From a virus, in the IMG/VR virus record IMGVR_UViG_3300028765_000224, positions 1 through 43,476 of that record: a DNA stretch of 43,476 bases. One strand, written 5' to 3'. Each line of letters opens with the position of its first letter. Position 1 is the first letter of the stretch. A model generated the notes under the pieces. That model saw only the letters and a list, made by a program, of their open reading frames with translations. It had not been told where the DNA came from and ran no database searches. Below, one piece after another: positions 1 through 43,476 of this stretch. Made by a program: the position numbers and the translations under genes.

Positions 1-5
1 CTGCA

Positions 6-1109
6 TCACATCACAATCCCACGAACACCATGGATAGCAGTCTTGAGACCGCCATTCTGCCCCTTGGGGCCGTCGATGAGGACATCGATCATGTCGCGAT
101 ACTTTTCCATGTCGACCGACAGCGACTGGCTGAGCCCGTCGGCGCTGATGCTGTCGCTGGACGGGAAGAACATGTCGCCGATGACGCGCACGACCGCCAT
201 TTTCTTGATGAGGTCGATTATATCTGGCCACTTCTGCCAGACATCGGTAAGGCCGGCAACATAGGTTATATTGAGGATATGCGGTATCACACGCCCGGCG
301 CCGATGAGTTGAATCATGAAGCCGCCCAGCATCGCCATCGAGATGTTCGAAGTCGGTACGATGCGGAGTTGCCCGTATTTCAAATCCCATTTGAACCAAT
401 CCAGCGGCAACACGTAGTTGAAATCATTCTCACTCGGGTAATTGTACATGACCGAGGTCAAGCTGATTAGCGGGCGCTGCCTGAGTTGGATGAAACTCCA
501 GTTGTCTCCCTGAAACATGGCGGGGTCGTAGTCATAGGCGGGGTCGATATCCCACGGCATACCGTTCAGAGCCGTTATCTGATCGCTTGTGGGCGGCGTC
601 GGGAAAAATGCCGTCGGCACGAACCTGACCCGCAGGCGGCGACTGGCATCTGATTCAGCCGCGAGTACCCTCTCCCAGATGTAGTCATCGGTTACGGTGA
701 GGTTCGGCATGATCGTCAACGCCAACAGATAAAGTTGGTCAGAACGGATATCCGAGACGATGAAATCTTTCACGAACAGATCCGAGCGCGTCGGCGCAGA
801 GTTCGCCACCTCGATATCAAGGCGGAAACGATATGGCTTCCCGTCCACGACGATGACCAACATCGCCACCGGCGGCGCGGTCGTATTGGTCTGAAGCGCG
901 GTCAATGCGACCGCAACCAGACCCGCAGCCCAATTTGAGCCGGCATCGCCAGACAAGCACGTAATCGCTGGCGTGAATAACGCAGCGCCGGTGACGACAT
1001 CGAATAATTGCGCCGTGACGGTCGCCCCGGATGCGATCGGCGTCGGGACGCCATTGGTCAACAACGTAACCGGTACCGTCACTGCTTGATCGACAATAAT
1101 CGTAGTCAT
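6..1109 (-). CDS. Probable head-tail connector / structural protein
   Basis: A 367-aa protein transcribed leftward downstream of the capsid genes. The N-terminal ~110 residues are Thr/Val/Ala-rich and look like a beta-sandwich. The rest is a mixed alpha/beta segment with aromatic-rich stretches (DYIWERVLAAE; NYPSENDFNY) that I associate with phage neck/connector proteins. I do not recognise a precise family, so the role rests on position after portal, protease, scaffold and capsid genes. The ATG at 1109 follows a hairpin with a T-rich tail and has only a weak ribosome site (GGGTTCAC). Its TGA stop (6-8) overlaps an ATG at 4-6, so another leftward gene appears to continue beyond the window edge by translational coupling. 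The function is an inference. Confidence 0.7.
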   Translation of the reverse strand: MTTIIVDQAVTVPVTLLTNGVPTPIASGATVTAQLFDVVTGAALFTPAITCLSGDAGSNWAAGLVAVALTALQTNTTAPPVAMLVIVVDGKPYRFRLDIEVANSAPTRSDLFVKDFIVSDIRSDQLYLLALTIMPNLTVTDDYIWERVLAAESDASRRLRVRFVPTAFFPTPPTSDQITALNGMPWDIDPAYDYDPAMFQGDNWSFIQLRQRPLISLTSVMYNYPSENDFNYVLPLDWFKWDLKYGQLRIVPTSNISMAMLGGFMIQLIGAGRVIPHILNITYVAGLTDVWQKWPDIIDLIKKMAVVRVIGDMFFPSSDSISADGLSQSLSVDMEKYRDMIDVLIDGPKGQNGGLKTAIHGVRGIVM

Positions 1110-1118
1110 GTGAACCCA

Positions 1119-1157
1119 TTAAAAATCCGCTGAGCGGTATTCCCGGACAGCGGATTT
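1119..1157 (-). terminator. Hairpin with T-run between two structural genes
   Basis: A 10-bp perfect inverted repeat, AAATCCGCTG (1123-1132) and its complement (1148-1157), separated by 15 nt. Read leftward it ends in a short U-rich run, then the start of the 6-1109 gene. It fits an intrinsic terminator or attenuator that lowers expression of the next gene. The T-run is short, so read-through is likely. Confidence 0.6.
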
Positions 1158-1178
1158 GTCAGCCGGGGTAGTCCTGGC

Positions 1179-1772
1179 TTAATAGATTGGGCGGTTTTCC
1201 TGCGTTAGCAATGGCACCAACTGACTGTTACCGAGAGCATCAAAATACAGCGTGGTCACGCTGGCAGCATCGAGATTGGTCGTGCCGGCAGTGAAGTTGC
1301 CGCCAGTCGCATTCGATACCACGATGAAGCCGATCAATGCCGAGTAGACTGGTTGCTGAGCACCTACTGGGGCCGGCGCGGTGGCTGCCGCCAACGAGAC
1401 CAAATTGGCAATTGCACCGGCAACGGTGGATGCTGGCGTGGCCATTGCCGATGCGCTTAGCGTTCCCGACTGGTTCACATAAAACGCCCAGGCCGCGCTG
1501 TCGGCAGTCGGCAACGTGCCGGCAATGGCTGGCATGCTTGTTGCCGCAGCCACATAAACGATAGCGCCGTTGACCTGAGCCACAAAACCTGATGCAGCTG
1601 CTGCAAGCGGCGACGCGCCCCCGCTTTTAATCGCCAACCCGGCCTTGGTAATCATGCCCGTATTTTCGAGATTGATCAGATCGCCGATGCAATCGCCTAC
1701 CTTGGCAACGGACATCGCCGGAGACGAATTGTTGACTTGTTCCTGGTTGGAACCCTGCGGGGCTTTGCTCAT
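1179..1772 (-). CDS. Small Ala/Thr-rich structural protein, possible capsid decoration protein
   Basis: A 197-aa protein rich in Ala, Thr, Ser and Val, with few charged residues after the first 20. This is the composition typical of beta-rich virion surface proteins. It lies two genes downstream of the major capsid gene, where decoration or head-completion proteins are often found. The ATG is preceded by AGAGA at good spacing. I recognise no specific family; a structural role is inferred from composition and place. Confidence 0.65.
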   Translation of the reverse strand: MSKAPQGSNQEQVNNSSPAMSVAKVGDCIGDLINLENTGMITKAGLAIKSGGASPLAAAASGFVAQVNGAIVYVAAATSMPAIAGTLPTADSAAWAFYVNQSGTLSASAMATPASTVAGAIANLVSLAAATAPAPVGAQQPVYSALIGFIVVSNATGGNFTAGTTNLDAASVTTLYFDALGNSQLVPLLTQENRPIY

Positions 1773-1784
1773 TTCATTCTCTCT

Positions 1785-1805
1785 AAAAAAATGGCCGGCG
1801 GCCGG
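1785..1805 (-). terminator. GC hairpin plus seven-T run
   Basis: Read leftward, a GC-only hairpin (CCGGCCGCCGGCC, 1793-1805) is followed at once by A and seven T (1785-1791). This is a compact intrinsic terminator just after the stop codon of the 1806-2135 gene. The T-run also forms part of the leader of the next gene, so it may act as partial attenuation. Confidence 0.6.
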
Positions 1806-2135
1806 TTATTCCTTGGCGCTGCCCGCACTCTGCAGAGTCAGCGTGTTTTGCTTTTCAGCGAATTTGTTTGCGTCAACTACCTTCTTGATCTCAGCGGTGA
1901 GGCGTTGCACTTTCCAGCGCGAGTCAACCTTAATGCCAAGCGCAATCGCCTGTTCTGTCAGCGCCAGGATCTCGCTGTCCTGGCTGTCAGCCAATTCAAA
2001 ACCGGCGATAGACGTAAAATGCATTGCCTTTTCGTCCGATATTTCCGCCGAGATGAGATGCTCACCGTGGCGTTCAAATACGATGCCGTCTATTAACTCG
2101 GACGCATATTCCAACTTACAAATTACTCGTGGCAT
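1806..2135 (-). CDS. Hypothetical small phage protein
   Basis: A 109-aa protein with a charged, mixed-composition sequence ending in a helix rich in Lys/Glu/Ala. GGAGTAATAGATC gives a good ribosome site before the ATG at 2135. It sits between the major capsid gene and the Ala/Thr-rich structural gene in the same leftward unit. I recognise no family. A head-assembly or capsid-associated role is possible from position only. Confidence 0.6.
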   Translation of the reverse strand: MPRVICKLEYASELIDGIVFERHGEHLISAEISDEKAMHFTSIAGFELADSQDSEILALTEQAIALGIKVDSRWKVQRLTAEIKKVVDANKFAEKQNTLTLQSAGSAKE

Positions 2136-2197
2136 GATCTATTACTCCGACGATTGATAATCCCCCGGCCGGAGCCAGGGGCCGCAGACAGCCGCGA

Positions 2198-3712
2198 TTA
2201 CTCGTTCGTGAATGGCCGCCACGTTGCCTTAGAAGGCAAGATGTTTTTGATGTAGCCGTGGTGTTTCGGCTTGGTCATACGCAGATAACCAAACAGGAAC
2301 TGAAACCACGAGATAACGGGTACGCCGCCAACACCGAAAGGCAAAGGAATCTTTGTCATCGGTTGGAATTGGCGCCAGCCGATCGCATCGGCGGCTTGGC
2401 CCATGTTCAACAGCGGAACCTGGAAAGTGCCGGGGATATCGGCATTCCGGTCGGTATAGGTAGTGGTAGCGCCGCCGACTGGAATGACCTTGAACAGCCG
2501 CAGTGTCGACGATGTGTTCGGGCCGTTCTGGTACGAACGATACAAGGCGTATCCGCTTTCGGTTCCTGCGGTCGAACGCGTAATCGTCAACACGGCATTG
2601 TAGCCGGCGGCGACGGAAGTTTGCGCGCTCTTTACGCAGGCGCTGTAACCCTTGCCAGTGGCATCGATTGCAGCGACAGCCCAATAGTATAAGCCGGCAC
2701 GCGAGGCGTTGAACGAACTCGACGGATCCGAATTGGTTGCAATGGTCAGGCTGGCCGGCAGGATACCGGCATTGGCAGTTGCCGCCGCAGTGTAATTCGT
2801 GTCGGTTGCGCCGTCCCAGGGCACGGTCATCGGATTCAATGTATCGTGCAGGAACGTGTCCATATGGGTTTTCAATGCGCCGTGAGTCAGGCGAATTGCT
2901 TCCACATGGCCGCCAAGCATCGGCGTATTCGATCCGGCAGGCATCCAGCGATATGCTGGGTCGAGATCGGTGTTCAAATCGGTCTGCACAGACATCGGCA
3001 AGAAGGCATCGGTCGACTTACCCCAGCTACCATACCCCTGCACATTCGCGTTGATGGTCGAGAACGGCAGTACGCTATTCAGCTTTGCGCCCTGCAAGTC
3101 ATAGACGTTGCCGCTGGACATATTGCCGGCTGCGATCTGCGCATCGATCTGCGTGAAGATACCGTCGAATTGAACCGGCGATGCCGAGGCGTTGCCGTGG
3201 AAAAGCATGTATTCGGCATCGGTCAGCAATTGCAGCGCGCCGTTGCGTTCTTCGACCGCAGTCGCCTCGATGATGTTCTTGCCGATGTTCAGGACGTACC
3301 CGACTTGACGCAGGGACATCAGGAACTTGACCAAGCCGACTTCACGAGCGTAAGCGCCTTGGGCCGATGCGACAACGCCCATTTGAGAATTCGCCGAACC
3401 CGCCAACACGCCACCGACACCGGTCTGACGAACGTATTCGTCGACGATATTCGTCGCGTTGGTCGACTGCAGCATGTTGAACAGCGTGAAGTTCTCATTC
3501 TCCTGGATCACGGTTTTCATGGCCGTATCGAGAGATTGAACGCCAAGCGAGCCGCCGCCGGTCAGGGTCGCGACGTCGGTTTGGTAGTTGCTGGCTTGGA
3601 GGGCTTTTTGCAAGTCCTCGAAGTTGGAAAGGGCCCCGCCTTGCGAGCCGCCCAGAACAGGGTTAGCACCGCCTGGTACCACCCCCGCATATTGATTGAA
3701 AATTCCTGCCAT
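2198..3712 (-). CDS. Major capsid protein with Ig/FN3-like insertion
   Basis: A 504-aa protein. The N-terminal segment (about residues 29-110) has the KAL-AS-TD-A-L-GGG pattern and the stretch ENENFTLFNMLQSTNATNIV seen in a family of large phage capsid proteins. Residues ~110-290 continue as a capsid-like fold. Residues ~315-435 (Thr/Ser-rich with AGLYYWAVAAIDATGKGYSA and YALYRSYQNGP) look like an Ig/FN3-type domain inserted before the last strands. Start: AGAGGAATCAAA precedes the ATG. Order protease, scaffold-like, this gene is the standard head module. Residues 34-62 are repeated in the upstream protease (see findings). The family is recognised with good confidence; the inserted-domain boundaries are estimates. 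Confidence 0.88.
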   Translation of the reverse strand: MAGIFNQYAGVVPGGANPVLGGSQGGALSNFEDLQKALQASNYQTDVATLTGGGSLGVQSLDTAMKTVIQENENFTLFNMLQSTNATNIVDEYVRQTGVGGVLAGSANSQMGVVASAQGAYAREVGLVKFLMSLRQVGYVLNIGKNIIEATAVEERNGALQLLTDAEYMLFHGNASASPVQFDGIFTQIDAQIAAGNMSSGNVYDLQGAKLNSVLPFSTINANVQGYGSWGKSTDAFLPMSVQTDLNTDLDPAYRWMPAGSNTPMLGGHVEAIRLTHGALKTHMDTFLHDTLNPMTVPWDGATDTNYTAAATANAGILPASLTIATNSDPSSSFNASRAGLYYWAVAAIDATGKGYSACVKSAQTSVAAGYNAVLTITRSTAGTESGYALYRSYQNGPNTSSTLRLFKVIPVGGATTTYTDRNADIPGTFQVPLLNMGQAADAIGWRQFQPMTKIPLPFGVGGVPVISWFQFLFGYLRMTKPKHHGYIKNILPSKATWRPFTNE

Positions 3713-3750
3713 TTTGATTCCTCTTTAAGTTGACGGGTTGGTGGGGTGGG

Positions 3751-4428
3751 TTATGCCAGAACCTTTGCGACCAGAGACTGATCGATTTCGCGCGCTTGGT
3801 TGTTGCGCAGTGCGACATCGATAAATGTCAGGTCTTTGCCGGTGATCTTGCCAGCGTCGAAGGCAGCAGTGGCTTTCACCATGAAGGTCGAGCCATCGAT
3901 TTGTCCAGCATTTTCGGACTTCGCTAAAGTCGCCGACGCATTGTCGTGAATGTTCAGCAGCGTCTTGCGGCCATTACCCTGGTTGCCGATTTTTTGCACA
4001 TCGCCCTGCAGCGACTTGATGATTTCGGCTTGCCGCGTGATGACCTCGCCTTGTTTCTTGACGATGCCAATGGTCGCGGACAGCGCTTTCGCGATCACGT
4101 CTTCCGTGTCGTCGATGCGCCCGATCAGCGCCTTGACCAGCGCAGTACCGTCTTCAGCCTGGACTTCCTGGCCGTTGATAGTGACAGTCAGCGACTTCAC
4201 GAGCGGGTTACCATCCTCGTCGAGTTCTTCGCCTTCGCCTTCTTTTTTCTTGCCTTCGACTTTTTCGCCACCGGTGTTGCCACCGTCTTTCTTGCCACCC
4301 GCTTCACCAGTGCCACCGGCTGCGGCAGCAATGACTTTATCGCCCCCGTCTGCCGGCAGTGCCTTGGCTATGATGTCAAGTTCGCCCAACAGCGCCTCGA
4401 AGGCACCAACTTGTTTTCCATCGCTCAT
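3751..4428 (-). CDS. Putative scaffolding protein
   Basis: A 225-aa acidic protein. The N-terminal third contains a low-complexity Gly/Lys/Glu linker (about residues 35-75). Residues ~100-150 form predicted amphipathic helices, likely a coiled coil (KQGEVITRQAEIIKSLQGDV). It starts with a 4-nt ATGA overlap with the protease stop and ends just before the capsid gene, which is the usual scaffold position. Scaffolds are poorly conserved, so this call rests on context, charge and helical content, not on a signature. Confidence 0.7.
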   Translation of the reverse strand: MSDGKQVGAFEALLGELDIIAKALPADGGDKVIAAAAGGTGEAGGKKDGGNTGGEKVEGKKKEGEGEELDEDGNPLVKSLTVTINGQEVQAEDGTALVKALIGRIDDTEDVIAKALSATIGIVKKQGEVITRQAEIIKSLQGDVQKIGNQGNGRKTLLNIHDNASATLAKSENAGQIDGSTFMVKATAAFDAGKITGKDLTFIDVALRNNQAREIDQSLVAKVLA

Positions 4429-5330
4429 GTCGCACTCCGTTTTTTGTTTAAACCAGTTTTCAAATCGCGGTAAAACCGCTCCACATACTCAGCCGCGTCG
4501 CTGAGCGCGAGGCCAAATCTTTTGTTGCAATATTCGATAAGTGCCTTCGGGTTCGGTTTCGCGGCACCGCTCTTGATGGCGCCGGCGATGATGTCGCGGA
4601 ACTCGAAATAATTTTTCGGTGCGCCATCGAGAGACTGCATGCCGAGCGCGCCGCCGCCAGAGAGATTCGCCATGTCGGTGCTGTAGCTGGCTTCGAGAGC
4701 CTTGACAAAATCCAGACCGGCCACGCCCCAACTTTTGGCAAGCACACCGAACGGGACCGTCGCAACGGTCGGGACGGCTTGATTGACGGGTGTTTTACTA
4801 AACCCAATATTACTCCAGCGCACTTTTTTTACGTACGCTTTGCGGCTTTTTGTGTCTGGGTCGATCTCGACTGCGGTTTCCATAACATGTCCGCCGACGG
4901 ATGGGTACCAGCGCGCTGGCGGGCTAATATCGACCAAGCTTGACCAGAATTCGTTGGCTTTTTCGCTGGCAGGACCACTACCAGTAGCGATGAGACCCTT
5001 CACGAAGGTAGCACCGCCGGAAAATTTGACATCTACTGGTCGCCCGATTTCGAAGAGTTCACAACCAGGTATTCCTGGTGTGCCAAGTTTCGGATTGGGT
5101 TTTCCGATCAGTGTATAGTGGTCGATATCGAGATTCCCATACTGCAGGAACCAATCGGCGCTATCGCGCAACGCTTTTTGAAGAACTACTTCATTTTGCT
5201 GGTCCTCGACCTCGTTGGATGCTTCGATATAGATGAATCGATTGTTTCCCTCCATGCGCGGAGTCGCCTTGAGCATCGAGCCGATGCACAGATATTCGGG
5301 GCAATTCGCCAATAGTTGGGTGTCGTCCAT
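4425..5330 (-). CDS. Prohead maturation protease
   Basis: A 301-aa protein. The block GNLDIDHYTLIGKP (near residues 65-80) supplies a likely catalytic His, and ARWYPSVGGHVM (about 135-147) a likely Ser, in the order of herpesvirus-type phage maturation proteases. It would trim scaffold and capsid N-termini during head maturation. The C-terminal third carries a 28-residue segment nearly matching the capsid protein N-terminus. A TTG 15 nt upstream (5345) is possible, but the ATG at 5330 is preferred because it has the same spacing to the upstream motif as two other genes. Ends in an ATGA overlap with the scaffold-like gene. Confidence 0.8.
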   Translation of the reverse strand: MDDTQLLANCPEYLCIGSMLKATPRMEGNNRFIYIEASNEVEDQQNEVVLQKALRDSADWFLQYGNLDIDHYTLIGKPNPKLGTPGIPGCELFEIGRPVDVKFSGGATFVKGLIATGSGPASEKANEFWSSLVDISPPARWYPSVGGHVMETAVEIDPDTKSRKAYVKKVRWSNIGFSKTPVNQAVPTVATVPFGVLAKSWGVAGLDFVKALEASYSTDMANLSGGGALGMQSLDGAPKNYFEFRDIIAGAIKSGAAKPNPKALIEYCNKRFGLALSDAAEYVERFYRDLKTGLNKKRSAT

Positions 5331-5337
5331 GCCATCG

Positions 5338-5356
5338 AGTATCAAGTCACGACGGC
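5338..5356 (-). promoter_or_regulatory. Conserved promoter-like motif, copy B (leaderless type)
   Basis: Read leftward: TCGTGAC, two bases, GATACT, seven bases, then the ATG of the protease gene. The 15 nt TCGTGACTTGATACT are identical to copy A before the portal gene. It lies immediately after a strong terminator, where a new transcription unit should start. If GATACT is the -10 element, transcription starts at the start codon itself. No Shine-Dalgarno is seen. Confidence 0.6.
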
Positions 5357-5365
5357 AACATGCGC

Positions 5366-5390
5366 AAAAAAAAAGCCGCCCGAAGGCGGC
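5366..5390 (-). terminator. Strong intrinsic terminator
   Basis: Read leftward: GCCGCC, loop TTCG, GGCGGC, then nine T. A textbook rho-independent terminator that ends the 5420-10205 unit and isolates the protease/capsid unit. Confidence 0.92.
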
Positions 5391-5419
5391 GAAGGTCGGC
5401 GCTGCGAGTAATCGGTTGG

Positions 5420-5668
5420 CTAAGTCTGCAGCACGGCGCGCGCTTTCGCGATGACTTGGTTAAGTTGTCCGCGCTCGCGAATTAGGTCCATGTAGGCGTC
5501 GCCATCGGTAGTGATCGCGCCCGGGCGCGTGCGATCGATATCGGCTTGCACATCGGCCAGCCGTTTGACAGCAACTTCCAGGATGCGGCGTTCAGCCGCC
5601 GCAGTCTGATGCGCCATGGCGGCGAGTTCGCCTAAATGGCGGGTTGTTGTGTCGATGTTGGTTTGCAT
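5420..5668 (-). CDS. Small helical/coiled-coil protein
   Basis: An 82-aa protein of almost uninterrupted helix, rich in Ala, Arg, Glu and Gln (HQTAAAERRILEVAVKRLAD). The ATG at 5668 is chosen because upstream in-frame starts would overlap the end of the 1.5-kaa helicase gene; with this start it begins 14 nt after that gene. No family recognised. It is the last gene before the strong terminator and may be a partner or chaperone of the large protein upstream, which is inference. Confidence 0.6.
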   Translation of the reverse strand: MQTNIDTTTRHLGELAAMAHQTAAAERRILEVAVKRLADVQADIDRTRPGAITTDGDAYMDLIRERGQLNQVIAKARAVLQT

Positions 5669-5681
5669 GTCAGTAGTATAA

Positions 5682-8600
5682 TCAAATAAGAGTATTTTGC
5701 AAGTCCTGTTTCTCGACATTGCGTTGATTGACGTATGCCGCCACGCCAGTATCGTCAAGCCCGTCCATCGAAGAAGTCATCAAATCACGTAACCCATACT
5801 TTTTGACCAACCTGTCGCGTGCGACGCGCTCGGCCGGATGGTCATTGATCAAGTCCGTCAACTCGACATCGTTGAGTTGACCGGTTCTGAAGATACGGCC
5901 GTTGCGCTGGGCATGAACCATAGCAGTATTCGGCACATCCATTTGCACCATCCACTGCCCACGCTGGATGTTCATCCCCGTCGCCCCGGCATCGCTGGCA
6001 ACCATGATGTCAGCCGACGCGTCCCCGGTCTCAGGATTGAACGCCAATCGCTTTTTCTCTTTCTCCACCGCCGAGTCGGCGCCGGTAAGCGACACCACGC
6101 GATGTCCTTCTTTCTCCAGCCGCGCCGTGATTGCCTTGACGGCATCGATCGAGTGCGCGAATACCACGCCAGGCTTGCCCTTGCGGTCGCCGGCCATCTT
6201 CGAGATGTGGTCGACCTTGGAGTTATCGGCGTGCGTGTTGAAAATTCGCTGCTGTGCCGACTGCTTGAGGATGCCGATGTTTGCCTGCAGGTCTTTGGCG
6301 ATCGCCTCGTGTTGGTCTTCCGGCACGCCGGCGAACGACTGCGGCGAGATCGCGCGGATCGCAGCGACATCGACGCGCCCAGCCATGCGCGCCAAGCGGG
6401 CGTCACTGAAATGCTTGTCCATTTCGGCCATCGCGAGTTTTTGTCCACCTGACATTGGCACGGTCTCGGTTTTCCGGTCGGCGCCGACATCAGGGTCAAT
6501 TTTTGACGGGTAGACATATCGCGCCATCTCGCGCTTGAGTGCGTCCTTGCTGGCGAGCGTATCGGCACCGTACCGGCGCATGAAGGCGGCGCGGTCGCTG
6601 TAGCGGTCTGGGTCCATCTTGCTCATGAGGTCGAAGACTTCGCTGGCATCATTTTTCACAGGATCCCCGCTCGCGTGTAGCAGATACGGCGTGTTATCGC
6701 CAAGCGCATCGGCGACATTGGCGAGTTCGCTGTTTGACTTCCCGGCCCGGTTGAGAGTATTCTGCGACTCGTCGACGGTGAGATAATCAAAATCGATACC
6801 TTCCTTGTCCATTACTGACTTCATCCAAACTTTTCGCCCAGTCCGCGTCATCGCGTTCAGCCGCGCCGCCATCTCGCCGTCGGAGACGCCGGCATGGGCA
6901 GCGCCGAGGTGCGCCATGTCATCGCGGAACGACTGGTGCGTCATCACACAAAAGTCATGTCGCGGATTCTTGTAGGCGGCGATGCGTTCGGCCCGGTTTG
7001 CACCAGGCTGGCAGTGGAGATTGTATTTCCCTGGTTCGAGATACCGCAGCGCCTCGCCATTGAATTGCCCTTGCACGATCGAAGGCACAAGCGCCAGCCC
7101 GCGCTTGGCTTTTCCTTGTTCCTTGAGATTGGTGAACGAAGACAACTGCAACAGCGACTTGCCGGACCCTGTGCCGAAGGCAGCCACCACCCGCTTATTG
7201 GCATCAACCAGCTTGACAAGCCGCTGCCTGGCCGCGTTCTTGCCACCACTCATCGACGGCGCCCAAATCTTGGTCGGCTGCCCAGGCTTGAAATTCTGCC
7301 CGACCTTATCCATCATGGCCGCGACTTGGCGCTCTGCCGCGTGCCCAAGAGAATGCCGCTCATCGGCGGCGACAGCGACCTCTTTAGCCTCATCTGGCGG
7401 ACTGTCGTCGGCAAAGAACCCCATCTGTGACTGCTCGAATGCGTGTTGTTGCTCGCGCGCGGCATCGATTTTGTCGCTCACAGACCCAGCCGCGTACTTG
7501 CCGCCGCTGCGCTCGCGCAAGCTGTCAGTCAGCGCCCGCTCTTGCGCCATGCGCGCCTCACGCGCTACGGGGTCGACCGCATCCAAGTGGTTGAGGTTGT
7601 TGCGGATAACCGAGCGCCCGAGCCGGATCGGCTTATCGGGGTTGAGTTTGTTATAGGTTTCCGCGAACGCCTTACCGACTTTCGATCGAATCAGGTCCTG
7701 GACCGCTGCGTAGGCGTTCTCGTTGCCGTGCATGGCATCGACATATTTCGACCAGTTCAGGCTCGACGACTTGATCTTGCCCGCCATCTCGTCACGGCGC
7801 GCGCGCCAGTCACTGTGCTCGGGGTTGTCGGTCTCTTCACCGAACATGTCGGTCACCGTGCGCTCCGGTTCGGCTGCACCGTGTTTTTCGAAGTCTGCGC
7901 GCAACTCAGCGGCATCAGCATCCTCATGCGCGACATTGGCGTGAAAGAATTCGCGGATAGCACGCTGATCCTGGTCGGTGAGTTCGCCGATCGGCTTATA
8001 GGCAGCAGTTCCCTCTGGCGTAGCGGCCAGAGCCCGGTGCAGCGCGTCGACGGACTTTTGATCGACATCGAATTTCTGCCGGTTCAGCGTCGACCGCGTG
8101 TTCCCGTACCGCTTCGATACGAACGCGTCTGCGTATTCGTCAAATTTCGGTGCCAGCGTCTCCGCGCGCAGCCGGCCGTCGCCAAGCGGCGCCACGGCGT
8201 CGAGCGCGGCCCGATACCCGGCGTTGTCGCCAGACTTCTGGAAGAACGCCTGAGACTGGATATCGGCGATGATGTCGGCAGCGGGGTCGCCGTCGGCGGC
8301 ACGACCACCGATATAGTCTCGAAGCGATTGCTGCAGGTCCGCGCCCGGGGTAAAAGGTTCTGCCAGCGACGGCGATGCCCCTGGTTTGACATCCATTACC
8401 AGATCTGGACGATTGGCCACGCCCAGGGGCAGCCAGCCGTCCTCATCCTCGTCGCCACGGATAATTGCGATGTTGCGCCGGACCTGCGCGACATCAGCGG
8501 CATTGACCGGTTTGGACAGGCGATCAAGACCAGCGCCGTTGATAGTCAGGAACTTGTCGCCAGCGACCTCATCCAGCGTGTAGTCGCCGCGTTGGAGCCC

Positions 8601-10205
8601 GATTGCGCGCGCGCGCTGGATCGCGGACTCTGGCGTGGTGCGGCCAAGCGATACCTGAAAACTTTCTTTCTTCCCCTGCTTCAGAGCAACCACGAGCGCG
8701 GCATTGGCTTCGAGCTCGCCAAGCGTCTGGCCCATGACCTTTTGCGCGTCTGTGACAGCACGGCGACGGCGCTGATTGAGTTCCTGGCCGGCCATGAGGT
8801 CGGATCCGCTTGCCATTTCACCCAACTCGATCTCGCGCGCGGTCTCCATGAGATCGCGCGCGTCCGAGAGCGCTGACTCACTGGCCGCCATGTAGTGGTC
8901 GATGTGGAATTCCTGCATGCCGGCTTGGATGCGCTCCACCTGATCCGGCAAGTCATTGTGGATCCGCCGCGCCAGGACTTGAGCGGCGCCAGCAATACCG
9001 AGTACGTCCACGACAGACCTGTCCACCAGCGCGTCGCCACCGACGGCCAGCGCCAGCGAGTTGATGCTGTTGTAGGCACCGACACCGATGTACTTGCCCA
9101 GTGTCTCTATCGGCTCATCGCCGGCAAGCCGCTGGAATTCTGACAGGAACGCTTTCGTCTTGACGGTGCGCAGGTCGGACTCGATATCGTGCTCAATCTT
9201 TTCGTCGGCATCGGGATCGGCGGTGTACTCGATCACGTACGCTTTTGGTTCGGCCGCTGTCTTTGCAATTTCCTTGTTGGCTGCTTGCGCCTTTTGCTGT
9301 ACCTGCTTGAGCGCTTTCTGCTCTTTGACGAGTTCCATGGCGGCGCGGGCGTCGACGAGTTGCACATGCGCGTCGGCGCTGACAAGCGGCTCCCTGATAG
9401 TCGCCAGTTCGATCGCCACCATCTTGGCGGTCTCGCCCTTGGCGACTGCGGCGTTGCGCTGCGCCGGCGTCATCGCATCTTGCTTGGCCTGTTTGCTTGC
9501 CTGAACCTCTTTGGCGAGGTCGGCTTCGGTGAGCCCAGCCTTTTCAGCGCGGTCGGCGTATTTCGGCGCGAAGCCAAGGCCACCGGTTTCCGCCTTGACT
9601 GGGTTCAGGTCCGCCACGGACAGCACGTCAGGGTCTTTCGATTCCAGCGGGATCTCGCCAATATCGGCTTCCATGCGCGCCGCCGCGTTGTCGACCAACA
9701 TCTTTTTCTGGAGGTTGACTGCCTCGTTGGCGCGCGCCACCAACTCGTTGTGGAATTTTGCGCGGACCTTGGCCGCCGCCGCCGGCGACATGTCGGCGAC
9801 CTTGGCCTCTGGGAATTGCAGCGTCTCCGGCGCCCACTTCATCTTGGCCGCCACCTTTTGCACGAATTCCTGTTCCTTTCCAGCTACCTGGCGCTTGACG
9901 TCTGCATGCGCTTTTTTCTTCGACTCCACCAGGCCAGCCTCTTTATCGGCTTTGCGCTGAGCCTTGTCGGCTTCGACCTTGTTCTTTTTCTTTTCTTCGG
10001 CTTCGCGCTTGTAGTCGGATTCACTGCGAACGCCACGGATCTTGAGGTAGTTGAGTTTGCCACCGGCGCCACCGATCACATGAGCACTGCCATCGGCATT
10101 GGGTTGGATCAACACCGGCTGACCTTTTGTGCCTGGGCCATTCGGATGGACTGAGATCCAGCGCGCACCGGCCGGAATAGATTTGAAAAACAGAATAGGC
10201 ATCAT
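5682..10205 (-). CDS. Giant polyvalent protein with SNF2-type helicase domain
   Basis: About 1507 aa. The N-terminus (PILFFKS, then a beta segment with VLIQPNADGSAHVIGG) is followed by a long Lys/Ala/Glu coiled coil (~75-330), a large unassigned helical middle, and a C-terminal SF2 helicase. The helicase has Walker A GTGSGKS (~1010), DESQ (~1144) and QRNGRIFRTGQ motif VI (~1433). Such proteins are virion cargo in several phages and resemble the helicase half of P1 DarB, but no methylase motif is visible here. Role in protecting or remodelling injected DNA is inferred. Start: the ATG at 10205 fits the spacing of the upstream motif; ATG at 10214 or 10202 and an upstream in-frame start at 10268 are alternatives. 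Confidence 0.85.
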   Translation of the reverse strand: MMPILFFKSIPAGARWISVHPNGPGTKGQPVLIQPNADGSAHVIGGAGGKLNYLKIRGVRSESDYKREAEEKKKNKVEADKAQRKADKEAGLVESKKKAHADVKRQVAGKEQEFVQKVAAKMKWAPETLQFPEAKVADMSPAAAAKVRAKFHNELVARANEAVNLQKKMLVDNAAARMEADIGEIPLESKDPDVLSVADLNPVKAETGGLGFAPKYADRAEKAGLTEADLAKEVQASKQAKQDAMTPAQRNAAVAKGETAKMVAIELATIREPLVSADAHVQLVDARAAMELVKEQKALKQVQQKAQAANKEIAKTAAEPKAYVIEYTADPDADEKIEHDIESDLRTVKTKAFLSEFQRLAGDEPIETLGKYIGVGAYNSINSLALAVGGDALVDRSVVDVLGIAGAAQVLARRIHNDLPDQVERIQAGMQEFHIDHYMAASESALSDARDLMETAREIELGEMASGSDLMAGQELNQRRRRAVTDAQKVMGQTLGELEANAALVVALKQGKKESFQVSLGRTTPESAIQRARAIGLQRGDYTLDEVAGDKFLTINGAGLDRLSKPVNAADVAQVRRNIAIIRGDEDEDGWLPLGVANRPDLVMDVKPGASPSLAEPFTPGADLQQSLRDYIGGRAADGDPAADIIADIQSQAFFQKSGDNAGYRAALDAVAPLGDGRLRAETLAPKFDEYADAFVSKRYGNTRSTLNRQKFDVDQKSVDALHRALAATPEGTAAYKPIGELTDQDQRAIREFFHANVAHEDADAAELRADFEKHGAAEPERTVTDMFGEETDNPEHSDWRARRDEMAGKIKSSSLNWSKYVDAMHGNENAYAAVQDLIRSKVGKAFAETYNKLNPDKPIRLGRSVIRNNLNHLDAVDPVAREARMAQERALTDSLRERSGGKYAAGSVSDKIDAAREQQHAFEQSQMGFFADDSPPDEAKEVAVAADERHSLGHAAERQVAAMMDKVGQNFKPGQPTKIWAPSMSGGKNAARQRLVKLVDANKRVVAAFGTGSGKSLLQLSSFTNLKEQGKAKRGLALVPSIVQGQFNGEALRYLEPGKYNLHCQPGANRAERIAAYKNPRHDFCVMTHQSFRDDMAHLGAAHAGVSDGEMAARLNAMTRTGRKVWMKSVMDKEGIDFDYLTVDESQNTLNRAGKSNSELANVADALGDNTPYLLHASGDPVKNDASEVFDLMSKMDPDRYSDRAAFMRRYGADTLASKDALKREMARYVYPSKIDPDVGADRKTETVPMSGGQKLAMAEMDKHFSDARLARMAGRVDVAAIRAISPQSFAGVPEDQHEAIAKDLQANIGILKQSAQQRIFNTHADNSKVDHISKMAGDRKGKPGVVFAHSIDAVKAITARLEKEGHRVVSLTGADSAVEKEKKRLAFNPETGDASADIMVASDAGATGMNIQRGQWMVQMDVPNTAMVHAQRNGRIFRTGQLNDVELTDLINDHPAERVARDRLVKKYGLRDLMTSSMDGLDDTGVAAYVNQRNVEKQDLQNTLI

Positions 10206-10212
10206 GTCCACC

Positions 10213-10231
10213 ATATTCAGGTCACGACGAC
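10213..10231 (-). promoter_or_regulatory. Conserved promoter-like motif, copy C (leaderless type)
   Basis: Read leftward: TCGTGAC, CT, GAATAT, seven bases, ATG. It shares TCGTGACYTGA and the spacing with copies A and B, and the GTCGTCGTGAC upstream extension with copy A. It heads the giant helicase gene at a divergent junction. Confidence 0.5.
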
Positions 10232-10256
10232 GCCAATTCACTGTGTTTTGTTGCCG

Positions 10257-10547
10257 GTAACGCAACAACAGCAGTTGTTACGCGTTGTTACGTTTCTGTT
10301 ACCGTTCCAAGTCTTTGATTTCATTACATTTTTTTCATACTTATAGTATACAGTTACAAAGTAACATAGATATATATAGATAGATACTATGTGAGCAATC
10401 TATATTGCATATAGGAAACATATTGTGTGTGTGCGCGCATGATGCGCATATATATGTCTATCCGCATTTGTTACTGTTACTTTGTAACCGCTTTAAAATC
10501 AATGACTTAGCGATATTTTGGCGTAACAGCGTAACAATTTGCGTAAC
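10257..10547. promoter_or_regulatory. Cluster of twelve GTTAC/GTAAC boxes
   Basis: GTTAC or GTAAC occurs at 10257, 10277, 10287, 10298, 10353, 10361, 10470, 10476, 10484, 10523, 10531 and 10543. Two sets form the same 13-bp palindrome, GTTACAAAGTAAC (10353-10365) and its complement (10476-10488). Three are direct repeats GCGTAAC. Between them lies a very AT-rich core (10320-10465) with TATATATAGATAG-type sequence. This fits operators for a dimeric repressor, or iterons plus an unwinding region of a replication origin. The sequence alone does not decide between them. Confidence 0.6.
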
Positions 10548-10560
10548 CGGCGCAAAAAAC

Positions 10561-10590
10561 TTGCTCAAATTTGCGCGGTTCTGGTATTAT
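10561..10590 (+). promoter_or_regulatory. Sigma70-type promoter for the RNA and antirepressor
   Basis: TTGCTC (10561-10566), 18-nt spacer, TATTAT (10585-10590). It points rightward into the three-way-junction RNA and the antirepressor gene. The last three GCGTAAC repeats lie just upstream of it, so a box-binding protein could control it. Confidence 0.5.
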
Positions 10591-10677
10591 TTCTCATCGG
10601 TCGCAACGACCGGTTATCTAAGCACCATCGTAAATCTTGGCGGATCTCGATGGAATTATGTGAACCTTAATGCTTAA

Positions 10678-10742
10678 AATAGTGAGGGCGGTCGAAAGAC
10701 CATCCCTGAATTCTGGCAGGGACTGCCAAGGCCCTCACTATT
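10678..10742 (+). ncRNA. Three-way-junction RNA, candidate C4-type antisense RNA
   Basis: A closing stem of 12 perfect pairs (10678-10689 with 10731-10742) encloses two hairpins: GGTC-GAAA-GACC (10690-10701) and TCCCTG/CAGGGA with an 8-nt loop (10703-10722). Then comes a single-stranded CTGCCAAG. An alternative hairpin TGGCAG/CTGCCA (10714-10728) excludes the second stem. There is no U-run, so it is not an intrinsic terminator. It lies 21 nt before an AntA/AntB antirepressor start codon. In phages P1 and P7 the C4 antisense RNA sits upstream of the antirepressor gene on the same transcript and represses it. Matching context and size suggest the same class; I could not check the family consensus. 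Confidence 0.6.
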
Positions 10743-10763
10743 AGGCGATAAAGAAAGTCAAAA

Positions 10764-11552
10764 ATGAATCAAATAATCACAATAGCAACCGCCAAAATCG
10801 GCGATAACTCGGTGCAGACCGTTAATGCTCGGGATTTGCATACGTTTTTGGAAGTCGGCAAGGATTATTCAACATGGTTGAAAGATCGCATCAGCCAATA
10901 TGGGTTTGTGGAAAATACCGATTATCTTTGCTCCCCGATTTTGGGGAGCGAAGGTCGAGGTGGTCAAAACCGGGTTGACCACCACATCACCACCGACATG
11001 GCGAAGGAACTGTCCATGGTCGAGCGGAACGCCAAGGGCAAGGAAGCGCGACAGTATTTCATCGAGTGCGAGCGCGTCGCGCAGGCCGTGCCGATCGCCG
11101 CGCCGGCGGTCACCATGCATCCAGCCGTGCAATCAGGCTACATCACCGGCGACATGTATAAGCACTTCAAGGAAAGCGGGTTAGACGACACCAAAGCGCT
11201 CAGTATGGCATCCGTGGCAGCATATCGTGCCACTGGTATAGCTTTGGTGGAATTCATGCAGATTGCCACCGCCAAGGTGAAGGTGGTGGAGTCGTCGGCA
11301 TCGACACAGCAAGAGCAATTGCCGCTTCCATTGACATCGGTTCAGTCAAATAAAAAACTCTACTACGTGTATGAGTTGGCAAACATGTTTGGTCGCTCAA
11401 TTGCCGGGACGAACTGTCTGCTGACGCGCCGGAAATATCAAGAGCGTCGTCACAACGGCCGCTACTATTTGCTTAAAGCTGGCGAGAAGTTTGGGGCAAT
11501 CGACGCCAATGGTGAATTGATGTGGAAAAATGATGTACTGGAAGCGCGATAG
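10764..11552 (+). CDS. AntA/AntB-type antirepressor
   Basis: A 262-aa protein. The N-terminal ~105 residues contain VNARDLHTFLEVGKDYSTWL, then YGFVENTDYL and ITTDMAKELSMVERNAKGKEARQYFIECE, a clear AntA/AntB antirepressor domain. The C-terminal ~70 residues (KKLYYVYELANMFGRSIAG onwards) form a separate small domain, likely nucleic-acid or protein binding. Antirepressors bind and disable a phage repressor. It is the only rightward gene within a long leftward block, a moron-like arrangement. The leader holds a C4-like RNA and only a weak purine-rich ribosome site (AAAGAAAG). No cognate repressor is visible in the window. Confidence 0.88.
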   Translation: MNQIITIATAKIGDNSVQTVNARDLHTFLEVGKDYSTWLKDRISQYGFVENTDYLCSPILGSEGRGGQNRVDHHITTDMAKELSMVERNAKGKEARQYFIECERVAQAVPIAAPAVTMHPAVQSGYITGDMYKHFKESGLDDTKALSMASVAAYRATGIALVEFMQIATAKVKVVESSASTQQEQLPLPLTSVQSNKKLYYVYELANMFGRSIAGTNCLLTRRKYQERRHNGRYYLLKAGEKFGAIDANGELMWKNDVLEAR

Positions 11553-11600
11553 TCAGGTACTTCAAGCTGTGAGCCTGAACATGTCTCGCGCATTGATATA

Positions 11601-11626
11601 ATAGCATATGATAGCATATGATAGCA
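11601..11626. repeat. Period-10 tandem repeat ATAGCATATG
   Basis: ATAGCATATG occurs twice, followed by ATAGCA (2.6 copies), each holding the palindrome CATATG. It lies between the convergent antirepressor and 11631-11948 genes, just after TATAAT (11597-11602). It may be a protein-binding site on one face of the helix. Function unknown. Confidence 0.6.
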
Positions 11627-11630
11627 GTCG

Positions 11631-11948
11631 CTAGGCGTCGGCATCAATGAGGATAAACTTCTCGCCAGCGTCATCAGTCAACTCGACCGCGCCCATGCCA
11701 AAGCATGCATTCTCCTGATATTCCTCGACCGCGCCAGAGAGCGCACTCTGCAAGTCATCAGGCGGCTCCATGCGCGCCGTCACAGAGGGATCGTCAAAAT
11801 CACCAAGCAGGTACAGGTTATCGGCGGTATAAAACCGCTTCATCAGCGCCTTGACGAAATACCAGTGTGTGCCGAAGTTGCGATAATTGCGCGGGTTGGC
11901 CTGCAGCAGTTCGAGCGTGCTAGCGGCGAATTGTTTTGGGTTGATCAT
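11631..11948 (-). CDS. Hypothetical partner of the DarB-like protein
   Basis: A 105-aa acidic protein (NFGTHWYFVKALMKRFYTAD near the N-terminus; DDAGEKFILIDADA at the C-terminus). It overlaps the DarB-like gene stop by ATGA, so the two are translationally coupled and probably act together. I recognise no family with certainty. It is the last gene of a leftward unit and meets the antirepressor gene tail to tail. Confidence 0.65.
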   Translation of the reverse strand: MINPKQFAASTLELLQANPRNYRNFGTHWYFVKALMKRFYTADNLYLLGDFDDPSVTARMEPPDDLQSALSGAVEEYQENACFGMGAVELTDDAGEKFILIDADA

Positions 11949-14900
11949 GCTGCCACCTCTTCGAATTTCGGCAGCATCTCGTCCAATGTGCGGGCCAGGT
12001 CATTGGCGTTGAGATGCGAGTTTTGGCGGTACGTCTGCATGCCTAAATCCTTCAAGGTGGTCTTGCCGATATCTGGGTGCTTGGCGGCGAGGTAGCGCAA
12101 TGCATCCACCGAGTGACGCGCCAGCGGCATGTTGAGCAAACGCCCAGCATCTTTGGCCGCAGTTTCAGGCTTGGTACTAGATACCGTCATGGCAGATGCT
12201 AGGTCAGCGTATCCATTGTGTTGCGCAAGGGTTGTCAAGGCGTCGCGCACGGTGGTGCCACCGCCATATATCCCGCTCATCAACGCGTTTCCACTTTCCC
12301 CATACTTCCATATGTCCTTGTGAACCTCGTTATCACCACGAGACGACTTCGGCTGCACTTCTTGGAATGGTTTGTCCAGAACACCATCGTGCTTGGCCTT
12401 TGCGTACAGCACGGCCAGCGCCTTGCGCGGCCACTTCGGTGTGGTTCCGTACCCAATATCAGCCATCGGAACCGCTGCGCGGATGGCATCATGGAAGGTT
12501 GGCGCATGGCGTATGGTATCGCCCTGAACACTATGGAATGCCGATTTAGCATCCTTCTCGAATTCATGCCCGAACAATTCATTGCCGATCGACTTCCACC
12601 GGTTGTAGCTTTGATCGTGCTTACCAGGCATGCGCTGTACGAATACGGTCTGTCCTGGTCGGCTACGGTTGCGACCGGTCACATACTCAGTAGTGAACCG
12701 CTTAGCCTTCTCATCGTCGATATATGCCTGGATTGCCTTTTCCCGATGCTCGTCAGTGGGGAGCATGATATCGTGCTGGTCCGAAGCCGCCAACTTATGC
12801 GCCTCATACGATTCAGCGGCAACAGGCGTACCAGACGCATCAAGGAACCCCATACCGCCATACGGAGAAGACCACTTGTAATCACGAAGACCTTCTTTCA
12901 AGCGGCTTTGCAGGGCCTTGTAATTGGAATGGATCACAGCAGACGGCATACCCTTCAGCGACTTCAGATCAACCACCGAGCCGACTGAATCTTCCGCAGC
13001 CGCCGATAACTTGGTAGCGATCACTGCCTGTTCATCGGCTTCGACATAGTTGAAAGTAGTGACGCCGGTTTCCATTTCCTTCAACGGAACCGATATAGCG
13101 CGAGCGTTTCCGAGTTCTCCGTAGCGGCGCATGGACACGTTTCCGCTGATCGGATTAACGGAACTGATCACCCATTTACCAATGGTACCGTTCTTTTCGG
13201 CGACATCGAGTCCTACTCCAGCGCTCAATGCAGCGCCGGTCTCGGGATGGATCACAACCGGGACTTTGCTGGTTAGCGCTTCCTTGGCGATGAAATACTT
13301 GTTTTTCACCAATTTATTGGTGGCTTGATCGATCTGTGACCGCAACCGCGCTGCGCTGGCGTTATCCTTGTTCTTGAGTTCGCCATAGGATTGCTTCTTC
13401 AACTGCAGACGCTTGAACTCATAGGCGGCATCGCGCGTTTGGTCGGCGCCGTAGCGCTGGGCCGCTGCAGCTTTATCGGCTTCGAACTTGGCACGCTCTG
13501 CGTCAGGATCGGCAGACATCATGATCAGCAGGTCGGACCGATCAAGTTTCCCCTCGCGCGCCAGATTCTCGACGGTATCGCCACCAGTCCACAAAATATC
13601 CTGCCAATCCTTTTTCGCCATCATGGATTGGTATCGGTAACCGTCAAACGAACCCTTGCTCATGTAGGAGTGAATGCGCACAGCCTCATTGATATTACCC
13701 TGGCGCAGTCCACGGCCATTGCGCTGTTGCATGCTGGCCGGGTCCCAAGGAAAATCGAAGTGATGGATATCGGTTGTCTTTTTCTGCAGGTTGACGCCTT
13801 CACCCATGGTCGCGGTGTTGCCAACCACGGCATCGAGTTTGCCGGCATTGAAGGCGTCGGCGATGTTCTGGCGCTTGGAGGATGATTCCGCTTCTGAGGC
13901 ATTGATGATGGCGATTCGCTTGCGGTCCATGCCGGCGCGCACGAGTGCTTCGACAATCTTTTGGTGCGCTTGCACGCTGTCACAGAAAACTACCTGACCC
14001 CCGTCTTTGGCACCGGCCGCGATCACCTTGGCCGCATCTTCATATTTTGGACTGACTTCGCCAACATATTTTTCAGGGTCAAGTAGTTCCAAATCAAGAG
14101 CCGCTTTCCCCATCTTGCTCATGATCGAGAAAATGTGTGCGTCTCCGGTAGCGTCTTTTTCCTTGGCCGAGTCAATCAGGTCCTGGCGCAATCCCGCGTA
14201 GACGGCTTGTTGCTCTGCGTTCATGTCTACCAAGTGCATCTGGTCATCGCGCTGAGGCAGCACGAGCCCGACATCGGCAGCGGTTTTGCGGTCGATGTAC
14301 TTGCGCATGATCTCGCGCAACTCACCCAAGTTCTTGAAGCCAGCGGTCACCATGGCGTCTTCGATGGTACCGGTGGTGGTGAGTACCTTGTCCTCGACAA
14401 ACAAGCAGAACCGGTCCAGGAACTCTTCACTGTTGCGGATGCCGATCTGTTCAAACGCTTCCGGCGCGATATGCGACAACATCGAATAAATTTCCAGCGG
14501 CGAGTTCTTTGTCGGTGTCGCGGACAGCAGATAAATGCCTTTGCCATCATTGTGCTCGCGCAGGTACCGCGTTTTCATGTTCAGGTCAAAGGCGCGCATG
14601 CTCTCGCCTTGGCCGCCAAGGAACTTAGGCGTCGAGCCGAATCTTGCCTTGGCAGAAAACAAATTTTTGAAATTTTGCCCTTCATCCACTAACAGCATGT
14701 CGACGCCAAGGTCATTCCAATAGATCGCGTCTGTTCGCTTCCCGAACTCACGATTGGCAATCGCCTGATCGTACGCCTCACGGATTTTCTTCAACTTCTT
14801 GTCGCCGGCGTTGCCCTTCTTGTCGCCACGCTGCACCCAGAAGTCGGAACTGACGTATTCGCCCTTGGTAATCGGGTCAATGTCGATTTCTGAGAATGTC

Positions 14901-17900
14901 GGTTGCGAGATGAAAATGAAGTCGTAATCGTTTTGCACCATGTCGTGTAGCTTGCGCGCACGAGTGGCGGCGTCATCGGGTTTGCTCTTGAGCATGCCAT
15001 CGGCATCGCGCGTGTAGGTTTCACCTATCACCAGACAGCGGCTGCCAGGAAACCAGCGCTCGGCTTCGGCGACCCAGTTGGCCAGAACTGACTTCGGCAC
15101 CACGAACGTGGGGCGCTGCGCGGTGCCATTGATTTTCGCCATGCGCGCTAGCATGAGACCACGTACGGTCTTGCCGAGCCCGACGTCAGCCGCGACAATT
15201 CCTTTACCAGCGGACATCGCCCAGCGCAACCCCGCGTACTGGTATTGCTTCAGGCCCTCAGTATTCATGCCCGGGATATCAATTGTTGCGTCCGAAAACT
15301 CCTTCTGGACAAAGCCACGGAAGCGCCGGTTATACAAGTCTTCAACCTCGTCACGGTATCGACTCGTCAGCAACCACGCCTTGAAGTCTTCATTGAGTGC
15401 CTGAATGTCAGGTAAGTCTTTCTTGCCGACGCCATCACGGTTTAGGTAATTGGTGAGCAACTTCTGTGCGCTCGAATACTCGCTGCCACCTGTGACCGTG
15501 TACCACGCATCTGCAAACTTGATCGATATGTCTGGGTGCTTGCGCTCCCAGTCGTTACCGGAATTGTTCTTTTTGTCGTTCAGGTAGGCTTCGAGTATGG
15601 TTGTAGGCAGGAACGCGGTGTTGACCTGGATGTCGACGTCTTCGAGCGACTTCGGGTCGATGGCGTCTTCTAGGCGTTTTGCCTGCAGCGCATATTTTTC
15701 TGCTAGTCCTTCACGGAGTTCGCCTTGTGCTGTCGCTGCGCGGACCCCATCCAGCTTCGGCCAGAGGTCTCCGGTAAGGTAAATGTCCATGGTCGTCCAG
15801 CGGTCGCCACCTGCATAGGCGTAGTCGGACGAGGCAAAGAGATGGTCCTCGACGTCGGCAACTGGTTTGTCCATGCGCGCCGCCAGATCGGCAACTGTGA
15901 ATAGGCCATTGTCATGCTCGATCGCAAGCGACTGCGCAGCGGTCTCGAACGACCCCTCGACGCGCTGCACAGTAGCCCCAGACACCACATCAGACAGCGT
16001 GCCGTCGGGTTTGACGGCGCCAATGAGACGATACAAAACGCGATCTTGCGATGCCGCCAACAACAAATTCTTGTTCTTTCCCGGGTTCCCATGCGCATCG
16101 ACGTAAGCCTGAACGCGCTCGGCCAGGCCGACCCGGTCGCCACCGGCGATAGCTGACTCAATATCGCGCGCGAGCTGCTGGGCATCGGTCACATCGGCAG
16201 ACTGCATGAACTCGTCGACACGGTGCCAGCGCGGCGGCCGCCCCTGCAGAATATAGTCAATGCCATCAACCGTCTTGGTATCGCCGACCTTGCCGACAAC
16301 GTAATTGCGTTTCACGGCGGCGCCGAGCACCCGCTTGCGGTCGCCATCATCATCGAGTGCGTCAACGACTTCCTGCACGGTAGGCGTCGGCGTCTTGAAT
16401 TCGTCTGGTTGCCATGTACTGATGCTATCTGGGACGCCGATCATACTCCCGGCTACCGTGATGTCATTGCCGATTCCGGCCTTCGCCCGCCAGCCCGCTT
16501 CCATTGTACCGAAGACTGAATCAGCACCACGCCCTTCAAAATAGTTTCCTGACAAGTAATCCTCGTCCCAGACGCCGAGTTTCTTCATGGCCGCGCGCCC
16601 AGCAGACTTCAGCGCCGCCGCTACATCATCAGGACGTTTGCGGAAGAACACAATATCTGTCGTCACTTCGGTATGGCTGTGCTCGAATGCCGTGTTTGGC
16701 ATGCGAATGGCGCCGAGAAATTCGCCTTTGCAGAGTAGGCGCTGGCGGACCTTTCTGCCGCTGCTGCTGTCGAGCACGCCAGTGGGCACGATCATCGCCA
16801 CCACGCCGCCGGGTTTGCACTTATCCAGCGACGTATCGAGGAAGTAACCTTCTGCGGTGGACAGTTCCGGCTTATCGTCTTTGATGAGACTGCCGCGGAG
16901 TCCGAATGGCGCGTTCCCGATGACTGCATCGAACTGGCGGTCACCATCGGATGTAGCGAAACGCTCCAGGCTGGAATTGACGATTTCATGGCGGTCACCA
17001 TGCAGGACATCGGCGATCGCTGCGCTGGTCGGGTCGAGTTCGACGCCGGTAAGGCGCACGCCGACCGGCGCAGTATGCGCAAAAACGCCGGTCGCGCAGG
17101 ATGGTTCCAGCACAGTGCCATGCGTTACGCCGAGCCGCCCCAGGACTGTCCACATGGACTTCGCCACTTCCTGGTCGGTATAGAACTCGTTCAAGCTGTC
17201 GCCGCAGCCACCGTTACCGCTGTATTGGCGCAAGACAGCGCGATCGCTGTCGGTGATGTCTTTGCCGGAATTGACGATATCGAATGCTTTTTGGTTGATT
17301 TCGCGGCGCCTGGCTTTGGTGATGCCGGCGGGGACGCCGAATGGGCCTTGCTCGACTGCTGACGCTGGCGCAGCGGCTTCGATAGGATGTGGTTCGACAG
17401 GCGCCACATGCATTGAATACTCTACTGCTTTCGCACGCGAAATCGCTGGTGTGGTGCCAAGATGCTTCTCGCGAATGAACCAGCCACCGTCCTTTTTGAA
17501 CGTGTATTCGTCAATGGCCTTGGCCTGGTCAGCGCTCAGATCATGCCGAACCACGCCGCGCAGCGTCTTACCGCGCCCGGTGACGTGTTCGGTTATTTCA
17601 TGTTTTGTTGCAGGTTCAGCCGATTCCGTTGCAATTTCAGGCTCTATTGGCGCGGAAAACAGGTCCGGCGTTTCGCCGACTGTAGCTGTAGGTACGGTGA
17701 TAACGAACTTCGCCGCCACTTGTTCAGGTGTGATTCCATCCAATTTCGCCATTTCGGCGATCAGACGCTGGCGCTGCGGTTCCGTCATGCCTGACAATGT
17801 ATTGGAAAGCCGCTCGGTGCCGCCATGTGCGGCAATGAACGAATCAAGCTTCTTGTGCCGAGGCGCAGTATCGTGCTTCAGTTTGATTTTTTGGATGCGC

Positions 17901-18040
17901 GTATGCGGTGCCACTACGGTACCATCGGCACGCACGCTCGCTCCGACATGGACAGGCGCACTAAACAAGCCAAATTGCTCGGATTTGAAGAATATCAGCA
18001 TCGCAGTGGCCGTCAGATTGGGATTCTGACAGCCTACCAT
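11945..18040 (-). CDS. DarB-type anti-restriction protein: N6 methylase plus SNF2 helicase
   Basis: About 2031 aa. Near residue ~310 VLEPSCATGVF is methylase motif I, followed by FDAVIGNAPFG as motif IV (N-A-P-F rather than the usual N-P-P-F/Y). A SNF2 helicase lies at ~930-1500: DVGLGKT Walker A (~950), LLVDEGQNFK, YLLSATPTKNS, and QQRNGRGLRQG motif VI (~1440). The long C-terminus is unassigned. The architecture matches phage P1 DarB, an internal head protein injected with DNA that protects it from type I restriction. The N-terminus contains MLIFFKS (from 17998), a short motif recurring in the neighbouring giant proteins, so 17998 is an alternative start. The gene overlaps the preceding stop. 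Confidence 0.88.
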   Translation of the reverse strand: MVGCQNPNLTATAMLIFFKSEQFGLFSAPVHVGASVRADGTVVAPHTRIQKIKLKHDTAPRHKKLDSFIAAHGGTERLSNTLSGMTEPQRQRLIAEMAKLDGITPEQVAAKFVITVPTATVGETPDLFSAPIEPEIATESAEPATKHEITEHVTGRGKTLRGVVRHDLSADQAKAIDEYTFKKDGGWFIREKHLGTTPAISRAKAVEYSMHVAPVEPHPIEAAAPASAVEQGPFGVPAGITKARRREINQKAFDIVNSGKDITDSDRAVLRQYSGNGGCGDSLNEFYTDQEVAKSMWTVLGRLGVTHGTVLEPSCATGVFAHTAPVGVRLTGVELDPTSAAIADVLHGDRHEIVNSSLERFATSDGDRQFDAVIGNAPFGLRGSLIKDDKPELSTAEGYFLDTSLDKCKPGGVVAMIVPTGVLDSSSGRKVRQRLLCKGEFLGAIRMPNTAFEHSHTEVTTDIVFFRKRPDDVAAALKSAGRAAMKKLGVWDEDYLSGNYFEGRGADSVFGTMEAGWRAKAGIGNDITVAGSMIGVPDSISTWQPDEFKTPTPTVQEVVDALDDDGDRKRVLGAAVKRNYVVGKVGDTKTVDGIDYILQGRPPRWHRVDEFMQSADVTDAQQLARDIESAIAGGDRVGLAERVQAYVDAHGNPGKNKNLLLAASQDRVLYRLIGAVKPDGTLSDVVSGATVQRVEGSFETAAQSLAIEHDNGLFTVADLAARMDKPVADVEDHLFASSDYAYAGGDRWTTMDIYLTGDLWPKLDGVRAATAQGELREGLAEKYALQAKRLEDAIDPKSLEDVDIQVNTAFLPTTILEAYLNDKKNNSGNDWERKHPDISIKFADAWYTVTGGSEYSSAQKLLTNYLNRDGVGKKDLPDIQALNEDFKAWLLTSRYRDEVEDLYNRRFRGFVQKEFSDATIDIPGMNTEGLKQYQYAGLRWAMSAGKGIVAADVGLGKTVRGLMLARMAKINGTAQRPTFVVPKSVLANWVAEAERWFPGSRCLVIGETYTRDADGMLKSKPDDAATRARKLHDMVQNDYDFIFISQPTFSEIDIDPITKGEYVSSDFWVQRGDKKGNAGDKKLKKIREAYDQAIANREFGKRTDAIYWNDLGVDMLLVDEGQNFKNLFSAKARFGSTPKFLGGQGESMRAFDLNMKTRYLREHNDGKGIYLLSATPTKNSPLEIYSMLSHIAPEAFEQIGIRNSEEFLDRFCLFVEDKVLTTTGTIEDAMVTAGFKNLGELREIMRKYIDRKTAADVGLVLPQRDDQMHLVDMNAEQQAVYAGLRQDLIDSAKEKDATGDAHIFSIMSKMGKAALDLELLDPEKYVGEVSPKYEDAAKVIAAGAKDGGQVVFCDSVQAHQKIVEALVRAGMDRKRIAIINASEAESSSKRQNIADAFNAGKLDAVVGNTATMGEGVNLQKKTTDIHHFDFPWDPASMQQRNGRGLRQGNINEAVRIHSYMSKGSFDGYRYQSMMAKKDWQDILWTGGDTVENLAREGKLDRSDLLIMMSADPDAERAKFEADKAAAAQRYGADQTRDAAYEFKRLQLKKQSYGELKNKDNASAARLRSQIDQATNKLVKNKYFIAKEALTSKVPVVIHPETGAALSAGVGLDVAEKNGTIGKWVISSVNPISGNVSMRRYGELGNARAISVPLKEMETGVTTFNYVEADEQAVIATKLSAAAEDSVGSVVDLKSLKGMPSAVIHSNYKALQSRLKEGLRDYKWSSPYGGMGFLDASGTPVAAESYEAHKLAASDQHDIMLPTDEHREKAIQAYIDDEKAKRFTTEYVTGRNRSRPGQTVFVQRMPGKHDQSYNRWKSIGNELFGHEFEKDAKSAFHSVQGDTIRHAPTFHDAIRAAVPMADIGYGTTPKWPRKALAVLYAKAKHDGVLDKPFQEVQPKSSRGDNEVHKDIWKYGESGNALMSGIYGGGTTVRDALTTLAQHNGYADLASAMTVSSTKPETAAKDAGRLLNMPLARHSVDALRYLAAKHPDIGKTTLKDLGMQTYRQNSHLNANDLARTLDEMLPKFEEVAA

Positions 18041-18777
18041 CACGATGACTTGGTGGTTTCCTTGAAGAACAGCACAGCCTTAATCATCGCAGGCTTGTCA
18101 TACGTAGCACGCACCTTGGCGACGAACTCGTCAACCGGCATGGCGGTGATCGGCCCCAGAAAGCGCGGGTCATCGTAATTGCGCAAAAATGCCGCGCGCG
18201 CCGCAGTCTCATTGGGGAAGTTGACCATCACTTTGTCCTCGTCGTAGCGCTCCCAGTCGCCGACTTTGCGCTGGCGCACCACATAGACCTGCGTGGCGTC
18301 TTCATCCGGCCCGACAAATACGTCGACCTCATCGCCATCGGTGCCTTCACTCCGGCAGAAATAGCCGTATGGGCGCACCATGGTGGTCGACCACTTGTCG
18401 CCATTCGGCTTGGTGCCGCTGCGCGTCGATCCCGCCTCGTTCTCGACGGCGATCTCAAGTCCATGCCAGGCGATGCGCCGCTTTTTGTAGTTGCCAGCGG
18501 CGATCTGGGCTTCGGTCGGTTGGGCCTTGACGAATAGCACGGACTTCACCATCGGCACCCCAGCCATATCAGCCTGTTCGCACTTGCAGATGGGGCACAT
18601 ACCAGGACCGCCGCAGCGCGCTTTGATCATATCGGGGCGTGGATTGACGTGGCCGTGCGACTTCCCGGCATTATGGTAGGCGGCGGCGACTGCCTGCGCG
18701 CGCGGATGTCCGGCACGAATCATTTCGGCTATGTTGGAACTGATCACGGATTGGCTGTCGCCTGATGCGAGTGGCAT
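18040..18777 (-). CDS. Polyvalent protein with phage PPase-like domain
   Basis: A 245-aa protein. The N-terminus ([20 protein letters not shown]) is a helical motif common in phage and plasmid proteins. It is followed by a Cys cluster ([12 protein letters not shown]) that may bind metal. Residues ~75-225 resemble the inorganic-pyrophosphatase-like domain described in phage polyvalent proteins ([19 protein letters not shown], then [20 protein letters not shown]). LF[FV]K motifs occur near residue 80 and at the C-terminus. The start overlaps the MuF stop (TAATG) and the end overlaps the DarB-like gene. Whether it has enzymatic activity cannot be told from sequence. Confidence 0.7.
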
Positions 18778-20984
18778 TATTTCTTCCTCAAAATTTCACG
18801 AATGCGAGCGCCGAACTCGGCATCCTCACCCGGTAGATCATCAACCTCTTCAAGCCAGGAACCACGGCAATTATGAACTACTACGCCACGGCCAATAATG
18901 TACGATTCATCTTCTTCAACGCCAAAGTTATAAAGCAATTTATTTGTCACATGACGCCTAGAAATAGACGATACATCCGCACTTCCAAAAGTATATTCAC
19001 CAGAATGGTTAAGCGCCAAACGAGCAATCGATTCAGCCACCTTATGCGGTGATTCTTTTGCATTCAAAGAATCAAAACGCATTACATTCCAACCTGATAA
19101 TTTTAGATCATCATCGCGCTTGCTATCACCGCCGCCAGATAATCTACCATGCCATGGTTCACCATCTATTTCGACAGCAATTTTCTGTTCCGGCAATGCA
19201 ATATCAATCCACCAATAACGCTTACGACCAGCAGCATCTGGATAATTTCTATCAACTCGATGCTGAAGATCAACCGATATTCCTAGACACTCAATCATCT
19301 CGGCAATATCTTCCTCAATTGGGGATGGTGTGTAATTATGCTTTGATGCAGTCAGCCCACCTTTACGTTTTGATTCTGGAGTTTTCAACCAAGAATAACC
19401 AAGGGCACTTGAAGCAATACGTGCGCTTGCAGTTATTTCACGCCTCTGTTCGACCGTCATGCCACGCATACGAATACGATTAGAATCAGCAGTTTGTTTT
19501 ATGGCAGCGGCATATGCTATTGGATCACCAGTTGAAAATTGGTTTATTCCAAGATGAACAGCACATTGGCTTGAGCATGATTTTATATGCGGGTGATGTG
19601 CATTAACAAACGGTTTTCTGCAAGTTTCACAAATTTTAGCTAATGCAGACACTTTATCGCCAATAACTATATCGCCAGCATTAACCCAACCCCTTTCGGT
19701 TAGAACAGGATGTTCTGGCGTCATTTCAGAAATCTTAATGCGATTTCTACCATCTTGTGAAATTTCAATCTGAATTACATCACCAGTATGACGAGCACCA
19801 GATAGAATCCATGTTACTTTCCGAAATCTACCTTTGTGTGTGAGAACTAGATCACCAATAGAAATATCGCCAATCTTTTTCCAACCATCGACAGTATAAA
19901 TATTAACATTTCTGCTGATGAAACAATTGGGATGCTGCGCGCCAGCGGCCACATGGTACATCTCTTCCGGTTGCCTCTCGACCAATATCCCGCCTTGGCG
20001 CCGGCGCGGCGCGGCCGAGCGCCCGAGATTGGTCTTGCCGACCCATACCTGGGTATCGCCATTCTTATCGACAGCACCCGGCGCGACAACCTCCAGCACC
20101 ATGCCATCGATGCGCCTGCACCATGGGCAAGCGCCATGGTATTGCTCAAGGCGTCGCAACTTCTTGCCTTCCGGCATTGATGCCACGTAGCCCTGGTTGG
20201 AGTTCTCGACCGCTTCCGTCAACGCTATCCGCCGCCAATCCCGATTCAACTCCCCGAACGCATCAAACAAAGCCGTCTGCAAGTTGTTCATCGGAGCCGG
20301 ATTACCCAAGGCATCGGCAGCCATCTTGAGTTGGATGATGGCGCGCATGGTCTTGCGGGTCGACGCCGCGAGTTCAACCACGTTTTCGCAGCCGCGCACG
20401 CGCGCGTAGTCGATGACGGCGCGCTGGACGGGAGTGAACGGGAATTCTGCGGCGGCAGCGGCGACGGTGGCAGGGAGTTTTTCGAGTAACACATCAACCT
20501 GCTTGGCCGATACCGTCGCCATGCTCGCCTGGACACGGCCCATGAGCACGGACCTGGTAGCCAGCCACTCGGCTTCGGTGCGCAGCGCATCCGGCGCCAG
20601 GTACTTGTTGCACAGCATGTCCACGCACAGCATGTAGTCATCGAGCGTGAACGTACCCGGTGCCAGCGACTCCAGGTAGAGCTTGACCAACTTCATTTCG
20701 CTATCGGTCCAGCGCTCGTGCATGCCAGCCGGCACGACAGTGCGGTGCTGGCCGACATGGCGCTCGCCGGCGAGCCATTGCATGAGTTCGTTTTTGAAGC
20801 CGTCGAGCCGCATCAAGCCGCGCTCGGTAAAGAGTTCGATCATGCGCGCCAGGAACGGAGAATGGTGAACCGCCCATATCAGATCGGGATCGCCCTCACC
20901 AATGGCCTTGTGCAAGTGCTCCAGCGCGGAATTGGTATGGTCTTCGCAGCAGGCGCCGACATCGATGAGAAGTGGTTTTTCCAT
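18777..20984 (-). CDS. MuF-type minor head protein interrupted by an intein
   Basis: A 735-aa precursor. Extein residues 1-353 plus the last 30 form a ~383-aa MuF-like protein: [17 protein letters not shown], then [14 protein letters not shown] joined after splicing to [17 protein letters not shown] is the conserved MuF C-terminal motif. MuF proteins link portal and capsid or are packaged during head assembly. The Cys of HPNC is supplied by the codon right after the intein, so the reading frame only makes the conserved motif if the 352-residue intein is removed. ATG at 20984. The stop overlaps the next gene by one base (TAATG). The insertion at the most conserved point is typical of inteins. 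Confidence 0.87.
18870..19925 (-). mobile_element. Intein with Vsr/DUF559-like nuclease in MuF
   Basis: A 352-residue intein. Block A starts at Cys1 ([18 protein letters not shown]) with GDLVL at 24-28. Block B is TPEHPVLT (69-76). The C-terminus is GVVVHN followed by Cys+1. A four-Cys possible zinc site lies at C99, C102, C117, C121. Residues ~203-300 form an EDxHD/Vsr/DUF559-type nuclease: [22 protein letters not shown], then [17 protein letters not shown], in place of the usual LAGLIDADG endonuclease. The region is visibly AT-richer than the flanking extein DNA, which suggests recent transfer. Splicing residues all look intact, so it is probably active. Confidence 0.88.
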
Positions 20985-21459
20985 TGGACTATCCTACAAT
21001 CACGCACGCGCCCCTGCCGGGGGAGACTTTCGCACACCACTATGCACCCGGCATGGCGCAACCTCGCTGCGGTGGTTTAAGCCCACTACCCGCTGACGGC
21101 GACCTTTCGGATTGCTTCAGCGTACTGTAACGACGCCGGGCACCGCGAAGGGTGCCCGGATGTGGACTATGTGTACCCGTCTCAGGCTTACCGGCCAGGT
21201 CTCTGGACCGCCGACACTCACGTTTTGAGGAAGCCATACCGTGCCAGGCTTCTGATTCTCCAACGTCAAGCCACGTTGAAACGGCCTCAAATCCGTCAAG
21301 CAGCCGGCAATGGGCTATATTCTTGCTGGTTACGTCTCCAGCGCGGACTTCCACCGCCGTCTTGTTTTTTGTGGCCGTAGGCTCCACTGCTCTCATCCGC
21401 CCTTGGCTTACGTGGATACGTCGCTTTCGCTCACGCCACTTATTGCCAACTTAGGATTC

Positions 21460-21530
21460 TGGTGCCACTAAGAGGAATCGAACCTCTCTGATGCCGGTCC
21501 TTGGTTCCCGGCCCCAATCCAATCAAGGGC
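21460..21530 (-). pseudogene. Degenerate or atypical tRNA
   Basis: Read leftward the 3' half is a good tRNA: T-arm AGAGG-TTCGATT-CCTCT, acceptor TAGTGGC, then ACCA. The 5' half (GCCCTTG) pairs only imperfectly with that acceptor strand. No normal D-arm is seen, and the anticodon hairpin has a 10-nt loop (CCGG-GAACCAAGGA-CCGG). Total is 71 nt with CCA. It may be a decayed tRNA gene, a remnant recombination site, or a truncated functional RNA. Confidence 0.45.
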
Positions 21531-21535
21531 AAATC

Positions 21536-21619
21536 TGGTGGATGCGGCTGGATTCGAACCAACGCGCTGTTAAGACCTGCTCTACAGGCAGGTGCCATCA
21601 ACCACTCGGCCACGCATCC
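21536..21619 (-). tRNA. tRNA-Tyr (GTA)
   Basis: A complete class II cloverleaf of 84 nt including encoded CCA. Acceptor GGATGCG/CGCATCC, D-arm GCC...GGC, anticodon stem CCTGC/GCAGG with loop CTGTAGA (anticodon GTA), long variable arm, and T-arm with TTCGAAT. All stems pair, so it should be functional. Confidence 0.9.
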
Positions 21620-21827
21620 TGAAACTGGTGGAGGACTTTCACCTCCTGCCAACCGCAATTGTAATCGTACCAATGCGTTGGTCTGAATTGACTGCTTGGC
21701 ACCATCGCATGCATTCTCCGATGCGGCATCAATTCTCTTCTAATCGTGGCCGAGCATCAGTGAATGCAGTCAACGACTCGGCTATTCCCCTGTACAGGGT
21801 TACCACTTTGCGCTCTCACGGTGTTTC

Positions 21828-21902
21828 TGGTTGCGGGAGATGGAATCGAACCACCGACCTTCAGTTTATGAGACTGACGAGCTACCGCTGCTCTATCCCG
21901 AC
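21828..21902 (-). tRNA. tRNA-Met (CAT), initiator-like
   Basis: 75 nt including CCA. The D-arm GAGC-AGCGGTA-GCTC and the block AAGGTCGG before the T-arm match bacterial initiator tRNA. The anticodon loop is CTCATAA with stem TCAGT/ACTGA. The acceptor is GTCGGGA/TCCCGCA: positions 1-72 and 2-71 are unpaired. An unpaired 1-72 is an initiator hallmark, but the three G-C pairs of the initiator anticodon stem are absent. It may be an elongator derived from an initiator, or a modified initiator. Confidence 0.8.
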
Positions 21903-21995
21903 ACACGAATTGGAACTTCAGTAATTGGTGCCAATTCGTGTGCTGTCTCGAAAGAGACAGCGTGCCAAGTCTTTACATCCTTGGCTGGGTAACGA

Positions 21996-22337
21996 TTACG
22001 CTGCCGGAGCGGTTGGTGCCGGGGCCGCAGCAGGCGCAGCAACCGGTGCTTCTTCCAACGCCAGCGATACGGCTTCGCCGGCGACAGTGGTAACGGTAGC
22101 GATATCGCTGGCGTTGTCGGCGGAATCGGTTGCTGTGATCGTCGCAGTGCCGACCTTGCCGGTGCCGGTAACGACAGCGGAAACGCCATCGCCGCCTTCG
22201 ACGACAGTCGCAATGGTGTCATCGGACGAAGTGAAAACGACAGCGCCGTGCGCGGAAGTGACATTGCCAGCAGCATCTTTGAAAACGGCAAGAACGGTTT
22301 CGGTGAGCACGCCACCGACTTGGAAATTGATTTGCAT
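21996..22337 (-). CDS. Small Ig-like (BIG2-type) protein
   Basis: A 113-aa protein. Residues 1-90 form one bacterial Ig-like domain (FKDAAGNVTSAHGAVVFTSS; VGTATITATDSADNASDIA). It ends in a Pro/Ala-rich tail. ATG at 22337 with AAGG upstream is preferred over upstream starts, which add an unrelated basic extension. Such small Ig proteins often decorate phage heads or tails. It lies in the head module next to the tRNA region. A virion surface role is inferred. Confidence 0.75.
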   Translation of the reverse strand: MQINFQVGGVLTETVLAVFKDAAGNVTSAHGAVVFTSSDDTIATVVEGGDGVSAVVTGTGKVGTATITATDSADNASDIATVTTVAGEAVSLALEEAPVAAPAAAPAPTAPAA

Positions 22338-22468
22338 GACTTTTTCAACCTTTATGATAGTTAACCGCCGGGCCTCATGCCTATGGCGATGGAAGAGATC
22401 GAACATAAATTTTACCTTCACGACGAACAGGCGTATTACATCAAATTTGAACAATGCTTGTCAAGCAT

Positions 22469-22645
22469 TTATTCAACTTTTTTTGCAGCAGCCTGTTCCT
22501 TGGCGAATTCGGCGGCGCGCGCTTGGACGGCGGCAGGAGCGCCCTTCAGCAACTCAGCCATGAATTCGGCAGGCGGCTCGGTGCCGCCGTCATAGCCATC
22601 AAAGTGGCTATGTGGTATTCCTTGGATTTTCTTTTCTTCAGCCAT
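22469..22645 (-). CDS. Small hypothetical protein
   Basis: A 58-aa protein: a polar N-terminal half (IPHSHFDGYDGGTEPPAEFM) and a helical Ala/Lys-rich C-terminal half. The ribosome site AGGAGGTG 6-8 nt before the ATG at 22645 is excellent, which supports real expression. No family recognised. It lies between the zeta-kinase polyvalent gene and the Ig-like gene. Confidence 0.65.
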   Translation of the reverse strand: MAEEKKIQGIPHSHFDGYDGGTEPPAEFMAELLKGAPAAVQARAAEFAKEQAAAKKVE

Positions 22646-22657
22646 GATATTCACCTC

Positions 22658-24229
22658 CTACAAGAACAGTATAGGCCGAATCATAGCCTTTGTCATGATC
22701 TTTTTTGGTACAAGTGCGGGCGTTCCCTTGCCGCTAATCAGTTTTGGCCCTTCTTCCTTGCTGCGGTTGTTATCATGGAATGACCACGCGTCGACATTGT
22801 TCTTGATCTTGTCGAAATTGGCTTCGTTCTCGGTGTTGCCAAGCACCACCTCTGGCGGCACGTACCGGCCGGTTTCGCCACCGCCAGCGAACCGCGACAT
22901 GGCGCGCTTGGCCGCCTCTTGCCGTGGCAGATGCATGTAATGCGCTTCCGTGCGGAATCCGGCGTCTTTGAACGAGTTGATCTTGTCTTCCAGCGTCTTG
23001 CCGGTTTTCATCGTGGCATCAAGTACCACGTTGACACCCAGGATCTTGGCCATCGCCAGCACGGTATCAAGAATATGCCCAGACTCTTCATGGACTTGGT
23101 GCGCGTTCCAACCCGCATATTCCGGCAACATGCCCTTGATGTGATCGGCATCGAGTACGATCGCGTTTTCTTCCTGATAGACCTTGCCGTTCAGCGTGGA
23201 CTTTCCGGATCCGCCACGGCCACCGAGCGCGATGAAGGTTGGCTTCTGACCAGGCGCCGGCGTGGCCGCCTTGACGCGTTCATTCGAAAGCAGACCAGGC
23301 ACCTTCTTGCCCTTCACCTCGACGCCATCGAATATGATCTTGCGGTGCATGGCCGCACGTTCCGGGTTCCAGACGCCATCCTGCGAGTGCTCTTGATCGG
23401 TCGGCTTGACAGTCCCAAGCTTTTCTACCGTCTTGGCGGCGCGTTCGCGTACTTCTGGCGGATGCGCGGCCATGATGCTTTCCGCCGAGGCGTTCGGGTC
23501 ATCGTGCTGTTTGGCGAAGTCGGCCGCACTGAACTTGTCGGGATGAATGGTTTCGTCATCGTCATGCGGCGACGCGTCCGGTTTGTCGTCGCCATACCAT
23601 TGGTGCGTCACGCTGGCATGCGGTATCCTATGCGTGGCGCCGGCACCATCCTGGACGGTGTGGCCATCGGCACCACTGGCGATTACCTTACCGTGACCCT
23701 TGAATTCACCGTGATTGAACCCGACATGCGACGGCGCGGAATCGGCATGCGCACGCTCGCGCGGTTTGGCCTGATCGGGATTGGTCCGCACCCATTTGTT
23801 GACCTGGACCCCGTTTTTGTCTGTTATCTGTTTGCGCGACAGACCAGGGCCAGGTGGCGCGCCATTGGCCTTGGCGAACAGTATCATGCGGTTACCTCGA
23901 AGCGACTTGTCCAAAACCATATCTCCTAACCTGGCGCTGGGATCGATGCGAAGGAATTTCTTCTTGCCGGCGGCATTGCCAACGATGGCACCGTCCTCGC
24001 CCTCGTCGATGACAGTGTATTTCACCGGCGCGCGCTTCTTATGCCCGAGCACATGCTCCCACTTGACCTGGTGCGGCTTGTTTTCGTGGTGCACAGTCAC
24101 GCCATGGCACCCGATCGAGCGCACTTGACCGCACGCTGGTCCGCTTGCGTGTTGGAAATAGATTTCGTCGCCGATCTCGGTGCCGGCGGCGAAATCGGTG
24201 GCATTACCTTTGACAGCAACTCGGCCCAT
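22658..24229 (-). CDS. Polyvalent protein with zeta-toxin-like kinase domain
   Basis: A 523-aa protein. Residues 1-110 are a beta-rich domain (IGCHGVTVHHENKPHQVKWE). Then comes MILFAKANGAPPGPG (~113). A polar linker follows. Residues ~325-490 are a P-loop kinase of the zeta/PezT type: FIALGGRGGSGKST Walker A (~335), IVLDADHIKGMLPEY, NVVLDATMKTGKT, and a helical C-terminal part. Zeta kinases phosphorylate UDP-N-acetylglucosamine; here the substrate is unknown. It ends with MIRPILFL, echoing the LF(F)K motif. One-base overlap (TAATG) with the upstream gene. No antitoxin epsilon is visible, which supports a cargo rather than a toxin-antitoxin role. Confidence 0.8.
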   Translation of the reverse strand: MGRVAVKGNATDFAAGTEIGDEIYFQHASGPACGQVRSIGCHGVTVHHENKPHQVKWEHVLGHKKRAPVKYTVIDEGEDGAIVGNAAGKKKFLRIDPSARLGDMVLDKSLRGNRMILFAKANGAPPGPGLSRKQITDKNGVQVNKWVRTNPDQAKPRERAHADSAPSHVGFNHGEFKGHGKVIASGADGHTVQDGAGATHRIPHASVTHQWYGDDKPDASPHDDDETIHPDKFSAADFAKQHDDPNASAESIMAAHPPEVRERAAKTVEKLGTVKPTDQEHSQDGVWNPERAAMHRKIIFDGVEVKGKKVPGLLSNERVKAATPAPGQKPTFIALGGRGGSGKSTLNGKVYQEENAIVLDADHIKGMLPEYAGWNAHQVHEESGHILDTVLAMAKILGVNVVLDATMKTGKTLEDKINSFKDAGFRTEAHYMHLPRQEAAKRAMSRFAGGGETGRYVPPEVVLGNTENEANFDKIKNNVDAWSFHDNNRSKEEGPKLISGKGTPALVPKKIMTKAMIRPILFL

Positions 24230-24531
24230 TAGTACAGCGCTAGAATCAGCGTGGCCGTCGTACCAGTTGAAAGAACCTGAGACGGCGAGATTTTCAATAG
24301 CGTACCGGCTGGGACTGCTGAGAATACAACGCTAGACCCTGCATAAAATGTCACCGCTACCGCGCCGGCACCGCCGACCCATAAGCCCTGACATCCTACA
24401 GGGAGCGTAGTGGCGTTGCTGGGGGTAACTGCGATAGCCGACATCGCGCACTCGGTTACGCGGACACTGCCGGCTATACCTTGTACTTGAATAGATGCTT
24501 TGGTTTGAATGTCTTGAACTGTCTCTTGCAT
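24229..24531 (-). CDS. Small beta-rich structural protein
   Basis: A 100-aa protein. The central part (TTLPVGCQGLWVGGAGAVAVTFYAG) is Gly/Val/Thr-rich and likely all-beta, a pattern common in small phage virion proteins placed after the portal. It starts two bases after the portal stop and overlaps the next gene by one base. No specific function known. Confidence 0.65.
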   Translation of the reverse strand: MQETVQDIQTKASIQVQGIAGSVRVTECAMSAIAVTPSNATTLPVGCQGLWVGGAGAVAVTFYAGSSVVFSAVPAGTLLKISPSQVLSTGTTATLILALY

Positions 24532-24532
24532 A

Positions 24533-26338
24533 TCAAGCCTCGATCGTAAAAATTGGGAGTCCGAACGACTTGGTCATCGGGTTTGGTTCGTATTCGTCAC
24601 CAGACGCAGCTGGGAGCGGCTTGTCCGTGCCATGTGCCGGTGCGCCGAAGTCGCCACTGTCCTTGTCGCCACCGAAGTCATTGCCGGCCGGCGCCGGTGC
24701 AGCACTACCGGAAGCGGCACCCAGTGGTTGCCCGTCATCGTCAGCATTTTCATCGGCTGGCTCCGCCATCTCCCCCTGCGGTTGCCCGAAATCCTGCTGG
24801 CCCTGTTGTTGCTCAGCCTGCCAGGGTCCGATAAGCGACGGGTTCAATGGCGCATCGCCCCAAGCAGCTTCTATTTTTTCATATCCGCGTTTGGCGCGCA
24901 TCTCGTTGACGGTCAAGACAAGCTTTTCTTCCTCGAACCCCTGCTTTTCGTCCTCGTCGTCGAGGCCAGTGAAGCGGAAGCAATACTTGTCGCTGAACTC
25001 GGCAACGATGAAATCGCTGTAGACATTCTCGAAATAGTGCAGCAACGGCAACAAGCCCTTGTCCTTCGACGAGATGATCTTGTCTTCGGTGTCGTTGTTG
25101 CCGCCGAGACTTGATGTCTTCGAGCTGAAGCTCTCGAAGTTGATCTCTTCCGGCGAGATCCCGTAGACAGCGCAAATGATCGACGTCAAGAAGACCATCC
25201 ACTTGCTGAACATCATCTCGTTGACTTCTTGGCCGAAGTTCTCGAATGCGGCCTTGCTCTCTTGGTCCTTGGATACCAGGACCGGCATCGTCCAGGCGTT
25301 GGCGATACCCTTTGTCATTGCCGACCACATGCGCTTGAAGGCGGCGAGGTCATTGGCATCGTAGTCGCCGGTGAGGTGCAGCAGCCCCTTCGGGATGGCG
25401 TTGCTGTCGAAGAACTTGCCATTGTACGTCATGGCGTTCAGCAGGTTCGTGACCGTCTTGACAAGCAATTCCGTCTCGGATTGGCCGTATCCGCCCACGA
25501 TTACGTCTGCGCGGGGATTGCGCGGAACGTAGATGAGGTCATCGAATGTGTAAGCGGATCGGATTTGCCCCTGCACCACCTGCAGGGCCCGGATCTCGTC
25601 GTCGCCTTGGTAACCAACCTCGGTGCAGAGCCGGATCGTGGCGCCATCGACGGCATAGATGCCATCCATGCCCTGCGAGCGATTGCGCTTGAATTCAGTC
25701 TCGATCGGTGCCGAGTCCATAGTCAAGCTGTCGCGCACTTGCTTGGTCAGAAAGCTAGTGAAGTCGTCGCGCTTGAGCCGTGCCCGCGCGCGCGGGTTTG
25801 TTTCCCATCCGCAGTTGGTGAAAAACGTCTGGAGCGCGGTGATGCTCTCCTTTTCTGGTTTGCCGACAAAGGCATCGCGATCACGCATTCGGATTTCGAA
25901 GCCTGGGCCCTTACCGTTTTCCTGCGCCCGCGCAAAGCGCTGAACTTGGCGAATCCGCGTCCAGATGACTGCCGACAAGACTGGCGTTTGCTCGACCATC
26001 ATCCGCATCGAATCAAATCCGAACGCGCCCGGGCGTTCATAATAGTCCCCCCAGACGCCGACTTGGTTATCATCGAGATCGACCGACTGCATACCAGGTT
26101 GCCGATTGCGGGCCGCCATGCTGGGGAAGTGAATGACATTGTTGCGGGTCAGCGCCTTATTCATCTCCTGTTCTGCATAATTCTCACGCATCCAGTCGAT
26201 AATAGGCGCGATATTGCCAGCAGGTATCAGATCGGAACGCGTAGGCATAAGCGTTTTTTGCAATTCTGCCATCGCGGCGAATTGTTCGTCCGCCGGCGCA
26301 CGCGAGTCGGACAGCAGTTTTCTGGCATTGTCGGTCAT
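24533..26338 (-). CDS. Portal protein
   Basis: A 601-aa protein with the portal hallmarks: VEQTPVLSAVIWTRIRQVQRFA near residue 115-135, DDLIYVPRNPRADVIVGGYGQSE, an aliphatic helix FSKWMVFLTSIICAVYGISPEEINFES, and a long disordered Pro/Gly/Gln tail typical of portals with an extended C-terminus. It forms the DNA entry ring of the head. It is the first gene of the leftward head unit, led by the copy A motif. No terminase gene is next to it; that gene presumably lies outside the window. Confidence 0.9.
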   Translation of the reverse strand: MTDNARKLLSDSRAPADEQFAAMAELQKTLMPTRSDLIPAGNIAPIIDWMRENYAEQEMNKALTRNNVIHFPSMAARNRQPGMQSVDLDDNQVGVWGDYYERPGAFGFDSMRMMVEQTPVLSAVIWTRIRQVQRFARAQENGKGPGFEIRMRDRDAFVGKPEKESITALQTFFTNCGWETNPRARARLKRDDFTSFLTKQVRDSLTMDSAPIETEFKRNRSQGMDGIYAVDGATIRLCTEVGYQGDDEIRALQVVQGQIRSAYTFDDLIYVPRNPRADVIVGGYGQSETELLVKTVTNLLNAMTYNGKFFDSNAIPKGLLHLTGDYDANDLAAFKRMWSAMTKGIANAWTMPVLVSKDQESKAAFENFGQEVNEMMFSKWMVFLTSIICAVYGISPEEINFESFSSKTSSLGGNNDTEDKIISSKDKGLLPLLHYFENVYSDFIVAEFSDKYCFRFTGLDDEDEKQGFEEEKLVLTVNEMRAKRGYEKIEAAWGDAPLNPSLIGPWQAEQQQGQQDFGQPQGEMAEPADENADDDGQPLGAASGSAAPAPAGNDFGGDKDSGDFGAPAHGTDKPLPAASGDEYEPNPMTKSFGLPIFTIEA

Positions 26339-26344
26339 GGTGCT

Positions 26345-26363
26345 AGTATCAAGTCACGACGAC
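26345..26363 (-). promoter_or_regulatory. Conserved promoter-like motif, copy A (leaderless type)
   Basis: Read leftward: GTCGTCGTGAC, TT, GATACT, six bases, ATG of the portal gene. It is identical to copy B over TCGTGACTTGATACT and lies at the divergent junction with the accessory operon. No Shine-Dalgarno precedes the ATG. Confidence 0.6.
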
Positions 26364-26430
26364 CTCATTTTTATGTTGCTTTTATTTGATTGATTGATTA
26401 AAATTGATTAATACCTATGGAGGTGTATCG

Positions 26431-26712
26431 ATGAAGCGTAAAAGTAGGGATGCCAAGTTTTCGCACAATGTTCCTGCTGATTTTTCGTTGGCAGTGCAAA
26501 GAGTGTGCAAGAGAAAGGTGCGCTATGCGGACAAGGGTCCGGCAATTCGCGGCGCCCGGGCATTCATGCAAAATGCAAAAGGACTGTTATCCATGGGCGC
26601 ATATCAATGCCGCCATTGCAACGGCTGGCACATCACCCGCAATACCGATGGCGCGCCGCTGGCGGCCGGCAAGAAAAAGTTTGTTTTAGTGCATCTTTCT
26701 GAGGAACTATAA
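26431..26712 (+). CDS. Small zinc-knuckle-like phage protein
   Basis: A 93-aa basic protein. The motif YQCRHCNGWHITR (about residues 58-70) is a C-x2-C-x3-H possible metal site found in many small phage proteins of unknown role. ATG at 26431 is preceded by an excellent ribosome site (GGAGG). First gene of the rightward accessory operon; the next gene overlaps by one base (TAATG). Confidence 0.75.
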   Translation: MKRKSRDAKFSHNVPADFSLAVQRVCKRKVRYADKGPAIRGARAFMQNAKGLLSMGAYQCRHCNGWHITRNTDGAPLAAGKKKFVLVHLSEEL

Positions 26713-27170
26713 TGCTATTCGAAATCATCAACCCATCCGACCCCTACACCATCGAGGCGAACAGCCTGGAAATCGCTGCAGTGGCATGCTGCATCCTCGG
26801 CGAAGGCAAGTATGCTCTCGCAGAACTCAGCGGTGATAAATCCGGAAATGTTCCAATGTTCATGTTTGGCGGACAAGACGACTGGTTCATGAAGCAGTTT
26901 GGTCGGACCTTCGAGCAATCGTGCAACTACGCATCCCAAGAATGCACCGATGAATTGTGCTGCTGCTTGGCGTCGGTCATGATCGGTGGCGCTGATAACC
27001 GGCGCGCCGCCGAGGAATTGCTCAAGCGCACCGGCACGCCGCAAACTTACTTGGCGGCGTTGTACGAAATGCACGACGCCAAGCGCACCAGCATGAACGA
27101 CATCGGTCGCACTGCCTGGGGCATGGCGGATTTCATCAAGGTCACATTCGGCAAGGAAAAGGTGCATTGA
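26712..27170 (+). CDS. Hypothetical phage protein
   Basis: A 152-aa protein, acidic, with a Cys-rich region (CNYASQECTDELCCCLASVM). It resembles uncharacterised phage accessory proteins in general style. I recognise no family. Coupled to the genes on both sides by 1-nt overlaps. Confidence 0.7.
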   Translation: MLFEIINPSDPYTIEANSLEIAAVACCILGEGKYALAELSGDKSGNVPMFMFGGQDDWFMKQFGRTFEQSCNYASQECTDELCCCLASVMIGGADNRRAAEELLKRTGTPQTYLAALYEMHDAKRTSMNDIGRTAWGMADFIKVTFGKEKVH

Positions 27171-27322
27171 TGGACAGCGGGAAACTGATCTTCATGGCGT
27201 ATGGAGCGATCGCATTTTTGGCCGGATATTTTTGCAGCGAGATCATTTGGCGACTGGCTATCAAGCGCGCCAAGTATCTCGACAAAGACGAAATCGACCC
27301 GTACGATTTCTCCAGCAAATAG
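27170..27322 (+). CDS. Small membrane protein
   Basis: A 50-aa protein with one transmembrane helix (LIFMAYGAIAFLAGYFC, residues 6-22), then a basic and acidic tail (KRAKYLDKDEIDPYDF). The ATG overlaps the TGA of the preceding gene (TGATG-like junction). The basic residues after the helix predict the C-terminus inside. Function unknown. Confidence 0.65.
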   Translation: MDSGKLIFMAYGAIAFLAGYFCSEIIWRLAIKRAKYLDKDEIDPYDFSSK

Positions 27323-27324
27323 CC

Positions 27325-27636
27325 ATGCTCAACGGCATCTACGACAACCAGCGCACCGGCCACCGTGAGGAATATCTCGAAGGCGTCCTGGTCGGCCGCG
27401 CCGGCTGGGTGACACTACGGTGTCGGCCATGGCGATATTACAACGATGTACCGAAAGGAACGATTATGCGTGGTAACCCGAATTGGAGAGCGGAATTGCA
27501 AGCCGGCGCCGAGGTGATCTGGCCTGGTGATCAGCGCGCGCACAAGGTGCTGACGGTCGACCAGGATGCCGGAACATGCATGCTGGAAAATGGCGACGAC
27601 GAACCGATTTCTTGCACCATCGCCGAGTTGGAATAA
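27325..27636 (+). CDS. Hypothetical phage protein
   Basis: A 103-aa protein. The last 56 residues form a small beta-rich domain (AEVIWPGDQRAHKVLTVDQD). The ATG at 27325 follows the preceding stop by two bases. An internal ATG at 27466 has a better ribosome site (AAAGGAACG), so the true product may be 56 aa. No family recognised. Confidence 0.55.
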   Translation: MLNGIYDNQRTGHREEYLEGVLVGRAGWVTLRCRPWRYYNDVPKGTIMRGNPNWRAELQAGAEVIWPGDQRAHKVLTVDQDAGTCMLENGDDEPISCTIAELE

Positions 27637-27638
27637 CC

Positions 27639-27884
27639 GTGCTCGACTTCATCGCTATCGGCCCAGGTCACAAAAAAGGCGGCTATTACGCCGGCTACGT
27701 GCGTCCTGGCACGCGAATTTTTGTACCGCTGGTCGACTGCGACACCAAAGCGCAGGCAGAATCGGCGGCCGATGAGTTGCAGCGCGAAGCCGCTATGCGC
27801 GAACGTGCGGCCGAGATCGCCACGGCGCGATTCGTGCCTCGCAATGTCGTGCGCGGGTTTTATGATGATGATGTGCAGGTATGA
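27639..27884 (+). CDS. Hypothetical phage protein, GTG start
   Basis: An 81-aa protein, GTG start at 27639 two bases after the preceding stop. The first half is beta-rich (KGGYYAGYVRPGTRIFVPLV), the second a helix (SAADELQREAAMRERAAEIA). The stop overlaps the next ATG (ATGA). Function unknown. Confidence 0.6.
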   Translation: MLDFIAIGPGHKKGGYYAGYVRPGTRIFVPLVDCDTKAQAESAADELQREAAMRERAAEIATARFVPRNVVRGFYDDDVQV

Positions 27885-28084
27885 TATCAGGCACCATCTG
27901 GAGACAGTATGAATCCGCTTTGCTTGAGCATGCAATGCTGATTGAGAAGCAAATAGAAGAATTCTTGATTTCCGGCGCGATGTTGCGTGATATAAGCATT
28001 TCTGAAGCTAGACCAACATGGTGCATTAATTTTGAACCAGAACAACCATTTACGATAAGGTTTCCAGATCAATGGATGACATAA
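27881..28084 (+). CDS. Small hypothetical protein
   Basis: A 67-aa protein with an amphipathic helix (ESALLEHAMLIEKQIEEFL) and a short C-terminal strand part. Four-base ATGA overlap with the gene before; 13-nt overlap with the next. Lower GC than its neighbours. Function unknown. Confidence 0.6.
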   Translation: MISGTIWRQYESALLEHAMLIEKQIEEFLISGAMLRDISISEARPTWCINFEPEQPFTIRFPDQWMT

Positions 28085-28248
28085 ACGCCAAACACCCGCC
28101 GCCGCACACTGGGCCGCGTGCGCGCAAACTCACGCCAAACACGATGCTGGTGCGCGGTGTCCTGCATCGCAAACGCCCACTCTGCGGTCCCGACGGCAAG
28201 GTCATCATGCGGCTTGGGCAACCTCAATGGGAATGGATACCGGCATGA
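28072..28248 (+). CDS. Small basic hypothetical protein
   Basis: A 58-aa protein, Pro/Arg/Lys-rich (HPPPHTGPRARKLTP; GPDGKVIMRLGQPQWEWIP). It overlaps the preceding gene by 13 nt and the following YkgJ-like gene by ATGA. The tight coupling supports translation. No family recognised. Confidence 0.5.
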   Translation: MDDINAKHPPPHTGPRARKLTPNTMLVRGVLHRKRPLCGPDGKVIMRLGQPQWEWIPA

Positions 28249-28595
28249 GTACCTGTGACACATGCACCCACCCTGGCGCGTGCTGCAGCGGATTCACAAT
28301 TGGAGGTAAGCATTTCAATATCGATAACTGGAAAATTGAAGCTGAAAACTTCATGGAATTGTATGGACTGTATTATTTCAAACCAGTCCGCCCACTTGTC
28401 GAACAATTGTCTTCATATCCGCCAGAAGGTAAAACTTTAGTGCAATTCGATTGCGAACGGCTTGGCGCCGACGGCCGCTGCACAGATTACGAGAACCGGC
28501 CAGAAACTTGTCGAGTGTATGAAGCTAAAAGCGATCCCCTCTGCGCCATGTACGAACACCAACTGAAAGGAATCCCGATCCGGGTACAGCGATGA
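28245..28595 (+). CDS. YkgJ-like metal-chelating protein
   Basis: A 116-aa protein with the CxxCxxxxxCC-type N-terminal motif (CDTCTHPGACCSGF) and a second Cys group (ADGRCTDYENRPETCRVYE). This matches the YkgJ family, thought to bind zinc or an iron-sulfur cluster. Role in phage biology unknown. Start ATG at 28245 overlaps the preceding TGA; its own stop overlaps the next ATG. Confidence 0.8.
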   Translation: MSTCDTCTHPGACCSGFTIGGKHFNIDNWKIEAENFMELYGLYYFKPVRPLVEQLSSYPPEGKTLVQFDCERLGADGRCTDYENRPETCRVYEAKSDPLCAMYEHQLKGIPIRVQR

Positions 28596-28813
28596 ACACC
28601 ACAACGCAACAAGCGCTGGAGAAGCGCGCCATCGACGCCGAGGCAATGCTCTCAGTCCAGATGAAGATCAATCACAAGCTGCATGACAATTTGGAGAAGG
28701 CGGAAGCGGAGATTGTTGACCTGCGTCTTCAACTCGCCCGTATGCAATTGGACTCTCTGTTACCCCAAGTGCAATCCGCGCAATCAACTGCACACGCCGC
28801 CGCCAGTCGTTAG
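28592..28813 (+). CDS. Small coiled-coil protein
   Basis: A 73-aa protein, continuous heptad pattern (LEKAEAEIVDLRLQLARMQL). ATGA overlap with the YkgJ-like gene. The final ~25 residues overlap in antisense a possible leftward gene (28668-28877), so one of the two may be wrong or the 3' ends may truly overlap. Confidence 0.55.
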   Translation: MNTTTQQALEKRAIDAEAMLSVQMKINHKLHDNLEKAEAEIVDLRLQLARMQLDSLLPQVQSAQSTAHAAASR

Positions 28814-28877
28814 GCGAAGTCGCTTCGAGCGGTTTGTCGAGTTCGGCGATGAGGCGTAATGCTTCGATGGCGTCCAT
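28668..28877 (-). CDS. Possible small leftward gene
   Basis: A 69-aa frame whose first ~40 residues look like a real helical protein (MDAIEALRLIAELDKPLEA; RRRVQLIARIALG). It is headed by the same TCGTGAC-N2-TATATT-N6-ATG arrangement as three large leftward genes. Against it, 146 nt overlap the coiled-coil gene on the other strand. Uncertain. Confidence 0.35.
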   Translation of the reverse strand: MDAIEALRLIAELDKPLEATSPNDWRRRVQLIARIALGVTESPIAYGRVEDAGQQSPLPPSPNCHAACD

Positions 28878-28883
28878 TCATCA

Positions 28884-28898
28884 AATATAGTGTCACGA
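28884..28898 (-). promoter_or_regulatory. Promoter-like motif, copy D
   Basis: Read leftward: TCGTGAC, AC, TATATT, six bases, ATG. It keeps the spacing of copies A-C but shares only the TCGTGAC block and an AT-rich hexamer. GTGACACTATA also matches the core of the SP6 RNA polymerase promoter. Confidence 0.35.
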
Positions 28899-28938
28899 TT
28901 CCAGCACAAAATAATCAATTTAGGTTAATATTGATGGC

Positions 28939-29271
28939 ATGAATACACCGATCAGAACTCAAAGAAAACGGTCAAAAGGCTGGATATTACCGCCGAATAC
29001 AGTCTGCGTGACACGGCCATCGCAATGGGGAAATCCATTTAGCGTGGCGCCGTTGCAGGCAGTTGGGACAATGGTCGGTCCAAATTATATCGCAGTACCG
29101 ACCATTGAGGATGCCGTTGAATGCTATCGCTACTGGCTTGAACTGAACGAACGCGGTAAAGAAATTGCGGCCTTGGCAAAAACTGAACTTCGCGGTAAGA
29201 ATCTTGCATGCTGGTGTAAGGTCGGCGAATTGTGCCATGCCGATGTGCTGTTGGAGGTAGCAAATTCATGA
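28939..29271 (+). CDS. DUF4326 family protein
   Basis: A 110-aa protein with the family signature: PPNTVCVTRPSQWGNPF near the N-terminus, then LRGKNLACWCKVGELCHADV near the C-terminus. DUF4326 proteins are common in phages; their function is unknown. A TAATAT lies 7 nt before the ATG and no strong ribosome site is seen, so a leaderless transcript is possible here too. The stop overlaps the next ATG. Confidence 0.85.
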   Translation: MNTPIRTQRKRSKGWILPPNTVCVTRPSQWGNPFSVAPLQAVGTMVGPNYIAVPTIEDAVECYRYWLELNERGKEIAALAKTELRGKNLACWCKVGELCHADVLLEVANS

Positions 29272-29744
29272 GCAAACGCAAACCCTACAACCCCAACAAA
29301 GCCGCCCAGCGCACTGCATCATTCCAGCGTGCGCGCGAGAACGCGGTTCCGTTGGCAGATGATCAGATCGCCGATCTCTCGATCGCATTCCGCATCGCCT
29401 TCGACCTCATGATCACCGGCCACGCCGATGAGCAGCAGTGGTCGACGTGTACGGTCGCGCTCAATATCGCGCTGATCCTGGCAGAGCGCGGATTTGGCCA
29501 ACACTTCGTTGACGACATCAACGCAGCGCTCGAAGGTGCGTTCCGTGCCCGCGTGCGGGCGCAACGCACTGGGGCATGGGGATACGACGGCGCCGCCATG
29601 ACCGCCATCAAGCGCGCATTCGAGATCCATGAAGCGCAGATTGAGAATGCAACGCGGGCTGACTTGCGTGCGGCCATTGCCGAGATACGCCAGCGCATTG
29701 ACGATGGCGTGGTTTTTGAACAGAGTGTGAGCGCAATCCCCTAG
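29268..29744 (+). CDS. Hypothetical phage protein, 3' end formed by the IS
   Basis: A 158-aa helical protein (basic N-terminus, then LSIAFRIAFDLMITGHADEQ, and a C-terminal helix). ATGA overlap with the DUF4326 gene. Its TAG stop lies inside the left-end hairpin of the IS200/IS605 element (29733-29768), so the last few residues come from the IS and the original C-terminus may have been lost. Family not recognised, though similar phage proteins are likely. Confidence 0.7.
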   Translation: MSKRKPYNPNKAAQRTASFQRARENAVPLADDQIADLSIAFRIAFDLMITGHADEQQWSTCTVALNIALILAERGFGQHFVDDINAALEGAFRARVRAQRTGAWGYDGAAMTAIKRAFEIHEAQIENATRADLRAAIAEIRQRIDDGVVFEQSVSAIP

Positions 29745-29771
29745 ATTTATCTATGGGGTGAGCGATTGCTC

Positions 29772-29799
29772 TTGACTATTTTGCTATAACCTGTATATT
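29772..29799 (+). promoter_or_regulatory. Promoter for tnpA
   Basis: TTGACT, 16-nt spacer, TATATT, about 10 nt before the tnpA ATG. A good sigma70-type match. The short leader lacks a clear ribosome site, which fits the poor expression usual for IS200/IS605 transposases. Confidence 0.5.
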
Positions 29800-29805
29800 G
29801 TCGGC

Positions 29806-30201
29806 ATGGATAAGTTCAAGTCAAATAACAACATCGTTTTTTCGAGCAAGTATCATGTTGTGTGGTGTCCGAAATATCGGCGCAGCGTGATCGTTGGTGA
29901 TATTGAGTTGCGGTTAAAGCAGATTGTCCGCGAGGTGTGCGGTGAGCTTGGGGCGGGAATAATCGAAATGGAAACGATGCCGGATCACATTCATTTGCTT
30001 GTCGAGGTTGACCCTCAATTCGGGATTCATCGGCTGGTAAAGCGCATCAAAGGGAGGTCGTCAAGGCTTCTTCGCCAAGAGTTCAAAAGCCTTAAATCCA
30101 GACTGCCCACGCTGTGGACTAACTCATATTTTGTAGCGACTGTAGGTGGTGCGCCATTGGCGATTATCAAGCAGTACATCGAACAGCAAAAATCAGCATG
30201 A
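29806..30201 (+). CDS. tnpA: IS200/IS605 TnpA (HUH Y1 transposase)
   Basis: A 131-aa protein with the HUH motif MPDHIHLLVEV (His61, His63) and the catalytic Tyr124 in IKQYIEQQ. It cuts and rejoins single-stranded DNA at the element ends ('peel and paste' transposition). Full length for the family and all key residues present, so probably active. The stop overlaps the tnpB start (ATGA). Confidence 0.92.
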   Translation: MDKFKSNNNIVFSSKYHVVWCPKYRRSVIVGDIELRLKQIVREVCGELGAGIIEMETMPDHIHLLVEVDPQFGIHRLVKRIKGRSSRLLRQEFKSLKSRLPTLWTNSYFVATVGGAPLAIIKQYIEQQKSA

Positions 30202-31250
30202 TTCAGGCACAAGTAAAACTCAGGTTAAGCGCCAATAAAGAAGTGCAGCTTAACGATTGGCTGTGGTCTTTGACTGCGGTTCATAATTTCGCCGTGCGCA
30301 AGATCGAACTTGATGCGAAGGATGGGATTTACTATACCGGCATGGACTTTCAGAATATCCTTGCCGACCACGGGAAGAAGATCGACATACCGAGTCACAC
30401 GGTACAGGGCATGTTGGCGCAGGTTCACACGGCATGGTCAAGATGCTTCAAAAAGATCGGCGGAAAGCCGAAGCTAAAAGGAATGCGCAACAAACTCAAT
30501 TCAATCCCGTTCCCTGACCCCATAAAGTCGCAGGAAGGAAACCACATCAAACTGCCTGGTATCGGGTTGTTGCGCTTCCATAAGCAGGACATACCGAAAG
30601 GCAAGATCAAGTGCGGACGCATCATCAAGCGCGCTTCCGGCTGGTATCTGTGCCTGTTCATTGATGCGGAGCGCAAACCTATCCAGCGCACGGCGGACGG
30701 CATGATCGGGATAGACCCCGGCTTTAAAGATTTAATCACCACTTCTGACGGCGAGAAGGTACCGCACCCGAAGGAGTTGCAAGCCTCGCTAGATCGCCTA
30801 GGACAGGCACAGCGCGGCCTCAATCGCAAGCAGGTAGCGAGATTGCATGAGCGCATCAAGAACCAGCGCAAAGACAGGAATCACAAGCTATCGCTGCGAC
30901 TGGTGCAAGAGAATACCTTGATCGTTTTCTCGAAGGACAACATCAAGGGGATAGCAAAGAAGTTTGGGAAGAGCGTATCCAGCAGTGGGCATGCTCAACT
31001 TCGGTCAATGTTGAGTTACAAGAGCATTCAAAGCGGTACTCAATACATCGAAGTCGTTTCCCGTAATTCCACTAGGACTTGTTCGTCATGCGGAGCTTTA
31101 ACCGGGCCGCAAGGATGGGCAGGACTATCAGTAAGACATTGGGAATGTGGATGTGGAGTCCGCCACGACAGAGACGTAAATGCTGCCGTAAACACCCTCT
31201 TGTCCGGCATGGGATGTGCCGCGAATCAGGAGTTACGCCATGTCGCATAA
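30198..31250 (+). CDS. tnpB: TnpB (RuvC-like RNA-guided nuclease) with atypical catalytic site
   Basis: A 350-aa protein. RuvC-I GIDPGFKDL has Asp173. RuvC-III HDRDVNAA has Asp326. A four-Cys zinc ribbon is present (C295, C298, C317, C319). The RuvC-II block, normally I-V-x-E, reads LIVFSKDNIKG with Ser245 in the Glu place. TnpB uses a guide RNA read from the 3' end of its own gene and the right end to cut DNA and help retain the element. The missing Glu means either a rearranged active site, known in some TnpB groups, or a dead nuclease. A 7-bp hairpin (31229-31254) and the right-end hairpin could belong to the guide RNA. Confidence 0.9.
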   Translation: MIQAQVKLRLSANKEVQLNDWLWSLTAVHNFAVRKIELDAKDGIYYTGMDFQNILADHGKKIDIPSHTVQGMLAQVHTAWSRCFKKIGGKPKLKGMRNKLNSIPFPDPIKSQEGNHIKLPGIGLLRFHKQDIPKGKIKCGRIIKRASGWYLCLFIDAERKPIQRTADGMIGIDPGFKDLITTSDGEKVPHPKELQASLDRLGQAQRGLNRKQVARLHERIKNQRKDRNHKLSLRLVQENTLIVFSKDNIKGIAKKFGKSVSSSGHAQLRSMLSYKSIQSGTQYIEVVSRNSTRTCSSCGALTGPQGWAGLSVRHWECGCGVRHDRDVNAAVNTLLSGMGCAANQELRHVA

Positions 31251-31284
31251 CTCCGACCGGAATCCCCCGGATTTATCCGTGGGG

Positions 31285-31389
31285 ATGTTCAATAGCCTCT
31301 ACCGCTGGGCAGACCGCCACCAGACTCTGGTTCTGATCATCATCGCTGCATTAATTCTATTGGGAGGATATCTTGAACAAAATCCATGA
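31285..31389 (+). CDS. Very small membrane peptide at the IS junction
   Basis: A 34-aa frame with one clear transmembrane helix (TLVLIIIAALILLGGYL). The ATG lies immediately after the right-end hairpin of the IS, so any original upstream part has been replaced. It may be the remnant of a larger gene or an intact tiny gene. No ribosome site of its own. Confidence 0.4.
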   Translation: MFNSLYRWADRHQTLVLIIIAALILLGGYLEQNP

Positions 31390-31552
31390 CCTGAAACATC
31401 CTGTACTGGGGCACAAAATCGAGTGGCGCGATAAAGACCATACTGACATCCGCATCAGTATCGAATTCGAGCGCGCGCGTTTGCGTGCGGCAGCGCCAGT
31501 TGCGGCACCATCTCCGGTTAAAAACGTGCGGTCGATTAAGGCTGCGAAATGA
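31373..31552 (+). CDS. Small hypothetical protein, TTG start
   Basis: A 59-aa protein (WRDKDHTDIRISIEFERARLRAA), strongly charged in the middle. The TTG at 31373 has an excellent ribosome site (GGGAGGAT, 6 nt away), which decides this start. It overlaps the membrane peptide by 17 nt and the next frame by ATGA. Confidence 0.55.
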   Translation: MNKIHDLKHPVLGHKIEWRDKDHTDIRISIEFERARLRAAAPVAAPSPVKNVRSIKAAK

Positions 31553-31740
31553 GTAATTTCCCAGATGGCCCTGACCATTCCGAGATTACGGCAATTCTGC
31601 CCGTTCCGCTATTGATGCCGCTATCGTGCAGCAGGAGGAGGCTCCTCATGCCTAACCTTCTTCGCCCTCCTTTTCCTCGCGTCTTCGGCTCTACAATCCA
31701 ATCCACCAAAGGAATAGATCATGAGTGCAGTCATGAGTGA
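31549..31740 (+). CDS. Possible small hypothetical protein
   Basis: A 63-aa frame starting in an ATGA overlap. The first 20 residues look protein-like; the rest is Pro/Arg/Leu-rich and unconvincing. It may be a real coupled gene or only a leader before the methyltransferase. It overlaps the next gene start. Confidence 0.3.
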   Translation: MSNFPDGPDHSEITAILPVPLLMPLSCSRRRLLMPNLLRPPFPRVFGSTIQSTKGIDHECSHE

Positions 31741-32755
31741 GTTGAAACCTTGCCCGTTTTGCGGAGGCGCAGAAGTAGTTCGCGTTGATTTTTACAAGTC
31801 GCCGCACAATTACGGAGACTCACTATCAGATTTTGTAATGTGCAATGGATGTGGATCTCATATTTCAAATATCGACTGTTTGGATTGCGAAGGCGGAAGA
31901 GATTGTGCTGAAATTTTGCATCCCGCGTTGCTCCTTATCAAAGGTGACAGCGCCAAAGTGCTGCGGACGGTTCCCGCCGAAAGCGTGGACTTGATCGTAA
32001 CATCGCCACCATATGCGGACCAACGTAAAAGCACTTATGGCGGGGTTCATGCCGATCACTATGTAGAGTGGTTCATGCCAATAGCGGACGAATTGCAGCG
32101 CGTTTTGAAGCCAACAGGCTCTTTCATTTTGAATATCAAGGAACGGGTCGTTGATGGCGAACGCCACACCTACGTGATGGAACTAATCATTGAAATGCGT
32201 AAACGTGGCTGGCTGTGGACGGAAGAATATATTTGGCACAAGCGAAATTGTTACCCTGGGAAATGGCCTAACCGCTTTCGTGACGCTTGGGAGCGATGCA
32301 TTCATTTCACAAAGCAAAAGCAGTTCGCTATGTATCAAGACGCTGTAATGGTTCCAATGGGCGATTGGAAGAATTCACGGCTCAAGGCATTAAGCGAAAC
32401 CGACCGCGTGCGCGATGAATCAAAAGTTGGCAGCGGCTTTGGAAAGAAAATTGAAAACTGGATAGGTCGGGAAATGGCTTACCCGGCGAACGTATTGCAC
32501 CTGGCGACAGAGTGCGGAAACAAAAAACACAGCGCGGCTTTCCCTGAAAGTTTGCCGGAATGGTTTATTAAGTTATTTACTAAGCCTGGCGATATGGTGC
32601 TTGATCCGTTTTCGGGGTCTGGTACAACGATGCGCGTTTCCCGCAACCTAGAGCGCAGTGCTATTGGCGTTGAATTGTCCGAGGAATATTGCGCTTTGAC
32701 GGCAGCGGAATTAGGACTTAAAAAATTGAAGGGCGGCATTTATGACGCCCCTTAA
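31721..32755 (+). CDS. Fusion of a Lar-like zinc ribbon and a DNA methyltransferase
   Basis: A 344-aa protein. Residues 8-62 resemble the Lar restriction-alleviation family (ELKPCPFCGGAEVV with C11 and C14, then CNGCGS at 41-46). Residues ~70-344 are a DNA methyltransferase: GDSAKVL, then LIVTSPPYADQ motif IV (94-98), and DPFSGSGTT motif I (295-302). The order IV before I is the beta class, which makes N4-methylcytosine or N6-methyladenine. The SPPY form is common in N4-cytosine enzymes but not decisive. It would modify phage DNA against restriction. ATG at 31721 with AAAGGAAT ribosome site. Confidence 0.87.
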   Translation: MSAVMSELKPCPFCGGAEVVRVDFYKSPHNYGDSLSDFVMCNGCGSHISNIDCLDCEGGRDCAEILHPALLLIKGDSAKVLRTVPAESVDLIVTSPPYADQRKSTYGGVHADHYVEWFMPIADELQRVLKPTGSFILNIKERVVDGERHTYVMELIIEMRKRGWLWTEEYIWHKRNCYPGKWPNRFRDAWERCIHFTKQKQFAMYQDAVMVPMGDWKNSRLKALSETDRVRDESKVGSGFGKKIENWIGREMAYPANVLHLATECGNKKHSAAFPESLPEWFIKLFTKPGDMVLDPFSGSGTTMRVSRNLERSAIGVELSEEYCALTAAELGLKKLKGGIYDAP

Positions 32756-33167
32756 TCTTGATGATATTGTTGCCGACCTCAAAGCCGAGCAACACAATAT
32801 GTTTGTGGTGAAGAAAATCATTGACGAGCGTAATGAGTACTTTGAAATGCTCCGCAGACTTGAAACACTTCTTGCCGAAAAAGAAATAGAGTTTGACGCG
32901 CTCAAAGCCGAGCGCGAGAAGGATAAGGATAGGCTGGATTGGCTGTCTGCCATACTGCGATCTGATAACGTAGAAGTAGGTATAGCTCTGTACGCAGGGT
33001 CAAAGCTAGTGGATACGGTTTGCAAACATTTGGTTTGGGTATCTAGTTTTTCTGGTTGCGGAATTGATAATGATTACTTCGATTTTGATGACGATTTTGG
33101 CGATGGGTTGACATTGCGAGAAGCAATCGATGCCGCAATCGCACAGCAGAAAGGCAATCATGAGTGA
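32742..33167 (+). CDS. Coiled-coil phage protein
   Basis: A 141-aa protein: a long helix and coiled coil (IIDERNEYFEMLRRLETLLA...KDRLDWLSAIL) and an acidic C-terminal part (DYFDFDDDFGDGLTLREAID). Starts within the end of the methyltransferase gene (14-nt overlap). Resembles accessory phage 'ead/Ea22'-like proteins in style only. Function unknown. Confidence 0.65.
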   Translation: MTPLNLDDIVADLKAEQHNMFVVKKIIDERNEYFEMLRRLETLLAEKEIEFDALKAEREKDKDRLDWLSAILRSDNVEVGIALYAGSKLVDTVCKHLVWVSSFSGCGIDNDYFDFDDDFGDGLTLREAIDAAIAQQKGNHE

Positions 33168-33420
33168 ACCGCGTGAATGCCCGATGTGCCGCGGCGAGGA
33201 AATTTACTTTTCCGAAGGCGATACGCATCGCTGGATGAATGTTTCCTGCCATTGCGGGATTAAATTCGAGGTTGCAAAGACCAATAGCTCGCTGCCTGCC
33301 GGGCACTCTGTGAATACTGCTGGGGCTATTGAGCAATGGAATACTCGCGCACCCGGCCCGCAACGCGGCAATATCGTCGGGCAAGATGCGTCTGGACAGA
33401 GCGCGATGGGGAATATTTGA
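33160..33420 (+). CDS. Lar-like restriction alleviation protein
   Basis: An 86-aa protein with RECPMCRGEEIYF, then SCHCGIKF (four Cys zinc ribbon), and the family end motif AIEQWNTRA. Lar proteins relieve type I restriction by acting on host modification or nuclease. This is the second Lar-type domain in the operon. ATG at 33160 overlaps the preceding gene; AAAGG provides a ribosome site. Confidence 0.75.
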   Translation: MSEPRECPMCRGEEIYFSEGDTHRWMNVSCHCGIKFEVAKTNSSLPAGHSVNTAGAIEQWNTRAPGPQRGNIVGQDASGQSAMGNI

Positions 33421-33421
33421 A

Positions 33422-33631
33422 ATGATCTGCGAACTAAGACTAGTTTCCGATGGCGCTCGTTTTAAATTGCTGCGTACTGGCGAATGGTTTAAGTTGGTTC
33501 GTAGAAATTTCGATAGAAACAGGATGCGCATCATCGTTAAAGGCGATAACCGAGCCGAGGGAACGCTCAATCATCAATGCCTTGTACAAGTCGATGTTAA
33601 GCCGAAGATAAAACTGAAAGGATTTAAATGA
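33422..33631 (+). CDS. Small beta-rich hypothetical protein
   Basis: A 69-aa basic protein of alternating strands (ELRLVSDGARFKLLRTGEWF; MRIIVKGDNRAEG). Starts one base after the Lar-like stop and ends with ATGA overlap. No family recognised. Confidence 0.55.
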   Translation: MICELRLVSDGARFKLLRTGEWFKLVRRNFDRNRMRIIVKGDNRAEGTLNHQCLVQVDVKPKIKLKGFK

Positions 33632-33939
33632 GCGAAGCACTAGAGCGAGTCATCGCAGAGCAGCAATCGAAGATTGATAGTCTGCAAAAGGATAATGCTG
33701 CTTTGCTGGCGTCCAGCACGAAATCAGCACAAAGCAGGCATGATCGCGATACGGAATTATTTAAAGACATTGATACCCTGCTGGATTTCAAAGTTCGTCC
33801 GTATTGGAAAGACGATCAAGAAGAATCTTTTAAGAAATTTACTTCCCTGCATCACGAACTCCGCATGCACTTGCTAGAAAATGGTTGGTGCATTCGATGT
33901 GGTGATTGGGGCCATACTTGCGGGTGCAATGATGAATAA
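33628..33939 (+). CDS. Hypothetical protein with coiled coil and C-terminal Cys motif
   Basis: A 103-aa protein: N-terminal coiled coil (LERVIAEQQSKIDSLQKDNA), central acidic helix, and C-terminal WCIRCGDWGHTCGCNDE, a possible CxxC...CxC metal site. Last gene of the rightward accessory operon. Function unknown. Confidence 0.6.
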   Translation: MSEALERVIAEQQSKIDSLQKDNAALLASSTKSAQSRHDRDTELFKDIDTLLDFKVRPYWKDDQEESFKKFTSLHHELRMHLLENGWCIRCGDWGHTCGCNDE

Positions 33940-33962
33940 ATTCCCTCGCGCTCCAGATAGCG

Positions 33963-34009
33963 CAAAAAATGGTTTGCATAGGATCCAAAATTTTTGCATC
34001 CTATGCAAA
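33963..34009 (-). terminator. 12-bp hairpin terminator between convergent units
   Basis: Perfect inverted repeat TTTGCATAGGAT (33973-33984) and complement (33998-34009), 13-nt loop. Read leftward it is followed after two bases by six T, so it best terminates the leftward replication unit. On the rightward side there is no T-run, though the stem may still slow transcription of the accessory operon. Confidence 0.75.
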
Positions 34010-34013
34010 TAAC

Positions 34014-34361
34014 TCAGGCGGACGCCTCAACCGAGTCGGCCACCTGATACCGATCCCGTAACCGCCAGCATTCGCGCACCAGCAGCAATATCCCCCAGCG
34101 CTGAAACACAGTATCATCCGCCGGCCAATGCCGGCACGCAGCCATGTAGCCACGGCACAGGTCTGGCGTCGGCATGCCGCGCCAGGTCGCAGTCATCCAC
34201 CGCAGTAATGCAGCAGTCTCAGTGACCCACACCGAGTCAGTATTGAAATGCGCGCGTACGCTCTTGCGGATGTCGTCGCTATCGCACCCGATGACGCCAT
34301 AGTGCGCCATCACAAAATTGAAGTCATCCACAAACGACTTCGGAACCACGATATCAGACAT
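34014..34361 (-). CDS. Hypothetical protein downstream of the primase
   Basis: A 115-aa mostly helical protein, Trp- and Arg-rich (LLRWMTATWRGMPTPDLCRG). One-step overlap with the primase stop (TGATG) suggests co-translation and a replication-linked role. No family recognised. Confidence 0.65.
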   Translation of the reverse strand: MSDIVVPKSFVDDFNFVMAHYGVIGCDSDDIRKSVRAHFNTDSVWVTETAALLRWMTATWRGMPTPDLCRGYMAACRHWPADDTVFQRWGILLLVRECWRLRDRYQVADSVEASA

Positions 34362-37135
34362 CAGAACCTCACCACGGTGTCAGTACCCGCATATTCGACG
34401 TCATCGCTGATCAGGTCATCGAGCGGGATCGAGATACAGCGCGCAACCACGCCGGAAAATTTTACCGGGCGATCGACGCGCAGACACCCTTTTGTCCGCA
34501 AGAGAACGCCCCTCAAATCAGCTTCAAACGGCGTCCCCGCCATCAACTTCTTGAGCTCGCCTGAATTATTTGACAGCATCAACCGCATGCCGTCAATGCG
34601 CATGCCATAGCGCGCCAGGATAGCGTGCGCGGCATCGTTTGCCATATTCATACCAAGGACTTCATAGCCCTTGGCAGTGCGGATGAGTTCGTTCACGGTC
34701 ACGTCTGCACCTGATACGCGGATGTGCGCCTCCATCAGCGCCGATATCGCGCGTTGGCCTTCATCGACCTCGTTTGACTCGCGGTGCTCTGACCAGTCGT
34801 ATTTCTCGATGAGATTTGCGGCGTCCTGGTATGTGGCCAGTTCGGTGCTGATCAGCGACCACGCGCCGGCGAGCAGTGTCCCGTATTGGTCGCCGTCGCG
34901 CTGGCTACCGAATTTAGTCGCCGCGACCTCAGCGAAGACCTTGATGTTTTTCAGCGTTGTCGGCAGGAGCGTCAACGCTCTCCTAAATAGACGCCCGGGG
35001 AGGTCATCATCGGCTTGCACGTCTCTGATACGCGCCGACATCGTTTGCCAGGTAGCAGCGGGGTCGGGGTCATCGCGGCCCTTTGGCAGCAGCGACAGCA
35101 CGACCACGCGCTCGATGTCTGCCTGGTACTTGATCCCGACCTGGATTGACGCCATGCAGAACATCGACCGGATATGAAATGAGAGGGCGTCGCCGCCGGC
35201 GGTGCCTTTATACGTCTTTGCCTGCATCTCTGACGATGACTGACGGGCGAGCGCGAGGATGGATTGGATACGCAGAGCCTCGCGGTCGTTATTCGACTCG
35301 GACTCATCGAACAGAACCGGCAGCGCATCGCCCTTGAGTTCCTGGCGGATACCGGCCTCTGTGCTTGACCCGACACAGAATAAATCGCATCCGTTCATAA
35401 ACCAATGCACGTATTCGTTCAGCACGCTCGATTTCCCACACCCGGCGGACCCCGACAGCCAGATATGCGGACGCCACTTGATGCCTCCGCAAACGGGGGC
35501 GAGTGCCAGCCATCCCGCGAGCAAAACCGCCGACCCCGGTCGCGTCCACCGGAAGATGCTGGCGAGTTCGAGCACGCGCTTGCCGTCGGCGTCAGTCATC
35601 GGCGTCGTCGCCATGTCCGGCAACGACTTGTTGAGCTCATAGACGTATTTCGAATCGAGTTCAGTGATGTCCGTATCCACGCCATCGACAGTGAGGTGTC
35701 CGCCGTGGTGGTACACGATCCGGCCCCTGTCTGTCCACGCCCCACGCCCGCGAATACGCGAGATATCGTAGATGCCACGCTGATGCGCCAACCGCACCAG
35801 CACGTCCATGGCGGACCGCTTGTCGATGCCGCCCTTGGCACCACCGCTGAAATGCGACTCCCACCACAGCAGCGGCGCGAGTTCGATCAACCCGCCATCG
35901 CTGAAATCACCCTTGGTGTAGATGACGATCTGGCGCTTTTTGTGGTTGAAAATGAAATATCGCTCATGGTCATAGCCCAACATCGAAAAAAACATGTTTG
36001 CGCGCACTGTCGGCGGGATGCCGTCGTCGTCGACTGGCAGCGGCGCGTTCTCTGGTGCGCCGGCGATATCTTCCAGCCCGACTAAGTGTAGATGTGGCGC
36101 CGCGTCCGGTTCCTTCACGGCGGGATCAAACGGTGCCGCGAATTCGGCGCGCACGGCGTCGGCGCCGCGCAGAGCCGCGAGGTCATTGAAATCGGTAGGT
36201 TTGAAGTCGGCTGTGCAGTCGGCTTCGACGAACGGCGGGACCGCGAGCAGGCCCTCGACGGCGATCGCCGCCGCCCTGGCATCAGTGAGGCCAGGGTTAT
36301 CGACCGGCGCCGTGGTCCATTGATCGTTGTCGGCGGCGACGATAATGCGATGGCCTGGGAACTTGGCGCGCAGGATCCGTGCGACGTGGATGAGATTGCC
36401 ACGGTCAAAGCAGACTACCACGGCATGCCCTGTTGCCTCGTGGATTGTCGCGCAAGTCGCGTAACCCTCCCCGAGTACGAACGTCTTGTCGACGGGCTTC
36501 CCGATCGTGAAGAATAGCCCCTGCTTGCGGCCGCCGGACAGGAAATCCTTGTCACGGCCAAGGATATTTGATTTGTCAGCGAAAACAGCTTGCACGCTCC
36601 AGACCTTCTTGTCGATGTCGCGCAGCGGTATCAGGAGCGCGGTCTCGGAGACGATGGTGACTTCGCCGGTGTCGGGATTGGTGACCGGCCACGCCCCAAT
36701 GCGTATGCCATGCGCCTTGACGGCCTTGCGCGCAAGATATGGATGCTCTGCAGCTGGTTTTGACGCGTCGATAAGTGCTACGGCACGGACACAGGAATTG
36801 GCGTGACGCTGGGCCTCTTCTGCGGCTTTGCGCGCCCGCGTCTCTGCCATCTTGGCGGCGAAGGCGCGGCGTTCTTCTGTCGTCAGCGGCGCCCGGTCTT
36901 CCTGCAGGCTCCACTTGAACTTGACCTTTTCACCGAATCGCTTATTGCACCCAAACGAGCCGGCAGGCGTGGAGTCGATGAAGAGAATTGCCCAAGCGTT
37001 TTTGCTTCCCTTGCGGTCATCCTGGACGTGGTACCTGTGAATTTTTCCGTCTGCGATGATGTCGTCATCAACGAGGATGTCTGCTTCCGCCATCGCGGTC
37101 CTGAACTGAGCGATGATGTCTTGTTCAGATGCCAT
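34361..37135 (-). CDS. Primase-helicase (Toprim plus DUF927-type ATPase)
   Basis: About 924 aa. The N-terminal third matches phage/plasmid primases: ARKAAEEAQRHANSC linker, HPYLARKAVKAHGIRIG, and a Toprim core (FVLGEGYATCATIHEATG near 216-232; IIVAADND). The C-terminal half is a DUF927-type helicase: HIWLSGSAGCGKSS Walker A (~560) and LPVLFDESES Walker B. It would prime and unwind DNA in phage replication. M5 (37135) is preferred to an ATG 12 nt upstream; neither has a clear ribosome site, and an AT-rich TAATAAT lies just before. No catalytic zinc finger is seen at the N-terminus. Confidence 0.85.
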   Translation of the reverse strand: MASEQDIIAQFRTAMAEADILVDDDIIADGKIHRYHVQDDRKGSKNAWAILFIDSTPAGSFGCNKRFGEKVKFKWSLQEDRAPLTTEERRAFAAKMAETRARKAAEEAQRHANSCVRAVALIDASKPAAEHPYLARKAVKAHGIRIGAWPVTNPDTGEVTIVSETALLIPLRDIDKKVWSVQAVFADKSNILGRDKDFLSGGRKQGLFFTIGKPVDKTFVLGEGYATCATIHEATGHAVVVCFDRGNLIHVARILRAKFPGHRIIVAADNDQWTTAPVDNPGLTDARAAAIAVEGLLAVPPFVEADCTADFKPTDFNDLAALRGADAVRAEFAAPFDPAVKEPDAAPHLHLVGLEDIAGAPENAPLPVDDDGIPPTVRANMFFSMLGYDHERYFIFNHKKRQIVIYTKGDFSDGGLIELAPLLWWESHFSGGAKGGIDKRSAMDVLVRLAHQRGIYDISRIRGRGAWTDRGRIVYHHGGHLTVDGVDTDITELDSKYVYELNKSLPDMATTPMTDADGKRVLELASIFRWTRPGSAVLLAGWLALAPVCGGIKWRPHIWLSGSAGCGKSSVLNEYVHWFMNGCDLFCVGSSTEAGIRQELKGDALPVLFDESESNNDREALRIQSILALARQSSSEMQAKTYKGTAGGDALSFHIRSMFCMASIQVGIKYQADIERVVVLSLLPKGRDDPDPAATWQTMSARIRDVQADDDLPGRLFRRALTLLPTTLKNIKVFAEVAATKFGSQRDGDQYGTLLAGAWSLISTELATYQDAANLIEKYDWSEHRESNEVDEGQRAISALMEAHIRVSGADVTVNELIRTAKGYEVLGMNMANDAAHAILARYGMRIDGMRLMLSNNSGELKKLMAGTPFEADLRGVLLRTKGCLRVDRPVKFSGVVARCISIPLDDLISDDVEYAGTDTVVRF

Positions 37136-37378
37136 GTGTGGCACCATTATTATTTTTTGTCATGCACGACCCTCTGCGGTGGCTAGTGGCTGCAAAAAAA
37201 CAGGGGGGGGACAGGTGTCGGCAGTCGACACTTTTCGATTGCAAGCCTAGTCTCCCCTCGCCATGTTGTCGGAAACGAATGGCAACATTAACGGATAGAA
37301 TTTTACTCGCGAATTGTTGTTGGACGTGTATATTTTTGAGTAATTTTTTGCTTGTCTGTGCGCAAACGCACACAGTAT

Positions 37379-37407
37379 TGACAAAAAAATTAGGGAATTA
37401 TATAGAT
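37379..37407 (+). promoter_or_regulatory. Strong sigma70-type promoter pointing into the methylase antisense strand
   Basis: TTGACA, 17-nt spacer, TATAGA. The -35 is perfect. It faces rightward, opposite to the methylase gene that follows, so it would make an antisense RNA unless it serves another purpose. Its -10 region is part of the 19-bp inverted repeat also found before the methylase start. Confidence 0.5.
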
Positions 37408-37411
37408 GACT
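37393..37411. repeat. 19-bp inverted repeat, left copy
   Basis: GGGAATTATATAGATGACT. An exact reverse complement lies at 37919-37937. The two copies bracket the adenine-methylase gene. Confidence 0.85.
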
Positions 37412-37416
37412 CCCTT

Positions 37417-37896
37417 TCACCGCGCTTTCCACATCTTACCGGGAAGGCCCGAGGTTTCTAGCGCGGCCACGTTCGTCGCGCCGTATGCGATGAAGATGCT
37501 GTCAGCATTATTGCCCTTGACAGGAAGCCCGGTTCCGGGGTCGAGGAAAGCGATGCGCCCCTTGTGGAATAAAATGCCGTCGAAGGTGTCCAGAACAGCC
37601 TCATGGAACCACTTCGCGCCAAGGCGCGGCGGGATTAGGGCAATGCCGTTGCCATGTTGCGCTAGGCGCGCAATCCACACGCGGGCGACCGCGCCGTATG
37701 GCGGATTAATCCAAACTCTCCCCGCCCATTCCTGCGATAAGCCGTCGTCCGCAAGCGTGAACCCTCGTGTCGCCAGTCGCATCGGCGCGTCACAGTTCGC
37801 GCAGGGGTCCAAGTCAAAGGTGCCGAGCGCCGAGACCAGCGCCAAAGGCGTCTGCCAATCGTCGCGGGTGGCTTCTGTCCGTGTCGTGAAACTCAT
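37417..37896 (-). CDS. Phage-type N6-adenine DNA methyltransferase (Dam, PF05869 type)
   Basis: A 159-aa protein with the family plan: DDWQTPLALVSALGTFDLDPCA near the N-terminus, WAGRVWINPPYGAVARVW (catalytic N-P-P-Y), and a C-terminal part with GIALIPPRLGAKWFHEAV. It methylates adenine, likely at GATC, to protect DNA or regulate promoters. AAGAAGG is a good ribosome site. The gene is bracketed by 19-bp inverted repeats, as a self-contained cassette between the VRR-NUC and primase genes. Confidence 0.88.
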   Translation of the reverse strand: MSFTTRTEATRDDWQTPLALVSALGTFDLDPCANCDAPMRLATRGFTLADDGLSQEWAGRVWINPPYGAVARVWIARLAQHGNGIALIPPRLGAKWFHEAVLDTFDGILFHKGRIAFLDPGTGLPVKGNNADSIFIAYGATNVAALETSGLPGKMWKAR

Positions 37897-37918
37897 TCGC
37901 TCAATCCTTCTTTGAGGT

Positions 37919-37937
37919 AGTCATCTATATAATTCCC
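37919..37937. repeat. 19-bp inverted repeat, right copy, also methylase promoter region
   Basis: AGTCATCTATATAATTCCC, the exact reverse complement of 37393-37411. Read leftward it contains TATATAGA, a likely -10 for the methylase gene 23 nt downstream. Confidence 0.85.
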
Positions 37938-37942
37938 AAAAA

Positions 37943-38374
37943 TTAATTGATTGGTGGAAACCAGTCGCTGATTATTTTTATTGCGTCATCGGGTGAGGAT
38001 GCGAAGCCAGCGATGCCGCCGGCCGCGCGGACGTTGTCAATGAATGTGATTTGCTCGGGTCGGCGCCGTCCGCCGCCAGTGCGCTTGACTTCGACTGCGG
38101 TGAAGACTGCGATGCGCGCGCCGACCATCTCGGGTGTGATTGTGATGGAGTGCCATCCGATGAGATCACTGGAGCCTGCCAACGGCGTGTTGTCGGGCTT
38201 GCTGAACCCGAGCGCGATCGGGCGCCCGAACGGGACAATGGCCGCGCCGTCGCTGCGCTTAGTGACCTTGCCGCCGCCGCTCGCCCACGCCATGCCGGTG
38301 TTGAGGCGGAACAGCGTGGTCGTGCGGGCGACGGCGAGCCAGATCGTGCGGAGGATTGGGGTTTCGCGTGTCAT
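37943..38374 (-). CDS. VRR-NUC nuclease
   Basis: A 143-aa protein with the VRR-NUC core: GSSDLIGW (Asp), FTAVEVKRTGGGRRRPEQ (E-x-K), and FIDNVRAAGGIAGFASSPDD at the end. This is the small stand-alone phage form of a PD-(D/E)XK nuclease acting on branched or Holliday-type DNA. The start overlaps the PAPS-reductase-like gene (4 nt). Residues needed for catalysis appear present. Confidence 0.88.
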   Translation of the reverse strand: MTRETPILRTIWLAVARTTTLFRLNTGMAWASGGGKVTKRSDGAAIVPFGRPIALGFSKPDNTPLAGSSDLIGWHSITITPEMVGARIAVFTAVEVKRTGGGRRRPEQITFIDNVRAAGGIAGFASSPDDAIKIISDWFPPIN

Positions 38375-39477
38375 TCACATAACCCATAGGAGGAAGAGCA
38401 TTTATTTGGTTCATGCAATTCTGTCAAAAGTGAAAACTGCTTGCCGCCGCGCGTTGTTTTCGACCACTTGACAATCGAATAGATGTTGTGGTCTGCGGCA
38501 TAGGCTTTCTCGTCATTGACTACTTCGCCACGACTTGGGGCCGGGAAGAAGGTTGCGGCTTGGCGCTTGCTGCAAGCCGCAACCTTTTGTTCCCATTCAT
38601 TGACCTTCTCGATGTGATCGGGAAATCGCAGTGCAATTTCCTTAATCTCGCCCTTGCTGGCATTGATGCACGGCATGCACCCGACGCGGCCCATGCCGCA
38701 CTTGTACAAGGGGTTCGGATCGATCCCCTTGGAATCCGCGTAAGTGAAGGTGTCTTCGGCAGTCCATTCGACAATCGGCCGAAACACGTACATGTGATCG
38801 TCAAGGCGCTCGAATTTCTTGGCATTTGCCCGATTCAACGACTCGTCGCGGCGCACGCCTTGCCAACTCACGACCGTATGACCCTGCGCGATCAAGTCCA
38901 ACTGGTAGGAAACCGCCATGTCGCGCTTCAAGTGTTCAGTGCAGAACTGCGCCTTGCGGCTTGGGAAGCGTCCTTTCCACATGCACAGATCGAGAAATGG
39001 AATACCGGTCGGGTGTAGCGCTGCCAGCGCCCTTCTCTTCGCCTTGTTGGACCAGCGCACACGCCGGCCCCCGCCAACTTTGACCATCTTTTGCACCGGC
39101 ACAAGGACATCGACACCATCGTGCTTCGCCTTCTTGGTGACGATATTTCCGCGTCCATCGCGTTTTGGAACCGGCGTCGTTCCGTCCGCCTCGAAAACCG
39201 GCTTGGTGTCATATTCGCGCCGGGTGCGCTTGTCGCGCGCGATGAAAAAGCGCTTTGCCGCAATCTCCGCGTCGAAATTGGCTTTCAGGACGACGATCCT
39301 CACCCCAGTTGCTTTCTCCAGATAGAGGCGGTGCTGAAACACAAGTTCATGCTCGTTGCCGGTATCGCATAGGATGCCGCGCACCCTTGATGCGCCAAAG
39401 CGCTCGACGGCCAGCAGCAGGGTTGCAACGCTATCCTTGCCAGTTGAACATGAGACGACGTGGATGATACCCATCAT
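38371..39477 (-). CDS. PAPS-reductase/DndC-like PP-loop ATPase
   Basis: A 368-aa protein. The PP-loop is VSCSTGKDSVA (residues 8-18). Cys residues in KCGMGRVGCMPCINASKG (about 258-275) plus a C-terminal KCSSSYGLC could bind an Fe-S cluster. This phosphoadenosine-phosphosulfate-reductase fold is frequent in phages and includes DndC, which adds sulfur to DNA. No DndA, D or E homologue is visible here, so sulfur use in DNA or tRNA modification is only a possibility. Coupled to its neighbours by 4-nt overlaps. Confidence 0.85.
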   Translation of the reverse strand: MMGIIHVVSCSTGKDSVATLLLAVERFGASRVRGILCDTGNEHELVFQHRLYLEKATGVRIVVLKANFDAEIAAKRFFIARDKRTRREYDTKPVFEADGTTPVPKRDGRGNIVTKKAKHDGVDVLVPVQKMVKVGGGRRVRWSNKAKRRALAALHPTGIPFLDLCMWKGRFPSRKAQFCTEHLKRDMAVSYQLDLIAQGHTVVSWQGVRRDESLNRANAKKFERLDDHMYVFRPIVEWTAEDTFTYADSKGIDPNPLYKCGMGRVGCMPCINASKGEIKEIALRFPDHIEKVNEWEQKVAACSKRQAATFFPAPSRGEVVNDEKAYAADHNIYSIVKWSKTTRGGKQFSLLTELHEPNKCSSSYGLCE

Positions 39478-40019
39478 GCTGCACTCATTGACTCAAGTCG
39501 AACCAGCGCATCCCACATCCGCAAACTCGCCAACCGCGCGAGGTCGATCGCAGATTCTGCACTAATTTTTTCAGCGTCTTTGTTTGGCTTCGACTTGCGC
39601 TCGACGGTACACCACTCGCGATCACAGTCTTTGTGCAAAAGAATGACTCCGCATGCTGGCGACGGCAAATCGGCAACCATTTCTGGCTTCCAGATGCTGG
39701 CAGGCATCGCAAAATAGTGCTTCCAGACCTTGCGCGGGAACTCGCGCTTGCGGCGGAGTTCATGGCTTGCATCTGAACGCCAAGGCCCATCAACTCCATA
39801 ATCCCACGAGTGATACCATTTGTCCTTGAACTGATCGCGCCTGAAATCGGCGCGGCTGACTTTGATCTCGATGTCGATGATTCGCAGGTTCTCGGTAACG
39901 AGTAGAAGATCGCATTCGCTTCCTGCCCAGTATGTCTCGGGAACGATCAGCAAGCCCTTGCGCTGGAATGTGTGCTGGACCAGGTAGCGCATGATCCACG
40001 CCGAGTTCATGGCCGCCAT
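39474..40019 (-). CDS. MmcB-like PD-(D/E)XK nuclease-fold protein
   Basis: A 181-aa protein. GSECDLLLVTENLRIIDIEIK and VSRADFRRDQFKDKWY give the D...E-x-K pattern of the MmcB/DUF family of DNA-repair proteins. The ATG at 40019 (ATGGCGGCCATG) follows the SSB stop closely; longer upstream starts would overlap SSB. It probably acts in phage recombination or repair with SSB and the RadD-like helicase. Confidence 0.75.
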   Translation of the reverse strand: MAAMNSAWIMRYLVQHTFQRKGLLIVPETYWAGSECDLLLVTENLRIIDIEIKVSRADFRRDQFKDKWYHSWDYGVDGPWRSDASHELRRKREFPRKVWKHYFAMPASIWKPEMVADLPSPACGVILLHKDCDREWCTVERKSKPNKDAEKISAESAIDLARLASLRMWDALVRLESMSAA

Positions 40020-40020
40020 A

Positions 40021-40428
40021 TCAAAACGGCGCATCCGACTTAGCTGCTGGTGCCTGTGCTGGCGCAGCGGTATGCGCTGTTTGCGTTGCATCAGCAGGCT
40101 TCCCGCCAAGCATCTGCATGTTGTCCGCCATGATCTCGGTAATCGAATACTCGATTTCGTTTTTGATGTACTTGCGCGTCTCAAGCCGTCCCTCGACGTA
40201 TATCTGTCCACCTTTCTTCAGGTATTGCCCAGCAATTTCAGCAAGTTTCCCTTTGAAGATGATGCGATGCCATTCTGTCTTGGACTTCTTCTCACCAGAC
40301 CCCTTATCCTTCCACGACTCAGTTGTCGCCACGCTGGCAACTGTAATGGAATCGCCATTCGGCATTGTCTTCATATCGGGATCGCGACCGAGTGTACCGA
40401 TTACCTGCATTTTATTGAGTGATGCCAT
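40021..40428 (-). CDS. ssb: Single-stranded DNA-binding protein
   Basis: A 135-aa OB-fold SSB: MQVIGTLGRDPDMKTMPNGD, then KTEWHRIIFKGKLAEIAGQY and GGQIYVEGRLETRKY. The Ala/Pro-rich linker ends in DAPF, a shortened version of the acidic DDDIPF tip used to recruit partners. It coats ssDNA during replication and recombination. Overlaps the helicase stop. Confidence 0.95.
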   Translation of the reverse strand: MASLNKMQVIGTLGRDPDMKTMPNGDSITVASVATTESWKDKGSGEKKSKTEWHRIIFKGKLAEIAGQYLKKGGQIYVEGRLETRKYIKNEIEYSITEIMADNMQMLGGKPADATQTAHTAAPAQAPAAKSDAPF

Positions 40429-42929
40429 TATGCCCTCTGTTTGCGTGAATTAAAAGTGTGCCAAGCCCAACCCGATGAATATCCTTTTTGCGCAGCGTAT
40501 GCCTGAAGCTGCTCAAGTGTCCGCGCCTGTGCGATCTCGCGCCTGCGCGAGATCTGCGCCAGCTTGACCATGTCGTCGGTGATCTGCCCAAGCGTGCCGT
40601 CGACCACTTCTGCCTCTTTGCGGCCAGCGACAGGCATCTCGTGGCCGCATGCGGGACAGCATGGTTCTGGTTCGAAGACGTAGTAGCAGTTAGGGCACTG
40701 CGACAACTTGATTTCGTTGGTTGCTTGTTTCTTTTTTCCCTTCTTGCGGCCTTCGAGTGTCCATTCGCGGTCGGTGCAGGGAAGTCCGTGCTTTGGCACG
40801 AATTTTCCTTCTAGGATAGTGCCGACATTGCCAACGTGATCCAGCGCGAACGCTGGGCTATCAGTTCCATCTGGTCGCATAATGCGCCCGATCATCTGCA
40901 GAAACATCGTCAGCGTTCCTACGTGCCTGAGCATGATGCAGCATTTGAGTGCTGGCACGTCAAATCCCTCCGACACAAGGTCGACCACACAAATACCCTG
41001 TATCACTCCAGATGTGATCTCACGCACAACCTGATCGCGTTCAGCCTCCTTCATGCGCGGCGCGCCGACAAGCAACTTGAATTTGTATCCGGCCTGGCAG
41101 AACTGTTCAACGACGTGTTCAGCGTGATCTATGCGTGCGCAGAACACGACAGCGCGAACTCCAGGGCAGATCGCAGTATAGTGCTCAACAGCGTCACCTG
41201 TAATGACACGCTTATCCACTAATGCCGCAACCTCGTCGACATTGAGTTCACCGTCTTTGTTCGGTTTTAGCTTGGAGAAGTCGGGAATGACCTTGCCGGC
41301 GTACACAACGGGATTGATCAGCATTCCCCGCTCGATCAGCAACGACACCGGTGGACCAGTCACCAATGATTTGAAGATACCGCCATGATCGACGCCCATA
41401 CCAATACCGTCACCGCGCGCCGGCGTGGCGGTCACGCCCAGCGTGTTTTTTGCCGCCAACAGCGCAAAGACCTTCCCCCACTTATTGTTTTTTGTGACAT
41501 GGTGGGCTTCATCGAACACGACCAGGTCGAATTTGAATTTACCTGGCGTTTTCTTGAGCCGGATCAGCAACGTATCTACGCTCGCGACCTGAATCTTATG
41601 GTGCGGATTCGGCGTGAAGTGCGGACTGATCATGCCGTGCTGAATGCCGAGGTTGTGCAGCGCGCGGCTGGCCTGCATCAGCAATTCGTTGCGGTGAACA
41701 ATGATGATTGTTGAGTTGCCCTTGGCGGATGCGTTGGCGGCGATGTAGCTGAACGTGTAGGTGTTGTGCGTGACCGTGAAATCGCCGAGCATGAAAAGGT
41801 GATCACCATCGATCTCGAAGCCGTAGTAGTCGCCTTCACCGATTGGTTCAACATTGATGCCAGTGACAAGAACACTTTTCTTTTGCTGGCGTGGCGATGC
41901 AATACGGCGTGCTACTCTACACGGAATTATATCGACATCGCCATTGATATTTAAACGATAATAAGTACCAGAAAATCCAGTGCTTTTTATGCCTTTTTCA
42001 CATTGCATAACATAGGATGATAAACCAAGCGATCGCGCCAAATATGCAACATCATCGGCAAGACGTCGCTCTTTGAAAATCAAATCATAGGTACCATTCG
42101 AAAGATATCCATCGGTATCAACGATGCCAGCCAATATTTCAAGTCTTACTTCGCGAGAATTACATTTGTAATCGTCTGGAACATGTTTGTTTCCACGCAA
42201 ATGATAAAAATCAAGCGCATTAGCCATTCTGTTTGGATGATTACCACGGCCACGGCCATCTTCTGGATAAGAAACTATTCGATAAGTTGGACAAGATTTT
42301 GTAAACTCAGTTTCCACACGCATTTTGTGTGAAATTGCATATTCGCAAATTGCGTCAACAACTTCAAAATCAGCAGTGCTGATATGTGGAAATTTATTTG
42401 TCCCATCTCCAAGCCAAAGGCCGAGCATATATGGTGGTAAATGCTCATGAACATCACGTGGTTGAAATTCAATTCCGGTACGCCATCCTTTGGCGACATG
42501 CTTGAATGTTTTTGAAGATTTTAGATAATCAAGAACTGAGATGTTGCAAACTTCATCGCCGCCATACATCAACCCATCACCAGCAGTTACCGGGCTTCCA
42601 CCACTGATTTTTAGACTTAGAATATGGCTTTCATTGACGATGTATGGATCACCTTTTACTGGTGTCACACGGTAAAGATTCTCGCGGCCACGCGCAAGCG
42701 ATTGAACGGTACGCGCCTTGCTATCTGGACCAATGAGTAGGTCGCCAACAACAATATTCTCGACTGGTTTGACCGTTCCATCGTATAGCAAAACAGGCGT
42801 CCCACGCCCCAAGCACTTCCCTGCCCCGGTCGGCATCTGAAACAATACCGGTTGCAACTTCGACTTGAACGCGGCACGAATATCTGTCACTGCCACATCC
42901 TGATAATCCCGCAACACAATTGCTGCCAT
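40428..42929 (-). CDS. RadD/UvsW-like SF2 helicase interrupted by an intein
   Basis: An 833-aa precursor, 482 aa after splicing. MAAIVLRDYQ begins the helicase; the P-loop QMPTGAGK is split from its following Thr by the intein. Then DLVVFDEAHH (DEAH), LGVTATPARGDG (motif III), LVSEGFDVPAL and LQMIGRIMRPDG (motif VI). C-terminal four-Cys zinc ribbon (CPNCYYVFEPEPCCPACG). This matches RadD/YejH-like helicases that act in recombination repair and replication fork rescue. Start: AGGGAGA before the ATG at 42929. The stop overlaps ssb. Confidence 0.88.
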   Translation of the reverse strand: MAAIVLRDYQDVAVTDIRAAFKSKLQPVLFQMPTGAGKCLGRGTPVLLYDGTVKPVENIVVGDLLIGPDSKARTVQSLARGRENLYRVTPVKGDPYIVNESHILSLKISGGSPVTAGDGLMYGGDEVCNISVLDYLKSSKTFKHVAKGWRTGIEFQPRDVHEHLPPYMLGLWLGDGTNKFPHISTADFEVVDAICEYAISHKMRVETEFTKSCPTYRIVSYPEDGRGRGNHPNRMANALDFYHLRGNKHVPDDYKCNSREVRLEILAGIVDTDGYLSNGTYDLIFKERRLADDVAYLARSLGLSSYVMQCEKGIKSTGFSGTYYRLNINGDVDIIPCRVARRIASPRQQKKSVLVTGINVEPIGEGDYYGFEIDGDHLFMLGDFTVTHNTYTFSYIAANASAKGNSTIIIVHRNELLMQASRALHNLGIQHGMISPHFTPNPHHKIQVASVDTLLIRLKKTPGKFKFDLVVFDEAHHVTKNNKWGKVFALLAAKNTLGVTATPARGDGIGMGVDHGGIFKSLVTGPPVSLLIERGMLINPVVYAGKVIPDFSKLKPNKDGELNVDEVAALVDKRVITGDAVEHYTAICPGVRAVVFCARIDHAEHVVEQFCQAGYKFKLLVGAPRMKEAERDQVVREITSGVIQGICVVDLVSEGFDVPALKCCIMLRHVGTLTMFLQMIGRIMRPDGTDSPAFALDHVGNVGTILEGKFVPKHGLPCTDREWTLEGRKKGKKKQATNEIKLSQCPNCYYVFEPEPCCPACGHEMPVAGRKEAEVVDGTLGQITDDMVKLAQISRRREIAQARTLEQLQAYAAQKGYSSGWAWHTFNSRKQRA
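41763..42815 (-). mobile_element. LAGLIDADG intein in the helicase P-loop
   Basis: A 351-residue intein. Cys1 follows GAGK; the last residues are FTVTHN and Thr is +1. The endonuclease motifs are YMLGLWLGDG (129-138) and EILAGIVDTDG (226-236). Block B-like NESHIL is at 61-66; block F GDYYGFEIDGDHLFML is at 328-343. Insertion between GK and T of a Walker A is a favourite intein site. Splice residues and both LAGLIDADG helices look intact. AT-rich relative to the exteins. Confidence 0.92.
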
Positions 42930-42980
42930 AATATCTCCCTGCGCGGCACAAAATTCTATTCCGCACAAAACAATTTCAGT

Positions 42981-43244
42981 TTATTTTTTCGAAGCCGCCA
43001 CCCGAGCCCGCACGGCATTGTCCTCGGCATCCTGCTTCCGCTTGGCGTCGATCATATCCTGCATCTCATCAAGGAGTCTGATCGTTTTCGGCGGTGTCTT
43101 GCGCCAGCGATCCGGCGTGGCGCGGCTAATGCCAGTCTGGCGACAGATCGATGTCAACGTCACGCCGACAGTCACGCCGTCAGCGATAATTGCATCTAGC
43201 GCTTCAGTAAAAACCATCGAAAACTTCTTTTTTGGTTGCTCCAC
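42981..43244 (-). CDS. Small helix-turn-helix protein
   Basis: An 87-aa basic protein with an HTH (LTSICRQTGISRATPDRWRK, about residues 30-49) and a charged helical C-terminus (MIDAKRKQDAEDNAVRARVA). It resembles small phage DNA-binding proteins, including terminase small subunits, but is too short to be sure. It heads the leftward replication unit and is divergent from the RecE-like gene, so it could also control that junction. Confidence 0.65.
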   Translation of the reverse strand: MEQPKKKFSMVFTEALDAIIADGVTVGVTLTSICRQTGISRATPDRWRKTPPKTIRLLDEMQDMIDAKRKQDAEDNAVRARVAASKK

Positions 43245-43309
43245 ACAAACTCCTTATTTTGTTGAAGTGTACTATATTTCATCGTGAATAGCAAAATTTG
43301 ATTAAGAAT

Positions 43310-43337
43310 ACTTGCGAATTACTCAAATTTGATATAC
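43310..43337 (+). promoter_or_regulatory. Weak promoter candidate for the RecE-like gene
   Basis: CTTGCGAATTACTCAAATTT followed by GATATACAG gives a TTGCGA -35-like and TATACA -10-like pair about 35 nt before the start codon. The 15-nt spacer is short, so confidence is low. Confidence 0.35.
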
Positions 43338-43370
43338 AGTGAAGTCACTTTAACGTCACGCGGATGGAAT

Positions 43371-43476
43371 ATGCAAATTGAAAATGTGGTCAAGACAGTG
43401 CCGTTGCATGGGCTTGTCCAGATGACTAACGATGAATACCACGGCGCTCCCGGTGTCTCCAAGACGCACCTGGACT
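43371..43476 (+). CDS. RecE-like exonuclease (PDDEXK), 5' end only
   Basis: The first 35 residues are seen. VQMTNDEYHGAPGVSKTHLD is the typical N-terminal block of exodeoxyribonuclease VIII/RecE-like PD-(D/E)XK nucleases (DUF3799 type). Such enzymes resect DNA ends for phage recombination with a RecT-like partner, not visible here. GGATGG 6 nt before the ATG is a good ribosome site. The gene runs off the window; no catalytic residue is in view. Confidence 0.75.
   Translation, partial: MQIENVVKTVPLHGLVQMTNDEYHGAPGVSKTHLD

Follow-up and report, generated by a model that had tools for sequence, protein, structure and literature searches.

The window, i.e., the whole 43,476-nucleotide stretch of IMG/VR record IMGVR_UViG_3300028765_000224, belongs to a phage, as the major head, portal, tail-fibre, and helicase genes were found in it. 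A small gene of this phage, coding for a Dam-type adenine methylase, is bracketed by inverted repeats. The features of this region are as follows (strand in parentheses):

37378..37406 (+): promoter-like TTGACA-N17-TATAGA spanning the left junction, probably by chance (sequence, consensus scan)
37385..37392: left copy of the target-site duplication, 8 bp, AAAAATTA (sequence)
37393..37411 (+): left terminal inverted repeat GGGAATTATATAGATGACT, perfect over 19 bp
37393..37937 (−): predicted transposase-less IS1595-like element (mobile insertion cassette), 545 bp (ends and duplication; no transposase in the records)
37417..37896 (−): cargo gene for a Dam-type DNA N6-adenine methyltransferase, 159 aa, NPPY motif (Pfam PF05869)
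37905..37912 (−): probable ribosome-binding site of the methylase gene, AAGAAGGA (sequence)
37919..37937 (−): right terminal inverted repeat (GGGAATTATATAGATGACT inverted), perfect over 19 bp
37938..37945: right copy of the target-site duplication, AAAAATTA (sequence)

The initial annotation had reported a perfect 19-bp inverted repeat around the dam-type gene. This was confirmed at 37393–37411 (+) and 37919–37937 (−), as was the lack of GATC in the repeat. The arms extend imperfectly to 26 nt. None of 100 dinucleotide shuffles contained this repeat, and no further copies of the 19-mer within 3 mismatches were found elsewhere in the window. GATC is missing from the entire 545-bp cassette, compared with 225 occurrences in the window, which is not significant because only ~3 would be expected in the cassette. 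What had been overlooked is the perfect 8-bp direct repeat AAAAATTA, which abuts the cassette on both sides. The last three bases of its right copy (37943–37945) are the stop codon of an endonuclease-like gene (37943–38374), so the element sits directly behind a gene.

The methylase ORF matched the Pfam Dam family PF05869 (E = 1.9e-17, above the gathering score), and its score against TIGR01712 (phage_N6A_met), 61.4 bits, lies below the cut-off of 97.05. The protein shares ~50% identity with enzymes of Gordonia phages and no more than 49% with those of the nearest other viral contigs. The stop codon TGA lies 5 bp inward of the left repeat, and the gene has a start codon and a ribosome-binding site of its own, located immediately inward of the right repeat. 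It should be noted that the right terminal repeat contains an ATG (37922–37924), the same one at which the cargo starts in other cassettes. The methylase is probably expressed together with the surrounding genes of the same strand. Judging from its domain family and from the other cargo of the lineage described below, it probably modifies phage DNA against host restriction.

No transposase of this lineage was found in the window record or in its 67-kb relative L007, both of which are possibly incomplete. Within the window cassette, no transposase remnant was detectable, and the interior beyond the repeats matched no other element.

Elsewhere in the window, a TnpB-like gene (PF07282/PF01385; 30198–31250, +) is followed by a DNA methyltransferase gene (31721–32755, +), and both run opposite to the main gene direction. 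The match of L007 to the window ends at 30183, just before the TnpB gene. An apparent intein, CLGRGTPVLLYDGTVKPVENIVVGD ... FMLGDFTVTHNT, interrupts the ATP-binding loop GAGK/T in the helicase ORF (40428–42968, −).

Elements with the same ends in other records

The exact 19-mer was found in 104 stretches of IMG/VR viral contigs and in only 15 stretches of 257 Gb of bacterial and archaeal genomes. Viral contigs carry the repeats far more often than genomes do, a bias expressed as raw counts because the total bases of the viral collection are not stated. The view that all copies reside in phages was rejected, as some of the genome copies have a ParA gene or a NotI-type restriction gene next to them and no obvious phage genes around them. 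The sequence beyond the 19-mer varies between loci. Among GenBank phages, no cassette DNA was found and the transposase lineage was absent, the best match being 37.5%.

The fetched loci contained 85 distinct elements of 171–2500 bp when small variation of the ends was allowed and a perfect 8-bp duplication was demanded. Forty-three of them encode an IS1595-family transposase, whole or partial; the remaining 42, including that of the window, carry one or a few small genes and no transposase detectable at the threshold used. Thus, among the other elements with window-type ends, half carry the transposase, in other sequence contexts. Since this set had been selected on the duplication, the duplication test was repeated blind to the flanks. 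For this, each exact 19-mer was paired with the nearest inward-facing end and the flanks were ignored. Identical 8-bp flanks were seen in 43 of the 61 unselected pairs, compared with 0.11% in cross-pairs. The duplicated targets are 80% A+T (background 43%) and follow the symmetric pattern HWWNNWWD. Strong support for the mobile cassette proposed in the initial annotation comes from the terminal inverted repeats, from the duplication of an 8-bp target, and from the 84 further elements that share this type of end.

The lineage transposases scored 187–209 bits against the IS1595 model NF033547 (cut-off 75) and matched PF12762 together with the zinc ribbon PF12760. The conservation of the acidic residues D138, D207, and E243 in their sequences fits a DDE enzyme. 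The intact proteins are 55–99% identical among themselves and at most 47.5% identical to the six relatives tested, which came from plasmids and one gut phage record. In the tree, all six outsiders fell on one branch (support 0.999) adjoining the deep lineage member L109. Many intact elements (L052, L042, L035, L002, and others) have a short basic C-terminal ORF (e.g., ...DRVLAFRPADKGQQAKKIERRMKRQ...) after the transposase gene, and this ORF frequently ends in the repeat.

Matches to DNA-modification families were obtained for 12 of the 41 cargo ORFs scanned from transposase-less elements (~30%): seven N6/N4 methylases, two Mom proteins, one Dam (that of the window), one MT-A70, and one C5 methylase. 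Meanwhile, 3 of the 139 neighbouring ORFs in the same contigs, which are among ordinary phage genes, matched N6_N4_Mtase. The enrichment of the cargo over the neighbours has p = 1.3e-6, or 1.5e-4 if 8 neighbours are assumed (families not listed). DNA methyltransferases are also present in the transposase-bearing elements L135, L167, L198, and L161. In 14 of 42 cases, the ATG of the repeat is the actual or possible start of the main ORF, an automatic count that includes the non-coding strand of the window cassette. A DpdA-like reading of the L128 cargo was dropped because it had no Pfam, NCBIfam, or PDB support.

Origin and movement of the cassettes

Two elements preserve the traces of a lost transposase gene. 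In L129, transposase codons 1–11 are joined to codons 257–308 and run on into a methyltransferase, in the same layout as in the intact element L161. L177 has a C-terminal transposase remnant beside a methyltransferase 41% identical to that of L198, and its layout is like that of L198. These layouts indicate that cassettes are made by transposase loss from passenger-carrying elements.

The interiors of related elements differ more than their ends. L004, L060, and L076 are ~94% identical over their first 96 bp and 85–90% identical in the block comprising the transposase and the right end; the DNA separating the two blocks is unrelated. Likewise, L167 and L198 are 85% identical in the transposase part and 93% in 155 bp of the right end, and their methyltransferases belong to different families. 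Such shared modules with differing interiors indicate that cargo is exchanged between conserved modules; homologous recombination in the shared parts is our simplest guess as to how.

Intact elements and cassettes occur together in the same genomes. In a 97-kb phage record, a cassette of 274 bp and an intact element of 2025 bp have a rare end, GGGAATTATAGAGTTAACT, in common, and a 101-kb record contains an intact element and several cassettes, some of which have a common leader. Same-genome pairs with matching ends fit mobilisation in trans. The intact element and the cassette of the 97-kb record (L299 221–2245 and L067 1078–1351, respectively) were inserted into identical 8-bp targets, TTATTTTC, more than 30 kb from each other.

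L002 and L066 are 94% identical over the whole length and occupy different targets. In the comparison of related phages proposed in the initial annotation, the only close relative of the window phage has the same insertion, and no relative with the same gene order and without the cassette was found. The search for the empty site of the window via the neighbouring PAPS-reductase-like and primase genes led only to this relative, which carries the insertion too. As this relative is nearly the same phage, the demonstration of an empty site comes from a sister cassette, that of L012: the phage L309, 75% identical to the L012 carrier, is without the methyltransferase cassette and has one uninterrupted target. 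No empty site was found for the Mom cassette L006, and none by blastn of joined flanks within the fetched loci.

The repeats could be ancient and the methylase by now a fixed phage gene, the cassette being an immobile relic of a transposon insertion, as the record without a transposase would allow. We consider this unlikely: both ends and the 8-bp duplication are perfect, indicating an insertion that is young relative to the pace of sequence decay, and phages commonly carry intact elements whose ends are compatible.

Two further readings of the repeats, both raised in the initial annotation, could be compared with the same set of elements. A gene bracketed by perfect inverted repeats might be phase-variable, flipped by a site-specific recombinase acting at the repeats. 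However, the cassette has the same orientation in the window and in its 67-kb relative (few records), as did each of several other insertions seen in 2–3 contigs; many unrelated genes are bracketed by the same ends, the 8-bp target duplications are a signature of transposition, and the lineage encodes a DDE transposase. No invertase is needed for any of this, and a non-systematic search among the window genes brought up no invertase gene. We therefore give inversion almost no credence. Paired inward promoters, by which the methylase gene would be controlled through sense and antisense transcription, are suggested by the AT-rich repeats and by the motifs of the left junction, TTGACA (37378–37383) and TATAGA (37401–37406) with a 17-bp spacer. 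Both motifs are indeed present, but the TTGACA is part of the target DNA, beyond the repeat and also beyond the duplicated 8 bp, while the −10 lacks its most conserved base and fails a consensus scan demanding its last T. The right repeat copy has only ~2/6 matches to a −35 at that spacing, and no −35 consensus was found at the expected positions in the flanks of 169 element ends. Promoter control by the repeats is thus very improbable.

Proposed mechanism and relation to known systems

The ends and the duplication make it very probable that the 545-bp stretch is a non-autonomous transposon, i.e., a mobile insertion cassette, of a distinct, mainly phage-borne IS1595 lineage, with an intact Dam-type methyltransferase gene as its sole cargo. 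The element was inserted immediately behind the neighbouring gene, past its stop codon, duplicating an 8-bp AT-rich target; before this, the site would read ACAAAAAAATTAATTGATTGG, with a single AAAAATTA. A DDE transposase acting in trans may have recognised the repeats and moved the cassette, supplied by an intact relative that resided in the same phage, in a co-infecting one, or in the host. Across the lineage, an IS1595 element with a passenger gene would lose its transposase gene and become a cassette, and cargo would be swapped between the conserved end modules. A wider proposal is that this IS1595-derived lineage with its cargo slot is a dedicated gene-exchange platform of phages, shedding single-gene cassettes and spreading anti-restriction DNA-modification genes; we regard the case for and against it as evenly balanced.

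How "moron" genes, e.g., orphan methylases, enter phages is mostly an open question, and the usual answer is illegitimate recombination. Minimal transposon cassettes whose ends are defined, and which have a target preference as well as a cognate transposase, would offer a concrete and testable route for some of them. The 19-bp repeat could serve as a tag for finding such genes, new anti-restriction genes are predicted as unknown cargo between the same repeats, and the system suggests a compact transposition tool for phages.

Single-gene cassettes moving between phages are also known from integrons, according to a report on gene cassettes in phage genomes (PMC9892861). The present ends differ in being transposon repeats with target duplications. 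No integron features were noticed at the window cassette, where attC was looked for non-systematically.

Mobile insertion cassettes, such as MIC231 of Bacillus cereus and the qnrD/qnrS2 mic, consist of two IS inverted repeats around a passenger gene without a transposase, and they are flanked by a target duplication; MIC231A1 is mobilisable in trans (PMC3913671). The window cassette likewise has IS inverted repeats around a passenger gene, no transposase, and a target duplication. On the features tested it is a mobile insertion cassette, its mobility being read from the sequence. The known examples belong to IS231 or are undefined, reside in bacteria and plasmids, and carry peptidase or resistance genes, whereas the present lineage is of the IS1595 type, occurs mostly in phages, and in up to one third of cases uses the ATG of the repeat.

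The IS1595 family (Siguier, Gagnevin, and Chandler 2009) shares with the present lineage the NF033547, PF12762/PF12760 transposase, A/T-rich 8-bp duplications, short terminal repeats beginning with GG, and passenger genes beside the transposase. Its member ISApl4 makes A/T-rich 8-bp duplications (PMC12561309), and PMC3129680, citing Siguier 2009, names the passenger-carrying "transporter IS" in connection with this family. On the side of the lineage, an IS1595-type DDE transposase, intact or partial, accompanies these ends in 43 of 85 elements, the duplication is of the family type (window AAAAATTA; 43/61; 80% A+T), and the repeats start with GG (GGGAATTATATAGATGACT, and GGGGATTATGTATTTGACAA in a related element of a Roseomonas plasmid). 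That Roseomonas IS1595 element (L304 1915–4518) is a related passenger-bearing bacterial element with a PIN-domain gene and the duplication TATCTTTA. Another IS1595 element, in the human-gut phage MT838557 (L307 1555–4495), has perfect 20-bp ends GGCAGTGAACACTAAAGTTA and the duplication AATACGAA.

The lineage differs from the family as described in that many members are without a transposase and carry one or a few small genes, often for DNA modification, and in that its ends and transposase modules are kept while the cargo swaps. No description of it was found in the open-access literature, subscription papers being outside the search. As far as that literature shows, and with ISfinder subgroups outside the comparison, the new elements are a phage-centred lineage, an exchangeable cargo slot, and a bias towards DNA modification.
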